Assembly: GCA_014802625.1 (NCBI GenBank)
Contig: JAAVBX010000006.1
Span: 79,277-131,482, forward strand
Source of the DNA: a bacterium
Lineage (GTDB): Bacteria > Bacteroidota > Bacteroidia > Bacteroidales > Muribaculaceae
DNA length: 52,206 nt
Direction: 5' to 3'
The position numbers and the translations under genes were made by a program. The notes beneath the pieces were generated by a model. It did not search any database. It was not told the origin of the DNA and worked only from the letters and a program-made list of their open reading frames with translations. Of this stretch, positions 1-52,206 are shown piece after piece. Position 1 is the stretch's first letter. Every line of letters begins with the position of its first letter.

Positions 1-234
1 TTCGGTATCACACATCACCGCGACCGTCGGTCGAAGGGTCAGATCGTTTCCGAACTTGACTCCATCAAGGGTATCGGCCCCGCCACGCAGAAACTGCTTA
101 TGTCGGAATTCAAGAGTCTGAAGAGAGCGCGCGAGGCTACTCTCGAGCAACTCGCCGAGGTGATAGGCAACGCGAAAGCGAAGATATTATACGATCATTT
201 CCACGCCGGATCGGAGGCGGGAAAAGTGGAATGA
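1..234 (+). CDS. uvrC: UvrABC excinuclease subunit C, C-terminal end (partial)
   Basis: An open frame enters from the left edge and ends at TGA 232-234, giving the last 77 residues. It contains the UvrC-type H-R-D-R-R-S-K-G segment, which closes the 3' incision nuclease domain. A helix-hairpin-helix follows, with the S-I-K-G-I-G-P-A-T-Q-K-L-L core and the F-K-S-L-K-R-A-R-E-A-T second half. In UvrC this tandem HhH binds the bubble DNA made by UvrB in nucleotide excision repair. The N-terminal GIY-YIG domain is outside the window. rnr follows 101 bp downstream on the same strand. Confidence 0.9.
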   Translation, partial: FGITHHRDRRSKGQIVSELDSIKGIGPATQKLLMSEFKSLKRAREATLEQLAEVIGNAKAKILYDHFHAGSEAGKVE

Positions 235-335
235 TGATAAAATTCAACGTGTTTCAAACAAAAATGCCTGTGAGAGGCGTTATAAAGTTAACGAAAAGAG
301 TAATATAACCTAAATAATAGACAATAATATTTCAA

Positions 336-2597
336 ATGAAGAACGATATAAAGGAAAAGGCTCCTTCCACACGCCTTAAGAAAGCCCAGCTGCAGGAGAA
401 AGTGCTGGAATTTCTCGATCAGAGAAAAAATCAATCATTCAATTATAAGCAGATCGCCTATGGCATTGACGTCACGTCGAAAAGCCAGCGAAACGATTTG
501 CTCAATCTTCTCGACGACCTCGTGGCGGCCGAGAGCATAATAGAGGTCGGACTTGGAAAGTATCGCGCCCTCGACACCCGCGCCACGGAGAGCGAGGGCA
601 TATTCTCGCGCCGCTCCAACGGCAAGAATGCTGTCATAATCGGTGAAGCTCCCGATCAGCAGCAGATAATGGTTGCCGAGCGTAATTCGATGCATGCCCT
701 CAACGGCGACCGCGTCAGAGTGGAGATCGCCGCCGCACGTCCGGGACAGGATCCCGAAGCAAAGGTGCTCGAGATTCTCGAACCGAAAGAGCAGGTCTTC
801 ATCGGCACTCTCAATGTGGAGAAAAATTACGCGGCTGTCGTGACCGACTCCAAATTCCTTGCCGCCGATATAGTGATTCCGCGAAAACAGCTCAACGGTG
901 GCAAGCATGGCGACAAGGTTATAGCGCGTATCACGCAATGGACCGATGACCAGATGAATCCTCGCGGTGAGATCGTCGACATCCTCGGCAAGAAAGGTGA
1001 GAACACTGCGGAGATGCATGCTATCCTGGCCGAGTTCGGCCTCCCTTACAAGTATCCCGAGAATGTGGAGAAGGCAGCCGAGAAAATCGATGCCGGTATC
1101 ACCAAGGCGGAGGTGGCTAAGCGTGAGGATTTCCGCAATGTCACTACCTTCACTATCGATCCGCGCGATGCCAAGGACTTCGACGACGCCCTCTCTATCC
1201 GGCAACTTGCCAACGGTAACTATGAGGTGGGCGTGCACATCGCCGATGTCACTCATTACGTCACTCCCAACTCCACAATCGACAAGGAGGCGCGCGAGCG
1301 TGCCACGAGCGTATATCTCGTAGACCGCACTATCCCGATGCTCCCGGAGCGTCTCTCGAACGGAATATGCTCGCTGCGCCCGAATGAGGAAAAACTTACA
1401 TTCTCCGCGATTTTCGAGCTTGACAAGAACGCCAACGTGGTCAACTATCGTATCGGACGCACGGTAATCAAGTCAGACCGTCGCTTCACCTATGAGGAGG
1501 CGCAGGAGGTCATAGAGACCGGAAAGGGTGACTATGCGGAGGAGATTCTCGCTCTCGACAAGCTTGCCAAGCATCTGCGCCGTCGTCGCTACGATGCCGG
1601 CGCGCTGGAGTTCGACCGCGCTGAAGTGCGTTTCGAAATCGATGAGAATGGCAAACCTGTCAAGGCTTATTTCAAGGAATCCAAGGATGCCAACAAACTT
1701 ATTGAGGAATTCATGCTTCTGGCCAATCTAACGGTGGCTGAGTCGATCGGCAAAGTCAAGGGGGATAAGAAACCCAAGAATTTCGTCTATCGTGTGCATG
1801 ACAATCCGGATCCCGAGAAAATCACCAACTTCGCCCAGATAGCTTCCCGCTTCGGATATAAGATCAATCCCGAAGGAAAGGCGAGAGAGGTCAACAAGAG
1901 CCTCAACAGAATGCTGAAGGATGTGAAAGGAAAGGGCGAGGAGAATATGCTCTCTATTCTCGCCATCCGCTCGATGGCCAAGGCTGTCTATACGACCGAT
2001 AACGTCGGCCACTACGGTCTGGCCCTCGATTACTATACTCATTTCACATCACCGATCCGGCGTTATCCGGACATGATGGTTCATAGGCTTCTCGCCAAAT
2101 ATGCGGAGGGGAGTCGCTCGGCCGACAAGATGAAACTCGAGGATCAGTGCCGTCATTCATCCGACATGGAACAGCTGGCCGCCAACGCGGAACGTGCCTC
2201 CATCCGCTACAAGCAGGTGGAATTCATGCAGGATAAGATGGGGCAGATATTCGAGGGTGTCATCTCCGGTGTGACCGAATGGGGCTTCTATGTGGAGCTC
2301 GACGAAAATATGTGTGAGGGTCTTGTGCCGGTGCGTGATCTCAACGACGACTACTATGAGCTTGATGAGAAGAATTTCTGCCTTATCGGTCGCTCACATC
2401 ATAACAAATATACTCTCGGCGACCGCGTGAAAGTTCAGGTGGCCCGGGCCGATCTTGAGCGCAAACAGCTTGATTTCGCTCTTATCACCGACGAAGGGAA
2501 TCCCAACAAACCGCGTCGTGAACGCAATCGCAGTCATGGCCGCAATAATCCCTCAAAAAAAGGTGTAAAACGCGAGCGTAAGAACAAAAAGAGTTAA
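336..2597 (+). CDS. rnr: Ribonuclease R (3'-5' exoribonuclease)
   Basis: The 753-aa protein has RNase R architecture. An N-terminal winged-helix segment (about residues 15-75) is followed by cold-shock OB folds (about 85-230) and the RNB catalytic domain (about 255-590). An S1 domain begins near residue 636, and a Lys/Arg-rich tail closes the protein. The RNB metal site is visible as I-D-P-R-D-A-K-D-F-D-D, with D275, D281, D283 and D284 at the spacing of the E. coli RNase II acidic cluster. RNase R degrades structured RNA processively in the cytoplasm. The ATG at 336 starts the winged-helix module; I see no clear Shine-Dalgarno, as is normal in Bacteroidetes. It may be read from the uvrC side or from an unrecognised promoter in the 101-bp gap. 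Confidence 0.95.
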   Translation: MKNDIKEKAPSTRLKKAQLQEKVLEFLDQRKNQSFNYKQIAYGIDVTSKSQRNDLLNLLDDLVAAESIIEVGLGKYRALDTRATESEGIFSRRSNGKNAVIIGEAPDQQQIMVAERNSMHALNGDRVRVEIAAARPGQDPEAKVLEILEPKEQVFIGTLNVEKNYAAVVTDSKFLAADIVIPRKQLNGGKHGDKVIARITQWTDDQMNPRGEIVDILGKKGENTAEMHAILAEFGLPYKYPENVEKAAEKIDAGITKAEVAKREDFRNVTTFTIDPRDAKDFDDALSIRQLANGNYEVGVHIADVTHYVTPNSTIDKEARERATSVYLVDRTIPMLPERLSNGICSLRPNEEKLTFSAIFELDKNANVVNYRIGRTVIKSDRRFTYEEAQEVIETGKGDYAEEILALDKLAKHLRRRRYDAGALEFDRAEVRFEIDENGKPVKAYFKESKDANKLIEEFMLLANLTVAESIGKVKGDKKPKNFVYRVHDNPDPEKITNFAQIASRFGYKINPEGKAREVNKSLNRMLKDVKGKGEENMLSILAIRSMAKAVYTTDNVGHYGLALDYYTHFTSPIRRYPDMMVHRLLAKYAEGSRSADKMKLEDQCRHSSDMEQLAANAERASIRYKQVEFMQDKMGQIFEGVISGVTEWGFYVELDENMCEGLVPVRDLNDDYYELDEKNFCLIGRSHHNKYTLGDRVKVQVARADLERKQLDFALITDEGNPNKPRRERNRSHGRNNPSKKGVKRERKNKKS

Positions 2598-2608
2598 ATT
2601 CATTAAAA

Positions 2609-2627
2609 ATACCCTTTAGCTGGGTAT
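2609..2627 (+). terminator. Possible rnr terminator hairpin
   Basis: ATACCC at 2609-2614 and GGGTAT at 2622-2627 form a 6-bp stem 11 nt after the rnr stop codon. The tract after it is only AT-rich, with no clean U run, so this is a weak terminator candidate. Confidence 0.35.
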
Positions 2628-2650
2628 ATAAAGTTATAAAAGATGTTAAA

Positions 2651-2693
2651 AGTTACGCATTATCTCTTGTCAATTAAGAAATAATGCGTAACT
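2651..2693. repeat. 13-bp perfect inverted repeat over the SRP RNA promoter
   Basis: The arm at 2651-2663 (AGTTACGCATTAT) is exactly complementary to 2681-2693, with a 17-bp spacer. The right arm includes the first five bases of the -7 box, and the -33 TTG lies in the spacer. It could be an operator or a cruciform/hairpin. It lies too far from the rnr stop, and lacks a U tract, to be an obvious rnr terminator. Confidence 0.8.
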
Positions 2694-2696
2694 TTG
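2667..2696 (+). promoter_or_regulatory. Sigma-ABfr promoter for SRP RNA and tRNA-Thr
   Basis: The -33 TTG at 2667-2669 is followed by 19 bp and an exact TAnnTTTG -7 box (TAACTTTG) at 2689-2696. Transcription would start near 2701, the predicted first base of the SRP RNA. Confidence 0.8.
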
Positions 2697-2700
2697 CATC

Positions 2701-2798
2701 GGGTGAGTCCTGCACGAGTAGCTCCCTTTGAATCCCCCAGATCTTGATCGAAGCAAGGGTATTAGGTTGAGCACTGCGATGTAGACAGCTCTCCCACC
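2701..2798 (+). ncRNA. ffs: Signal recognition particle RNA (small bacterial type)
   Basis: This is a roughly 98-nt non-coding segment just after a perfect promoter. The termini pair: GGGTGAG at 2701-2707 with CTCTCCC at 2789-2795, one T-T mismatch, leaving an ACC tail. The centre has the domain IV look: a C-rich 5' side, a GAT-CTTG-ATC apical hairpin at about 2740-2749, then GAAGCA and AGGG. The 3' part (GATGTAG, a C/T-rich closing strand, then ACC) resembles the end of E. coli 4.5S RNA. SRP RNA binds Ffh for co-translational targeting. The identification rests on motif recall and hand folding; a covariance search would settle it and fix the ends. Confidence 0.72.
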
Positions 2799-2799
2799 T

Positions 2800-2873
2800 G
2801 CCTCTTTAGCTCAGTTGGCCAGAGCACGTGATTTGTAATCTCGGGGTCGTTGGTTCGAATCCGACAAGAGGCT
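2800..2873 (+). tRNA. tRNA-Thr (TGT anticodon)
   Basis: The 74-nt cloverleaf has a 7-bp acceptor stem (GCCTCTT with AAGAGGC), D-arm TTAGCTCAGTTGGCCAGAGC, anticodon loop TTTGTAA with anticodon TGT at 2834-2836, and T-arm GGTTCGAATCC. The anticodon stem has a T-T mismatch at 2829/2841. CCA is not encoded. It follows the SRP RNA by about 1 nt, so both are probably processed from one transcript. Confidence 0.95.
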
Positions 2874-2945
2874 CTAATAGGCAAGATATTTCTCCGCTGT
2901 GAAGCGCATGGAGCAATCAGAAAGAACAATAGGATAAATGAAAGG

Positions 2946-2961
2946 TGCTGCTTCGGCAGCA
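2946..2961 (+). repeat. UUCG-capped hairpin after tRNA-Thr
   Basis: TGCTGC-TTCG-GCAGCA is a perfect 6-bp stem with a stable UUCG tetraloop, 72 nt past the tRNA. It has no immediate U tract. It may protect or help terminate the SRP-tRNA transcript. Confidence 0.5.
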
Positions 2962-2993
2962 TAAGCGTTGAATGTTTTTCATAATTTTGTTTT

Positions 2994-3029
2994 GGCGGTG
3001 TGTTTGTGATAAACATGCCGTTTTTTTTT
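2994..3029 (+). terminator. Intrinsic terminator of the SRP RNA/tRNA-Thr unit
   Basis: An imperfect stem (GGC and TGTTT on the left, AAACA and GCC on the right, with a few unpaired left-arm bases) is followed directly by nine T residues at 3021-3029. The same T run supplies the -33 TTG of the next promoter. Confidence 0.55.
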
Positions 3030-3058
3030 GTCCCTTTCCAAATTTTCAATTATATTTG
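3028..3058 (+). promoter_or_regulatory. Sigma-ABfr promoter of the DUF4286 gene
   Basis: TTG at 3028-3030, a 20-bp spacer and an exact TAnnTTTG box (TATATTTG) at 3051-3058. The expected start near 3063 leaves a leader of about 24 nt. Confidence 0.75.
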
Positions 3059-3086
3059 TGCCACGACATACTTATAAAAATAAGAC

Positions 3087-3416
3087 ATGTATATTTATAA
3101 TGTAACTTTTGTGGTTGAAAAGCAGGATGGCGATGCTTTTCTGAAGTGGCTGAGGGATGAGGCTTTGGCCGAGTTGATGAATCCGGAATCTCCTGCACGC
3201 GAACCGAGGCTGACGGAGGTTGTGAACGTCCCGGGGGCACCGGATTTTGGTGAACATGCGTGCAGTTTCGCCCTTCAGACAGAGTTCCAGACTCTTGAGG
3301 ATGCCGAGAAATGGGCCGAGGTGTATCTACAGCCGGTCGTCGGAAAATATGCCGCTCGATTCGGGATGGAGAAAGCCCATAGTTTTGCCACCATACTCCG
3401 GAACATAGACCTGTAG
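3087..3416 (+). CDS. DUF4286 family protein
   Basis: A 109-aa cytoplasmic protein without signal peptide. The N-terminus (M-Y-I-Y-N-V-T-F-V-V-E) and the overall length match the small Bacteroidetes DUF4286 family, which looks like a ferredoxin-like alpha/beta fold and whose role is unknown. It has its own promoter. Its stop lies 5 bp from the end of convergent ruvC, so the 3' ends must overlap as transcripts. Family assignment is by recognition of the N-terminal pattern; no function is inferred. Confidence 0.75.
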   Translation: MYIYNVTFVVEKQDGDAFLKWLRDEALAELMNPESPAREPRLTEVVNVPGAPDFGEHACSFALQTEFQTLEDAEKWAEVYLQPVVGKYAARFGMEKAHSFATILRNIDL

Positions 3417-3421
3417 AGCTT

Positions 3422-4006
3422 TTATTTGCGGCGTGGAGCGATGCGATCGGGGTGTTGCGCGAGGAATTGTGCCCAGGATGACGGACCTTTGGCAATCTCC
3501 GGCTTGGCGCTCTCATAGAAATGAGTAAGGGCAGCCGCGAGGGCGTCTGTGGCGTCAAGCAGAGAAGGCATATTCTCCTTCGGGATATGAAGGATATGCT
3601 GCAACATGGATGCCACCTGCTCTTTTGAAGCAGAGCCGCGACCTGTGACGGATTGCTTGATTGACAACGGAGCATACTCCGCGATGGGGATGTCGCGTGC
3701 CAACACGGCTGCCATGGCCACCCCTTGGGCCCTTCCGAGTTTCAGCATTGACTGCACGTTCTTGCCGAAGAACGGAGCTTCAATAGCCAGTTCATCGGGC
3801 AGATACTGGTCGACAAGAGAGGTCACGCGCTCAAAAATACGGCGAAGACGCAGGTAATGGCTGTCAAACTTCGACAGTTTGATCACCCCCATCACCACAA
3901 CCTCAGGTGTCTTCCCGTTGACTCCGAGCACACCGTAGCCCATGACATTCGTGCCGGGGTCGATGCCCATGATTACCCGTTCATATTTCTTTACAGCCTC
4001 ATCCAT
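3422..4006 (-). CDS. ruvC: Holliday junction resolvase RuvC
   Basis: The protein has 194 aa from the ATG at 4004-4006. The frame stays open further upstream into the intergenic region, but that extension has no RuvC-like sequence. The four acidic catalytic residues are present as D16 (G-I-D-P-G), E76 (A-I-E-A-P-F-F), D151 and D154 (D-A-T-D-A-L). Their spacing is close to E. coli D7/E66/D138/D141. RuvC cleaves Holliday junctions symmetrically with RuvAB. It is convergent with the DUF4286 gene and divergent from deoC across a 184-bp region that carries an inverted repeat. Confidence 0.95.
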
Positions 4007-4037
4007 AATTCTGTTTTGATTGAAATAACTTTCTTTT

Positions 4038-4060
4038 ACGTTATCTTTCGTAGATAACGT
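4038..4060. repeat. 9-bp perfect inverted repeat in the ruvC-deoC divergent region
   Basis: ACGTTATCT at 4038-4046 is complementary to AGATAACGT at 4052-4060, with a 5-nt spacer. It sits 32 bp from the ruvC start and 130 bp from deoC. The position fits a transcription-factor site acting on ruvC or both genes. A second, GC-rich repeat (CCGGG/CCCGG) lies near 4110-4126. I could not place a confident promoter in this 184-bp gap. Confidence 0.6.
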
Positions 4061-4190
4061 GACAAGTGAGATTTTAGTACAGTTCCGATAATCCGAGCTT
4101 CGTAGCCTGCCGGGTAATATCCCGGTGCCGGAGGGAATTTCCGCCATTAGGATTGTTGTAATTAAGAAACCCTTAAATTGCCTGTTGTAA

Positions 4191-5069
4191 ATGGACAGAT
4201 ACCAAGAAGCGCTGGCCGCGAGCCACGTACTCACCGACGAGTCAGTAGTGGCCGCCGAAGTCAATAAAATTATCGAGAAGGCCAATGAATATGCCTCTCC
4301 CGAAACCTATGCATTCCTCTTCAGTTCGATTGATCTGACCACCCTTTCATCGGAAGACAATGAGCGTAGCGTGGCCGCTTTTACAGAGCGTGTCAACGCC
4401 TTCGACAACGAATATCCACAGTATAAAAACGTAGCCGCCATCTGCGTTTATTCCAATTTCGCCGAGGTGGTCGATACGGTCCTTGATGTCGAGGGTGTCG
4501 ATATCGCTGTAGTGGCCGGAGGTTTCCCGTCGAGTCAGACATTCCAGGCCGTCAAGGTAGCCGATGTGGCTCTGGCCGTGGCCGGAGGGGCCAATGAGGT
4601 CGATATCGTTATGAATATCGGTCAATTCCTCGCCGAGGACTATGAAAGCCTCACAGATGAAATCGTAGAGCTCAAGCACACCGCCCGAGGAGCCAAACTG
4701 AAGGTAATCCTCGAGACAGGAGCCCTCAGAACGGCCGAGAATATCAAAAGGGCATCGGTGCTGGCGATGTATTCCGATGCCGACTTCATCAAGACATCCA
4801 CCGGCAAGATTTATCCCGGCGCCTCATTGGAGGCGGCGTGGGTGATGTGTCAGTGCATAAAGGAATACTATCAGAAGACCGGTCGTAAGGTCGGTTTCAA
4901 GGCTGCAGGCGGTATCCGCACTGCGGAGGAGGCCCTGCGATACTACGCTGTCGTCAAGGAGGTGCTCGGCGACGAATGGCTCAACCGCGACCTCTTCCGT
5001 ATAGGGGCATCCTCGCTCGCCAACAACCTCCTCAGCACTATGGAGGGTAAGGAAATCAAATTCTTCTGA
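4191..5069 (+). CDS. deoC: Deoxyribose-phosphate aldolase
   Basis: A 292-aa class I aldolase that reversibly splits 2-deoxyribose-5-phosphate into glyceraldehyde-3-phosphate and acetaldehyde in deoxynucleoside catabolism. The Schiff-base lysine is K201 in D-F-I-K-T-S-T-G-K. The second lysine is K237 in G-F-K-A-A-G-G-I-R. The A-N-E-V-D-I-V-M-N segment carries the conserved Asp. It belongs to the longer DeoC type, and I see no partner deo genes nearby. The following lipoprotein gene starts 29 bp downstream and could be co-transcribed, although a strong hairpin lies in that gene's start. Confidence 0.95.
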
Positions 5070-5098
5070 TTGAGATTTTATTCCGGCCTGACCCTGTT

Positions 5099-5710
5099 AT
5101 GAACATACGGTCAATATTGCATAAATCCGCCACGGCATGGGCTATAACGCTTCTTGCCGTGGCGGATTTATCTCTATCCTCATGTGAAAGAGGATATGAA
5201 CCACCCTCCATACAATCGCCTGATAATCCCGAAGTCTCCGATAAACCTGATATTCCGGATGATCCGGATAACGGAGACGTCGCTCCTTCAGATTCTGATG
5301 AACCTGACAGCTCGATGCCGGTGAAACCTGCCGGAAAGGGAAGCCGCAGTGACCCTTATAACGTATCGGCTCTTCGAAGCATGGAGGAGGATGAGGAGGA
5401 TATATGGGTGGAGGGGTATGTGACAGGTTTTGTCAGCGGCCCCCTGTTCGATACCGGCATCCGCTACCGCCTTCCGCAGAGCGATGACGGCTATGAGGGA
5501 CGCGATATAGTGATCGGCTGCACTCCGCTGACACGCAAACCTTCGGAATCGGCCCCGGTGATGCTTCAGGGTGCTTTCAGACGCGCCTATAGCCTCGACG
5601 TACGCCCCGATCTGCTCGGGCGGCATATCCTCATCAACGGAGCGACGGGCGGCGTTTTAGGTGTGCGCGGAATTTCCGACATTACTATCCTTCTTCTGCT
5701 TGAGGAGTAA
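5099..5710 (+). CDS. DUF6359-type lipoprotein
   Basis: A 203-aa lipoprotein. The n-region has R/H/K, then a hydrophobic stretch ends at the lipobox L-S-S-C near residue 28. Residues 30-75 are a Pro/Asp/Ser-rich linker. From about residue 80 (G-S-R-S-D-P-Y-N-V) to the end it matches the DUF6359 OB-like domain, including D-I-W-V-E-G-Y-V-T-G and the R-D-I-V-I-G strand. The function is unknown; related domains occur in Bacteroidales surface lipoproteins. A 15-bp perfect inverted repeat is embedded in the signal-peptide codons. Its 3' end is 8 bp from the convergent DUF3843 gene. Confidence 0.75.
   Translation: MNIRSILHKSATAWAITLLAVADLSLSSCERGYEPPSIQSPDNPEVSDKPDIPDDPDNGDVAPSDSDEPDSSMPVKPAGKGSRSDPYNVSALRSMEEDEEDIWVEGYVTGFVSGPLFDTGIRYRLPQSDDGYEGRDIVIGCTPLTRKPSESAPVMLQGAFRRAYSLDVRPDLLGRHILINGATGGVLGVRGISDITILLLLEE
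5121..5171 (+). repeat. 15-bp perfect inverted repeat inside signal-peptide coding sequence
   Basis: The arm 5121-5135 (ATAAATCCGCCACGG) is exactly complementary to 5157-5171, with a 21-nt loop. It spans about codons 8-25 of the lipoprotein and begins 51 nt past the deoC stop. It could act as a deoC terminator/attenuator or as a translational brake. Confidence 0.85.
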
Positions 5711-5718
5711 GCGGTAAA

Positions 5719-7485
5719 TCAATCCGGCTCCGAATAAACCATCGTCCGGCCATATGCCGGAAGGTTGGAATAAAAGCCTATCCAGAAGGCTATGTAATCC
5801 TGAATTATGCGGCGGCCGACCTCTTCACCTTGGCTCGCCCCGATTTTTGCCTCGGGCAGGAGATTATGTTCCTGAATATATCTGGCCACATCGTAGGGAA
5901 TCGCGTTGTGGAAAATAAAATGCATGAATGACTCCTTGGCCGCTCTGCGTTTGCGATATGCTCTGTTGCCCGGAAGATCAAATGCATATCCGGCATCAGG
6001 AAGGAAAGTCAAGCCGAGTTCACGGCTGATAAGAGCAACGAAATTCTTGGCGTCGGGATATTCCGAACCCGTATTCGGATGGAATCCGAGTTGTGCCAGA
6101 AATGGCTTGATTTTAGTGATACAGACCACCTGTCGCCCCTCTAACGACTCGATCCATCCGGATGCCTCATTGCGTTGTTGCTCGGGAGTTATGGGTGCAG
6201 TCGCCTCTTCCCATTCCTCTTTAAGGTCAACGTCACCGCTCAGCAGTCCGTTGAGTAGATACTGCCCCTTATAACATACGAGATTACATTTGGCATAGCC
6301 GATCTCATCAGGGCGAAATCCATTGGCAAAGGAATTGCGTTCTACGACGTATTCCCGATTAGCCGCATCCTCAAAAATGATATGGCGGGATTTGGCTTCC
6401 CGGCTAACTTTGAAGATTTGAAGCGGAAGCACTTCGATAGCCTCGATTTCAGCAGCCAACCCGGAGTTGCCGAATTCGGTAGCTATCGCCGCGACAAGAG
6501 TGCGGGAGGGACATCCCATCGGGCTCATCGAGCGTTGCCATGCCTCTGAGACGGTAATCGAGTACAGGATTGTGGATGGATCAATATTTGGGTTGATACT
6601 GTAGTCAAAATTCGTTGTCTGTGTCAGTAGCTCCTCATATAATCCTGAAAAACAGGTCATAGGATTGTGCATGACGAGCCATATGGCAATCTCGCGGATA
6701 TTCAAATAGTCGCCACTGCGGAATGAAGTCTTCAGCCATCCGGCTATGCGAGTCGCTTCCGGAGCCTTAGGGAATTGTTCGTTAAGATGGTCGAACAACC
6801 GATTGGCGATTAATTCCCAACCGGGAGCAAGCGGGGAATAGGTCGAGTTTTGTTTTTTACCGAGTCGGCATATGGTCATCCATATCAGAAAGCGGATATC
6901 CTCCTCATTGATGTGGTCAGGCATATAGTTGTCGTGGAGGCAATCATAGAAGGGAAGATAATATCCGTAGCGGTCGTAGCAGACACGACGCATGGCCGAG
7001 AATACCTTCGTGCCGCTCACAACGTCCTCAAGATATGCGGCCAACACCTTGCCTACTTCCCTGCAAAAACCTTCGGGTGTCGATGGGGGAAGATTGAACG
7101 AAGCTACGATATCCGTCAGAAGTGTGGCCAGATCGGCATAATATTTATCCGAACCGCATGTGAGATTGGCGGGATGGGTGTGTTGCCATTCCTCCTTCGT
7201 GATCGGCTCATCGAAGTCCATATCCCATTCATCATCCGGAACTCCGTCAAAATCCAGGTCATCCCTGCCCATTTTGGCTTCATCGGATAATTCATCCAGA
7301 GATTCACTTAATAATCGCTCGAACTCTTCGGGACCGAACTCCCGCTCCATACGCTGAATGTCCTTGAGCATAGCCATGAATCCGGCTTCATCCATAGGCT
7401 CATTCATTACATTGGCCTTACGCGGATTAAAAGCCCCCTCTCTCCCTTTGAAAGGATTGGAAAACTTCTTTTTATTCGTGTCCAT
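5719..7485 (-). CDS. DUF3843 family protein
   Basis: A 588-aa soluble protein with no signal peptide or membrane segment. The first 95 residues are charged and look disordered. The core from about residue 97 (E-E-W-Q-H-T-H-P, then Y-Y-A-D-L-A) through Y-L-P-F-Y-D and I-N-E-E-D-I-R-F-L-I-W matches the Bacteroidetes DUF3843 family, of unknown function. No catalytic motif is evident. It has its own near-consensus promoter and appears monocistronic. Assignment is from remembered family patterns. Confidence 0.7.
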   Translation of the reverse strand: MDTNKKKFSNPFKGREGAFNPRKANVMNEPMDEAGFMAMLKDIQRMEREFGPEEFERLLSESLDELSDEAKMGRDDLDFDGVPDDEWDMDFDEPITKEEWQHTHPANLTCGSDKYYADLATLLTDIVASFNLPPSTPEGFCREVGKVLAAYLEDVVSGTKVFSAMRRVCYDRYGYYLPFYDCLHDNYMPDHINEEDIRFLIWMTICRLGKKQNSTYSPLAPGWELIANRLFDHLNEQFPKAPEATRIAGWLKTSFRSGDYLNIREIAIWLVMHNPMTCFSGLYEELLTQTTNFDYSINPNIDPSTILYSITVSEAWQRSMSPMGCPSRTLVAAIATEFGNSGLAAEIEAIEVLPLQIFKVSREAKSRHIIFEDAANREYVVERNSFANGFRPDEIGYAKCNLVCYKGQYLLNGLLSGDVDLKEEWEEATAPITPEQQRNEASGWIESLEGRQVVCITKIKPFLAQLGFHPNTGSEYPDAKNFVALISRELGLTFLPDAGYAFDLPGNRAYRKRRAAKESFMHFIFHNAIPYDVARYIQEHNLLPEAKIGASQGEEVGRRIIQDYIAFWIGFYSNLPAYGRTMVYSEPD

Positions 7486-7502
7486 ATCGGAATTATTTCC
7501 CG

Positions 7503-7532
7503 CAAAGTTAGCTATTAATCATCAATTGACAA
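7503..7532 (-). promoter_or_regulatory. Sigma-ABfr promoter of the DUF3843 gene
   Basis: On the minus strand, TTG (complement of 7530-7532) is followed by 19 bp and TAACTTTG (complement of 7503-7510), an exact TAnnTTTG box. The leader is about 13 nt. Confidence 0.8.
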
Positions 7533-7575
7533 AACCTCATACTTCAAAAACCTATATTTCCTTACCCCACCTGAC

Positions 7576-7612
7576 AAAAAGGCTGCTCCGTAATAAACCT
7601 TACGGAGCAGCC
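7576..7612 (-). terminator. Intrinsic terminator of the first sus operon
   Basis: A 13-bp perfect stem (7581-7593 with 7600-7612, six-nt loop) is followed on the minus strand by TTTTT (7576-7580). It begins 14 bp after the susD stop codon. Confidence 0.92.
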
Positions 7613-7625
7613 TCGTTATCGTAAA

Positions 7626-9443
7626 TCAATAATTGTAGTTCTGGGGAAGATTGCCGTTATAGGCTTCAATTTCCGATTTGGGGATAGGCTGGGCGTAGCC
7701 GCGTTCTCCAATATATGTCAGATTGCCATAGCGGGTCTTCTTATAGACTTTCATCTCATTTTCCAGAATTTCCCAACGGCGGATATCATACCACCACTGA
7801 CCTTCGGCAAAGAGTTCTGCCCAACGCTCGTATCTGAGCGGATTATTGGCCAGGAGGTCCTGAGGATTGTTACGGGCGGCCATTGTCTGAGCCGAGAGGG
7901 ATGCGTAGTCTACAGGTGAGGTGGCATCAGGGGCGTAACCGTAGGCGCGGCGATGGACCTTATTCACGTATTCCAAGGCAGTCGCCGCATCCGTGGCGGC
8001 AATCGTTTCTGCATAGAGCAGGTAGATGTCGGCGAGGCGCACGATAGGAATATTTGCCGGATTTGAGGAATTCAGCTGAAGTTCCGTCCCCTGAAGGTTG
8101 GTGAATTTGCGGGGGGAGAAATAATAGTGGGAGGTGTAGCCGAGGTCGCCGGCCTCCGGAGAGCGGTCATACCATGTGTCGCGACCACGCGGATCCTTGA
8201 AAGTGTCGAAATAGGGTTGGCCGGCCGCGATGAAGAGACGCGGGTCGCATTCCTTGTTGTCTCTGACTGCCTGACTGCGCGCCGCGTAAGAGGGGTCGAG
8301 AATCCAAGGATAATTGTCGGTGCTCATTGCCGAACGTGAGTTGTAGTCGGTATTGAGCACGCGGATAGGTGGAATCTCCAGAGGGAATCCGAAACGGAGC
8401 ACATTGCCGTCGTGAACGAAATTGTTGCCCCAACCGCCATTGTTCTGTGTTGCGAACTCATTTCCGGCCGCCGGTTCTTTCCATCGGAGATCGAGCGAGC
8501 AATACCATGGCGCCATCACGAGCTGCATGCCTGAGCCGGTGGTGAAGCCACCCCACGGACCATCCTGCTTCGGATTTGCGGTCATATCGATTTCATAGAG
8601 TGTTTCGCGGTTGAACTCATAAGCCTCGTCGGCGAAGAAAGATTTCGAGTAGGTGTCGAAATCAAGCAGCGATGCTCCGGAATTTCGGATGATATCTTCC
8701 AGCACGGGGCGCGCCTCATCAGGGCGGCGAGCCTGCATAAGCGACTTGGCGAGCATAGCCTTTGCGGCCCATTCCGTGGCGCGTGTCTTGTCGGAATTAT
8801 TCCCCTGCAGGAGCTCGGCCGCCTCACGGAATGTATCGATGGTGAAGTCCCAGGTCTCGGTCACACTTGCGCGGGCGGGTGACATCTGGTCGATCGATTC
8901 CGGCACCTTGCTGATGATAGGGAATCCGAGGCCATCCGCCTTCGATTCAAGCTCGAAGAATATCTGGGAATGCCAATAGGCGAGACCACGGAGGAACAGA
9001 GCCTCACCCTTGCGACGGTTGAGCAGAGCCATCTCATTCTCGGCTGCCTGTGGCGCATAGGCGTCGCAGGCGTCGATGGCGGCGTTGGAGTATTGAATCC
9101 AGTTCATGATGGAGGCATAAGCCTCGCGCAATTTCGCGCATGAAGTGGAGCCGTCGTTGGCGAGGAGTTGCGAGCGAGAGTCGTAGTCGCCGTAGCAGTC
9201 ATGGGTCTTATCGAGCAGATACATAATCTGCGGGAACCAATAGAAAGCATATAGACCGTAGCCGTGTCCGCCGGCATAGGCCGAGTTAAGGAGGAGATCG
9301 ACGTGCTCCATATTGGTCGGGAAATTATCGGGAGATACCGACGATTCATCGGTCACATCAAGGAAGTCGGAGCATCCCGCCGTGCCGGCGGTCAGGATGG
9401 CCGCCAGCGACAGGCTGCATATATTTTTTATAAGGGATTTCAT
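7626..9443 (-). CDS. SusD/RagB-like glycan-binding lipoprotein (first locus)
   Basis: A 605-aa surface lipoprotein: signal peptide with lipobox T-A-G-C near residue 24, followed by acidic S-D-F-L-D-V-T-D-E, which suits export to the cell surface. The SusD fold is supported by the TPR-like N-terminal half, the R-G-L-A-Y-W-H-S helix, and the C-terminal R-L-A-D-I-Y-L-L-Y-A-E and L-R-Y-E-R-W-A-E-L signatures. SusD caps the SusC barrel and delivers oligosaccharides. It lies 21 bp after susC and is closed by a strong terminator. The substrate cannot be read from SusD itself; the GH87 and GH97 neighbours suggest an alpha-glucan. Confidence 0.95.
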   Translation of the reverse strand: MKSLIKNICSLSLAAILTAGTAGCSDFLDVTDESSVSPDNFPTNMEHVDLLLNSAYAGGHGYGLYAFYWFPQIMYLLDKTHDCYGDYDSRSQLLANDGSTSCAKLREAYASIMNWIQYSNAAIDACDAYAPQAAENEMALLNRRKGEALFLRGLAYWHSQIFFELESKADGLGFPIISKVPESIDQMSPARASVTETWDFTIDTFREAAELLQGNNSDKTRATEWAAKAMLAKSLMQARRPDEARPVLEDIIRNSGASLLDFDTYSKSFFADEAYEFNRETLYEIDMTANPKQDGPWGGFTTGSGMQLVMAPWYCSLDLRWKEPAAGNEFATQNNGGWGNNFVHDGNVLRFGFPLEIPPIRVLNTDYNSRSAMSTDNYPWILDPSYAARSQAVRDNKECDPRLFIAAGQPYFDTFKDPRGRDTWYDRSPEAGDLGYTSHYYFSPRKFTNLQGTELQLNSSNPANIPIVRLADIYLLYAETIAATDAATALEYVNKVHRRAYGYAPDATSPVDYASLSAQTMAARNNPQDLLANNPLRYERWAELFAEGQWWYDIRRWEILENEMKVYKKTRYGNLTYIGERGYAQPIPKSEIEAYNGNLPQNYNY

Positions 9444-9464
9444 CGTTCTAAAACTTACTTATCA

Positions 9465-12400
9465 TTAGAAATTCAGGTCAAGTCCGAAGGAATAGAGACG
9501 TGAGGGGAGATAGCGGTTATAGGTGTCGACGCCACGTGCTGTCATTGATGTGCCCGCATTGTTGGAGATGGCGGTCGATGTCCCCGCTATCTCCGGGTCG
9601 ATACCGGAATATTTCGTTATCGTGAATAGATTCTGCGCCGAGAAATAGACGCGGGCCTTTGTGATCACATTTCTCCACTTCGAGGGGAGAGGGATGGAAT
9701 AACCCACTACGAGATTCTTCAGCTTCAGATAATCGCCCTTCTCGACCCAGAAGGATGAGATGGTGGAGAAGTTGGCCGAGGGGTCGCCTATCCAGGCTCC
9801 GGTCTCGTCGATGTAACCGCATCGGGGCTGATCGGTCAGACCATTGTCACCGAAGAATGAGTTCTTGTATATGTCAAGGGTCGTGTTGCCGTCGTTGCCG
9901 AAATTCTGGGTATATTGTTTCACCCCGTTGTAGATTTCAAAGCCTGTGGCGGCCTGGAAGAGGGCGGTGATGTCGAAACCCTTCCATGAGGCCGAGAGAT
10001 TGAGACCCCATGTGGCTTTCGGCCATGGATTGCCGATATACTGTTTGCAATTCTCATCGACGAATCCCTGTCCGCAGTCATCGAAGATGAGGTCGCCGAC
10101 GCCGGTGTTCTGTCGCCAATAATAGGGATGACCCGCTTCAGCGGCGCGTGCGTTATATTCATCCACCTGCTCCTGCGACTGGAAGATGCCGATGGCGCGA
10201 TAGCCCCATAGCTCCGACATGGAGCGGCCGTTCTCGGTGCGGTTGATGCCGTCGGGGCTGGTGAGTGGAGCGGCCCCCTCGGTGCCGAGTTCCTTGATTG
10301 TGTTGCGGTTGAGGGAGATGTTCAGCCCGATGTCATAGGAGAAATCGCGCACATTGTCGGTCCAGTGCAGGGCAAACTCATGACCGATGTTCGAGACGCG
10401 TCCGATATTGATAGGCATAGTGTTGGTCGCGCCGTCGTAGTACCAGTTTATACCTGCTCCTAACGGCACTACCTTCCAGTAGAGCATATCATGTGTCTGA
10501 CGGTTATAATAGTCGTAGGAGAACTTCAGGCGGTTATTGAGGAACGCGAAGTCCACACCGAGGTCAAACTGATGAATCTCCTCCCATTTTATATCCTGAT
10601 TGGGCACCTTGTAGTTTGCCCAGCCCGATACCTCATTATTGCCGCCGAAGTTGTAGATAATCTGGTCGCCGACATATGCGCGGGAGAATAGGAACTGAGC
10701 GATACCGTCGTTGCCGAGGATGCCGTAGCTCATGCGCAACTTGGCGTCGGATAGCCAGTTTGCATTATCGCGGAGGAAGGATTCGCCGATGGCGCGCCAC
10801 ATCACGTTGACCGAGGGGAATGTGCCCCAGCGGTGGTTGCGTCCGAAACGGTCGGAGCCGTCGCGACGGAGGTTGAACGTCAGGAAATAGCGGCTGTCAT
10901 AATTGAAATTTATGCGTCCGAAGAAGGATAGCGCGCGTCCCACTCCCGGAGAGTCGGAGGCCTCCTTGGCGGTGTTGGAGGAGAGATTGAGCGACCATGC
11001 CTCATCCACCGGGAAATCGATGGCCTTGACATAGTTATAGTAAGCGTCATATTTGGTGGCCTCGGTGCCGATCATGGCCTTGAGATACCACTTGTCGCGG
11101 AAAGTCTTTTCGTAGGTGAGGGTGGCGTTATATGTCAGTTCGCGCGAATGACCGGCGCGTGACTCCATGTAGGCGTTCTCCTTGACGCCTCGGAAGTCGA
11201 TGGCTTCGGAGAAAACCCTGAGTGCCTGCGAGGATACCTTGGCCGCGCCGTTGACATGGAGCGTCAGCTCCGGCAGGAAGCGCACATCGAGGTATCCGAG
11301 GATATCGAATCCGTAGGTGTTGCCCTTCTGATGATAGGCCATCTCGTTACCGTAGAGGTTGGGGCCGTTGAGATAGAATGGAGTGGAGGCGAAGTTACCG
11401 TCCTCATCGACCGGATTCATTGTCGGCACCGTGCGGAACGGCACGGCGTTCGTATATATAGAGTTAACCTTCGTGGGGTTAGTGCTCAGGAAATTGGCAT
11501 AGGAAGAGGTGCCGACGCTGAAAATCTTGCTGATATCCCAGTCGACATTAGTACGGAAGGAGAAACGGTCGGCTTTCGAGTCGAGATAGACACCCTTCTC
11601 ATCATAGAATCCGCCGGAGAGATAATATCTCAAATTCTCGGAGCCGCCGGAGAGGGATACATTGTATTCCTGTTCATGGCCGTTGCCGTACATCACGTCC
11701 ATCCAGTCGCAGTCGGGCAGCTGGTCGGCGGAGTCGACTGCATCCTGAGCCAGGATATCCATGCCCGTCAGGGCTTTGGCGGCGATGAATTCATCGCGTG
11801 TGAGCAGCGTGATGCCCGACGACTGGCGGCGTATGCCGTAGCGGGCGTTGACGTTGAGAGTAGCCTTCCCTTTGGAGCCTCGGCGGGTTGTGACGAGGAT
11901 TACACCGCCGGCAGCCTCCGCTCCATATATGGCGCAGGATCCGGCATCCTTGAGCACCTCGATGCTCTCGATATCGTTGGTATTGAAGCTGAAGCCCGTG
12001 GCCTGACGCACGCCATCGACGATATATAGCGGAGCCATACCGTTGACTGAACCTGCACCTCGGATAATGATGTCGGGGGCCTCGCCGGGGTTACCCGTGG
12101 ATTTTGTGACGGCCACACCGGCCGCCATGCCGGCCAGGGCATCGGCTACGGATGTGGTTGAGAAATCCCTGATGTCGGAGCCTTTGACCGAAGAGATCGC
12201 TCCTGTCAGCTCGGAACGTTTCTGGGTGCCGTAGCCCACCACCACCACGTCATCGAGATTCATCGCGTCCTCTTTCAGCACGACGTCATAAGATGTCTTT
12301 GAGGGGGAGGTCTTGATAGTGGCCGGTGAGAAGCCGACATAAGAGATTCTCAGCGACTTCCCCTGAGGAACGTCGATAGAGAAATTACCGTCGATATCGG

Positions 12401-12557
12401 TCGTCACGGCAGTGGATGTGCCCTCCACGAATACGGTGGCGCCGATCAGGGGTTCGCCGGAGGGATCCTTTACTGTGCCGGTCACGACTCCTGCCAATGC
12501 AGTGGCAGGCAGCAGTGTCAGCACAAGTGGAAGAATGTGGGATTGAAGGCGTTTCAT
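9465..12557 (-). CDS. SusC/RagA-like TonB-dependent outer-membrane transporter (first locus)
   Basis: A 1030-aa protein with signal peptide (ending at about residue 22), a carboxypeptidase-regulatory-like domain (about 23-105), then a SusC-type plug beginning V-V-V-V-G-Y-G-T-Q and containing S-I-E-V-L-K-D-A and G-A-E-A-A-G-G-V-I-L-V-T-T. A 22-strand barrel follows and ends in a terminal Phe (L-N-F), the usual BAM signal. It imports oligosaccharides across the outer membrane with the downstream SusD. A long hairpin lies about 20 nt upstream of its start codon, between it and the preceding gene. Confidence 0.95.
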   Translation of the reverse strand: MKRLQSHILPLVLTLLPATALAGVVTGTVKDPSGEPLIGATVFVEGTSTAVTTDIDGNFSIDVPQGKSLRISYVGFSPATIKTSPSKTSYDVVLKEDAMNLDDVVVVGYGTQKRSELTGAISSVKGSDIRDFSTTSVADALAGMAAGVAVTKSTGNPGEAPDIIIRGAGSVNGMAPLYIVDGVRQATGFSFNTNDIESIEVLKDAGSCAIYGAEAAGGVILVTTRRGSKGKATLNVNARYGIRRQSSGITLLTRDEFIAAKALTGMDILAQDAVDSADQLPDCDWMDVMYGNGHEQEYNVSLSGGSENLRYYLSGGFYDEKGVYLDSKADRFSFRTNVDWDISKIFSVGTSSYANFLSTNPTKVNSIYTNAVPFRTVPTMNPVDEDGNFASTPFYLNGPNLYGNEMAYHQKGNTYGFDILGYLDVRFLPELTLHVNGAAKVSSQALRVFSEAIDFRGVKENAYMESRAGHSRELTYNATLTYEKTFRDKWYLKAMIGTEATKYDAYYNYVKAIDFPVDEAWSLNLSSNTAKEASDSPGVGRALSFFGRINFNYDSRYFLTFNLRRDGSDRFGRNHRWGTFPSVNVMWRAIGESFLRDNANWLSDAKLRMSYGILGNDGIAQFLFSRAYVGDQIIYNFGGNNEVSGWANYKVPNQDIKWEEIHQFDLGVDFAFLNNRLKFSYDYYNRQTHDMLYWKVVPLGAGINWYYDGATNTMPINIGRVSNIGHEFALHWTDNVRDFSYDIGLNISLNRNTIKELGTEGAAPLTSPDGINRTENGRSMSELWGYRAIGIFQSQEQVDEYNARAAEAGHPYYWRQNTGVGDLIFDDCGQGFVDENCKQYIGNPWPKATWGLNLSASWKGFDITALFQAATGFEIYNGVKQYTQNFGNDGNTTLDIYKNSFFGDNGLTDQPRCGYIDETGAWIGDPSANFSTISSFWVEKGDYLKLKNLVVGYSIPLPSKWRNVITKARVYFSAQNLFTITKYSGIDPEIAGTSTAISNNAGTSMTARGVDTYNRYLPSRLYSFGLDLNF

Positions 12558-12576
12558 GATGTAGGGTTTAGTGAAT

Positions 12577-12613
12577 GGGGAGCGGAGTCGGCCATGGAGC
12601 CGCTCCGCTCCCC
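12577..12613 (-). promoter_or_regulatory. Strong hairpin in the susC leader, between two operon genes
   Basis: An 11-bp perfect arm pair (12577-12587 with 12603-12613) continues inward as CGGC/GCCG after one unpaired T, for about 15 bp in all. No U tract follows on the minus strand, so it looks like an RNA-stability, processing or attenuation element rather than a full terminator. Confidence 0.7.
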
Positions 12614-12642
12614 GTGATGTGTGGAGTTAGGTTTGTAGAGAG

Positions 12643-13512
12643 TTACTTGAGCACGACTTTAGAGGCTTCGCGACCCTGTCGTACGATATAGATACCCTTT
12701 TCGGGGTTGTTGACTTTCATGCCCTGGAGGTTATAGTATTCCGCGGGTGCGTCGGCGTTATCCATACCGATGAATTCAACGCCCGCGCCGCCGGTGAGCT
12801 CGGTGATATACTGAGGCATTGCGTAGCCCTTGTCGGCCCAGGTGGATTCGCATCCCTCGAAAGCGGGACCCTCGGTGAAGTCGTCGAAGTAGAAATCGGC
12901 GCTCTTGCGGGTGCCGGTGTAGGGGGCGGTGTGGAACCAGAGTGTGGTGATAGGAGCGGCGATAGCGTCCCACCATTCCTCACCGGGATTAGTGGCCGAC
13001 CAGCCGAAGCCGAAGTGGTTTGCACCGAAGGTCACCACCGCGCCGGGCTGCAGCGCGTCATAATTGTCGACACCGTTCTCCTGGAATAGGCCGAAGCATG
13101 TGTCTTTATAGCGACCGTGGGCGAGCTGGAAAAGATTGAATACGGCGCCATAGATGTTGCCTTCGATGTGGAAGAGGCGACCGTCGAGGTTGCCGCCGTT
13201 GGTGTAGTGCTCGAATTCGCACACGTCATTGTTCACATAGAAGTCGTGGGCCATACTGCGGCCAAGCACGTTGGGATTGCGCGAGGGGGTCTTGAGAGCC
13301 GTCTCGTAGTCGGTGCCTGTCACGTCGATGGCGAAGAGGAAAGTCTCATCGATTTCGAAATCATTTGATTCGGCGAACTTGTGGTTCTCCAGATCATACT
13401 TCACGATGAAGGAGCCATCCTCCATTGTAGGGTTGGCGAAGACGACGTCCTGCGCGTACATCGCGCTTGATGCGCAGAGAAGAGAAGCGAGAAGTAGATA
13501 CGCTTTTTTCAT
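12643..13512 (-). CDS. Secreted protein with type IX-like C-terminal tail, unknown function
   Basis: A 289-aa protein with a Sec signal peptide ending at A-M-Y-A-Q near residue 21. The middle is rich in aromatic residues and short beta-like segments, with no recognised enzyme motif. The last 35 residues (Y-Y-N-L-Q-G-M-K-V, G-I-Y-I-V-R-Q-G, then K-V-V-L-K) have the form of a type IX secretion sorting domain, which would send it to the cell surface. It precedes susC and susD on the same strand, at the place where a surface glycan-binding protein might be coded. A binding role is inference from position only. Confidence 0.65.
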   Translation of the reverse strand: MKKAYLLLASLLCASSAMYAQDVVFANPTMEDGSFIVKYDLENHKFAESNDFEIDETFLFAIDVTGTDYETALKTPSRNPNVLGRSMAHDFYVNNDVCEFEHYTNGGNLDGRLFHIEGNIYGAVFNLFQLAHGRYKDTCFGLFQENGVDNYDALQPGAVVTFGANHFGFGWSATNPGEEWWDAIAAPITTLWFHTAPYTGTRKSADFYFDDFTEGPAFEGCESTWADKGYAMPQYITELTGGAGVEFIGMDNADAPAEYYNLQGMKVNNPEKGIYIVRQGREASKVVLK

Positions 13513-13994
13513 AACTGATAGGTTTTGAGTTTAACTTTTGGTTTATGATTTTGAAGTTGTTTCGACTTATTCACGGATATGATTCGTGCCGGAGCCGACT
13601 CGCATATTGTTTTTACGGGTCGCTCACCCGACTGCAAAATTAGAGGAAAGTCAACGCTTGGCGAGTGAGTATTGGCGAAATATAGTCGATTCTACCTTTA
13701 TATTTCTGTAACATCCAGATAATCAATAGGTAGTTCAACGGGTGAGGTAACGGAAATATAATCGTTTTTAGGCGAGTCGGGAGATAAGATATATCCCGGA
13801 ACTATCAGTCGGCCTCTTTGAGATGTATCATATTTCACAGGAATAATAACTTGTTAAATTTCTGCTATTCAATTATTTGGCGACAAGATATAATGACACG
13901 GGCTATATTGGGTGTTGAGTGGTGGAAAAGGGGTGGGGAATATGCCATTAAAACCTTAATTTTGCAAGAAATTATACAGCAATAACACTTAATC
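13513..13994. promoter_or_regulatory. Divergent control region between the sus operon and the GH87 gene
   Basis: This 482-bp gap holds two exact -7 boxes: TAATTTTG on the minus strand (complement of 13635-13642) facing the susCD side, and TAATTTTG on the plus strand (13957-13964) facing GH87. Neither has a TTG at the usual -33 distance, which is common for activator-dependent promoters. A small hairpin (CGGGT/ACCCG) lies just after the minus-strand box. The rest is AT-rich with no ORF; a DUF6377 regulator site is likely here but I cannot define it. Confidence 0.6.
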
Positions 13995-15947
13995 ATGAAC
14001 ACATCATTTCCCATCATCACTATCCTCTCTGGAGTTGCGGCCCTGCTCTCCGCCCCGACGGCCGGCTATGCGCAGGCTGTGGAATTCGAGGAGGATCTGC
14101 TCGGGCGCGGCTATACGGATCGCCCGTGGCAACGTTATGAGGCCGAGCCGGGTCTCTGCTCGGCCGAGGGCACTTTCCTGCTTCCTCCGGCGATCTACAG
14201 CCAGCAGCCTCTGCAGGCTGAAGCTTCCCGCCTGACGGCGTTGCAGCTTGAGACTCCCGGCGATCATGTCAGCTGGGTCGTGGATCGTCCGGGACGCGGG
14301 CTTACCTTACGTTTCTCAATTCCGGATTCGGAGGATGGAAAGGGGCGCAAGGGTGAATTGACGGTGAAATGCAGCGACGGGCGAGACCCCGTCACCATTC
14401 CCCTTGATTCCTACTGGGCCTGGCAATATACCGTCATAGCCCATGCCAATGAAAAATATCCCGATAACACCCCCTCTCCGGATAAATTCGCACGCATGAG
14501 ATTTGACGAGGCGACACTTCTCCTTGACAAGGATATTCCGGCAGGAGCGACCATTACATTGGAGAAGACCCTTGACGATGGAATTGTCTACACCATCGAT
14601 TTCATCGAGCTTGAGCCGGTTGCCCCTCCGCTTACATTCGAGGAGGTTGAATTTGCCGATAAGGTGGAGTATGACGGCAGCGGGCTGAGTGGATTCATCG
14701 CCCGCAACGGAGGCAAGGCCATCTTTATCCCTGCCGGCTATTACAATGAATCGCGTCCGATCACCGTCAATGCCGATGACACGAGGATAATCGGTGCCGG
14801 AATGTGGCACACCACCATTAATTTCACGGCCTCAAGCGATGACCGCCATACATATGCGGCCCGCGGAATCCATAGCGACCGCAGCCGCACCGAGCTGCAT
14901 GGCCTCACCCTCAACACCCTCAATAACAAGCGATATTACGATAACAACTCCTCATTTCAGGTAGGAAAAGGGCTGAATGGCTCATGGGGAGCCGACTCAA
15001 AAGTCAGCGATGTCAGAATCGATCATTTCGAATGCGGGGCATGGATTACCGGTGCGCGTAATCTGAATGTCCGTCATTCACGTTTCCGCAATAATTATGC
15101 CGACGGCATCAACCTCGCCAACAATTCCTCGGATTGCGAGGTGAGCCACTGCTCATTCCGCAACAACGGCGATGATGATATGGCGTCATGGTCGACCGGA
15201 AGCTATGCGTCGCGCAACGTATACGCCTATAATACAGCTGAAAACAACTGGCGCGCATCATCCCTCGGATTCTTCGGCGGAGCCGGTCACATGGCTCATC
15301 ATATAGCCGTCTATGACGCTATGGAAGCAGGCGTGAGAGTCACATGCGACTTCCCCGGCACAGGATTCAGCGACGAGGGGGAGATTCACCTGAGCGATAT
15401 TACGATTCATAGATGCGGCGCGCTGCGCGGCACACCCGGCGAACAGGGAGGTTTCTGGGGTGGCGCCGATGCGGCACTCGAGTTTCGCGCCGGTTATGCC
15501 TATGACCTCAACAACGTCCGCGCCGAAAACATCGACATATATGATTCTCGCGGCGATGCCGTCTCAATAGAGGCTCAATCGGGGAAATCAATCAATAATC
15601 TTGAGCTCCATAACATCCATATATACCGTGTCGGAGGCTACGGTTGGGGAGTGGCGATCAACCCGTCAGTAAAAGGCAACGGTCATTACAGCGGCATAAC
15701 GGCCGAGGGTGTCACCGAACCCTTCATGGCTCCCGTGCCCGCAGGATTCGATTTTAAGGAAATCACTACCGGATTGACCCGGATAGATATAGGAGAGCCT
15801 TCCGCAGCTATCACTCCGGAGACGGCCTCGGCTATCTATGATATGCAGGGGAGGAGATGCAACGCGCATTTCCTCCCGGCAGGATACTATATCCTATGCG
15901 ACTCCAAAGGGAGACACAGCAAGCAATTTTTGAAACACTTCTATTGA
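13995..15947 (+). CDS. GH87-like alpha-1,3-glucanase/mycodextranase with type IX-like tail
   Basis: A 650-aa secreted protein with signal peptide ending near residue 27 (G-Y-A-Q). Residues about 40-210 look like a carbohydrate-binding beta-sandwich (it opens with R-Y-E-A-E, as in CBM6/35 modules). From about 225 to 600 it is a right-handed parallel beta-helix. The helix carries N-Y-A-D-G-I-N with D370 and N-N-G-D-D-D-M-A-S-W-S with D393-395, the acidic signatures I associate with GH87 endo-alpha-1,3-glucanases. The C-terminus (Y-D-M-Q-G-R-R, L-P-A-G-Y-Y-I-L) resembles a type IX sorting tail. GH49 or another beta-helix family is the main alternative. Confidence 0.72.
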   Translation: MNTSFPIITILSGVAALLSAPTAGYAQAVEFEEDLLGRGYTDRPWQRYEAEPGLCSAEGTFLLPPAIYSQQPLQAEASRLTALQLETPGDHVSWVVDRPGRGLTLRFSIPDSEDGKGRKGELTVKCSDGRDPVTIPLDSYWAWQYTVIAHANEKYPDNTPSPDKFARMRFDEATLLLDKDIPAGATITLEKTLDDGIVYTIDFIELEPVAPPLTFEEVEFADKVEYDGSGLSGFIARNGGKAIFIPAGYYNESRPITVNADDTRIIGAGMWHTTINFTASSDDRHTYAARGIHSDRSRTELHGLTLNTLNNKRYYDNNSSFQVGKGLNGSWGADSKVSDVRIDHFECGAWITGARNLNVRHSRFRNNYADGINLANNSSDCEVSHCSFRNNGDDDMASWSTGSYASRNVYAYNTAENNWRASSLGFFGGAGHMAHHIAVYDAMEAGVRVTCDFPGTGFSDEGEIHLSDITIHRCGALRGTPGEQGGFWGGADAALEFRAGYAYDLNNVRAENIDIYDSRGDAVSIEAQSGKSINNLELHNIHIYRVGGYGWGVAINPSVKGNGHYSGITAEGVTEPFMAPVPAGFDFKEITTGLTRIDIGEPSAAITPETASAIYDMQGRRCNAHFLPAGYYILCDSKGRHSKQFLKHFY

Positions 15948-16001
15948 TAATTTCGGAAAAAATTGCCAATTTTATGGTCAGAATCGCATCGTTACCGTAT
16001 C

Positions 16002-17675
16002 ATGAGACTATCCTTAATCATTATACTTCTTACCCTCTCTCAGCTAACGGCCACTTTATCAGCAGATATAGTTGACCCTCAACGACTGCTGCAGGAGAAA
16101 CTCGCGGAACTCGACCGCACCGTCGAGCGTCGCGACACATACTTCATGCGCCATGAGCATCACATCGACAGCCTGAAGCGTGTGGCTGCCGATATCAGGA
16201 AAGAGGGAGATGACCGCAGGCTATTCGATATCAATCATAAGATATACATGGCCTATAAAAGTTTCCAGAATGACTCGGCACGTCTCTATAACAATCGGGA
16301 ACTGGAAATCGCCCGTCGGCTCGATGACCGTAATCTGATAGCTAAAGCACAGTGTGACAATCTTTTCACCTATATGTCGCGCGGCGACTTCACCAGCGCG
16401 GTCGATGTGCTCAACGCCACCGACCTTACCGGAGTGACCGACTCCTTGAAGGCCGATTTCTATGTGGAAGCGGTAAGACTATATTCCGACCTCTCCAACT
16501 TCACCTCCGCCGCCTGGGACGATAAGTATGCCACCCTCTCCCGGGCATATTCCGATACGGTGATGCGCTATGCCGCCCCCGGAAGCTATGCCGCGCAATT
16601 CGCGTCAAACTTCCTTGACGCTTATAAGGTCAACACCGGGCAACGCATCTCCACCTATGAATCCATGCTCCGTCGCAGCGATGTTCCCCCCTCGGTAAAG
16701 GCGATGTTGCATTCGATGCTCGGCGATGCATTCATATCGGAGGGAAAGACCGACCTCGGACTCGCTCATAAGGCGGAATCAGCCATAATCGACATTCAGG
16801 AGGCTACCCGCGAGACGACGTCGAAACATTTCCTGGCCTATGAGCTTTATGAGAGAGGGGATATCGACCGAGCCTCACGCTACATCCATGCCGCCCTTGA
16901 GGAGGCCGAGGCCTACAATGCTCCGCAACGCAAGGCTGAAATCGGTCGCGCACTGTCGCTTATCGAATCGACCCGTTACAAATCAGTCAACAACCAGCGC
17001 TATACCCTCATGGCCCTTCTCGGGGGCGCGGTGATTCTCGGTATGCTTATTGCCGCCGGCTTTATCTTTATCCGCCGCAAAAACAAGCAGCTGGCCGCCG
17101 GCAAGCGCACCATCGAGGAGAAGACAGCCCAGCTCAGCGAGGCTAATCAACGCCTCACAGCTCTCAACCAACAGCTTAACTCCCTCAATTCCAAGCTCCG
17201 CGAGAGTGTGCGTATCAAGGATGAATACATAGGCTATGGTTTCAATATGAACTCGGAGTATATCGAGAAAATAGAGGGAATCTATAAGCTCGTCAACCGC
17301 AAGGTGACTGTCGGTCAGGCCGAAGAACTTAAGAGCCTGCTCAAGATGACGGATATAAAGGAGGAGAAACGGAAGATGCTTCAGGAATTCGACAAGAGTT
17401 TCCTGCGTCTCTTCCCGACCTTCATGGAGCAATACCGCGAACTCTTCCCTGCCGACGACGACACGCTCGACGATGTCGACGACGGCATAATGACTCCGGA
17501 GATGCGCATATTCGCCCTGATTCGCCTCGGCATCAACGACAACAACAACATCGCCCGTTTCCTCAACTATTCGGTCAACACCATCAACACCTACAAGACC
17601 AAGGCCAAGAAGCGCTCCATAGTGCCCAACGAAGAGTTCGAGGAACGAATAATGCACATCAGGAGTGTCAGATAA
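16002..17675 (+). CDS. SusR-like membrane-spanning regulator, DUF6377 family (first locus)
   Basis: A 557-aa protein. The ATG at 16002 is preferred over 15963 because it opens directly into a signal-like hydrophobic stretch. Residues about 25-330 form a periplasmic helical (TPR-like) sensor. One transmembrane segment at about 335-358 precedes R-R-K-N, then a coiled coil (about 365-400). The cytoplasmic DUF6377 part ends in a helix-turn-helix (R-L-G-I-N-D-N-N-N-I-A-R-F-L, T-I-N-T-Y-K). Its plan is that of B. thetaiotaomicron SusR, which senses oligosaccharides and activates sus genes. It follows GH87 by 54 bp, probably in one transcript. Confidence 0.85.
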   Translation: MRLSLIIILLTLSQLTATLSADIVDPQRLLQEKLAELDRTVERRDTYFMRHEHHIDSLKRVAADIRKEGDDRRLFDINHKIYMAYKSFQNDSARLYNNRELEIARRLDDRNLIAKAQCDNLFTYMSRGDFTSAVDVLNATDLTGVTDSLKADFYVEAVRLYSDLSNFTSAAWDDKYATLSRAYSDTVMRYAAPGSYAAQFASNFLDAYKVNTGQRISTYESMLRRSDVPPSVKAMLHSMLGDAFISEGKTDLGLAHKAESAIIDIQEATRETTSKHFLAYELYERGDIDRASRYIHAALEEAEAYNAPQRKAEIGRALSLIESTRYKSVNNQRYTLMALLGGAVILGMLIAAGFIFIRRKNKQLAAGKRTIEEKTAQLSEANQRLTALNQQLNSLNSKLRESVRIKDEYIGYGFNMNSEYIEKIEGIYKLVNRKVTVGQAEELKSLLKMTDIKEEKRKMLQEFDKSFLRLFPTFMEQYRELFPADDDTLDDVDDGIMTPEMRIFALIRLGINDNNNIARFLNYSVNTINTYKTKAKKRSIVPNEEFEERIMHIRSVR

Positions 17676-17717
17676 GCAGGATAATTATTATATTTTATTC
17701 TATAGATGGTTATTGGT

Positions 17718-17752
17718 AATCAGCGGATTATATGAAATATAGTCCGCTGATT
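17718..17752 (+). terminator. Long hairpin after the first DUF6377 gene
   Basis: A 10-bp perfect stem (17718-17727 with 17743-17752) extends inward through A/T pairs to about 15 bp around a TGAAA loop. It lies 43 bp past the stop codon and just before the GH97 promoter. The U tract is poor, so termination may be partial. Confidence 0.5.
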
Positions 17753-17774
17753 CCTATATTTCGGCCATAGAGGT

Positions 17775-17804
17775 TTGCCGCTTGTGGGGTTCCTTGTAAC
17801 TTTG
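17775..17804 (+). promoter_or_regulatory. Sigma-ABfr promoter of the first GH97 gene
   Basis: TTG at 17775-17777, exactly 19 bp, then TAACTTTG at 17797-17804. The start near 17809 leaves a leader of about 18 nt. The match to consensus suggests constitutive expression, unlike the sus operon boxes that lack a -33 element. Confidence 0.85.
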
Positions 17805-17826
17805 CGGAAAAATCAAGTAAAAAACC

Positions 17827-19842
17827 ATGAAACGATTGATTATCCCCGCAGTGGCCGCTCTATTGTCGCCGGTTATCTTCAGTGCCTGCACAGAGAGTCA
17901 TGCCATGGATGTCAGCAGTCCCGACGGACGGCTGAACTTCTCGCTCCTGCTTGATGACGAGGGGCAGCTTTATTATAAGGTCCGAAAGGATGGCACCGCC
18001 GTTGTCGATTCATCCGGTCTCGGCCTGGCCTGCCGAGAGTTCAGCCTCGGTCATCGTACGGAGGTGCGGAAGGTGGAACGCGCCGCCAAGGATGAGGTTT
18101 GGCATCCCGTATGGGGGGAGGAGAGTGAAATCCGCAACAACTACAATGAGATGTGTGTGCATCTCCATGAAAGCGACAGCGGGGATACCTCGGGAATCGA
18201 CTATATGCTGCGTGTACGCGTCTTTCCCGATGGCGTCGGCTTTCGTTACGAGATTCCCGGACAGGAGAATGTAAGTGAGATGACGGTGATGGAGGAGTTG
18301 ACCGAATTCGCGCTCCATGAGGATGGGGTAGCCTGGTCGATTCCATGGAATCATGAATACTATGAGCATCTCTACGAGCCTTCGCTTGTCAGCCGTCTCG
18401 ACACGGTATGTTCACCCTTGACGGTGAAGATGACCGACAGCCTCTATGTCTCCATCCATGAAGCGGCTCTGGAGGATTACGCCGCCATGAACCTGCACCC
18501 AATAGGTAATTCCACGCGTCTGCGCACCTGGCTCACGCCATGGTCGACCGGGGAGAAGGTATTCGCTTCAAATACTCTCAAATCACCCTGGCGCACGATG
18601 ACAATCGTCAATACCCCCGGCGAACTGATGCTCTCGCGCGTGATGCTCAATCTCAACGAACCCTGCGCAATAGAGGATACATCCTGGATCGAGCCGGCGC
18701 GCTACATCGGCATATGGTGGGGAATGCACCGTAAGGAGTACACATGGGGGCAGGGCCCGACACATGGCGCTACGACCGACAATACGAAACGCTATATGGA
18801 TTTCGCGGCCGATAACGGCTTCGGAGGTGTGCTCGTCGAGGGTTGGAACCGTGGCTGGGACGGCGACTGGAGTGCCAACGGCGACCTCTTCTCATTCACC
18901 GAACCATATCCCGACTTCGACATCGAGGAAATCGCGCGTTATGGAGCCGGCAAGGGAGTCAGATTGATAGGACATCACGAGACGGGGGGAGCGGCTCTCA
19001 ACTATGAGCAGCAGATGGATTCGGCATTCGCCATGTATCACCGTCTCGGCATCAACTCGGTGAAGACCGGCTATGTGAATCCCCTGATGGATGGCAAGGA
19101 ATACCATTCCGGCCAGTATGCCGTGCGTCACTACCGCAAGGTAATCGAGACGGCGGCCAAACACCATATAATGATCGATAACCATGAGCCGGTAATGCCG
19201 ACGGGATTGCAACGCACATATCCTAATCTTATGACGCAGGAGGGTGTGCGCGGATGCGAGTATGACGCCTGGAGTCCTGACGGAGGCAATCCCCCGGAAC
19301 ATACCGTCACTATCCCCTTCACACGCTGTCTGGCGGGTCCGGTCGACTATACTCCGGGCACATTCAACTACGACAATCCTGTGCCCCCTTACACACGTCC
19401 GCAGTCGACGCTGGCCAAGCAACTCGCCATGTCGGTCGTGCTCTACAGTCCGCTGCAGATGGCATCCGATATGATCGAGAACTACGAGGGACGGCCTGAA
19501 TTTGAATTCCTCAGCCGCTGTCCGGTAGATTGGAACAAGACACTTGTGCCGGAAGCGAAAATCGGGGAGTACGTGACCGTTGCTCGTCAGGATAAGGAGA
19601 ATGGGGATTGGTGGCTCGGCGCCATGACCAACCGTAACGCACGTCAGACACGTCTCCCGCTAGATTTCCTTGAGCCGGGAAAGAAATATGTGGCCAAGAT
19701 ATTTGCCGACGGGGATGGAGCCGATTATCGCTCGAATCCGTTGCCCGTGGCCATTTCTGAGGTAGAAGTAGATTCCACATCCGCCCTGAACCTTAATCTT
19801 GCAAGCGGAGGGGGCGCCGCAGTAATAATCAGCAGGAAGTAA
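17827..19842 (+). CDS. GH97 alpha-glucosidase lipoprotein
   Basis: A 671-aa lipoprotein (lipobox F-S-A-C near residue 20, followed by T-E-S-H). It has the GH97 order: N-terminal beta-sandwich (about 25-280), (beta/alpha)8 barrel with G-V-L-V-E-G-W-N-R-G-W, then D-N-H-E-P-V-M-P-T-G with the Glu near residue 453, and a C-terminal beta domain ending A-S-G-G-G-A-A-V. Glu in the H-E-P motif marks the inverting SusB-like subgroup, since retaining members have Gly there. It would release glucose from alpha-linked oligosaccharides. It shares family but modest detail with the second GH97 at 38497-40608. Confidence 0.93.
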   Translation: MKRLIIPAVAALLSPVIFSACTESHAMDVSSPDGRLNFSLLLDDEGQLYYKVRKDGTAVVDSSGLGLACREFSLGHRTEVRKVERAAKDEVWHPVWGEESEIRNNYNEMCVHLHESDSGDTSGIDYMLRVRVFPDGVGFRYEIPGQENVSEMTVMEELTEFALHEDGVAWSIPWNHEYYEHLYEPSLVSRLDTVCSPLTVKMTDSLYVSIHEAALEDYAAMNLHPIGNSTRLRTWLTPWSTGEKVFASNTLKSPWRTMTIVNTPGELMLSRVMLNLNEPCAIEDTSWIEPARYIGIWWGMHRKEYTWGQGPTHGATTDNTKRYMDFAADNGFGGVLVEGWNRGWDGDWSANGDLFSFTEPYPDFDIEEIARYGAGKGVRLIGHHETGGAALNYEQQMDSAFAMYHRLGINSVKTGYVNPLMDGKEYHSGQYAVRHYRKVIETAAKHHIMIDNHEPVMPTGLQRTYPNLMTQEGVRGCEYDAWSPDGGNPPEHTVTIPFTRCLAGPVDYTPGTFNYDNPVPPYTRPQSTLAKQLAMSVVLYSPLQMASDMIENYEGRPEFEFLSRCPVDWNKTLVPEAKIGEYVTVARQDKENGDWWLGAMTNRNARQTRLPLDFLEPGKKYVAKIFADGDGADYRSNPLPVAISEVEVDSTSALNLNLASGGGAAVIISRK

Positions 19843-19873
19843 TGTGTTAGCAGACTTCTCTCTTTCAACATGT

Positions 19874-19922
19874 GAATCCCGCGTCAGGCGTCTCTGTGAA
19901 GAGCCGTGCCGACGCGGGATTC
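19874..19922. terminator. Bidirectional terminator between GH97 and purC
   Basis: A 12-bp perfect stem (19874-19885 with 19911-19922) has a 25-nt loop that can itself pair (GGC/GCC). It lies between the convergent ends of GH97 (19842) and purC (19952). Its flanks are moderately T-rich on the plus side. Confidence 0.7.
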
Positions 19923-19951
19923 CTTTACGTTATTATTTATAGGGAAGGATA

Positions 19952-20911
19952 TTACTTCTCCTCGTTGAGTTTGCCGAGGCATTCGGAGACATTGGCGAAG
20001 ATACGCTCCTGAAGAGCGCTCTCGTCGGCACGATGGAACTCAAGGCCGGTGATGTGCTCATAAAGCTCGATGTAGCGGCGGCTCACCTCGTCGCAGTATT
20101 CATCGGTCATCTCGGGAACCTGCTGTCCCTCCTTGCCCATGAATCCATTGGATATGAGCCACTGGCGCACGAATTCCTTTGAGAGCTGACGCTGAGCCTC
20201 TCCCTTCTCGAAACGCTCCTCGTAGCCGTCGGCATAGAAATAGCGGGAAGAGTCGGGGGTGTGGATCTCATCGATGAGGATTACCTTGCCGTCGAGCAGG
20301 CCGAACTCATACTTGGTGTCTACAAGAATCAGGCCGCGCTCGGCTGCCATCTGCTGTCCGCGTGCGAAAAGGGCGAGGGCATACTTCTCCACCTGGGTAT
20401 AGATGTCCTCGGCCACGATACCGCGGGCGATGATTTCCTCACGCGAGATATTCTCGTCATGTCCTTCGTCTGCTTTGGTCGTGGGGGTAAGGATAGGCTC
20501 CGGGAATTTCTCGTTCTCACGCATTCCGTCCGGAATCTTCACACCGCAGATCTCGCGTGCGCCGGCGGCATAGTCTCGCCATGCTGAGCCGGTGAGATAG
20601 CCGCGCACGATCATCTCTATCTTGAGGGGTTCGCACTTGAGACCTACCGTAGCCATGGGATCGGGCACCCCCACTTTCCAGTTGGGCACGATATCGGCCG
20701 TCGCCGTCAGGAAATAGTCAGCTATCTGGTTGAGCACCTGTCCTTTGTAGGGGATACCCTTGGGAAGAACAACGTCGAATGCCGAGATACGGTCGGTAGC
20801 GACCATTACGAGCAGGCGGTCGTCGATATCATAGACGTCGCGCACCTTGCCATGATACACCGATTTCTGGCCCTTGAAGCCGAAATCCGTACGTGAAAGA
20901 GTTTCTGCCAT
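19952..20911 (-). CDS. purC: Phosphoribosylaminoimidazole-succinocarboxamide synthase
   Basis: A 319-aa SAICAR synthetase that joins aspartate to CAIR using ATP in purine synthesis. The ATP-binding loop G-K-V-R-D-V-Y, the [10 protein letters not shown] signature, and [13 protein letters not shown] with [10 protein letters not shown] are all present. It is the longer form usual in Bacteroidetes and yeast, not the ~240-aa E. coli type. It is monocistronic, with its own promoter and a shared terminator. Confidence 0.97.
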
Positions 20912-20945
20912 TATAAGTATCTGATTAACGATTGATTTCAGATTG

Positions 20946-20976
20946 CAAAATTAGCGAAAAAATCCCGCCATAGCAA
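20946..20976 (-). promoter_or_regulatory. Sigma-ABfr promoter of purC
   Basis: On the minus strand, TTG (complement of 20974-20976), 20 bp, then TAATTTTG (complement of 20946-20953). The leader is about 30 nt. I saw no purine riboswitch in it. Confidence 0.75.
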
Positions 20977-21098
20977 ATTAACAGCCACCATCTTCCGTTT
21001 GGATGTGACAAGACTGCCCCAAATATCCGCACGCGGGTTACAGTCTCTTGTCTGCCCAATCTCATAAATGGAAAAACAGAAACCGCGACTTCATTATT

Positions 21099-21128
21099 TT
21101 GACAACACATAAATTTTAGCTATCTTCG
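21099..21128 (+). promoter_or_regulatory. Promoter of the plus-strand AAA/PD-(D/E)XK gene, nearly leaderless
   Basis: TTG at 21099-21101, exactly 19 bp, then TATCTTCG at 21121-21128 (one mismatch to TAnnTTTG). The start codon is at 21133, so transcription would begin at or within a few bases of the ATG. Confidence 0.65.
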
Positions 21129-21132
21129 CGAT

Positions 21133-22722
21133 ATGAATGATTCATCGGCCCATATCAAGTATCCTGTCGGTATCCAGAGCTTCGCCAAACTCAGGGGGGA
21201 GGGTTATATATACGTGGATAAAACGGAATACCTATACAAACTCATTAAAACTAAGGGTTACTACTTTCTGTCGCGTCCGCGCCGTTTCGGGAAGAGTCTG
21301 TTGCTGTCGACACTCGAAGGCTATTATCAGGGGCGCCGCGACCTTTTCAAGGGTCTCGCCCTTGATGTGCTGACAGATGACTGGGAACCCCATCCCGTGT
21401 TGCATCTTGATCTCAACAATGGCACCTATAAGAGTGTGGAAGGTCTGGAGGAGGTACTCCGTATCCATCTGTATGAGTGGGAAACGGAGTATGGTGTCAC
21501 TTACGATAGGAATGCCGACTCCATCTCTCCGAGCATGCGTTTCAGAGCCGTCATCCGCTCGGCTTTTGAGCGCACCGGCAAGAAGGTGGCCATACTCGTC
21601 GATGAATACGACAAGCCTCTGATCAGCAATATCAATAACGAATCTGTGGCGGATGAATGCCGGGTGTTGCTGAAGGCGTTCTACTCCAATCTCAAGACGA
21701 TGGACGGCTGTATAGAGATAGCGGTCCTGACGGGTGTCGCGCGCTTCAGCAAGGTCTCTATATTCTCCGACCTCAACAACCTGCGCGACATATCCTATGA
21801 AAGTCAGTTCGCGGGTATTTGCGGCGTAACCTCCGATGAACTTGACCTATATTTCCGCGACGGCATAGAGGAGCTTGCCGCGAAGGAGGGGGTCGATGCG
21901 GGAGAGGTGCGTCGCAGGTTGCGTGACAACTACGACGGCTATCATTTCTCAAAAGAGTCGCCCGATATCTACAATCCATTCAGCCTGATGAATGCATTCG
22001 CCAAACTTGAGATAGGTTCATATTGGTTTGATTCGGGCACACCGACATTTCTTGTCAATCTGATAGGGCGTGAACAGTGGCTGCTGAGTGATCTGGCACC
22101 CGTCGAGATTGATGCGCGTAAGCTTGAATCGGCGGGTATACTGTCGGCCAATCCGGTTCCGCCGCTCTACCAGACGGGCTACCTGACCATAAAGGATTAC
22201 GACCGGACGTTTGAGACCTACACACTTGATTATCCTAACAATGAGGTGCGCATAAGTTTCCTCTACTTCCTGATACCCTACTATGTCAAGCCCGAGAAGG
22301 AGCCGGAGGAGTTCTCGATAAAGAGGTTTGTCATGGCGGTCCTTTCGGGTGACGCGGAGGGTTTTATGGCTTTGATGGAAAGCATGGTGGCGGGCATACC
22401 GTATTCGGAGAAGGGGAGTGCCGAGTCGCATTTCCGCAACGCGGCCTACATACTGTTTTCACTGATGGGACAGTATGTGCGGGCGGAGGAGCGCACGTCC
22501 GACGGGCGAATTGACCTGACGGTCGAGACACCGAAATACGTCTACATCTTCGAGTTCAAGGTGGATTCGACGGCTGAGGCTGCCATGGAGCAGATACGGC
22601 GCAAGAGATACTGGCTCAAATACGCCGCCTCCGGCAAGGAGATACGCCTTATCGGAGCCTCCTTCGACACCGCTACACGCCGCCTCTCCTCCTGCCTTAT
22701 CGAGACCCCCGATTCTCTTTAA
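21133..22722 (+). CDS. AAA-ATPase-like / PD-(D/E)XK nuclease-like protein (copy 1)
   Basis: A 529-aa cytoplasmic protein of the family expanded in Bacteroidales (AAA-ATPase-like plus DUF1703/PDDEXK_9). The N-terminus G-I-Q-S-F-A-K-L-R is followed by Y-V-D-K-T. The P-loop-like R-P-R-R-F-G-K-S-L lies at about 48-56, a Walker B-like V-D-E-Y-D-K-P-L near 160, and a sensor-like L-T-G-V-A-R-F-S-K. The C-terminal nuclease-like motif is G-R-I-D-L-T-V ... E-F-K near residues 455-475, so the D...ExK residues look intact. No function has been established for the family. Its stop is 20 bp from that of its convergent paralogue. Confidence 0.88.
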   Translation: MNDSSAHIKYPVGIQSFAKLRGEGYIYVDKTEYLYKLIKTKGYYFLSRPRRFGKSLLLSTLEGYYQGRRDLFKGLALDVLTDDWEPHPVLHLDLNNGTYKSVEGLEEVLRIHLYEWETEYGVTYDRNADSISPSMRFRAVIRSAFERTGKKVAILVDEYDKPLISNINNESVADECRVLLKAFYSNLKTMDGCIEIAVLTGVARFSKVSIFSDLNNLRDISYESQFAGICGVTSDELDLYFRDGIEELAAKEGVDAGEVRRRLRDNYDGYHFSKESPDIYNPFSLMNAFAKLEIGSYWFDSGTPTFLVNLIGREQWLLSDLAPVEIDARKLESAGILSANPVPPLYQTGYLTIKDYDRTFETYTLDYPNNEVRISFLYFLIPYYVKPEKEPEEFSIKRFVMAVLSGDAEGFMALMESMVAGIPYSEKGSAESHFRNAAYILFSLMGQYVRAEERTSDGRIDLTVETPKYVYIFEFKVDSTAEAAMEQIRRKRYWLKYAASGKEIRLIGASFDTATRRLSSCLIETPDSL

Positions 22723-22742
22723 ATTCCCGATACTTTCCCGGA

Positions 22743-24329
22743 TTATCTGCCGGGATTGACAATTTCAATCAGCGGTTTGTCAAGATGGCGGGTAGCTTTG
22801 TTGAAGTTGACACCGATCCGGAAAATCGTGCGACAGTCACGGTGGAATGGCAGATCATACTCTTTCTCCCCGATTTGGCTCAATGCGCTCTGTGAATCCT
22901 TATCGAACTTAAGTTCTATGATGTAGATGTACTCCTCATCCTCTATTACGACATCTATACGTCCTGAAGAGGTATGAACCTCGGTCTTGGCATCGATTCC
23001 GATTAGGGTCAGTAACACATACATCGCATTCTGGAAATTATTTTCATCATCCATCCGCATGTCATATGGGATGCCGGCGAGGAATATATCCAGGTTTTTC
23101 ATAAGTTCCTCAGGTTCACCATCCCTTATGCTGTTAATGATGTCGCGTACGACCGACTCCGGTGTTCCACGCCGCACCTTCACATAAAACGGTAACAATA
23201 CATCGAACAGCCCCTCCTTGACCTCCTTGTTCGGGACACCGAGGGTTACTGTATCATTGCGTTGATTAAACTTTTTAATGGTCAGGTATCCTGTCTGATA
23301 AAGAAGAGCGAGGGGATCGATACTGCTGAGGTCAAGACCTGCCAGCTGCGAGAACTTGCAACGGGTGTTGAGTATTTTCTCAAGATCCGAGTCAAGGTCG
23401 CGCAGTGTCTTGGCTATTATAGTCGGGATTCCCGTCTGGTTCCAATAGTTGCCTAAGCGGCTTTTTCTCATGCAACTGAGCAGTGACCATGGATTGTATA
23501 TATCGCTCCCCACTCTTGCGAACCGGTAACCGTCATAGTTTATCTTCAGTTTTGCGCAAGCCTCTTCATAGGATACCTTCTGGGTTGCGGCAAATTGCTG
23601 AATGCCTGTCGGAAAATAATCGAGGAGCTCCTCTTCAGTTATTCCGCAGATATCGGCGAAGTCATCATCAAACGTGACATCATCAAGGTTATTCAGATCG
23701 GAGAAAACACTGAGTTTGCTGAACCGGCTGACACCGGTCAACATTACAAACCTGATATGTTCGGCTGAACTCTTGAAGTTGGAATATATGGCCGCGAGTA
23801 GTGTACGGAATAGATCGAGAGATTCCCTGCGGTCAAGGTTACTGACAAGAGGTTTGTCATATTCGTCGACCAAGATAACCACCTGCTTCCCGGTTTTATC
23901 GTGAGCCGCTTTGATAATATTGCGGAATCTCTGGGGATATCCCGGAGCCGTCACCTCGACCTCATATTGTTTTTCCCAGACCCGGAAATGAGCTTCCAGC
24001 AATCTGTCGAGGTGGTGGGGTTCTGAGAATCTTTCCGGATTCAAATCAAGATGAAGCACGGGATAGCGGGTCCAATCCCAGCCGGTGGAGGCGATATACA
24101 ATCCATCGAATAGTTCGCGTCGACCCTCAAAGAAGTAACGTAGCGTTGACAGGAAAAGACTTTTCCCGAAGCGTCGCGGACGTGCAAGGAAAAGATACTG
24201 TATCTTTCTTTTAAGAATCTTGTCAATGAACATAGTCTTGTCGATATAGACAAGCTTCTGTTCCCGGATTTCCTTGAAATCCTGTTGTCCCAAGGGGTAT
24301 CCCTGCATTTCTTCGTGCCGGCCATTCAT
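22743..24329 (-). CDS. AAA-ATPase-like / PD-(D/E)XK nuclease-like protein (copy 2)
   Basis: A 528-aa paralogue of the adjacent copy 1, tail to tail with it. It has the same order: Y-I-D-K-T, R-P-R-R-F-G-K-S-L-F near residues 52-60, L-V-D-E-Y-D-K-P-L, L-T-G-V-S-R-F-S-K, and a C-terminal G-R-I-D-V-V-I ... E-L-K. The nuclease acidic residues and lysine are kept, so both copies look active. The start at 24329 is 21 bp after the OmpA-type lipoprotein stop on the same strand, so it may be read from that gene. The sequences have diverged well beyond recent duplication. Confidence 0.88.
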   Translation of the reverse strand: MNGRHEEMQGYPLGQQDFKEIREQKLVYIDKTMFIDKILKRKIQYLFLARPRRFGKSLFLSTLRYFFEGRRELFDGLYIASTGWDWTRYPVLHLDLNPERFSEPHHLDRLLEAHFRVWEKQYEVEVTAPGYPQRFRNIIKAAHDKTGKQVVILVDEYDKPLVSNLDRRESLDLFRTLLAAIYSNFKSSAEHIRFVMLTGVSRFSKLSVFSDLNNLDDVTFDDDFADICGITEEELLDYFPTGIQQFAATQKVSYEEACAKLKINYDGYRFARVGSDIYNPWSLLSCMRKSRLGNYWNQTGIPTIIAKTLRDLDSDLEKILNTRCKFSQLAGLDLSSIDPLALLYQTGYLTIKKFNQRNDTVTLGVPNKEVKEGLFDVLLPFYVKVRRGTPESVVRDIINSIRDGEPEELMKNLDIFLAGIPYDMRMDDENNFQNAMYVLLTLIGIDAKTEVHTSSGRIDVVIEDEEYIYIIELKFDKDSQSALSQIGEKEYDLPFHRDCRTIFRIGVNFNKATRHLDKPLIEIVNPGR

Positions 24330-24350
24330 ATTCCATTGGTTTTAGGAGCG

Positions 24351-25199
24351 TCAGTCTGCCTGCTCCCCGGTTTCGGGGGCTTTGTCGATGAGGTCGAGGA
24401 AGTCGTCGAGTTTCGGGGTGATGATGATCTCGGTGCGGCGGTTACGCTGTTTTCCGAGTTCGGAGGTGTTGTCGGCGATAGGGTTGAATTCACCGCGTCC
24501 GGCCGCCGAGAGACGGTTCGGACTGATACCGAAATCATTCTGCAGCACCTGCACGACCGACGATGCACGCAGAGCCGAGAGATCCCAGTTGTTGCGGATA
24601 TTCGTGCGTGAGATGGGGACATTGTCAGTATTACCCTCTACCAGCACGTCATAATCCTTAAAATCCTTAAGAATCTTGGCGATTTTGGAGAGAGTCTCCA
24701 TCGCGCGCTGACTGACCTCGTAGCTGCCCGTCTGGAACAGCATGTTGTCGGCAAGCGAGATATAGACGACCCCTTTCAACACCTTCACATCGACATCCCT
24801 CAGTTCATCGGTGTCGAGCGAACGGGTCAGCTTGTTGGTGAGGGCTATATTGAGCGAGTCAGACTTCGACTTGGCGTCGACGAGCTGCTTGATATATTTA
24901 TTGGAGGCATTGATTTCATCCACGAGTTTGGAGATATTCATGCTGCCCTGGCTGTTTGCCTCCATGCTCTTGTCGAGAGTATTCTTGAGTTCCTGCATGC
25001 CCTTCTTAAGTTCGGCATTACTTTGACGGGCGGCATCGAGCTGCGCCTGCAGATTACGGCTGTCGGCGTTACAGTTTATAAGTTCCTCGCGGGTGGAGCC
25101 ATATTGGCTTTGGAGTTCCGCGTATTTCTTATTGGATACACATCCTGTCGCCACGATTCCCAAGATAGCGACAGCGGATAATAATGTTTTGATTTTCAT
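24351..25199 (-). CDS. OmpA-family peptidoglycan-binding lipoprotein
   Basis: The protein has 282 aa from M-K-I-K at 25197-25199. The longer open frame upstream runs through tRNA-Gln and is not coding. The lipobox V-A-T-G-C (Cys about 20) is followed by non-acidic V-S-N-K-K, favouring a periplasm-facing anchor. A long coiled coil (about 25-120) leads to the OmpA C-terminal domain (about 160-275). That domain has L-S-A-L-R-A, the R-L-S-A-A-G-R-G-E and N-R-R-T-E-I-I peptidoglycan-binding residues. It probably tethers the envelope. I found no clear promoter of its own. Confidence 0.93.
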   Translation of the reverse strand: MKIKTLLSAVAILGIVATGCVSNKKYAELQSQYGSTREELINCNADSRNLQAQLDAARQSNAELKKGMQELKNTLDKSMEANSQGSMNISKLVDEINASNKYIKQLVDAKSKSDSLNIALTNKLTRSLDTDELRDVDVKVLKGVVYISLADNMLFQTGSYEVSQRAMETLSKIAKILKDFKDYDVLVEGNTDNVPISRTNIRNNWDLSALRASSVVQVLQNDFGISPNRLSAAGRGEFNPIADNTSELGKQRNRRTEIIITPKLDDFLDLIDKAPETGEQAD

Positions 25200-25285
25200 A
25201 TTGTCCAAGTGTTTGAGGGTTATATAATGATGTAATAACAACGATTCGCAGTGAAATTCCTTTCCGGAGGATAGGATGGATAAAC

Positions 25286-25322
25286 AAAAACCGGCAGTAG
25301 CTCTAATACGAGCTGCCACCGG
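25286..25322 (-). terminator. Intrinsic terminator of tRNA-Gln
   Basis: On the minus strand CCGG, then AGCTC/GAGCT arms within 25291-25322, form a long slightly bulged stem around GTATTA. TTTTT follows (complement of 25286-25290). It begins 13 bp past the tRNA. Confidence 0.85.
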
Positions 25323-25334
25323 CGGGGGATTGTG

Positions 25335-25405
25335 TTGTCTTACCAGGATTCGAACCTGGACAGACAGAACCAAAACCTGTAGTGCTACCATTACACCATA
25401 AGACA
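25335..25405 (-). tRNA. tRNA-Gln (TTG anticodon)
   Basis: The 71-nt cloverleaf on the minus strand has acceptor stem TGTCTTA with TAAGACA, D-arm TGGTGTAATGGTAGCA, anticodon loop TTTTGGT with TTG (complement of 25371-25373), and T-arm CCAGGTTCGAATCCTGG. CCA is not encoded. It decodes CAA. Confidence 0.95.
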
Positions 25406-25480
25406 ATCCTTGACTTCCGACGATGACCCGGTATGGTAATTGAGATATGGAAAAGTCATGCCATCGCCCGGAAGACACTG

Positions 25481-25511
25481 CAAATTTAATAATTATTTTT
25501 CAGATGTGCAA
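25481..25511 (-). promoter_or_regulatory. Sigma-ABfr promoter of tRNA-Gln
   Basis: On the minus strand TTG (complement of 25509-25511), 20 bp, then TAAATTTG (complement of 25481-25488), an exact -7 box. The precursor would carry a 5' leader of about 70 nt for RNase P. Confidence 0.8.
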
Positions 25512-25574
25512 CGTTCTTTCCTATTCAGACGGATATTTTTATAGTGTGGATATGATATTTTTAACGGAAATCAT

Positions 25575-25582
25575 TATTTTTG
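25575..25582 (+). promoter_or_regulatory. -7 box of the WYL regulator gene
   Basis: TATTTTTG is an exact TAnnTTTG match 31 bp before the start codon. No TTG lies at -33, so the promoter may be weak or activator-dependent. Confidence 0.55.
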
Positions 25583-25613
25583 CGTAAAATTAAAATAAGA
25601 AACAAGCGCCGAT

Positions 25614-26537
25614 ATGACACGCGATCTTTTCAGCAAATATGTATGGATCATCGATACCCTTACCCGTTATGACCGTCTGACCCGCGAACGCCTCAATGAA
25701 CTGTGGCGACGTTCCTCCGTCTCCAACGGGCGCGATCTGCCCGAGCGCACATTCCATCATTACCGTCGCTCCATCGAACAGAATTTCCATATCGATATCA
25801 ATTGCGATTCCACAGGGCATTACTACATCAATCCCGGATCGCTGGCGCGCAACCGTTCGCTGACCAACCTTATGCTCGATAACTATGCGGTCAACGGAGC
25901 CATCTCGGATTCTCCCGAGGCTTCGGAGCGGGTGGAGGTGGAGGATGTTCCCTCGGCCCGTGAATGGCTCCCTTCGGTGCTCGAAGCGATACGCAACTCC
26001 ACGAAGGTCAGTTTCACGTATGCGGGCTTCAACCGTTCGCGTGCGGAGCGCGACATACTCTTCAGTCCGTGGTTTCTGAAACGCTACAAGCAACGCTGGT
26101 ACATGCTCGGTTGCCGCGAAAAGGATGGAGGGGTGCGTACATATGCTCTCGACCGTATAAAGGCCCTGACGCTCACGGAGCATCATTTCAAGCTCCCGGA
26201 GGGTGTCAGCACAGCCGATTACTTCGGAAATATCATAGGAATCACGACATCGAAGGCTCCGGTGCACACCGTGCGGCTGCGCACGTCATCACGTCAGGCC
26301 AAATATCTGAGAGCCCTGCCGCTCCATCCCTCCCAGCAGGAGGAGATGCACGATGACTACAGTGTGTTCACTTACCGACTTCAGCTCAACTACGAGCTTG
26401 TGCATGAGATCATGGCCTTCGGCGACGCCGTCAAGGTGCTCGATCCTCCGGAGCTGCGCGTGATGGTCGTGGAGGCTCTCCGGGGGGCGCTGGAGCAATA
26501 CTCGGATAGCCCTGCCGGCTCCTCCGCGACCCGCTGA
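25614..26537 (+). CDS. WYL-domain transcriptional regulator
   Basis: A 307-aa cytoplasmic regulator. The N-terminal ~80 residues form a winged helix (R-L-T-R-E-R-L-N-E-L-W, R-T-F-H-H-Y-R-R-S-I-E). The WYL domain (about 115-200) has F-T-Y-A-G-F-N, the F-S-P-W-F-L-K-R-Y-K-Q-R-W-Y-M-L-G core and Y-A-L-D-R-I. The C-terminal WCX-like region follows (about 215-295). WYL domains sense nucleotides or nucleic acid and often control stress or defence genes; the target here is unknown. It stands alone, with its own -7 box, and ends at a shared terminator. Confidence 0.9.
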   Translation: MTRDLFSKYVWIIDTLTRYDRLTRERLNELWRRSSVSNGRDLPERTFHHYRRSIEQNFHIDINCDSTGHYYINPGSLARNRSLTNLMLDNYAVNGAISDSPEASERVEVEDVPSAREWLPSVLEAIRNSTKVSFTYAGFNRSRAERDILFSPWFLKRYKQRWYMLGCREKDGGVRTYALDRIKALTLTEHHFKLPEGVSTADYFGNIIGITTSKAPVHTVRLRTSSRQAKYLRALPLHPSQQEEMHDDYSVFTYRLQLNYELVHEIMAFGDAVKVLDPPELRVMVVEALRGALEQYSDSPAGSSATR

Positions 26538-26554
26538 GGGCGTTTGAACGGAGC

Positions 26555-26591
26555 GGCGGCCGGAATCCCATGAGGGGATGCCGGCCGCCGT
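26555..26591. terminator. Bidirectional terminator between the WYL gene and fabF
   Basis: A 10-bp perfect GC-rich stem (26555-26564 with 26582-26591) continues inward as ATCCC/GGGAT around ATGA. It lies between convergent stops at 26537 and 26626. The U tracts are weak. Confidence 0.7.
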
Positions 26592-26625
26592 CAGAGAGAC
26601 TTTATGGATGTATTACGGGATATTG

Positions 26626-27891
26626 TCAATCTTTGTATTTCTTGAGGATGATGCAGGCGTTGTGTCCTCCGAAACCGAAAGTATTGGAGAGCACGGCGTT
26701 CACATCGCGCTTCACGGCCTTGTTGAACGTGAAGTTCAGATCATAATCCACCTCGGGATCATTGTCACCCTCGACATGGTTGATTGTCGGAGGAATTATG
26801 CCGTTCTCGATGGCCTTGACGCTGAAGAGGGCCTCGATTGCTCCGGCCGCACCGAGCAGATGGCCTGTCATCGACTTGGTGGAGCTGAGGTTCATCTTAT
26901 ATGCGTGGTCGCCGAAAACCTGCTTGATAGCCTTGGCCTCCGAGATATCGCCTACGGGGGTGGAAGTGCCGTGGAGGTTGATGTAATCGATCTCCTCCGG
27001 TTTCATTCCGGCGTCGCGCAGGGCATTTTCCATGACGAGACGTGCGCCGAGTCCCTCGGGGTGAGTGGCGGTGATGTGGAAAGCGTCGGCGCTCAGGCCG
27101 CCGCCGGCCACCTCGGCATAGATGTGGGCGCCGCGAGCCTTGGCATGCTCAAGCTCCTCGAGCACGAGAGCGGCCGCTCCCTCACCGATGACGAAGCCGT
27201 CGCGAGATCCGCTGAAGGGGCGGGAAGCACCCTGGGGATCATCGTTGCGGGTTGAAAGCGCCTTCATTGAATTGAAGCCGCCCACACCTGCGGGGAATAC
27301 CGCAGCTTCCGCGCCGCCGGCCACAATCGCGTCGGCTTGTCCGAGACGTATGAGGTTAAATGCGTCGATCAGAGCGTTGTTGCTTGATGCGCAGGCGGAT
27401 ACGGTTCCGAAGTTCGGGCCGTGGTAACCATGGTCGATCGAGATGTGTCCGGCCGCGATGTCGGCGATCATCTTGGGAATGAAGAAAGGATTGTATTTCG
27501 GTCCCTTGTCGGCATTCATGGCATAGTATCCGGCCTCCTCCTCGAAAGTGTGCAGGCCGCCGATGCCGGCAGCGAAGACGACACCGACACGGTTCTTGTC
27601 GACACCCTCGTCGGAATCGAGCTTGGCGTCGTCGATAGCCTCCTGCGCTGCCACGAGGGCATATTGCGCGTAGAGATCGAGCTGACGCAGCTTCTTGCGG
27701 TCAAAATGCTCCTCGGGCTTAAAATCCTTTACCTCACAAGCGAACTGCGTCTTGAAAAGCGATGAGTCGAAGTGGGTGATGGGGCCGGCGCCGCTTTTGC
27801 CGTCGACGGCGTTCTTCCAGGTCTCGGCCACATTGTTGCCGAGGGGGCTGAGGGCGCCGAGGCCGGTAATGACAACTCTTTTTAATTCCAT
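26626..27891 (-). CDS. fabF: Beta-ketoacyl-ACP synthase II
   Basis: A 421-aa condensing enzyme of type II fatty acid synthesis. The catalytic triad appears as Cys near 167 (V-S-A-C-A-S-S), His near 307 (N-L-H-G-T-S-T-P) and His near 344 (M-T-G-H-L-L-G-A-A-G). Length and spacing equal E. coli FabF. It condenses malonyl-ACP with acyl-ACP in the cytoplasm. acpP lies 151 bp upstream on the same strand, the usual Bacteroidales pair; the spacer holds nested inverted repeats. Confidence 0.97.
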   Translation of the reverse strand: MELKRVVITGLGALSPLGNNVAETWKNAVDGKSGAGPITHFDSSLFKTQFACEVKDFKPEEHFDRKKLRQLDLYAQYALVAAQEAIDDAKLDSDEGVDKNRVGVVFAAGIGGLHTFEEEAGYYAMNADKGPKYNPFFIPKMIADIAAGHISIDHGYHGPNFGTVSACASSNNALIDAFNLIRLGQADAIVAGGAEAAVFPAGVGGFNSMKALSTRNDDPQGASRPFSGSRDGFVIGEGAAALVLEELEHAKARGAHIYAEVAGGGLSADAFHITATHPEGLGARLVMENALRDAGMKPEEIDYINLHGTSTPVGDISEAKAIKQVFGDHAYKMNLSSTKSMTGHLLGAAGAIEALFSVKAIENGIIPPTINHVEGDNDPEVDYDLNFTFNKAVKRDVNAVLSNTFGFGGHNACIILKKYKD

Positions 27892-27930
27892 ATGATGTTG
27901 AGGAAATTGATTGATAGTGAATAATCAAGT

Positions 27931-27989
27931 AAGAGTCAGAATCTGAATCCGTCGTGTGTCAGCACGCTACGGATCCAGCCCCGACTCTT
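27931..27989 (-). promoter_or_regulatory. Nested inverted repeats in the acpP-fabF spacer
   Basis: Three pairs nest around one centre: AAGAGTC/GACTCTT (27931-27937 with 27983-27989), ATCCGT/ACGGAT (27947-27952 with 27969-27974) and CGTG/CACG (27953-27956 with 27963-27966). This is likely an RNA element that adjusts fabF relative to the very abundant acpP message. Confidence 0.6.
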
Positions 27990-28042
27990 GATAGGTGTTG
28001 TTGTTGATGCAGCCCTGCGTCAGGACGGCAGGGGAGAGGCGA

Positions 28043-28279
28043 TCAACCCTGATGGTTCTCGATGTAAGCGATAGCGTCGCCTACAGTGGTGATCTTCTCA
28101 GCGTCCTCGTCGGGGATAGAGATACCGAATTCCTTCTCGAATTCCATGATCAGCTCCACTGTGTCCAGTGAATCCGCACCCAGGTCCTTGCTGAATTCTG
28201 CGGTGGGAGTTACCTCAGCCTCATCTACAGTCAGCTTGTCGACGATGATCTCTTTTACTTTGCTTGCAACATCAGACAT
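28043..28279 (-). CDS. acpP: Acyl carrier protein
   Basis: A 78-aa acidic protein with the G-A-D-S-L-D-T phosphopantetheine site at S37 and the [10 protein letters not shown] helix II. It carries the growing acyl chain in fatty acid synthesis. It is encoded just upstream of fabF. The A/T-rich leader (28280-28400) contains only a near-match to the -7 box (complement of CAAATTAA), so the promoter is unresolved. Confidence 0.97.
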
Positions 28280-28471
28280 AGTTGTTCAGATTTATTATTT
28301 GTGTTAATATAAGGATTTTTGTCTTGTTTCGGGTTGATTCGCTCTCCTCCTCAGGGAGTGAGGGCGTTTCAGACTGCAAATTAAGCGATAAAATTTCAAT
28401 TGAGAAAATTTTTCACTCGAAATTGCACAAATTTTTTAAATACGTGCATCGTTTTTTATGTTTTTAAGCAG

Positions 28472-28510
28472 AAAATACCCCCGAAGGTGTGCCAAGGGCA
28501 TCTTCGGGGG
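28472..28510 (-). terminator. Terminator of the korAB operon
   Basis: A 9-bp perfect stem (CCCCCGAAG 28478-28486 with CTTCGGGGG 28502-28510) extends by about four weaker pairs. On the minus strand it is followed by TATTTTC. It lies 44 bp after the korB stop. Confidence 0.75.
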
Positions 28511-28553
28511 CGTAGAATATGGGATGTATGGATAGGGATCGGGAGGGTGTGGA

Positions 28554-29582
28554 TCACTCCACTGTCCATGTCTCCGTGGAGCGCAGGATCATGTCGCGCA
28601 GGGAGGAGAAACCTTTCTTCTCCTTTACGGCTTTCACTTGAGCCTCGACGTCGGCCTCGTAGCTCGGGGCCTCGACATCGCGGATCACTCCGATTGCGAG
28701 CGGGAGCTCATGTCCGTCCATCATGGCAAGCTGCTGGTGGAGGAAGTTGGTGCGGGTCGTGGCGTCGTGTACGAGCACGTCGTCGAGCGTCCAGCCATCC
28801 TCGCCGATGGTGACGGCCTTAAGGCCGAATCCATCCTGCACGAGGCCCTTTTCCATATCCTTGCCGAAGAGCATCTTCTGCCCCTGGCGCAGATGGATGG
28901 TGTGTTCGTCGCGTTTCTCCTTGTCGCTGAGGAAGGAGTGGGAGCCGTTGTTGAAGATGACGCAGTTCTGCAGTACCTCCACGACGGATGCTCCTTTGTG
29001 GCGTGCGGCGGCGATCATCACCTCCTTCGTAGTGTCGAGGGCGATGTCGATCGAACGGGCGAAGAAGTTGCCGCGGGCTCCGAAGACGAGCTCAGCGGGG
29101 ATAAAGGGATCCTCGGTCGTGCCGTAGGGGGATGACTTGGTGACGGCGCCACGGTCGGATGTGGGGGAGTACTGACCCTTGGTCAGACCGTAGATCTTAT
29201 TGTTGAAGAGGAGGATATTGATATCGATATTGCGTCTTACGGCGTGGATGAAGTGATTGCCGCCGATAGCGAGACCGTCGCCGTCGCCCGAGATCTGCCA
29301 TACGGTCAGGTCGGGGCGTGCGGTCTTGACGCCTGTGGCGATGGCGGCCGCACGACCGTGGATCGTGTGCATGCCGTAGGTATTCATGTAATAGGGGAGG
29401 CGCGACGAGCATCCTATGCCCGAGATAACGGCCGTGTCCTTCGGAGCCACGCCGATTGCCGCCATGGCCTTGTGAAGCACATTGAGGATGGCATGGTCGC
29501 CGCAGCCGGGACACCATCTCACACTCTGCTCGCTCTTATAGTCCTGCGGAGCGAAGTTTGTCTGTATGTTGTTGGATTCCAT
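28554..29582 (-). CDS. korB: 2-oxoglutarate:ferredoxin oxidoreductase, beta subunit
   Basis: A 342-aa thiamine-diphosphate subunit. It opens with R-W-C-P-G-C-G-D-H. It has I-G-C-S-S-R, H-G-R-A and the TPP/Mg motif G-D-G-D-G-L-A-I-G-G-N ... N-N-K-I-Y-G-L-T-K-G-Q. With KorA it interconverts 2-oxoglutarate and succinyl-CoA with ferredoxin, the anaerobic counterpart of 2-oxoglutarate dehydrogenase. The substrate (2-oxoglutarate rather than another 2-oxo acid) is inferred from the gene pair typical of Bacteroidales. It follows korA by 31 bp. Confidence 0.93.
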   Translation of the reverse strand: MESNNIQTNFAPQDYKSEQSVRWCPGCGDHAILNVLHKAMAAIGVAPKDTAVISGIGCSSRLPYYMNTYGMHTIHGRAAAIATGVKTARPDLTVWQISGDGDGLAIGGNHFIHAVRRNIDINILLFNNKIYGLTKGQYSPTSDRGAVTKSSPYGTTEDPFIPAELVFGARGNFFARSIDIALDTTKEVMIAAARHKGASVVEVLQNCVIFNNGSHSFLSDKEKRDEHTIHLRQGQKMLFGKDMEKGLVQDGFGLKAVTIGEDGWTLDDVLVHDATTRTNFLHQQLAMMDGHELPLAIGVIRDVEAPSYEADVEAQVKAVKEKKGFSSLRDMILRSTETWTVE

Positions 29583-29613
29583 GGTTTTATATTTATGGGA
29601 TTCCCGGTTGTAT

Positions 29614-31464
29614 TCAATTTTCTTCCATATGGCGGATCACGCCGTCGACCACCTCGCGCACCATGAAGGGCTGACCCTCCACCTTGTTGACGCGCAGAAT
29701 CTCCTTACCGGGGAGATGCATCTGGAGATAGTCGGCGAACATGCCGGTGTTGAGCTCCGCCACGATGATGCGCTTGTAGCCGCGCAGCACCTCAAGGGCG
29801 TTCTTCGGCAGCGGATTGATGTATCGGAACTGAGCGAATGCCACGGGATGGCCGCCGGCGTTGAGTTCCTCGGCCGCTGTCCAGAGATGGCCGTATGTTC
29901 CGCCCCAGCCCACGAGGATAGTGTCGGCATCGGGATTGCCCATCACCTCCAGTTCGGGGATATCCTCGGCGATACGGGCCACTTTCTCGCGACGGATCTC
30001 GACCATCTTCTCATGGTTCTTGCCGTCGGTAGAGATGGCGGAAGTCTTGATATCCTTCTCAAGACCGCCGACACGGTGCATCGCGCCGTCGGTGCCCGGG
30101 ATAGCCCAGAAACGCACCTGGTTATTGTCGCGGTCGAAAGGTTTCCAACCATTCTCAAGCATATCGCCTGTGACGTAGTGGGGGCGGATTTCAGGGAATT
30201 CATCAGCTTCCGGAATACGCCATGCCGAGCTGCCGTTGGCGATGAAGGCGTCGGTCAGCAGGATGACCGGGGTCATATGCTCGATTGCGATTCGGGCGGC
30301 CTCGAAGGCCATGGTGAAGCAGTCGGTGGGGCTTGCGGCGGCCAGAACGCAGAGCGGGGATTCACCGTTGCGGCCGTAGAGGGCCTGCATGAGGTCGGTC
30401 TGCTCTGTCTTGGTCGGGAGACCCGTAGAGGGACCGCCGCGCTGCACGTCGATGACAACGAGCGGAAGCTCGGCCATTACGGCCAGACCGATACCTTCAC
30501 TCTTGAGGGCGAGGCCGGGACCGGAAGTGGATGTCACGGCGAGGTGGCCGGCATAGCTTGCGCCGATTGCGGAGCAAACGCCTGCGATCTCATCCTCCAT
30601 CTGGCAAGCCTTCACGCCGAGGTCCTTGCGCTTTGCGAGTTCATGAAGAATATCTGTGGCGGGAGTGATGGGATAAGAGCCGAGGAAGAGGGGACGGCCG
30701 CTCTTTTCGGAGGCCATTATGAGGCCCCAGGCCGTGGCGGTGTTGCCGTTGACGTCGGTATATGTTCCGGGCACGACATCATCTGTCTCGATGCGATAGG
30801 TCGACATCGAGGAGTGAGTGTTGTGGCCGTAGTCCCAACCGGCCTGCACAACCTTCGCGTTGGCTTCGTAGACGGCGGGTTTCTTGGCGAATTTAGTCTG
30901 GAGTTTGCGGAGCACACTCTCCACCGGGCGATCCATCAGCCAGCAGATAAGGCCGAGGGCGAGCATATTCTTGCATTTCAGGATTGACTTCGGGTCCATG
31001 CCGGAATCTTCGAGAGTATGCTTCAGGAGCGTCGTCATCGGCACGAGCATGATGCGCTGGGGGTCGATGCCGAGTTCGGTTACGGGATCGTCGGTCTTGT
31101 ATTCAGCTTTTTTCAGATCTGCGGGACGGAAAGTGTCGACATCGCAGATTATGATGCCGCCGGGTTTGAGATACTTGAGGTTGGTCTTCAGGGCGGCGGG
31201 GTTCATAGCCACGAGCACGTCGGCTTCGTCGCCGGGTGTGTGTACGCCCTTGCCGACGTTCACCTGGAAGCCCGAGACTCCGCTGAGCGAGCCTTGCGGG
31301 GCACGTATTTCGGCGGGATAATCCGGGAAAGTACTGATTTGGCTACCCTCTCCTGCGGAAACATTGGAGAAGATATTACCAGCGAGCTGCATTCCGTCGC
31401 CGGAGTCGCCCGAGAAACGGACAACCACACGGTCCAAGGTCTTGACATTAGTGCCGGGTAACAT
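29614..31464 (-). CDS. korA: 2-oxoglutarate:ferredoxin oxidoreductase, fused gamma-alpha subunit
   Basis: A 616-aa fusion. The N-terminal gamma domain (about 1-190) has F-S-G-D-S-G-D-G-M-Q-L-A-G and the P-A-E-I-R-A-P-Q-G segment. The alpha domain (about 225-616) has G-S-Y-P-I-T-P-A-T, M-E-D-E-I-A and the T-S-G-P-G-L-A-L-K-S-E loop, ending with the C-terminal transketolase-like part. Such fusion is usual for KorA in Bacteroidetes. It is the first gene of the korAB operon, read from a near-consensus promoter about 100 bp upstream. Confidence 0.93.
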   Translation of the reverse strand: MLPGTNVKTLDRVVVRFSGDSGDGMQLAGNIFSNVSAGEGSQISTFPDYPAEIRAPQGSLSGVSGFQVNVGKGVHTPGDEADVLVAMNPAALKTNLKYLKPGGIIICDVDTFRPADLKKAEYKTDDPVTELGIDPQRIMLVPMTTLLKHTLEDSGMDPKSILKCKNMLALGLICWLMDRPVESVLRKLQTKFAKKPAVYEANAKVVQAGWDYGHNTHSSMSTYRIETDDVVPGTYTDVNGNTATAWGLIMASEKSGRPLFLGSYPITPATDILHELAKRKDLGVKACQMEDEIAGVCSAIGASYAGHLAVTSTSGPGLALKSEGIGLAVMAELPLVVIDVQRGGPSTGLPTKTEQTDLMQALYGRNGESPLCVLAAASPTDCFTMAFEAARIAIEHMTPVILLTDAFIANGSSAWRIPEADEFPEIRPHYVTGDMLENGWKPFDRDNNQVRFWAIPGTDGAMHRVGGLEKDIKTSAISTDGKNHEKMVEIRREKVARIAEDIPELEVMGNPDADTILVGWGGTYGHLWTAAEELNAGGHPVAFAQFRYINPLPKNALEVLRGYKRIIVAELNTGMFADYLQMHLPGKEILRVNKVEGQPFMVREVVDGVIRHMEEN

Positions 31465-31563
31465 AGATATGTATTAGATGTTTAAGGTTAGTTTGTCGGC
31501 TTTCCCGAGGATAGGGCGTGAGCAAATGACACGTCTTTCATCCACGGTCGGCGTAACTGCACG

Positions 31564-31592
31564 CAAAATTACAAATAATTTCCATACTGCAA
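31564..31592 (-). promoter_or_regulatory. Sigma-ABfr promoter of korAB
   Basis: On the minus strand TTG (complement of 31590-31592), 18 bp, then TAATTTTG (complement of 31564-31571). The spacer is one base short of the usual 19-21. The leader is about 95 nt. Confidence 0.65.
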
Positions 31593-31664
31593 AAGATAAT
31601 ACCGACCAAATTCGCTTTTTCTGCTGAAAAAATGTTGTTGTGTATCCCCCCGCAGCTCTCTCGT

Positions 31665-32345
31665 TCAGTTGCGTGGCAGGGGTTTGAGAGTCCTGCCGTC
31701 GCAGACGCAGGGGGTGGCGGTTGAGAAATGGGAATCGAAGTCAGGATGGGAGAGCAGGTAGGCTTTGGGAGTACGGGATAGGGGGAAGCGGTTGAACCAT
31801 GAGTCCATGCTCCAGTACCATTCGAGCCGCCGGATTTGCGGATGTCCGGCGAAGGCGCGGTGGATGTCGAAGATGCAGGTTCGGGCGCAGACGGTGAGTG
31901 TCATGCGCCCGTCTGACCAGTGTTGCACGCATATATAGTTGTTGCGATGGTGTTGGTCCGTGGCCAGCTGTTCCTCCGAACTGCGGTGGCGCACTGTGAT
32001 TTTCCTTCCGTGACGGCGGTTGATTTCTCGCATTTTCTCCATGAAGGCATCCCCGTGCTGACCGTTGTCCCTGATACCTTTATACCAGATCCAGTAGTGA
32101 ATCATCTCGTGGATTATAGTGTTTTCCACCTCTTCTTCCGGCAGGTCGAGACGTGTGCTGATACGCATATGACATTCTCCCTTGCCGCGCGGTTTCCACA
32201 CGGGCCATGTGCGGGGATGCACGAACATTCCGAGCGAGCGTCCGGCGTTGCTCATGCGCAGCGGGATGGGTGGCAGATCCCCGTTGAAACATAGGGCGTT
32301 GAACTCATCGAACTTCCTTCTTACATAATCAAGTGTAGGTCTCAT
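31665..32345 (-). CDS. SprT-like zinc metalloprotease-domain protein
   Basis: A 226-aa soluble protein with the SprT layout. The N-terminal L-D-Y-V-R-R-K-F-D-E-F-N-A-L-C-F-N-G-D-L-P-P matches SprT families. The zinc motif H-E-M-I-H lies at about residues 79-83, with a third His candidate in the following G-Q-H-G-D. After residue 135 it departs from SprT zinc-ribbon architecture and is Arg/Trp/His-rich, ending C-V-C-D-G. SPRTN relatives cut DNA-protein crosslinks, but the bacterial role is not established. No operon partner is close. Confidence 0.85.
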   Translation of the reverse strand: MRPTLDYVRRKFDEFNALCFNGDLPPIPLRMSNAGRSLGMFVHPRTWPVWKPRGKGECHMRISTRLDLPEEEVENTIIHEMIHYWIWYKGIRDNGQHGDAFMEKMREINRRHGRKITVRHRSSEEQLATDQHHRNNYICVQHWSDGRMTLTVCARTCIFDIHRAFAGHPQIRRLEWYWSMDSWFNRFPLSRTPKAYLLSHPDFDSHFSTATPCVCDGRTLKPLPRN

Positions 32346-32401
32346 ATATTTGAACTATTATGGGTATTTGGTGTTATTAAACTAAATTAATATTAAATAT
32401 T

Positions 32402-32476
32402 ATGAAAAAGTGGTACATCCTGTTAATAGGTTGGTTTCCCCTATTATTAGGGACGTGCTCTAATAATTACTCGTAA
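32402..32476 (+). CDS. 24-codon lipoprotein-signal-like microORF
   Basis: ATG at 32402, 24 codons, TAA at 32474-32476. The peptide begins M-K-K-W-Y, has a hydrophobic run (I-L-L-I-G-W-F-P-L-L-L) and then G-T-C-S-N-N-Y-S. This is a complete lipoprotein-like signal with a near-lipobox (L-G-T-C) and only four residues after Cys. It lies 15 bp upstream of the 3-TM gene on the same strand in an AT-rich pocket. It could be a real lysis/entericidin-like peptide, a leader peptide, or the remnant of a lipoprotein gene. Coding status rests on composition alone. Confidence 0.4.
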   Translation: MKKWYILLIGWFPLLLGTCSNNYS

Positions 32477-32491
32477 GTTTAAGGTACATGT

Positions 32492-32779
32492 ATGGAAGAT
32501 TTAAAAAAATTTCGCTTTCCGGGACGCAACATTGTAATAGCAATAGGGGCACTGTTGATAATAGGAATATGGCCCGCTGTATTCTATGCGAGTAATCATG
32601 CAGTACAGATATTAAGTATAGTCGTGCCTGTGGTTCTGGACTTACTTTTAGGGTATGTCTTGTTTTGGATATTTAAAAAGGGGAAAGGAAAAGTATTCAA
32701 AAGTGTTTGGATAAGAATTATTGTCATTATGGTCTTTATAACAATTTTGGGTGTTACAGCTCTGATAGGACCTATGTGA
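32492..32779 (+). CDS. Small three-helix membrane protein, unknown
   Basis: A 95-aa protein with transmembrane segments at about 13-32, 37-60 and 72-92, and basic residues in the K-K-G-K-G-K-V-F-K loop, which should be cytoplasmic. I recognise no family. The codons are markedly AT-richer than neighbouring genes (Ile, Lys and Phe codons ending in A/T), suggesting recent transfer or relaxed selection. It may form a two-gene unit with the preceding microORF. The 104 bp between it and the convergent DUF3089 gene show nothing notable. Confidence 0.6.
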   Translation: MEDLKKFRFPGRNIVIAIGALLIIGIWPAVFYASNHAVQILSIVVPVVLDLLLGYVLFWIFKKGKGKVFKSVWIRIIVIMVFITILGVTALIGPM

Positions 32780-32883
32780 CAGGTTGGTATTAGTCATGCG
32801 GGAGCGATTTAGTATAGGCTATAGCGGATTACAATAAAACTTCGTTGGGAAAGTAGTCAACCGTAAAGATTATAGGTCTCATA

Positions 32884-33846
32884 TCATTTACGGAATTTCC
32901 GGATGCGCAGTTTGAAATTTTTCCTGAGGCAGTCGCTATAGAGCCAGGGTTCGGCTCCATGATAGTCGCCGACATTCAGTATATCGAGGATATTGGGTAG
33001 GGATGAGCCATCGTAGCCGGTGACCACGAGTACATTATGTGTAGGGTCGAGTGTCACGGTTATAGTGTCGTTCAGTATAGCAGGGGTGCCGTCGGTATGC
33101 CAGTTGACCGGGTTTATGCAGCACTCATTCGGGGCAGCTACGATTGGCTTGACGTATCTCACATCGGAAACGGAGTTATAACAGATCGTGACCCCGGTAT
33201 CCTCCGCACCCTGCGCTCCCTTGATCCAAGGTGCCACCGAGAGATCGGCGGGGGTGACCTTATACCCCATAACGTATGCCGCCACCATTCTCTCACGTTG
33301 CTCGGGAGGCAAGACCTTCATAAGCTCCACGACGGATTTCCCACCTTGGCTGAATCCGGCGAGTATGAACGGGCGCCCGTCATTGAAATTTTCCATGAAA
33401 TAATCGAACGCATTTTTAACATCGAGAAACGACACGGAGCTGTAACGCTCATTTATCAGATCCTCGTCAAGAGTCGCCCAGGTGTCGAGAGTGATATGGC
33501 GGTAGAAGGGAGAAAAGAAGTTGTTGCCCTCCGACATATAATCGGCGACGCCATCTATCTCGATTTTCATGTCGGCACGATGTTGCGCGAGCGAGGGGTC
33601 GGCGTAATGGCATATCAGACCCTCCGGGGTTGTCCAATCGAATTCCCACGTGGAGGGGATATAGAACACGTCGGCTCCCCTCCCGTCGGTATCATTCGGA
33701 TACGTTACCCACATCTCCGAAGAGTCATAAGCCGGTGCTTCCGGCACGTAACCCTCGCCGTAAGGACCCTCACCCGTTTCCTCTGAGCAACCGGGTAGAA
33801 AAAAGAGAGAAATAATTGAAAAAAAGATTGTCACATGTCTCATCAT
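32884..33846 (-). CDS. DUF3089 alpha/beta-hydrolase lipoprotein
   Basis: A 320-aa lipoprotein with lipobox L-P-G-C near residue 20. The following S-E-E-T is acidic and fits the Bacteroidetes surface-export signal. Residues about 45-310 match DUF3089, an alpha/beta-hydrolase group, with the nucleophile elbow G-F-S-Q-G-G (Ser near 166). A candidate acid lies in N-S-V-S-D-V-R and a candidate His near the C-terminus (G-D-Y-H-G-A-E). The substrate is unknown; esterase activity on a glycan or lipid is only inference. Either of the two adjacent Met codons could start it. Confidence 0.8.
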   Translation of the reverse strand: MMRHVTIFFSIISLFFLPGCSEETGEGPYGEGYVPEAPAYDSSEMWVTYPNDTDGRGADVFYIPSTWEFDWTTPEGLICHYADPSLAQHRADMKIEIDGVADYMSEGNNFFSPFYRHITLDTWATLDEDLINERYSSVSFLDVKNAFDYFMENFNDGRPFILAGFSQGGKSVVELMKVLPPEQRERMVAAYVMGYKVTPADLSVAPWIKGAQGAEDTGVTICYNSVSDVRYVKPIVAAPNECCINPVNWHTDGTPAILNDTITVTLDPTHNVLVVTGYDGSSLPNILDILNVGDYHGAEPWLYSDCLRKNFKLRIRKFRK

Positions 33847-34044
33847 CCCTATAACGCATACTTCATCTATAAATTACACCACTCCCACTATAGTATATGA
33901 CCTACCTTAAGTACTGAAATTTTTTTGGAAAAATTGTGGGATTCATGATAAATTGTTAAATTTGTTCTGCCACGATTCTCGGCATCGCATATTGATTCTC
34001 GGTCATGTCTACTCAAAACTTTCTTTAATCGGATAATTATTCTT

Positions 34045-34923
34045 ATGCTTACATCAATTATAGATAAGTTGCTTGTTTCGGTTATAGTGCTCCTCCTTAT
34101 GACCGGATGCGCTGCCTCCGATCCGGCCAAGCCGGAGAAGTCAGGTAAGATTGTCCATGTCAGTATCGATGATGTAGAGGCATGGGGAGCTCTTGTCGAG
34201 AATGAGGAGAGATATGACTCATTGTTCGATGAGCCGCTCTTCGCCCTGCTTCGTGAACTGCATGAGGAATATGGTGCCAAATTCACATTGTACACATATC
34301 CGACGCTGAAGGAGGGTCGACTTCAGATTACATCCGTTCCCTTGAAATTCCGGGATGAATTCCGTGACTGCTCCTCATGGCTCAGAATCGGATACCATTG
34401 GCCCGCACCTCAATTCAGCGAGGATATAACGGTGTCGGAGTTCAAGAGGGGGTATGATATGGTGAGGAATGCCATCAGGGATTTTGCTGACAGCACCATG
34501 CTTTCCACGGCGTTGCGCGTACATTATTACTATTCCCCGGATTCCCTTCTGAATCAGTTGGATGGCGTGCATACCCTATTGTGCGCCGATAGCGAGGGCC
34601 GGGTGTCATATGATCTCGATACTGATGAGGCGTCGACCGTATGGACTCGGGGGCGACTAATGAAAAATGACCGGTTATACCTGCGCACGGATCTCCGGAC
34701 TGAGAATCGTGTCGACATCTGTGGCGCGCTGGAGAAGAGAAGTGAAGCGGATACCTTGGTATTATTCACGCATCATTGGGCGCTCGGATTGACTCATGCC
34801 GAAGGAATCGTCGGCATGGCCAAGCACATATACCACCAATTCAGCAAAAACAATAATCTTAGGAATTTCAAGGATGCCGTCGCATGGCTTTATGAGAATG
34901 GCTATGAATTTTCTTTTCTTTAA
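34045..34923 (+). CDS. Polysaccharide-deacetylase-fold lipoprotein
   Basis: A 292-aa lipoprotein with lipobox M-T-G-C near residue 22. The start of the domain (H-V-S-I-D-D-V-E-A-W, about 38-47) resembles the NodB T-F-D-D strand. I-G-Y-H-W-P and L-F-T-H-H-W-A-L could supply metal-binding His residues. This fold removes acyl groups from glycans, but the motifs deviate from classical NodB, so activity is uncertain. No promoter is clear in the 198-bp upstream gap. It stands alone between the DUF3089 gene and the sigma cassette. Confidence 0.5.
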   Translation: MLTSIIDKLLVSVIVLLLMTGCAASDPAKPEKSGKIVHVSIDDVEAWGALVENEERYDSLFDEPLFALLRELHEEYGAKFTLYTYPTLKEGRLQITSVPLKFRDEFRDCSSWLRIGYHWPAPQFSEDITVSEFKRGYDMVRNAIRDFADSTMLSTALRVHYYYSPDSLLNQLDGVHTLLCADSEGRVSYDLDTDEASTVWTRGRLMKNDRLYLRTDLRTENRVDICGALEKRSEADTLVLFTHHWALGLTHAEGIVGMAKHIYHQFSKNNNLRNFKDAVAWLYENGYEFSFL

Positions 34924-34941
34924 TTGAGTGTTTCCTTTGCC

Positions 34942-34988
34942 TTAATTGTTTGGATTTTTTAGAATTTTGCTGATTTAATTGTTTGGAT
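34942..34988 (+). repeat. 14-bp direct repeat
   Basis: TTAATTGTTTGGAT occurs at 34942-34955 and 34975-34988, start to start 33 bp (about three helical turns), which fits a protein binding the same face of DNA twice. Confidence 0.6.
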
Positions 34989-35099
34989 AATTTGAAATTA
35001 TTCCCTTTGCAGGGTAATTATCAATGCGTTGCCTATGTATTATCCCCGCTTAGTCGATTCATACCTTCTCGATTGGAAAACCCGGTCAGTTCGCAAGCC

Positions 35100-35128
35100 T
35101 ATCCTGCTGCGCGGAGCGCGGCAGGATA
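35100..35128. repeat. 13-bp near-perfect hairpin
   Basis: TATCCTGC (35100-35107) pairs with GCAGGATA (35121-35128). After a T-G wobble the inner GCGC/GCGC pairs around GGA. It lies about 180 bp past the NodB-fold gene and has no U tract on either side. Confidence 0.7.
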
Positions 35129-35156
35129 AGGAGAGGTTATATAACCAAAGGTGGTT

Positions 35157-35227
35157 GTCCAAAGACCAGAGACCATAGAACCAAAGGAAATATAATCTAT
35201 GGAACTGTGGTCTCTGGTCTATGGACC
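35157..35227 (+). repeat. Heptad-built palindromic element, copy 1
   Basis: The left arm is a run of CCANAGA heptads and the right arm their TCTNTGG complement, around an AT-rich loop of about 15 nt. GACCAGAGACCA is matched exactly by TGGTCTCTGGTC. The element recurs at 38010-38079 in the same orientation, on the other side of the four-gene cassette. Confidence 0.8.
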
Positions 35228-35274
35228 CCAATTTAGTGTCTATGGACTCCGGATAGGCATTGACTAAAAGGATA

Positions 35275-35282
35275 TATTTTTG
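35275..35282 (+). promoter_or_regulatory. -7 box of the ECF sigma operon
   Basis: TATTTTTG is an exact -7 match giving a leader of about 90 nt before the GTG start at 35376. A TTG at 35260 is too close to act as -33. Confidence 0.45.
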
Positions 35283-35375
35283 CAGATTTTTGTCACAGAC
35301 TCTACTTGGTATCGTTATCTTTACGGATTTCGGGCCGTAAGGACTGAAAATCTCTATTAATAAAAATCTCTATCT

Positions 35376-35876
35376 GTGGAAAAGTCTCGCATCACATCTG
35401 CCTTCATCCGGATACGTGTCCGCTTGCGCGGCATGGCTGCGGGCATCGTCGGAAGTCCGGAGGATGCCGAGGATGTGCTGCATGAGGCTTTCTGCAAACT
35501 ATGGACCAACCATAGGGAGGTCGCTGACGACTTGGCGGCTGAACGTCTCTCTTATACGGTAGTACGTAATACGGCGATTGACGCTTTCCGTAGACAGCGC
35601 GTACATCCGCAGGTGACCATCACTTCCGAATCTGTCGATTTGCCGGTTTCTGAAAAGAATGCTGAATCCGACCGTGAACTTTGCGATGAGCTCATAAAAC
35701 TCGCCAAGAGAGTGCTCAAACCACTGCAATATGAAGTGTTCATCCTCCACGACGTCGATGAGATTCCGTATGCGGAAGTGGCGGAGCGGCTTGACCTCTC
35801 AGAAACCAACGTGCGCAAAATCCTTAGTCGGGCGCGTAAGCAGATAAGAGATACCTACCGAAGTATGAACCCTTAA
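35376..35876 (+). CDS. ECF-type RNA polymerase sigma factor
   Basis: A 166-aa protein from a GTG start. Sigma region 2 (about 10-75) has S-P-E-D-A-E-D-V-L-H-E-A-F-C-K-L-W, the region 2.2 core-binding helix. Region 4 (about 105-160) has Q-Y-E-V-F-I-L-H-D-V-D-E-I-P-Y-A-E-V-A-E-R-L-D-L-S, a helix-turn-helix for the -35 element. It is followed 10 bp later by a one-TM protein and then two secreted proteins, the order of a Bacteroidales ECF sigma/anti-sigma locus. It probably controls its own operon and envelope targets. Confidence 0.9.
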   Translation: MEKSRITSAFIRIRVRLRGMAAGIVGSPEDAEDVLHEAFCKLWTNHREVADDLAAERLSYTVVRNTAIDAFRRQRVHPQVTITSESVDLPVSEKNAESDRELCDELIKLAKRVLKPLQYEVFILHDVDEIPYAEVAERLDLSETNVRKILSRARKQIRDTYRSMNP

Positions 35877-35886
35877 TACAGGCATT

Positions 35887-36414
35887 ATGGTAAAGAATGA
35901 AGATAAATCCCACCCCGGAAATTCCGATAAATTGTTGCTTGAGGATATAAGCCGATACTTCGACTGTCTGCTTACGGATGATGAGGAGAAATTGTTGATG
36001 AGAAGAGTGGCTTCCGCTACATTCTCTCACCCGATTCTTGATGAGGCGAGGGCGGTGATGGGCTTCACTACTATCAGGTCCGGCCGTACCGTGGTGAACA
36101 CTGCTCCGGCTTCGACGTCAAGGCATCATGTGTGGAATCGGATCGCCGGCATAGCAGTTGCAATCGCATTGATCGGGGGAGTGGTGATAGGAATAAAGGG
36201 TCTGACTGCATCACGGGTTGCTGATGATAGATGCTTCGCCTATGTCAATGGCACACGTATCGTTGAGGAGGATGAAGTACTCAGGATCATCTGCGAAGAT
36301 ATGAAAGAACTGAACGCTTGCCTTGACGGGAACCGGAGTGATATCACAGATGACATGGAGACCCTTGCTCCGGCGGCCCTCTGTTTCGAGTCTCAGTTCG
36401 ACCCTCTATTATGA
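35887..36414 (+). CDS. Probable anti-sigma factor, single-pass
   Basis: A 175-aa protein. The N-terminal cytoplasmic part (about 1-85) has the D-I-S-R-Y-F-D-C-L-L-T-D-D-E-E-K-L-L pattern seen in Bacteroidales anti-sigma-like proteins. One transmembrane helix (about 88-108, I-A-V-A-I-A-L-I-G-G-V-V-I-G) leads to a short extracytoplasmic tail with three Cys. There is no zinc-binding HxxxCxxC motif, so it is not a classical ZAS anti-sigma. The role is inferred from topology and from the sigma gene 10 bp upstream. Its TGA overlaps a possible ATG (36411) of the next gene. Confidence 0.65.
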   Translation: MVKNEDKSHPGNSDKLLLEDISRYFDCLLTDDEEKLLMRRVASATFSHPILDEARAVMGFTTIRSGRTVVNTAPASTSRHHVWNRIAGIAVAIALIGGVVIGIKGLTASRVADDRCFAYVNGTRIVEEDEVLRIICEDMKELNACLDGNRSDITDDMETLAPAALCFESQFDPLL

Positions 36415-36434
36415 AACCGTATAATACTATAATT

Positions 36435-36908
36435 ATGAACCGTTTACTGATAACCCTATTCCTTTGGCTTGCCGTGTCACTGCCGGGCTATGCCCAGTCA
36501 GGATTGGAAATCAACCGGATATTCAACGGAAGGTATGTCGATGATCCGAAGGTGTCCGAAACCATGATAAGCGGAAAAAACAAATTCCTGCAGAGTCACC
36601 GTCTTACGGTATTTGCTTCTTTCAAGGGTCCGGCTGCCGTATACAGGCAGGAGGCAGAGCATCTTGTGTTATCCGACGGGGCAAAAGCCATCGGTAAGAA
36701 TGTGCGCTATCTCGAGGGGAAACTGTACTTTGCGCTTTTCAATCTCAAGCCGGTCAACGTCAATGGCAAGAAACTAAATCGTTACATCTATTACCTGAAT
36801 AATGCGGTAGGTGGAGGGGGCAACGTACTGATCCTTTATCTTGAGGGGACCTTGTCCGAGCAGGATGCCGCCGACCTTATACAATCTCTTGCCAAGAAAG
36901 CTAAATAA
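36435..36908 (+). CDS. Small secreted protein, DUF6108-like
   Basis: A 157-aa protein from M-N-R-L-L at 36435, giving a short signal peptide cut after G-Y-A-Q. The in-frame ATG at 36411 overlaps the preceding stop as ATGA and would add eight residues. The mature ~135-aa domain (I-N-R-I-F-N-G-R, Y-L-E-G-K-L-Y-F-A-L-F) resembles DUF6108, a small periplasmic family of Bacteroidales that I recall from similar sigma loci. Function unknown. Confidence 0.6.
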   Translation: MNRLLITLFLWLAVSLPGYAQSGLEINRIFNGRYVDDPKVSETMISGKNKFLQSHRLTVFASFKGPAAVYRQEAEHLVLSDGAKAIGKNVRYLEGKLYFALFNLKPVNVNGKKLNRYIYYLNNAVGGGGNVLILYLEGTLSEQDAADLIQSLAKKAK

Positions 36909-36936
36909 AAATCCAACTATCACAACACTGAACATT

Positions 36937-37983
36937 ATGAAATCTTTTAATATAAGACTTATCCTTATCGTCTTATCTATCTTGTCTTTTGCGATATGCG
37001 GATATGCACAGACGGAGAACTGTGATACCGTATTCTCAGCTTCCTCGGCAAAAGCTCTGCGTATCACCTCCAATAACGAAAATATCTCCGTCGTTATCGA
37101 GAAATTTGACAACGGAGCGGAAAATTATTACTACAATACAGGACTTGAAGAGACAGGCGGCCACGATGACAACCTGAGTTATATGGCCCAATATCAAGAT
37201 TTAAAAGATATCAACGTCGTTGAGCAGGATAACCGGGTGCTTATTATCTCGTTCAAGGGTGAGACTGACGTGCCGAATGTCCTGAGTTTCGATATACCGG
37301 ACCCCGATAACCGCTTTGTTTCCTCTTATACCGGTGTGCGTAATCCCTATCAGGGGGTAAACCTCAGCCTAAACCGTAAGGGGAAGCACCGTTGGGATTT
37401 CGTATCATTCGGTCTCGGTCTCGGCTGGGCGACTCCACTTAATGCCCCGTCAGGGCTTGATGTGGCGATGGGGAAAAGCCTGGAGCTCAGTTGGACGATA
37501 CTTGCCGGTGTCAAATGGAATTACGGTTGCCATTCGGTCTCCGCCGGCCTGGGTCTTGATGGCAAGTGGTTCAGCTTAAAAAAAGGTCATTATTTCAATA
37601 AAGAGGCTGATGGCCGGATATCTACACAACCCTTCTCTGAGATGCAGGAGAGGGGGGCCTCTTCACTCCGATTCTTCAGCTTGCAGGTGCCCATGCTTTA
37701 TGATTTGCAGCTTGGACGCGCACGTAGGTTCGGGTTTGCAGTCGGACCTGTCGTCAATTTCAACGTTACCGGGCATCTCCAGACCTCTTACCGTATCGGG
37801 GACAGCGACTATTCGGTTGTGACGCGACATATCGGGCAGCGTCCGGTGACAGTGGATTTTCTTGGTGTCGTACATTATAGCCCTATTGCTCTTTACGTGC
37901 GGTATTCTCCGATGCAGATGATGAAAAAGTCAGCCGGGCTCTCGTTCTCGACCCTTTCCACAGGCATAATGCTTTTCTTCTAA
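36937..37983 (+). CDS. Outer-membrane beta-barrel protein, last gene of the sigma cassette
   Basis: A 348-aa protein from M-K-S-F at 36937. The longer open frame to 36841 overlaps the previous gene and precedes the signal peptide, so it is not used. The signal peptide ends at G-Y-A-Q (about 25). Residues 30-150 are a soluble beta-rich domain and 160-348 a porin_family/OMP_b-brl-like barrel with alternating strands, ending I-M-L-F-F with a terminal Phe. It could be an envelope sensor or a target of the sigma system. Confidence 0.7.
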   Translation: MKSFNIRLILIVLSILSFAICGYAQTENCDTVFSASSAKALRITSNNENISVVIEKFDNGAENYYYNTGLEETGGHDDNLSYMAQYQDLKDINVVEQDNRVLIISFKGETDVPNVLSFDIPDPDNRFVSSYTGVRNPYQGVNLSLNRKGKHRWDFVSFGLGLGWATPLNAPSGLDVAMGKSLELSWTILAGVKWNYGCHSVSAGLGLDGKWFSLKKGHYFNKEADGRISTQPFSEMQERGASSLRFFSLQVPMLYDLQLGRARRFGFAVGPVVNFNVTGHLQTSYRIGDSDYSVVTRHIGQRPVTVDFLGVVHYSPIALYVRYSPMQMMKKSAGLSFSTLSTGIMLFF

Positions 37984-38009
37984 TCATTGTCCATAGCGCC
38001 AAAGAGGCA

Positions 38010-38079
38010 GTCAAAAGACCAAAGACCATAGAACCAAGGAAATAAACCCTATGGAACTGTGGTCTATGGTCTTTGGACC
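38010..38079 (+). repeat. Heptad-built palindromic element, copy 2
   Basis: It has the same structure, length and orientation as 35157-35227. The shared core includes GACCATAGAACCAA and TATGGAACTGTGGTCT. The heptads differ (AAAG versus AGAG on the left), with matching changes on the right arm in at least one pairing register. Confidence 0.8.
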
Positions 38080-38125
38080 AAAACCTTTACATAAATTCCG
38101 GTGGCCGGAGCTGATGTGTAGATAT

Positions 38126-38164
38126 AAAAAAGTCGTCGGCACGGCACCACGCCGGACCGACGAC
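38126..38164 (-). terminator. Strong minus-strand terminator downstream of the starch operon
   Basis: GTCGTCGG (38132-38139) pairs with CCGACGAC (38157-38164), with an inner CGGC/GCCG. On the minus strand six T residues follow (complement of 38126-38131). It lies about 330 bp past the GH97 stop, so it ends either a long 3' UTR or a separate small RNA. Confidence 0.85.
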
Positions 38165-38272
38165 AGGAAATGTAGAACTATTGATTCGTGTGTGTGTGAA
38201 ATGCGATTCTTGCTTACTTGATACTAACTCACTAACTCTATGATTAAGTTTGCAAAATACGAATTGATTCTG

Positions 38273-38312
38273 AGAGAGTGTTTTAATTCAAACACACTCT
38301 TAGAGTGTGTTT
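38273..38312. repeat. AGAGTGTTT palindromic element
   Basis: AGAGAGTGTTT, TTAATT, then AAACACACTCT is followed by a 10-bp perfect stem AAACACACTC/GAGTGTGTTT with a TTA loop (38290-38312). The same motif recurs at 38487-38500 over the GH97 stop codon, and related palindromes lie at 51457-51483. Confidence 0.7.
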
Positions 38313-38496
38313 CCTTTTAAACCGTTTTAACGTCTTTAAATAACATAATCAAGACTTGATTTCATCACAAAGAATCTTTTGGGTTATTTTTCAAAGATTT
38401 CATCGGTCATGATGCCCGCATCACTCCCTCTTCATCTTTGGAAAATAACTCCAAAATCTCTCTTTGTGCTAAAATCATTTAAAAGTAAACACACTC

Positions 38497-40608
38497 TTAG
38501 CGGACAGGGGTGAGGCGGATGGCCGCACCGCCGCCTGAGGCGAGGGGCTGACGGAGCACGCTCTTGGAGTCGACCTTCTGAGTGCGGATGCGGTAGGCCT
38601 GCGGATTGGTTTTCCAATCGGCGTCGGGAGCATCCTCATAGATGGTGGCCTCGAATTTCTGACCTTTGGGGAGGAACGAAAGATCGATCACAGCCGTGCG
38701 GGGTGTCTCATCCGTGATTGCTCCGACATACCAGTCGTCGGAATGCTTGTCCTGACGGGCAACGGTGATGAAACGCGCAGGTTCGGCTTCGAGATAGCGG
38801 GAGTCGCTCCAGTCTACGGGTACATCCTCGATGAACTGGAATGCGTCGGGGAAACGCTCGTAGTTCTCCGGGAGGTCACAGGCCATCTGCATCGGCGAGG
38901 GCATCGTCAGATAGAGGGCGAGCTGACGCGCGAGAGTTGTGCCTGCCTGCGAATCCTTACCTTCGTTGTAATAGCTGAGACGTGTCTCGAAGAGACCGGG
39001 CGTATAGTCCATCGGACCACCCTTCAGACGGGTGAAGGGGAGGAGCGCGGTATGCGAGGGGGGATTGCCGCCCATAGACTCGAACTCACCGCCGCGAGCT
39101 GACTCCTGTGCAAGCCAGTTGGGCCATGTACGGCAGAGTCCGGTGGGACGGGGAGCCTCGTGACTGTCGACCATAATCTTATAGTCGGCTGCACGCTTGG
39201 CTACGTCAAGAACATGGTCGACCATCCACTGCGACGTGTGATGTTCCGAACGCGGGATGATCGCCCCGACATAACCGGTCTTCACGGCATCGTAGCCGTT
39301 ATCTTTCATAAACTGAAAAGCGCGGTCGAGCTGAAGAGCATAGTCAGCGGCGTTGGCGGCGGTCTCATGGTGCATAATAAGCTTCACACCCTTTGATGCC
39401 GCATAGTCGCGGAGCTCGTCGACATCGAAGTCGGGATACGCCTTGTCGAAGAGGAACTGGCGGTTCTTGCGGTAGCTTGCCCAGTCTTCCCAACCTTCGT
39501 TCCAACCCTCCACGAGCACACCCTCTATGCCGTGGTCAGCGGCGAAGTCGATATACTTCTTCACGTTGGCCGTATTGGCGGGATGGCGGCCGTTGGGTTT
39601 GAGGGTCGTATAATCGGTCACACCCGGTTTGGCGAGATAATCGTCGGAATAAGCCCAGGTCTTCTGATTTCCGGTGAACATCTCCCACCATACACCCATG
39701 AATTTCATGGGTTTGATCCATGAGGTATCCTCAATCGCGCAAGGCTCGTTGAGGTTGAGGATAAGCTGTGAGGCGAGGATATCGCGGGCATCGTCGCTGA
39801 CGATGAGAGTGCGCCAGGGTGTCTGGAAAGGATACTGGAGGTATCCTGCCACCCCGAGACGATCAGGCACGAGATGAGCCTTCATGTTGTTCTCCTGCGT
39901 GTCGACATCGAGGAGCATCGCGGGGTAATTGACCAGCGCGGCCTCATGGACATTGACATAGACCGGGTCGTCGGTCTTCAGCAGCATCGGAGTCTGGATA
40001 GTATTTCCCCCGGTGCGCTGAGCTTCGGAATGGCGATGGTAGTTGCCCATCGCTTCCGGCAGACTGCTGAAGGTAGTCTCCGACCATAGATATTCGTCGG
40101 TGTCATAATCGCCGGGGATACAGAAAAGCTTGTGGTCGCCGTTGAAATTGAATTCCGTGGCCTCATCCTTGAGAGTCAGATATGAACCCTGCTGTTGTTT
40201 GGGAAACTCATAGCGGAAACCGAGTCCGTCGTCGAAGAGGCGGAAACGCACTGTCATCTCGCGCTCCGGCTTGTCAGCCTTGAGATTGACGGCCATCTCG
40301 CGGAAATTATCGCGGATTTCGGCGTATTCGCCCCATACGGGTTGCCATGTGCGGTCGGTCGAGAGAGTGTCGACCGATACGATTTCAAAACCCTCCGTGA
40401 AGTCACGCTCATCACCTTTCAGACCGAGACGGCTGCGGTTCACGAGATTCTTCCCCTTATAATCGAGCGAATATGTGGGTTGTCCTTCGGGAGTCAGGCC
40501 GAATGTCAGGCTGAGGTCGCCCGACGGTGATGAGATATTCTGCGCGGAGGCACCCGTCTGCAGGGCGCCTGCCACGCACAATAGAGAGAAAATAACAGTA
40601 GTTTTCAT
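38497..40608 (-). CDS. susB: GH97 alpha-glucosidase, SusB-type
   Basis: A 703-aa periplasmic enzyme with a cleaved signal peptide (A-S-A-Q near residue 23; no lipobox). It has GH97 order, with G-V-L-V-E-G-W-N-E-G-W-E-D-W, then D-S-H-E-A-P-R-P-T-G with Glu near 484, E-S-A-R-G-G-E-F and P-F-T-R-L-K-G-G-P-M-D-Y-T-P-G. These are the inverting SusB-like features. It hydrolyses alpha-1,4 and other alpha-glucosidic ends of imported maltodextrins. Its ATG overlaps the GH13 stop as ATGA, so the two are translationally coupled; it is the last gene of the operon. Confidence 0.95.
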   Translation of the reverse strand: MKTTVIFSLLCVAGALQTGASAQNISSPSGDLSLTFGLTPEGQPTYSLDYKGKNLVNRSRLGLKGDERDFTEGFEIVSVDTLSTDRTWQPVWGEYAEIRDNFREMAVNLKADKPEREMTVRFRLFDDGLGFRYEFPKQQQGSYLTLKDEATEFNFNGDHKLFCIPGDYDTDEYLWSETTFSSLPEAMGNYHRHSEAQRTGGNTIQTPMLLKTDDPVYVNVHEAALVNYPAMLLDVDTQENNMKAHLVPDRLGVAGYLQYPFQTPWRTLIVSDDARDILASQLILNLNEPCAIEDTSWIKPMKFMGVWWEMFTGNQKTWAYSDDYLAKPGVTDYTTLKPNGRHPANTANVKKYIDFAADHGIEGVLVEGWNEGWEDWASYRKNRQFLFDKAYPDFDVDELRDYAASKGVKLIMHHETAANAADYALQLDRAFQFMKDNGYDAVKTGYVGAIIPRSEHHTSQWMVDHVLDVAKRAADYKIMVDSHEAPRPTGLCRTWPNWLAQESARGGEFESMGGNPPSHTALLPFTRLKGGPMDYTPGLFETRLSYYNEGKDSQAGTTLARQLALYLTMPSPMQMACDLPENYERFPDAFQFIEDVPVDWSDSRYLEAEPARFITVARQDKHSDDWYVGAITDETPRTAVIDLSFLPKGQKFEATIYEDAPDADWKTNPQAYRIRTQKVDSKSVLRQPLASGGGAAIRLTPVR

Positions 40609-41969
40609 CTTTTCAGATAAAATTTATATCCGTAAGGTTCAAGGTTGAGGCTGACGGGGAGTTTATCCTCGGAGCCAGACAGGAGATCCTCCATCACTTC
40701 GCCCGAGAGCTGTATGGGAGTGCGATAGCTCTTGGCGGAATTGGCGGTGTTCACGACCACGAGCAGGGTGTTGCCGTTGGCCTTGTAGGTAAAACCTGCC
40801 ACGTCGCCGTTGGAGAAATCGGCGAATGTCCCGCCGCGCACATCGGCCGTCTCCTTATAGGCGGCGTCGATGGCGGAGTAATCCGCGGTCAGCGTTGATG
40901 AGAATGTGAGGGGAGAATAGTTGAAGAAGGAGAGTTTACCCTTCACGTTGTCGGCATCCATGCCGGAGTATATCATCGGTGTGCCCCCGAGCATGGCGGC
41001 CAGAGCGTAGGCGGCCTTCACGCCGTCGGCGGAACCGAAATAGCGGTCGAATTCATTTTCGGCAACGACGTCATGGTTGAAAGCATATCGGAGGATGCTC
41101 TTTCCTTCCGGCAGCGATGTGATGGTCGTGCGCGCGTCATTGACGAAAGAGGCTATCTTCCCTTTCCCCATAGCTTTTGCGAGGTCGGGGGCGAAGCTCC
41201 AGTCATAAATCATATCGAAGCCATCCTCATAGAAACCTTTCTGCGAAGTCTCGGCCAGCATTATCAGCTTCGGGTCGATTTTGCGCAGAGCGGTGATGGC
41301 CTTCTTCCAGAAATCATGGGGCACACCTTCGGCATAGTCGCAGCGATAGCCGTCGATACCGAAATTCTTGACCCAATATTCCATGGCGTCGATCATTCCC
41401 TCTTCGGTAGATGCCACTGAATAGTCGAGCTGAGCCACGTCGGCCCAATCCTTTGTTGCGGCGATATTGCCGTTGGCATCCTTCTTGTAGCGTTCGGGGT
41501 GGGATGTTGTCCAGGTGTTATCGAAGCTCGTATGGTTGGCCACCCAGTCAAGGATAACTTTCATCCCGAGGGAATGGGCTTTGCCGATGAGCGATTTCAG
41601 GTCGGCGTCGGTGCCGTAGGCGGGATTGATTTTCTTATAGTCCTTGATGCAGTAGGGGCTTCCTACGCTCTTTACCTCTCCCGGCTCGAAGATCGGCATA
41701 AGCCAGAGCACGTCGCATCCCATGCCGGAGATGCGCGGCAACTGATTCTCGATCTCACGCAGCGCGCCTGTCTTGGCGAAGAAGCGGGGATTGGCTTCAT
41801 AGATGATGTCGGTCGATGCCGGCTCCACCTTTTCATCACCCCCGGCGGACGGGTTACCGGGGGTGACGGGTGCGGGCTCGTCGTTGTCGGAGCCGCACGA
41901 TGCGCATGCAGCCATCGTGAGGACTCCGAGAACGGCGGAAAGGAGAAAGTGTTGTTTCTTGAAATTCAT
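40605..41969 (-). CDS. GH13 alpha-amylase lipoprotein (SusG position)
   Basis: A 454-aa lipoprotein. M-A-A-C near residue 22, then A-S-C-G-S-D-N-D-E, fits surface export. The GH13 barrel is short, with D-W-V-A-N-H-T, nucleophile Asp near 209 (Y-R-C-D-Y-A), acid/base Glu near 238 (L-A-E-T-S) and Asp near 299 (F-N-H-D). There is no CBM insertion as in B. thetaiotaomicron SusG (~690 aa). It should make the first cut in starch at the surface, with carbohydrate binding supplied by the upstream CBM26 lipoprotein. It sits 33 bp after that gene and overlaps GH97 by 4 bp. Confidence 0.92.
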   Translation of the reverse strand: MNFKKQHFLLSAVLGVLTMAACASCGSDNDEPAPVTPGNPSAGGDEKVEPASTDIIYEANPRFFAKTGALREIENQLPRISGMGCDVLWLMPIFEPGEVKSVGSPYCIKDYKKINPAYGTDADLKSLIGKAHSLGMKVILDWVANHTSFDNTWTTSHPERYKKDANGNIAATKDWADVAQLDYSVASTEEGMIDAMEYWVKNFGIDGYRCDYAEGVPHDFWKKAITALRKIDPKLIMLAETSQKGFYEDGFDMIYDWSFAPDLAKAMGKGKIASFVNDARTTITSLPEGKSILRYAFNHDVVAENEFDRYFGSADGVKAAYALAAMLGGTPMIYSGMDADNVKGKLSFFNYSPLTFSSTLTADYSAIDAAYKETADVRGGTFADFSNGDVAGFTYKANGNTLLVVVNTANSAKSYRTPIQLSGEVMEDLLSGSEDKLPVSLNLEPYGYKFYLKR

Positions 41970-42002
41970 CTCTAAGAAAGATAATATCGGTTATCAAGCG
42001 GC

Positions 42003-43133
42003 TTATTCCGCTTCTTCATCGCCGGGCACATAGTCGGCGGGATCGATTTCAGATGCTGAATTGGAAGTCAGCTTCACATACACGTCGCGGTCAAGAGCGA
42101 AGACAACCACGTCGTCAATCTGCTTGCCGTTGCCGTTGTTGAGGATGACGTGCTCTGTCAGCCCCTGGTCGCAGTTGGCAGCGCCGAGATCGAAGTAGAC
42201 GTATTCCACGCCGTTGATTTTCTGAGTGCCTGTCGGAGCCATGCCGGGCCAACCACCGTTGAGGTCGTTGACATCGCCCCACATATAGAGATATAACTCA
42301 TCCCAGCCCGACATATTATGTACGAAGACAGTGTAGCCGTCATGCTCCACTACTTCGGAGGGCTCATATTCCACCACGCCGTCGGGAGTCAGTTCGAGAT
42401 AGAAGTCCTGGTTGAGGGTGACGTTGTAGTCGCCGAGCTGCTTGCCGCCGCCGTTATCGTTGAAGATAAGGTTGAGGTTCAGACCCTCGTTGGATGCGCC
42501 GGTATCGAAATATTTGTATTCCACGCCGTTGAGCGTCACAGTGCCGGTCGGTTTCATACCGGGCCATCCGCCGAATGCCTCGGCGTCACCCCATGCGTAG
42601 AGGGCGAGGTCGCTGTAGCCGGAGTTGTCGACAACGTAGATGACGTAGCCGTCATGCTCGATCGGAGTCTCGGGCTGGTCGATGGTGAAGTAGTCGGCCC
42701 AACGGTAGAGGAGCACATTGATGCGCTCTCCGACTGCGGGCACCTCATGATGGAGCACGGCCTGGTTATCGAGAGTGCGTTCCATACCCTGCTCGACGTT
42801 GTAGAACGTATAGCCGTCGGCAAGAGTGTAGCCGTCGATGCAGTCGGCGGGGTTGATATAGATGCCCCACTTGTCATTGGAGTCGGGAGCCTTCTGGAGG
42901 AGCCAGCGGGGGTCGCCCACGGCCTTCTCCTCGCCACCGTTGAAGTCGCCGACGATATAGATCTCGTCATCGACGAATGTTCCCCAGGGGACAATCACCT
43001 CCAGCAGCTGATAGCCGGGGCGGAGTTCGAAGCGGGGGAGTTCGCTCTCGAACACAATCTCCTCCTTCGAGCAGGCACCGAACAGTGTCACGAGTGCCAA
43101 GAGGAACAAATGGAGAATATATGATTTCTTCAT
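42003..43133 (-). CDS. SusE-position lipoprotein with two CBM26-like starch-binding modules
   Basis: A 376-aa lipoprotein: F-G-A-C near residue 21 followed by S-K-E-E, a surface-export signature. An N-terminal domain (about 35-150, I-Y-I-V-G-D-F-N-G-G) resembles the SusE/F-type or DUF4961 beta-sandwich. Two repeats start near residues 159 and 263 (E-H-D-G-Y). Each has an aromatic Y-A-W-G-D or Y-M-W-G-D, the G-G-W-P-G-M loop and Y-K-Y-F-D or Y-V-Y-F-D, as in CBM26 starch-binding modules. It would hold starch at the surface for GH13. A 14-bp hairpin separates it from susD. Confidence 0.88.
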   Translation of the reverse strand: MKKSYILHLFLLALVTLFGACSKEEIVFESELPRFELRPGYQLLEVIVPWGTFVDDEIYIVGDFNGGEEKAVGDPRWLLQKAPDSNDKWGIYINPADCIDGYTLADGYTFYNVEQGMERTLDNQAVLHHEVPAVGERINVLLYRWADYFTIDQPETPIEHDGYVIYVVDNSGYSDLALYAWGDAEAFGGWPGMKPTGTVTLNGVEYKYFDTGASNEGLNLNLIFNDNGGGKQLGDYNVTLNQDFYLELTPDGVVEYEPSEVVEHDGYTVFVHNMSGWDELYLYMWGDVNDLNGGWPGMAPTGTQKINGVEYVYFDLGAANCDQGLTEHVILNNGNGKQIDDVVVFALDRDVYVKLTSNSASEIDPADYVPGDEEAE

Positions 43134-43166
43134 CTTGAAATTCGGGATAAAAGATTTATTGGTTTA

Positions 43167-43211
43167 TCGTAGTCACCGGAAGTCCTGACCGGGTCTATCC
43201 GGTGACTACGA
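43167..43211 (-). promoter_or_regulatory. 14-bp intercistronic hairpin between susD and the CBM26 gene
   Basis: CGTAGTCACCGGA (43168-43180) is exactly complementary to 43198-43210, with one further T-A pair outside and a 17-nt loop. The minus-strand sequence after it is A/T-rich but has no U run. It starts 11 bp past the susD stop. It may lower or stabilise messages so that susCD exceeds the enzymes. Confidence 0.75.
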
Positions 43212-43221
43212 AAGAGAATTT

Positions 43222-45021
43222 TTAATAGTTGGGATTCTGGTGCAGACCCGGGTTAACCATGAGGGCTGACTGGGGAAGCGGATACCACTCATACTTGCGG
43301 TCGCGCTTGGCGGGGACGGGACGATCGGGCTCGGTTGCACGGCCGAAGAACCACCACTGACCCTGAGTGAACTTGTCGAAGCGGCGCAGATCTGTGCGGC
43401 GGCGACGACCCTCGTTGAGGAACTCAAGACCCCATTCGCTAAGCATCCAGTCGGCATCGAAAGCGTTGAAACCGGGGCCCGGTTTCTCGATTTCAGATAT
43501 GGATGTACCGGGGAAATAACGCTGACGAACCTCATTTACTAGGTCTTTTGCCTTGGCGGAGTTGCCTTCGCGCAGACGGCACTCGGCGAGAGTGTAGTAA
43601 ACCTCTGCCAGACGGAATTCCACCTCGCTGATGTCACGCCAGTCGTAGCCTACGGATGCGGGATAGATGGGATAGTTTATAATACGGAAACCTGAGTTGG
43701 TCTCGCCCCAGCGGGGAGACATGACAGTTTCAAGCTGACGGCCAAGGTTGAGGAATGTGCCGCACTGGTCGACATAAGTGAGAGGTTTATCCTGAAGGTC
43801 AGCGTCGGCGAGCACCGGAGCGGCTGTCGAATAGTTGAGCTGTGCTCCCATGAAGAATCTGCCCTGCCAGTTGCCTGCGGCGTCGCAGTGGAAAGGCTGC
43901 TTGCGGATATCCTTGTCGTTCATACGGTCGTAGGGAGCGCCGAGCTTGTCGCCGTAATCGAAGATGAAGCTTTTCGGATTGGCTGTGCCGGCATAGGGAA
44001 CAAGAGTGCCGCTATTGTCTTTCGAGGGAACTACCATAGTACAGTTCCAACCACCCTGATCACAGGTAAAACCTGTGAACTCATCATAGTTATAGGGTAG
44101 GAACGGAGTGTTGCGGCAGTTGGTTACGTTGGCATGACCGACCTCTTCGGAGAATGCGAATACAATCTCGGGACAAGCATTGTTACCCATGCTGAAGATC
44201 TGACGGTAGTCGCCGGCGATAGAATAGTTGCCGTATTTACCGTCGATGATTTCCTGGCAAAGGTCGGCACATTCACTGTAATGGTTCTCCTTGATGAAGA
44301 TTTCGGAATTGAGGAGAAGACGCATCTTCAACATACGGTTGACCCCTTGGTTCAGACGACCGCGCACTGCACCGGAACCATCTTCAGATGGAAGTTTGGA
44401 GTTCGACTCGTCAAGCTCATCCATGATGAAGTTATATACCAGTTTACACCCTTCGTCGAAATTGCTTGACGCTGATCCGGGAACTTCGCCACCTGTAGAA
44501 GTGTTGATCGGGAGTGCGCCTCCCCATAGTTCGAAGTTATTATAGAATGCCCATGCACGCATGGTACGTGCTTCTGCGATATAGTTGTCAATGGCATCCT
44601 GCGTCATGCCGATTGAACCGGGATCAAGTTGTGAAAGATTCTGAATGAAGAGGTTACAGAGGGCGATTGTCTGCCAGGCGTGTTCCCAGGCATCACGGAT
44701 AATTTTGGACTCGGAGTTCCAGGTCTGTGACGAGAGCACGAATTTTTCGGCTTCGTCCCATCCCCATGCGCTACCGTTCCATGAACGCCATGCGATCTGG
44801 TCGGCGGGGAACTCATTAAGATACCAGAAATATTCCAGCCAGCCATATTGCGCGCTGAGATAGATTGCCGCCAACGCACCCTTGACACTATTCTCATCCT
44901 GATAGTATGTCGATGCGTCGATACGGTCGAACGTCTTTTCATCGAGGTCGGTGCAGCCTACGGTGCCCAACGAAAGCATTGTGGCTGCCAGGAAGCCTCC
45001 GATATATTTTATAGGTTTCAT
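43222..45021 (-). CDS. susD: SusD-like starch-binding lipoprotein (second locus)
   Basis: The protein has 599 aa from M-K-P-I-K at 45019-45021. An in-frame ATG 12 codons earlier would place a charged stretch before the signal peptide. Lipobox T-V-G-C near residue 23 is followed by T-D-L-D-E. SusD features include the TPR-like helices with A-R-T-M-R-A-W-A-F-Y and the C-terminal E-V-R-Q-R-Y and W-G-L-E-F-L-N-E-G-R-R-R-T-D-L-R-R-F. The gene lies 48 bp after the susC stop. Substrate (starch/maltodextrin) is inferred from CBM26, GH13 and GH97 in the same operon. Confidence 0.95.
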   Translation of the reverse strand: MKPIKYIGGFLAATMLSLGTVGCTDLDEKTFDRIDASTYYQDENSVKGALAAIYLSAQYGWLEYFWYLNEFPADQIAWRSWNGSAWGWDEAEKFVLSSQTWNSESKIIRDAWEHAWQTIALCNLFIQNLSQLDPGSIGMTQDAIDNYIAEARTMRAWAFYNNFELWGGALPINTSTGGEVPGSASSNFDEGCKLVYNFIMDELDESNSKLPSEDGSGAVRGRLNQGVNRMLKMRLLLNSEIFIKENHYSECADLCQEIIDGKYGNYSIAGDYRQIFSMGNNACPEIVFAFSEEVGHANVTNCRNTPFLPYNYDEFTGFTCDQGGWNCTMVVPSKDNSGTLVPYAGTANPKSFIFDYGDKLGAPYDRMNDKDIRKQPFHCDAAGNWQGRFFMGAQLNYSTAAPVLADADLQDKPLTYVDQCGTFLNLGRQLETVMSPRWGETNSGFRIINYPIYPASVGYDWRDISEVEFRLAEVYYTLAECRLREGNSAKAKDLVNEVRQRYFPGTSISEIEKPGPGFNAFDADWMLSEWGLEFLNEGRRRRTDLRRFDKFTQGQWWFFGRATEPDRPVPAKRDRKYEWYPLPQSALMVNPGLHQNPNY

Positions 45022-45069
45022 TGTATTCTTCTGTGATTTAAAGATGATGTGTCTCATCAGAGGAGATGA

Positions 45070-48063
45070 TTATTTGAATTTCAGGGTCACACCGAGAGTG
45101 AGCTGTGTGGCAGTCGGGTAGGCGCTTGATACGTCGACACCCGGAGTCACGCCCGTGGAGGGGACAGCCGAGGGATCGGTGCCGCTGTACTTGGTGAGGG
45201 TGAAGATATTGCGGGCTGAAACGTAGACGCGGAGATTGTCGAGCAGACGACGGTTCTTCAGCGGGACGGTATAGCCGAGAGTGATATTCTCAAGCTTGAA
45301 GTAGTCGCCCTTCTCAAGGAAGTAAGAGGAGATTACGCCACCGCCGCTCCATACATCCTTATCTTCGAGATATGCGCTGCGGAGCAGGTTGTCGGAGCCT
45401 GAACCCTGCAGACCCATGCCATATTTGCGCATGTTGAAGATTTCGAAACCGAATGCACCTGTGAACATGAGGTTCAGGTCGAAGTTTTTCCACTTGAGGC
45501 TGTTGCTCCAGGTCAGGAAGTGGCTCGGGGCACCGTTGCCGATGTAACGCTTGTCGTTGGGGTCGGCTGAGGATGCGGTAATCTTTTCACCATCCTTGTT
45601 ATAGACGAGCATGTTGTGGGATTCATCGTAGCCGGCATACTCATAGCCGTAGAACTGACCGACCTTGCCACCCTCTTCGACACGGAAGAAGTATTCGCTT
45701 GTACCGATACCCGGCTTCTGATAAAGATCGAGATAGGATGCCTGATAGATGGAGTTGGAGAGCTTGGTGAGTTTTGATGTGCTGTAGGAGTAGTTGATAG
45801 TGGATGACCATGTGCAGGGCTGGTTGACGATGATATCGCCGTTGAGCACAAGTTCCACACCGGTATTCTTGATTGTACCTACGTTCACGAGGATCGAGGG
45901 ATACATGTATGGGGGCTGAGGAGCAGTGTAGGTATAGAGCAGGTCGCGTGAGCGGCGGTCATAGTATTCGATTGAACCGTAGAGACGATTGAAGAACATG
46001 AAGTCCACACCGTAGTTGGTGCTGGTCACCTTCTCCCATGCCAGTAACGGGTTAGCATTGTTGGAGGGCATGTAAGCCTGTATCCATGAGCCGTCAATAA
46101 GGTACTGGTCTCCCTGCCAGAAATTTGCTTCTGACGGAGGTGTGGAGTAGGTTGTCAGAGACTGGTATGCGGCGAAGTCACTTCGGCCTGTCTCACCATA
46201 AGAGAAGCGGGGCTTGAGGCTCTGCACTGTTTCGGGATAATCCTTCAGGAAGGGAGCCTGAGCCATTTCCCATGCGATAGAGGCGGAGGGGAAGGCACCC
46301 CATTTCTTGTCGGCGCCGAATTTGGTGCTACCCTCATAACGGATGGAGGCCGACGCGATGAGCATCTCTTTCCAAGAGTAATTGGCACGTCCGAAGAAGC
46401 CGATGAGTTTCGATTCGGTACGGCCACCGTACATAGTCGCCTTACCGTCGCTCAGCCATGAGCCGGCGCCGATGCCATACCACAGCGGATTGTCGAATGT
46501 GAAGTTGTTGTTCTGCATGAACATCTGCTCCCAGTTGGTGCGCTCGAAGGAGTAACCGCCCATGAGCTTGAAGTCATGATCATCGTTGACATAACCGTAG
46601 TTGCCGATCCATTCGAGACGGGCTGTCCACCATTTCTGATACTGGTTGGATGCACGGCCTGCATAGCCGCCCCAGTAAGACTCGCCTGAAGTCGAGGGGG
46701 TATAATAGTCGCTCTTGAGGTCGTTGTAGTCGTAGGAGTAGGAGAGGGTAGTGCTGAGGTTGTGGTTCTCATTGCTCCAGATGGAGTATTTCACGTCGGC
46801 AGTGCCGAGCAGGTAATTGCGCCAGCCCTTAGAGGTGTTGACCTTGAGCTGCTGGACGGGGTTCTTGATATCGGTCGGAGATGTGGGCTGATAATAAGAG
46901 CCATCCTCGTTGAAGACGGGGATTGTCGGGTTCATGCCCAGGGCGGTGTCAAACATTCCGCTGTCGCCCCAGTCCTCGTTGACACGGCGAGCGTTGAGAG
47001 ATGCCGAGATGCGGAGGTGGTTGTCAAGCAGGTTGGCCGATACTGCTGTGCGGCCGCCGAATTCCTGACGCTTGCTCACGATATCGAGACCGTTGGCCTG
47101 CTTGTAGTTGAGAGATGCGGTGTAGTAGCCGCCGTTGGCGAGGTTGCCGTCGATAGAGACATACTGGTTGGTGTCGTAGGAGACATCGCGGGTGATGAGG
47201 CTGTACCAGTCGGTGCTTGCGCCGTAGTCGTTGCCTCGGCGGGCGAGACGCCATTCATAGGGAGAGAGCACTTCGGGCTTGTCGCGCGCGATAGACATGG
47301 CGGCGTATGATTCATAAGTCACGATGGGCTTGCCGGGTTCGCCGGCACCCTTCTTGGTAGTCACGAGGATAACGCCGTTCGCACCGCGTGTACCATATAT
47401 TGCGGCTGAAGCGGCATCCTTCAGGACGGTCATTGACTCGATGTCCTGGGGAGCGAGTGTGCGGATATCACCGCCCGTCACACCGTCGATAACGACGAGA
47501 GGACCATTGCCGGCGGAGATTGATGTCGCGCCGCGCACCTGGAGAGATGATGAGGCGTTGGGGTCGGCGGCCGAAGTGTTGCTGACGTTGAGACCGGCCA
47601 CCTTACCTGTGAGCATCTCCATGGCGTTGTTCATGGCGCCCTGCTGGAAGTCATCCTTGTTTACCTGAGTCACTGAGCTGGAAAGTTCCTTGCGGCTGAG
47701 CGAACCGTAGCCGACGACGATGAGCTCGTCGAGGATTTCGGTGTCCTCCTTCATGACCACATTAATGGTGGTGCGTCCGTTGACTTTCTCCTCAACCGAG
47801 CCGAAGCCCACATAGCTGAATACGAGAGTGCCATCTTCGGGGACATTCTTAAGGGTGTAGACACCGTCGATGTCGGTAGCCGTGGCATTCGACTGGTGCC
47901 CCTTGACTGAAACTGTGGCGCCGATAAGGACATCGCCACCCGGATCGGATACTGTGCCGGTCACGGTCAATGCTGCCAAGGCCTCGGCGGGGAAGAGAAG
48001 AAGGCCGAGAGTAGCCATGACCGCAACGAGGGCGATCCGGATTCTACTGGTTTTGGATTCCAT
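45070..48063 (-). CDS. susC: SusC-like TonB-dependent transporter (second locus)
   Basis: A 997-aa protein: signal peptide to about residue 31, carboxypeptidase-regulatory-like domain (about 32-115, G-T-V-S-D-P-G-G-D-V-L-I-G-A-T-V), TonB box and plug from L-I-V-V-G-Y-G-S-L with S-M-T-V-L-K-D-A-A-S-A-A-I-Y-G-T-R-G-A-N-G-V-I. The barrel ends L-K-F-K, so the last residue is Lys after Phe. It is the first gene of a five-gene operon. The promoter proposed at 48145-48175 gives a leader of about 80 nt. Confidence 0.95.
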   Translation of the reverse strand: MESKTSRIRIALVAVMATLGLLLFPAEALAALTVTGTVSDPGGDVLIGATVSVKGHQSNATATDIDGVYTLKNVPEDGTLVFSYVGFGSVEEKVNGRTTINVVMKEDTEILDELIVVGYGSLSRKELSSSVTQVNKDDFQQGAMNNAMEMLTGKVAGLNVSNTSAADPNASSSLQVRGATSISAGNGPLVVIDGVTGGDIRTLAPQDIESMTVLKDAASAAIYGTRGANGVILVTTKKGAGEPGKPIVTYESYAAMSIARDKPEVLSPYEWRLARRGNDYGASTDWYSLITRDVSYDTNQYVSIDGNLANGGYYTASLNYKQANGLDIVSKRQEFGGRTAVSANLLDNHLRISASLNARRVNEDWGDSGMFDTALGMNPTIPVFNEDGSYYQPTSPTDIKNPVQQLKVNTSKGWRNYLLGTADVKYSIWSNENHNLSTTLSYSYDYNDLKSDYYTPSTSGESYWGGYAGRASNQYQKWWTARLEWIGNYGYVNDDHDFKLMGGYSFERTNWEQMFMQNNNFTFDNPLWYGIGAGSWLSDGKATMYGGRTESKLIGFFGRANYSWKEMLIASASIRYEGSTKFGADKKWGAFPSASIAWEMAQAPFLKDYPETVQSLKPRFSYGETGRSDFAAYQSLTTYSTPPSEANFWQGDQYLIDGSWIQAYMPSNNANPLLAWEKVTSTNYGVDFMFFNRLYGSIEYYDRRSRDLLYTYTAPQPPYMYPSILVNVGTIKNTGVELVLNGDIIVNQPCTWSSTINYSYSTSKLTKLSNSIYQASYLDLYQKPGIGTSEYFFRVEEGGKVGQFYGYEYAGYDESHNMLVYNKDGEKITASSADPNDKRYIGNGAPSHFLTWSNSLKWKNFDLNLMFTGAFGFEIFNMRKYGMGLQGSGSDNLLRSAYLEDKDVWSGGGVISSYFLEKGDYFKLENITLGYTVPLKNRRLLDNLRVYVSARNIFTLTKYSGTDPSAVPSTGVTPGVDVSSAYPTATQLTLGVTLKFK

Positions 48064-48144
48064 GATGTAAAAAATATTTAGATTAATTGTTTTTGAGTCT
48101 TCTCACGGTAAATGTCCGATAGGGTAGAGGTGCCTTATCGCCTG

Positions 48145-48175
48145 CAAATTTCTTAATACTTTTTTACATTGTCAA
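48145..48175 (-). promoter_or_regulatory. Likely promoter of the starch susC operon
   Basis: On the minus strand TTG (complement of 48173-48175), 20 bp, then GAAATTTG (complement of 48145-48152), one base off TAnnTTTG at its first T. An imperfect -7 box fits an activated promoter. Confidence 0.5.
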
Positions 48176-48421
48176 ACCATCTCGGATACAATCTAAATTA
48201 TCTAAATATCAACTATCTTGAAATCAGAGATATAGCTTATTTATTCAATCAATTTATCTAAGAAAAAAAGCTGTGAATCAAAGTCGCTGATTTACATTTT
48301 TTAGCCAATTTCCGCCTCCCTGCCCGACTCCTTTCCGCGATAGGTTGTTGCAGTGGCGCGGGGAGAGAGAATCGGATTCGGCATAATGACGGGCGGCTCA
48401 GATGAATTATCGGCGAGAAGA

Positions 48422-48452
48422 TTGGATATGTCATTATTTTTGGCTACATTTG
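48422..48452 (+). promoter_or_regulatory. Sigma-ABfr promoter of the porin-regulator operon
   Basis: TTG at 48422-48424, 20 bp, then TACATTTG at 48445-48452, an exact -7 box. The leader is about 18 nt. Confidence 0.8.
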
Positions 48453-48474
48453 CACGTCAAACATATCCATCATC

Positions 48475-49791
48475 ATGAAGAAACTCAATCTGCTCATCGG
48501 ATGTATATCTATCCTGATTTCCGCCTATGCCTCCGATACCATAAAGACACCGCTCATATACCCCGAACAGATTCAACGGCAGAAACTGCTCGAACGACAG
48601 AAAATATTCACCCCCGGAGGTGAACAGGAATCCGACTCGGTGCGCACGCTGATGGATATATTCTATACCGACCAGTTCAGGACATTCCGTGATCCGGAGG
48701 CCCCCTATTTCATGATGATGACCAAGGATGCCCATCTCGCGCTGGGAGTGGGAGGCCTGCTGACGATCCGCGGCTGGGAGGATTGGAACGGCATAGTGGA
48801 GCCATATGTGTTCTCCCCCTACAATATCCCCATTCCCAAGAATCCGGCGGCCATGAAACGGCTCTACGCCACTCCCGCCAACTCAGGCTTCTTCTTCACC
48901 CTGCTTGGGCGCAACACCGCCGTCGGGGATTTCTTCGCATATCTCGAGGGTGGATTCAGGGGATACAACAGGACGGATTTCCGAATCCGCCGCGCCTACA
49001 TCCGCATGAGAGGGTTCACGGCGGGTTACGCCCTCAGCACATTCCTCGATGCCGGAGCCATGCCGAGAATGTGTGACGGAGGCGGTGGAGCCGGTACGGT
49101 CGACCGCGCCAACATCCTCGTGCGCTATCAGAAGGATTTCCGGAGCGGATGGAGCGTGGCCGGCGGACTGGAATTCCCATCCACTTATATAGCCGACAAT
49201 GAGACCTCCACAGAGGCCTGCGCCCCCTACCTGCCGGATGTGGCTGCCTTCGGGCAATATCAATGGCATCAGGGATTCAGCCATATCCGTCTGTCGGGTC
49301 TGCTGCGCACCCTCACATATCGCGACCTTATCGCCGGACGCAATCATAACAAGACGGGCTGGGGACTCGCGCTTTCCACGGTCGTAAAGGTAATCCCCGA
49401 CCTTTCCGTCTATGGCATCGCCGTCTACGGCGCGGGCCATTCAAGCTATATGTATGACCTCAGCAACGGCGCCCATGACCTCGTCGGGGTGGAGGGGGAG
49501 CCGGGTGTGCTGCAGCTGCCCCGGGCTTTCTCCTATTTTGTCGGCTGCAAATATAATTTCCGCCCCGACCTCTATTCGGCCGTCACATTCTCGCAGCTGC
49601 GCAATTACGAGGATCGTCCGGCCGATCCGGCAGGCTATAAATATGGCTTGTGTGGCGCCGTCAATCTGTTCTGGGAGGTCACTCCGCGCCTCAGTGTCGG
49701 CGGAGAGTATATGATAGGGGAGCGCAAGAATTTCGACGGCAGCCATGGCTCCTCAAACCGCCTTGAGGCGATGCTGCAACTCTCATTCTGA
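48475..49791 (+). CDS. DcaP-like outer-membrane porin
   Basis: A 438-aa protein with signal peptide (to about A-Y-A-S, residue 20), an N-terminal helical/linker stretch to about 60, and a porin barrel. The barrel opens with Y-F-M-M-M-T-K-D-A-H-L-A-L-G-V-G-G and ends L-Q-L-S-F with terminal Phe. Internal features (F-R-I-R-R-A-Y, L-S-G-L-L-R-T-L-T-Y-R-D-L, G-G-E-Y-M-I-G-E-R) match the DcaP-like trimeric porins. Acinetobacter DcaP passes dicarboxylates; here the neighbouring regulator suggests a sugar-related role, which is inference. The regulator starts 14 bp downstream, so the two form an operon. Confidence 0.85.
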   Translation: MKKLNLLIGCISILISAYASDTIKTPLIYPEQIQRQKLLERQKIFTPGGEQESDSVRTLMDIFYTDQFRTFRDPEAPYFMMMTKDAHLALGVGGLLTIRGWEDWNGIVEPYVFSPYNIPIPKNPAAMKRLYATPANSGFFFTLLGRNTAVGDFFAYLEGGFRGYNRTDFRIRRAYIRMRGFTAGYALSTFLDAGAMPRMCDGGGGAGTVDRANILVRYQKDFRSGWSVAGGLEFPSTYIADNETSTEACAPYLPDVAAFGQYQWHQGFSHIRLSGLLRTLTYRDLIAGRNHNKTGWGLALSTVVKVIPDLSVYGIAVYGAGHSSYMYDLSNGAHDLVGVEGEPGVLQLPRAFSYFVGCKYNFRPDLYSAVTFSQLRNYEDRPADPAGYKYGLCGAVNLFWEVTPRLSVGGEYMIGERKNFDGSHGSSNRLEAMLQLSF

Positions 49792-49805
49792 TCAGGACGC
49801 GCCAT

Positions 49806-51458
49806 ATGAAAATACTTTACATTGTCACACTCCTTCTCTTTATCGTAAGCGGCTGCCGACGCGACGGCGACGGGGGCGCCACGGATGATCTGCGCCGTAA
49901 TCTCGACCAGCTCATCGCCTCTGAAGATAAATATGTGCAAATTAAGGAAAATCGCCTCGATTCATTGCGCAGACTCCTGTCGAGGCCACAGGATCCCCGG
50001 AAACGTTATGAGACCGTCAATCTCCTCATCAATGAATATGAAGCCTATAAGGCAGATTCCGCGCTCCACTACATAAATCTAAACCTCGAATCGCCGATAG
50101 CCGAGTCGGATTCCCTGACACACATGAGGCTTCTGCTGAAGAAGGCCGACCTCTATTCCCATGCAGGATTATTTTCCGATGCCAAAGGAATTATGGAATC
50201 GATCGATGCCTCCTCGCTTCCCGATGCCGACCGCGAACAGTATTTTGCCAATTACTGCTCGCTTTATCAGTATATGGTGGAATACAATACGGATTTCGAT
50301 GCCGGTCTTGAGCATGAATATGAGCAATGCAGGCGGCAGTATGTCGATTCAATCAGGAACGTCTCCGACACCCTGTCGTTCATATATACGATTTACGTCA
50401 TCCCGCAAATCGAAGGCGATGGCGACGCCGCGAAGGCTATCAGCCGGCTCAGGGATGCGTTAGGGGCTTATCCGGAGGGGAGCCGTGAATACTCTATCCT
50501 CGCCTCCATTCTGGCCTATGTCTACAAAGTCAATGGAGATCGTGATGATTACAAGGAGTATCTGACGCGGAGTGCCATATCCGATCTGAAGGGGGCGGTC
50601 AAGGAGAATATGTCGTTCCGGGAGATGGCCACCAACATGTATGACGACGGTGACATCGATGGGGCTAACATATATCTGAAAAAGAGCATAGCGGATGCCA
50701 ATTTCTTCTCCGCGCGTATGCGCAACGCGCAGTCGCTGAGGATACTCCCGACGGTCGACGGGGCCTATGCCACACGGCAGCGGCAACTATATCAACGTCT
50801 TGAATGGATGGTGGCTATCATCAGTCTGCTATCGTTGGGCCTTGTCGGCACCTTATTCTATATCCGCCGTCAGTACACCCGTCTGAAATCGGCCAATGCG
50901 GAAGTGGCCCGATACAATGAGGAGCTGTCGCGGGTGTCGGAACAGCTCAGAATCGCCAATACCGATCTGGAGGATAAGAACCGGGTGCTCAACGAATCCA
51001 ACGTCATCAAGGAGCAGTACACGGCTCTCTTCATGGAATACTGCGCCACTGCCATCAACGCCCTGCAGCGTTATCATCAGTCGCTCCGGCTCATGGCCAA
51101 TCAGGGCATATCTAAATCGATACTGCTTAAGAAACTTGAATCATCCGAATTCATAGATTCCACAATCAAGGAATTCTATTCGAGATTTGACGAAGCGATC
51201 CTCAAAATCTACCCCGATTTCCCCGAGAAGGTGAATGCCCTGTTGAAAGCTGACGAGCAGGTGAAGCTGAAGCCCGGCGAGATACTCAACACCGAGCTGC
51301 GCATCCAGGCCCTGATAAGGATAGGGATATCCGAGAACGCCAAGATAGCGGAGTTCCTGCGTTGCTCCATCACGACAATCTACACTTACCGCTCCAAACT
51401 GCGTCGGCGCGCCCTTGATCCCGATACCTTCGAAACGGACATTCTCCGCATATCTTAG
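49806..51458 (+). CDS. SusR-like membrane regulator, DUF6377 family (second locus)
   Basis: A 550-aa protein. The N-terminus has a lipoprotein-like signal (I-V-S-G-C near residue 17, then R-R-D-G-D), unlike the first copy. A periplasmic helical sensor (about 25-325) leads to a transmembrane helix (about 334-353, M-V-A-I-I-S-L-L-S-L-G-L-V-G). A coiled coil (about 360-400) and the DUF6377 effector follow. The effector has Y-T-A-L-F-M-E-Y-C and the helix-turn-helix I-R-I-G-I-S-E-N-A-K-I-A-E-F-L ... T-I-Y-T-Y-R. It is the obvious candidate activator of the adjacent sus operon. Co-transcribed with the porin. Confidence 0.85.
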   Translation: MKILYIVTLLLFIVSGCRRDGDGGATDDLRRNLDQLIASEDKYVQIKENRLDSLRRLLSRPQDPRKRYETVNLLINEYEAYKADSALHYINLNLESPIAESDSLTHMRLLLKKADLYSHAGLFSDAKGIMESIDASSLPDADREQYFANYCSLYQYMVEYNTDFDAGLEHEYEQCRRQYVDSIRNVSDTLSFIYTIYVIPQIEGDGDAAKAISRLRDALGAYPEGSREYSILASILAYVYKVNGDRDDYKEYLTRSAISDLKGAVKENMSFREMATNMYDDGDIDGANIYLKKSIADANFFSARMRNAQSLRILPTVDGAYATRQRQLYQRLEWMVAIISLLSLGLVGTLFYIRRQYTRLKSANAEVARYNEELSRVSEQLRIANTDLEDKNRVLNESNVIKEQYTALFMEYCATAINALQRYHQSLRLMANQGISKSILLKKLESSEFIDSTIKEFYSRFDEAILKIYPDFPEKVNALLKADEQVKLKPGEILNTELRIQALIRIGISENAKIAEFLRCSITTIYTYRSKLRRRALDPDTFETDILRIS

Positions 51459-51483
51459 AGAGTGTTTGAATCTAACACTCTCT
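51457..51483. terminator. Bidirectional terminator of the AGAGTGTT type
   Basis: AGAGAGTGTT (51457-51466) pairs exactly with AACACTCTCT (51474-51483). It overlaps the stop codon of the DUF6377 gene and abuts that of the convergent 173-aa gene. U tracts are short. Confidence 0.7.
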
Positions 51484-51484
51484 C

Positions 51485-52006
51485 TTAGAGCTGGAGATAA
51501 TGGAGACGGTCGCGGAGTTCGCCGCCGGAGAGAGTGCGCTCGCGCGAAATGATGGAAGCCAGTTCGGCTATGGCGGGGCGCAGACGCGGATTGTTGAAGA
51601 TCCGGCGGTTGCGTGAAAGTATCTTGTTGAAAATCATCTTCACTTCATCCGGGTCCAGGCCGACGGTGTCTCTCCCCTCCGCCTCGATTTCATCATAGAC
51701 GGATTGCATTATATCGGAGGGAACATCCTCTCCGAGACGCACGAGGGAGCGGGCGAGGATATTCGAAACCACCATCGAGGCGGTGATATGATAATTCTGC
51801 AAGAGATTGTTCCATACCGCTTTGGGTGAGACCGCCGGCGAGACGGAGAAATAATATTCCTGAGAGAAGTCGATCATCGGACCCTCTGTATCAAGCGAGA
51901 CGCTGACCACACGGTCGACCGCGTCAAGATCCGCCAATGTGATCGTCATGCCGGCCAGGCCATAGGCGCGGTCATCCTCATTGCTATATTTGAGAGTAAG
52001 AGCCAT
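51485..52006 (-). CDS. Conserved-looking hypothetical protein (173 aa)
   Basis: I do not recognise this soluble 173-aa protein. It has no signal peptide or membrane segment. The first ~65 residues look beta-rich (L-T-L-K-Y-S-N, I-T-L-A-D-L-D, V-V-S-V-S-L-D-T-E-G-P-M-I-D-F). The rest is helical with acidic and Arg patches (L-D-P-D-E-V-K-M-I-F-N-K-I-L-S-R-N-R-R). It lies 96 bp after a TonB-dependent receptor gene on the same strand and may be read with it. Codon use matches the neighbours. Confidence 0.7.
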   Translation of the reverse strand: MALTLKYSNEDDRAYGLAGMTITLADLDAVDRVVSVSLDTEGPMIDFSQEYYFSVSPAVSPKAVWNNLLQNYHITASMVVSNILARSLVRLGEDVPSDIMQSVYDEIEAEGRDTVGLDPDEVKMIFNKILSRNRRIFNNPRLRPAIAELASIISRERTLSGGELRDRLHYLQL

Positions 52007-52038
52007 ATCGTTTTTTATCTATATTTTGGAGTCGGTTG

Positions 52039-52063
52039 TTCCGGCTGCTCTCCGCAGCCGGAA
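52039..52063 (-). terminator. Hairpin between the receptor gene and the 173-aa gene
   Basis: TTCCGGCTGC (52039-52048) is exactly complementary to 52054-52063, with a 5-nt loop. No U run follows on the minus strand, so termination could be partial. It starts 40 bp past the receptor stop. Confidence 0.55.
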
Positions 52064-52102
52064 ACGTTGTCATACATCTAACGTCTGACGGCTTCAGGCT
52101 GT

Positions 52103-52206
52103 TCAGAAGAGCCATTGCAGGCCGCCCGTGACGGCTATACCTTCCGTGGGCATATAGGGGAGAATCTCGAAGCGGCGGTTGAGCAGATTGTCGGCGTCGA
52201 CGCGCA
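52103..52206 (-). CDS. TonB-dependent outer-membrane receptor, C-terminal end (partial)
   Basis: An open frame enters from the right edge and stops at TGA (complement of 52103-52105), giving the last 33 residues. They read V-D-A-D-N-L-L-N-R-R-F-E-I-L-P-Y-M-P-T-E-G then a final strand ending W-L-F. The N-L-(L/F)-N-R-R-(F/Y) turn, the P-x-P-x-x-G hinge and the terminal Phe are the usual last two strands of TonB-dependent receptors (CirA/BtuB-like). Ligand cannot be judged. Confidence 0.75.
   Translation of the reverse strand, partial: RVDADNLLNRRFEILPYMPTEGIAVTGGLQWLF

Follow-up and report, generated by a model that had tools for sequence, protein, structure and literature searches.

Dispersed heptad palindromes in a Muribaculaceae genome and their association with GxxExxY genes

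Two palindromic elements, W1 and W2, which bracket a sigma-factor cassette in a Muribaculaceae genome, are probably ORF-less copies of a REP-like family of heptad palindromes, with a GxxExxY nuclease as the partner enzyme that would cut and spread the repeats. The family occurs in dispersed copies clustered in pairs, it is associated with GxxExxY genes physically as well as genome-wide, and the nuclease site of the encoded proteins is intact. Shared heptads and architecture suggest that W1 and W2 are of the GxxExxY-linked kind; no GxxExxY gene adjoins them in their neighbourhood.

W1 (35157..35227, plus strand, 71 bp) was delimited by repeat comparison, folding and arm comparison within the window, the whole stretch of 52,206 nucleotides analysed, and has an orthologous copy in locus L049. 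The arms extend over about 35157-35186 and 35197-35227 and enclose an AT-rich loop. A degenerate extra half-unit (AACCAAAGG..., 35140..35156, plus strand; seen in the sequence and as repeat D10) is located upstream, a degenerate extra reverse heptad (GTCTATGGACTCC, 35237..35252, plus strand; repeat D12 and motif count) downstream. W2 (38010..38079, plus strand, 70 bp; repeat comparison and fold) has the same orientation and is 81 % and 89 % alike to W1 over two ungapped stretches. In the arms, CCANAGA heptads stand opposite TCTNTGG. Comparison and folds thus confirmed the pair of palindromes described in a sequence-only reading. The unit CCANAGACCANAGA, with up to two mismatches, had ten matches in the window, eight within W1 and W2, one beside W1 and one elsewhere; the shuffle mean was 3.4 and none of 100 shuffles reached ten.

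That reading had taken differences between the copies as matched on both arms, with selection for pairing, and had considered a structured RNA. Terminators or mRNA-stabilising hairpins at gene ends would agree with the strong RNA folds of W1 (-42.0 kcal/mol, z -9.80) and W2 (-35.2 kcal/mol, z -8.50), equalled by 0 of 200 shuffles, and with the position of W2, starting 27 bp past the last base of the barrel gene, between convergent genes. Neither proposal was sustained, however, by the arms of two repeat families, which lack covariation at the variable base. At the heptad N position of CCANAGA palindromes the two arms agreed in 21 of 44 cases, with 17.0 expected from the same counts for independent N positions, and at the other positions in 278 of 287; the 12 palindromes compared represent seven sites, five of them seen in both the genome of the window and its sister genome. 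In CACAGAG palindromes (16 of 19 loci parsed) the variable-base pairs were T-A 30, C-A 12, T-G 8, A-A 1 and C-G 0. Compensatory base changes in the stems were found in neither the CCANAGA nor the CACAGAG palindromes. Some CCANAGA arrays are moreover unidirectional, and at locus L031 the array is situated between a gene and a tRNA that are read away from each other. We regard a selected RNA structure as very unlikely. Rfam yielded no match at W1 or W2; at gathering scores the window contained only the SRP RNA and two tRNAs. Isolated pairing breaks or repairs do happen in W2, because one pair is mispaired in the window and paired in the sister genome.

Between the elements, all on the plus strand, are an ECF sigma factor gene (35376..35876; PF08281/PF04542), a putative anti-sigma gene (35887..36414; no Pfam match, position conserved), a DUF6108 gene (36411..36908; PF19603, E 2.8e-12) and a putative outer-membrane barrel gene (36937..37983; no Pfam match, position conserved). 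The four-gene unit reported earlier is therefore present, its genes being bracketed passengers outside the element proper. The assignments of one transmembrane segment to the anti-sigma-like protein and of a beta-barrel to the last product originate from the sequence-only reading. The same reading considered that the two elements may have moved the cassette, as in a composite unit. Similar elements in the same orientation flank the cassette, and the genes next to it differ in relatives: none of 11 relatives' loci showed the window's flank genes next to the cassette, and all of them keep the order sigma, anti-sigma, DUF6108 and barrel. Yet shared flanking repeats were absent from all ten usable cassettes of the relatives, and CCANAGA arrays bracket unrelated genes too. 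The gene order round a flavin reductase is likewise scrambled across the genus, so the changed context of the cassette is uninformative on mobility, and synteny was dropped as an argument for it. A deacetylase-like flank gene was matched in 15 of 111 genus genomes; no other window gene was seen at 14 of these loci, up to 1.5 kb per side. W1 and W2 are not part of the sigma-factor cassette, transport of the cassette by them is highly improbable, and any influence of theirs on the sigma operon is probably incidental.

CCANAGA heptad arrays formed at least 13 blocks in the genome of the window (G000, 69 % complete) and 16 in the sister genome (G199, 66 % complete). Among the genomes searched only these two carried the family; four of 109 other congeners hold one single match to it. 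Four TCTATGG heptads were noticed in genome G167. Dispersal was not random: at least three neighbour pairs within 3 kb occurred among 11 blocks of G000, with a simulated probability of 0.00035 for a distance set after the spacing had been seen. Bracketing pairs were mutual best matches in four of four cases in G000 and three of five in G199. Compared with all 13 blocks of G000, W1 and W2 matched each other best, W1 by a narrow margin (51.0 versus 50.5). A dispersed palindromic family is REP- or MITE-like in kind, as had been suspected, and makes a good candidate for a system not described before. The REP-type transposase (TnpA-REP/Y1) suggested for such an element did not turn up: PF01797 had no match in the incomplete genomes G000 and G199 and is present in five of five other congeners searched. 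Y1/RAYT was set aside as the partner enzyme.

A GxxExxY gene (PF13366) was located between two palindromes of CCANAGA heptads in G199 (C21) and inside arrays of these heptads in G000 (C20). PF13366 is present in 34 of 111 genus genomes. Between the two 500-bp flanks of the gene, more than 5 % of 8-mers were shared at 32 of 45 GxxExxY loci versus one of 68 usable controls (Fisher 1.4e-16); this test, with 48 loci fetched, was devised when 30 of them were already known to contain repeats, and the 45 usable loci include both of the own lineage (G000, G199). The order-level tests on flank sharing, own-stretch rank and co-occurrence came later and used new loci. GxxExxY was detected in 169 of 295 Bacteroidales genomes, with up to 12 matches each. 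Fourteen of 28 usable loci, from the best-scoring 30 fetched, exceeded 5 % flank sharing across the order. Ranked within their own stretch, 200-bp flanks of 20 Bacteroidales loci were in the top 1 % in ten cases and in the top 5 % in 12, and 300-bp flanks in nine and 12 cases; eight of the 20 loci lay outside the top 5 %. Among 2040 gapped hexamers tested for enrichment beside GxxExxY (20 loci), CNCAGA ranked first and CANAGA eighth. A looser measure, the presence of a TRF repeat, gave a weaker separation (24 of 30 GxxExxY loci versus 26 of 70 controls). CACAGAG-type heptad pairs occurred in 29 of 40 genomes with GxxExxY versus five of 40 without (Fisher 7e-8), amounting to 548 versus 28 matches; these 80 genomes were hand-picked, the GxxExxY-positive ones are larger, and size and phylogeny are uncorrected. 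G438 contained 80 matches, G332 had 25 alongside 16 control matches, and 11 of the 40 GxxExxY-positive genomes had none.

ORF-less copies are the usual form, because among 20 dispersed repeat loci (about 2-3.6 kb, four genomes) only one, L304, contained a GxxExxY match, and this locus had been chosen for it. Seventeen of the 21 repeat clusters in these loci overlap no ORF of at least 70 aa. Eighteen of 19 dispersed copies measured 67-110 bp, the remaining one being a 38-bp single arm. Ahead of the 19 copies neither a constant tetranucleotide nor a GTAG tag was seen by eye. Target-site duplications were not detected round them, flank matches being equal to those of re-paired flanks (mean 3.95 versus 3.88; six or more in 2 of 19 versus 9 %), unlike what characterizes a MITE or composite transposon.

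The arrangement of GxxExxY gene and palindrome was observed in many Bacteroidales; Gemmatimonadota, Alphaproteobacteria and Cytophagales contributed one record each. The gene occupies the loop in Bacteroides finegoldii, Bernardetia and Sphingomonas parapaucimobilis records. Gemmatirosa has it between palindromes, with at least 79 similar places on two replicons. In S. parapaucimobilis the span fabD-arm-GxxExxY-arm-fabG comprises 2165 bp, and the matched fabD-fabG span in the next eight of 257 records 1686-1702 bp, which may point to an empty site of the GxxExxY unit, but these relatives are only 68-72 % identical. The one GxxExxY protein searched against phages had no match.

GxxExxY proteins match the TIGR04256/PF13366 profiles and possess the catalytic residues: E27, D66, E76 and Q90 were present in 70 of 70 proteins and K78 in 69, after eight of 78 loci had been dropped (X, length or missing end). 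Judged by these residues, the PD-(D/E)XK site is intact. The best fold match of the structure model (pLDDT 94), and the sole one at E < 0.001, was SSO0001 (4ic1), a Cas4 protein; Hjc resolvases followed at E 0.002-0.03. The model thus points to a Cas4-like fold, and weak Cas4 profile matches were obtained. Unlike Cas4, GxxExxY consists of one small domain (about 125 aa), and a PDB sequence search with its profile returned no chain at E 0.01. These fold neighbours would also suit a guardian role, with the nuclease acting like a resolvase to trim or resolve cruciforms that palindromes spread by another route could extrude; G302, with 23 CACAGAG-pair matches and no PF13366 match, is consistent with this. 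But the GxxExxY gene itself is found within the palindrome loop or between palindromes, and the Sphingomonas case resembles an inserted arm-gene-arm unit, more typical of an element with its own enzyme. We consider the guardian function unlikely.

Apart from the blocks round GxxExxY, 11 of 11 G000 blocks had an occupied counterpart in G199, and neither gain nor loss of an array was seen among them; five of the 16 G199 blocks, without a fetched G000 counterpart, were outside the comparison. Counterparts differ only in the number of copies, in substitutions and in the flipping of one hairpin. At site C7, G199 has 275 extra bases, and two 98 % alleles within G199 differ in heptad copy number. Such changes at the same sites, like the missing target duplications and insertion polymorphisms, agree with neutral minisatellites, in which slippage and inverted template switching generate heptads that then drift where they are, while GxxExxY tolerates them or merely happens there. 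Slippage, however, does not explain a unit shared by a dozen distant sites, or a link between repeats and a single gene family throughout an order. Between the sister genomes the N position differed in 8 of 132 cases and the other heptad positions less, in 14 of 783; defining the heptads on G000 and allowing one mismatch at most slightly favours the lower non-N difference. Neutral drift is an improbable explanation.

Among known systems the REPtron, REP/BIME with TnpA-REP (RAYT), is close in layout: short intergenic palindromes are dispersed, the gene of a DNA-cutting enzyme lies beside them, and repeat abundance correlates with gene presence (PMC8266576). The heptad palindromes are likewise dispersed, intergenic and present in many copies per genome, their abundance tracks GxxExxY, and the repeat-flanked GxxExxY gene takes the place of the enzyme gene, presumably in a cognate role. 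Unlike in REPtrons, the enzyme is of PD-(D/E)XK and not of HUH Y1 type, the arms consist of heptads arrayed over about 30-45 bp and are, by eye, not 20-50 nt palindromes with a conserved GTAG, and the gene can sit in the palindrome loop and is often multicopy, whereas TnpA-REP is mostly single-copy. TAACTGA heptamer repeats of Beggiatoaceae, Cyanobacteria and Bacteroidetes also form intergenic arrays, long in some Bacteroidetes, and contigs end in them (PMC4679880). They are mostly direct, not palindromic, with one fixed heptamer, and the abstract and section 12 of that paper contain no link to GxxExxY. In the literature searched, GxxExxY was named in two papers and PF13366/TIGR04256 in one, by title never in connection with repeats, and the name PDDEXK_3 was not encountered.

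We infer that the GxxExxY nuclease acts on the repeats and drives their spread. Repeats of this dispersed palindromic family, whose heptads share a CANAGA-like core, would in their full form carry the GxxExxY (PF13366/TIGR04256) gene in the loop or between two palindromes. The protein would most likely recognize and cut them in the form of heptad duplexes, a cruciform or a single-strand hairpin. Repair after cutting would copy repeats into intergenic sites near and far, nearby copies giving the bracketing sister pairs, and the unit number would subsequently change by slippage, unequal exchange and flipping in place. A broader reading, to which we give an even chance, is that GxxExxY proteins are the enzymes of widespread, unrecognised selfish palindromic repeats, a REPtron analogue with an unrelated, Cas4-like nuclease that cuts heptad palindromes and spreads gene-free copies, a bracketed host gene being a passenger now and then. 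Genes that lie between sister repeats do not necessarily form a mobile cassette, and the repeats may explain assembly breaks beside GxxExxY genes. The GxxExxY family, common in the gut-associated Bacteroidales, gains a testable role through its link to the heptad palindromes, and this link offers a possible second route for the spread of REP-like repeats besides HUH transposases.

The four-gene unit of ECF sigma factor, putative anti-sigma protein, DUF6108 protein and putative barrel lies between two palindromes, W1 (35157-35227) and W2 (38010-38079). Both have arms of CCANAGA heptads opposed to TCTNTGG, as the sequence-only reading had described, and an AT-rich loop; they fold much more stably than shuffled sequences, with z-scores of -9.8 (W1) and -8.5 (W2). 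The assembly containing the window, G000, comprises 1.88 Mb at 69 % completeness. When the named collection was searched with the DUF6108 protein, the best match (99 %) fell in the MAG Bacteroides sp. Mgla_MAG_41-bin_0, at the sister-genome locus L049; DUF6108 matches were present in 34 of 101 genus genomes. In relatives, all 11 cassette loci kept this gene order, and within the fetched stretches the window's flank genes were beside the cassette in none of them (L114 starts at a contig end). The left and right flanks of the cassette shared 0.3-4.4 % of 8-mers in the ten relatives' loci with usable flanks, compared with 10.7 % for the window and 9.1 % for L049. The elements do not belong to the cassette, and the earlier proposal that they moved it is not supported: these ten cassettes lack shared flanking repeats, and pairs of arrays bracket other genes. 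A 202-bp stretch of the window (38299-38500), with 31-nt terminal inverted repeats (84 %) and AAACACACTCTTAG at both ends, is MITE-like; it is mostly absent from L049, a locus otherwise 98 % identical.

Counted genome-wide, the heptad family proved to be dispersed. CCANAGACCANAGA with at most one mismatch had 50 matches in G000 versus 13 for the reversed pattern, and individual reading of the sites gave at least 11 array blocks plus two around one GxxExxY gene. At least 16 blocks were present in the sister genome G199; both counts are lower bounds based on the matches listed, and the latter excludes contig C52, which repeats contig C2 with fewer units. Many blocks are arrays of ~35-45-bp units of about four heptads each; the units either all point the same way or run up to a loop and continue inverted beyond it. 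The repeat is rare outside these two genomes: of 111 genus genomes, six contained AGTCCATAGACCA (8 copies in G000, 28 in G199 and a single one in each of the other four), and TAGTCCATAGACCA had no match in a sample of 294 other Bacteroidales genomes. In a sample of 148 other genomes of the family, 12 had one or two matches to TCTNTGGTCTNTGG, a level similar to that of the reversed control. Four perfect tandem TCTATGG heptads were seen in the congener G167 (L094:4159-4185), where other arrays were not noticed. The G000 contigs C9 and C20 share a start of ~119 bp directly beside arrays (L033:1-119 and L037:1-119), an assembly break at the repeat. The G199 contigs C2 and C52 (L130, L135) carry two 98 % fimbrillin-operon alleles, possibly of two strains in one assembly; array unit number differs between the alleles both before and after the fimbrillin gene.

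Other array pairs enclose a flavin reductase gene, a HipB-like gene, a fimbrillin gene and a GxxExxY gene. The HipB-like HTH gene (L126:611-1070, G000 contig C9; counterpart L090) is bracketed together with the first part of a HipA-like frame, identified by eye, which lies after it and ends at the array as if truncated by it. A chance origin of the pairing is unlikely: for 11 blocks, simulation gave a probability of 0.00035 for at least three pairs of neighbours no more than 3 kb apart, with the genome treated as one sequence and the distance chosen afterwards. In all 4 G000 pairs and in 3 of the 5 G199 pairs the two members matched each other best, and therefore the brackets look mostly like local copies; W1 led its second-best match only narrowly, and another block matched it best in G199. 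That differences are matched on both arms, from which selection for pairing had been proposed, did not hold at the variable fourth heptad base, which agreed between arms in only 21 of 44 cases versus 278 of 287 at other positions (12 palindromes, 7 sites). Between G000 and G199 this base differed in 8 of 132 cases versus 14 of 783 at other heptad positions (Fisher 0.008) and 37 of 1629 at other bases of the compared blocks. The heptad sequence, rather than base pairing, seems to be kept. One hairpin, C5a (L032:3778-3852 versus L087:3970-4044), is reverse-complemented between the sister genomes except for one base, as read by eye, with the loop AATCTTAAAAAT in L032 and ATTTTTAAGATT in L087; we read this as in-place inversion or conversion from a neighbour.

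GxxExxY proteins (PF13366/TIGR04256) are small predicted PD-(D/E)XK nucleases. Two arrays on G199 contig C21 enclose a 127-aa member, and the single PF13366 match of G000 likewise lies between arrays. Within the genus, 32 of 45 usable GxxExxY loci (48 fetched) shared more than 5 % of 8-mers between their 500-bp flanks, versus 1/27 for flavin reductase, 0/27 for DUF6108 and 0/14 for deacetylase controls. Two looser and noisier measures gave 63/78 versus 17/70 controls (some heptad present four or more times in the flanking sequence) and 24/30 versus 26/70 (TRF repeats). The repeat sequence varies by genome, e.g., CACAGAG, CGCAGAG, ACAGGAG and GCAGAAC. In L129 and L216, GxxExxY units adjoin the 3' ends of genes with a common C-terminus in similar-looking gene clusters; the GxxExxY genes themselves, however, are just ~71 % identical at the DNA level, and their arrays differ in sequence.

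In a sample of 295 Bacteroidales genomes, 169 carried PF13366. Flank sharing above 5 % was found at 14 of 28 usable loci among the 30 best-scoring in the order. Compared with windows of their own stretches (19.9 kb for 19 of them and 10 kb for one; the set overlaps the 28 loci), GxxExxY positions ranked in the top 1 % in 10/20 and the top 5 % in 12/20 with 200-bp flanks (9/20 and 12/20 with 300 bp). CNCAGA ranked first and CANAGA eighth of 2040 gapped hexamers enriched in the flanks of 20 loci, and at least four CANAGA occurred at 9/20 and 15/30 loci versus 3.5 % of 1667 background windows. The left and right arms were inverted in 25 and direct in 24 of 84 GxxExxY loci (controls 0/70 each); at least one of four repeat signs was seen at 44/84 loci versus 1/70 controls. 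Eighty genomes, hand-picked from the 295 and all at least 94 % complete, were scanned for the pattern CACAGAGN{0,3}CRCRGAG: 29 of 40 genomes with GxxExxY had a match and 20 at least three (548 matches), versus 5 and 1 of 40 genomes without it (28 matches). The reversed pattern gave 26 and 4 matches, 16 of them from G332. Many matches of the outlier G302, which lacks a PF13366 match, are close to contig ends, so its GxxExxY gene may, as a guess, be unassembled. Twenty dispersed loci were read; 18 of the 19 copies measured were 67-110 bp long, each arm having at most four heptads, spaced 10-11 bp apart in 78 of 80 steps (16 of 19 loci parsed, 3 left out). The only GxxExxY match among the twenty was in L304, chosen for having one.

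Six of seven plasmid records with a match were read, the seventh, a partial match, being left out. Three of them, from Bacteroides finegoldii (NZ_OY725952.1), Bernardetia (NZ_CP147018.1) and Sphingomonas parapaucimobilis (NZ_CP155749.1), carry the gene within the loop of a heptad palindrome; in the last, the right arm is inside the 3' end of the frame. The Gemmatirosa kalamazoonensis gene has a palindrome on either side, and at least 79 similar places were counted on two replicons. Prevotella nigrescens had repeats of another kind, and none were seen at the Treponema saccharophilum locus. The S. parapaucimobilis unit sits between fabD and fabG, the whole stretch measuring 2165 bp; for the eight records that followed among those listed, matched spans were 1686-1702 bp, and S. 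paeninsulae has about 32 bp from fabD to the presumed fabG start.

E27, Y30, D66, E76 and Q90 were invariant in 70 of 70 GxxExxY proteins, K78 and Y94 in 69. The structure model, a confident one (pLDDT 94.2, pTM 0.87), matched solved folds at E < 0.001 only in four chains of the Cas4 protein SSO0001 (4ic1); LHK-Exo, Hjc resolvases, Cas4 Pcal_0546 and lambda exonuclease followed at E 0.002-0.005. Cas4 profiles match weakly.

Heptamer repeats in Bacteroidetes were reported in MacGregor 2015 (PMC4679880), and REPtrons, dispersed intergenic palindromes (REPs) paired with a TnpA-REP gene, are described in PMC8266576. No paper linking GxxExxY to repeats was found in the literature searched, which covered few subscription journals and included PMC8934634 and PMC12306157. 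Insertion polymorphism of arrays was not seen between G000 and G199 (11 of 11 compared blocks occupied), and no target duplications were found around 19 dispersed copies. On balance we favour, with some reserve, a reading in which the GxxExxY nuclease would cut at its own heptads, repair or template switching would copy the arms to new sites, and gene-free copies would accumulate, as those of REPs do.
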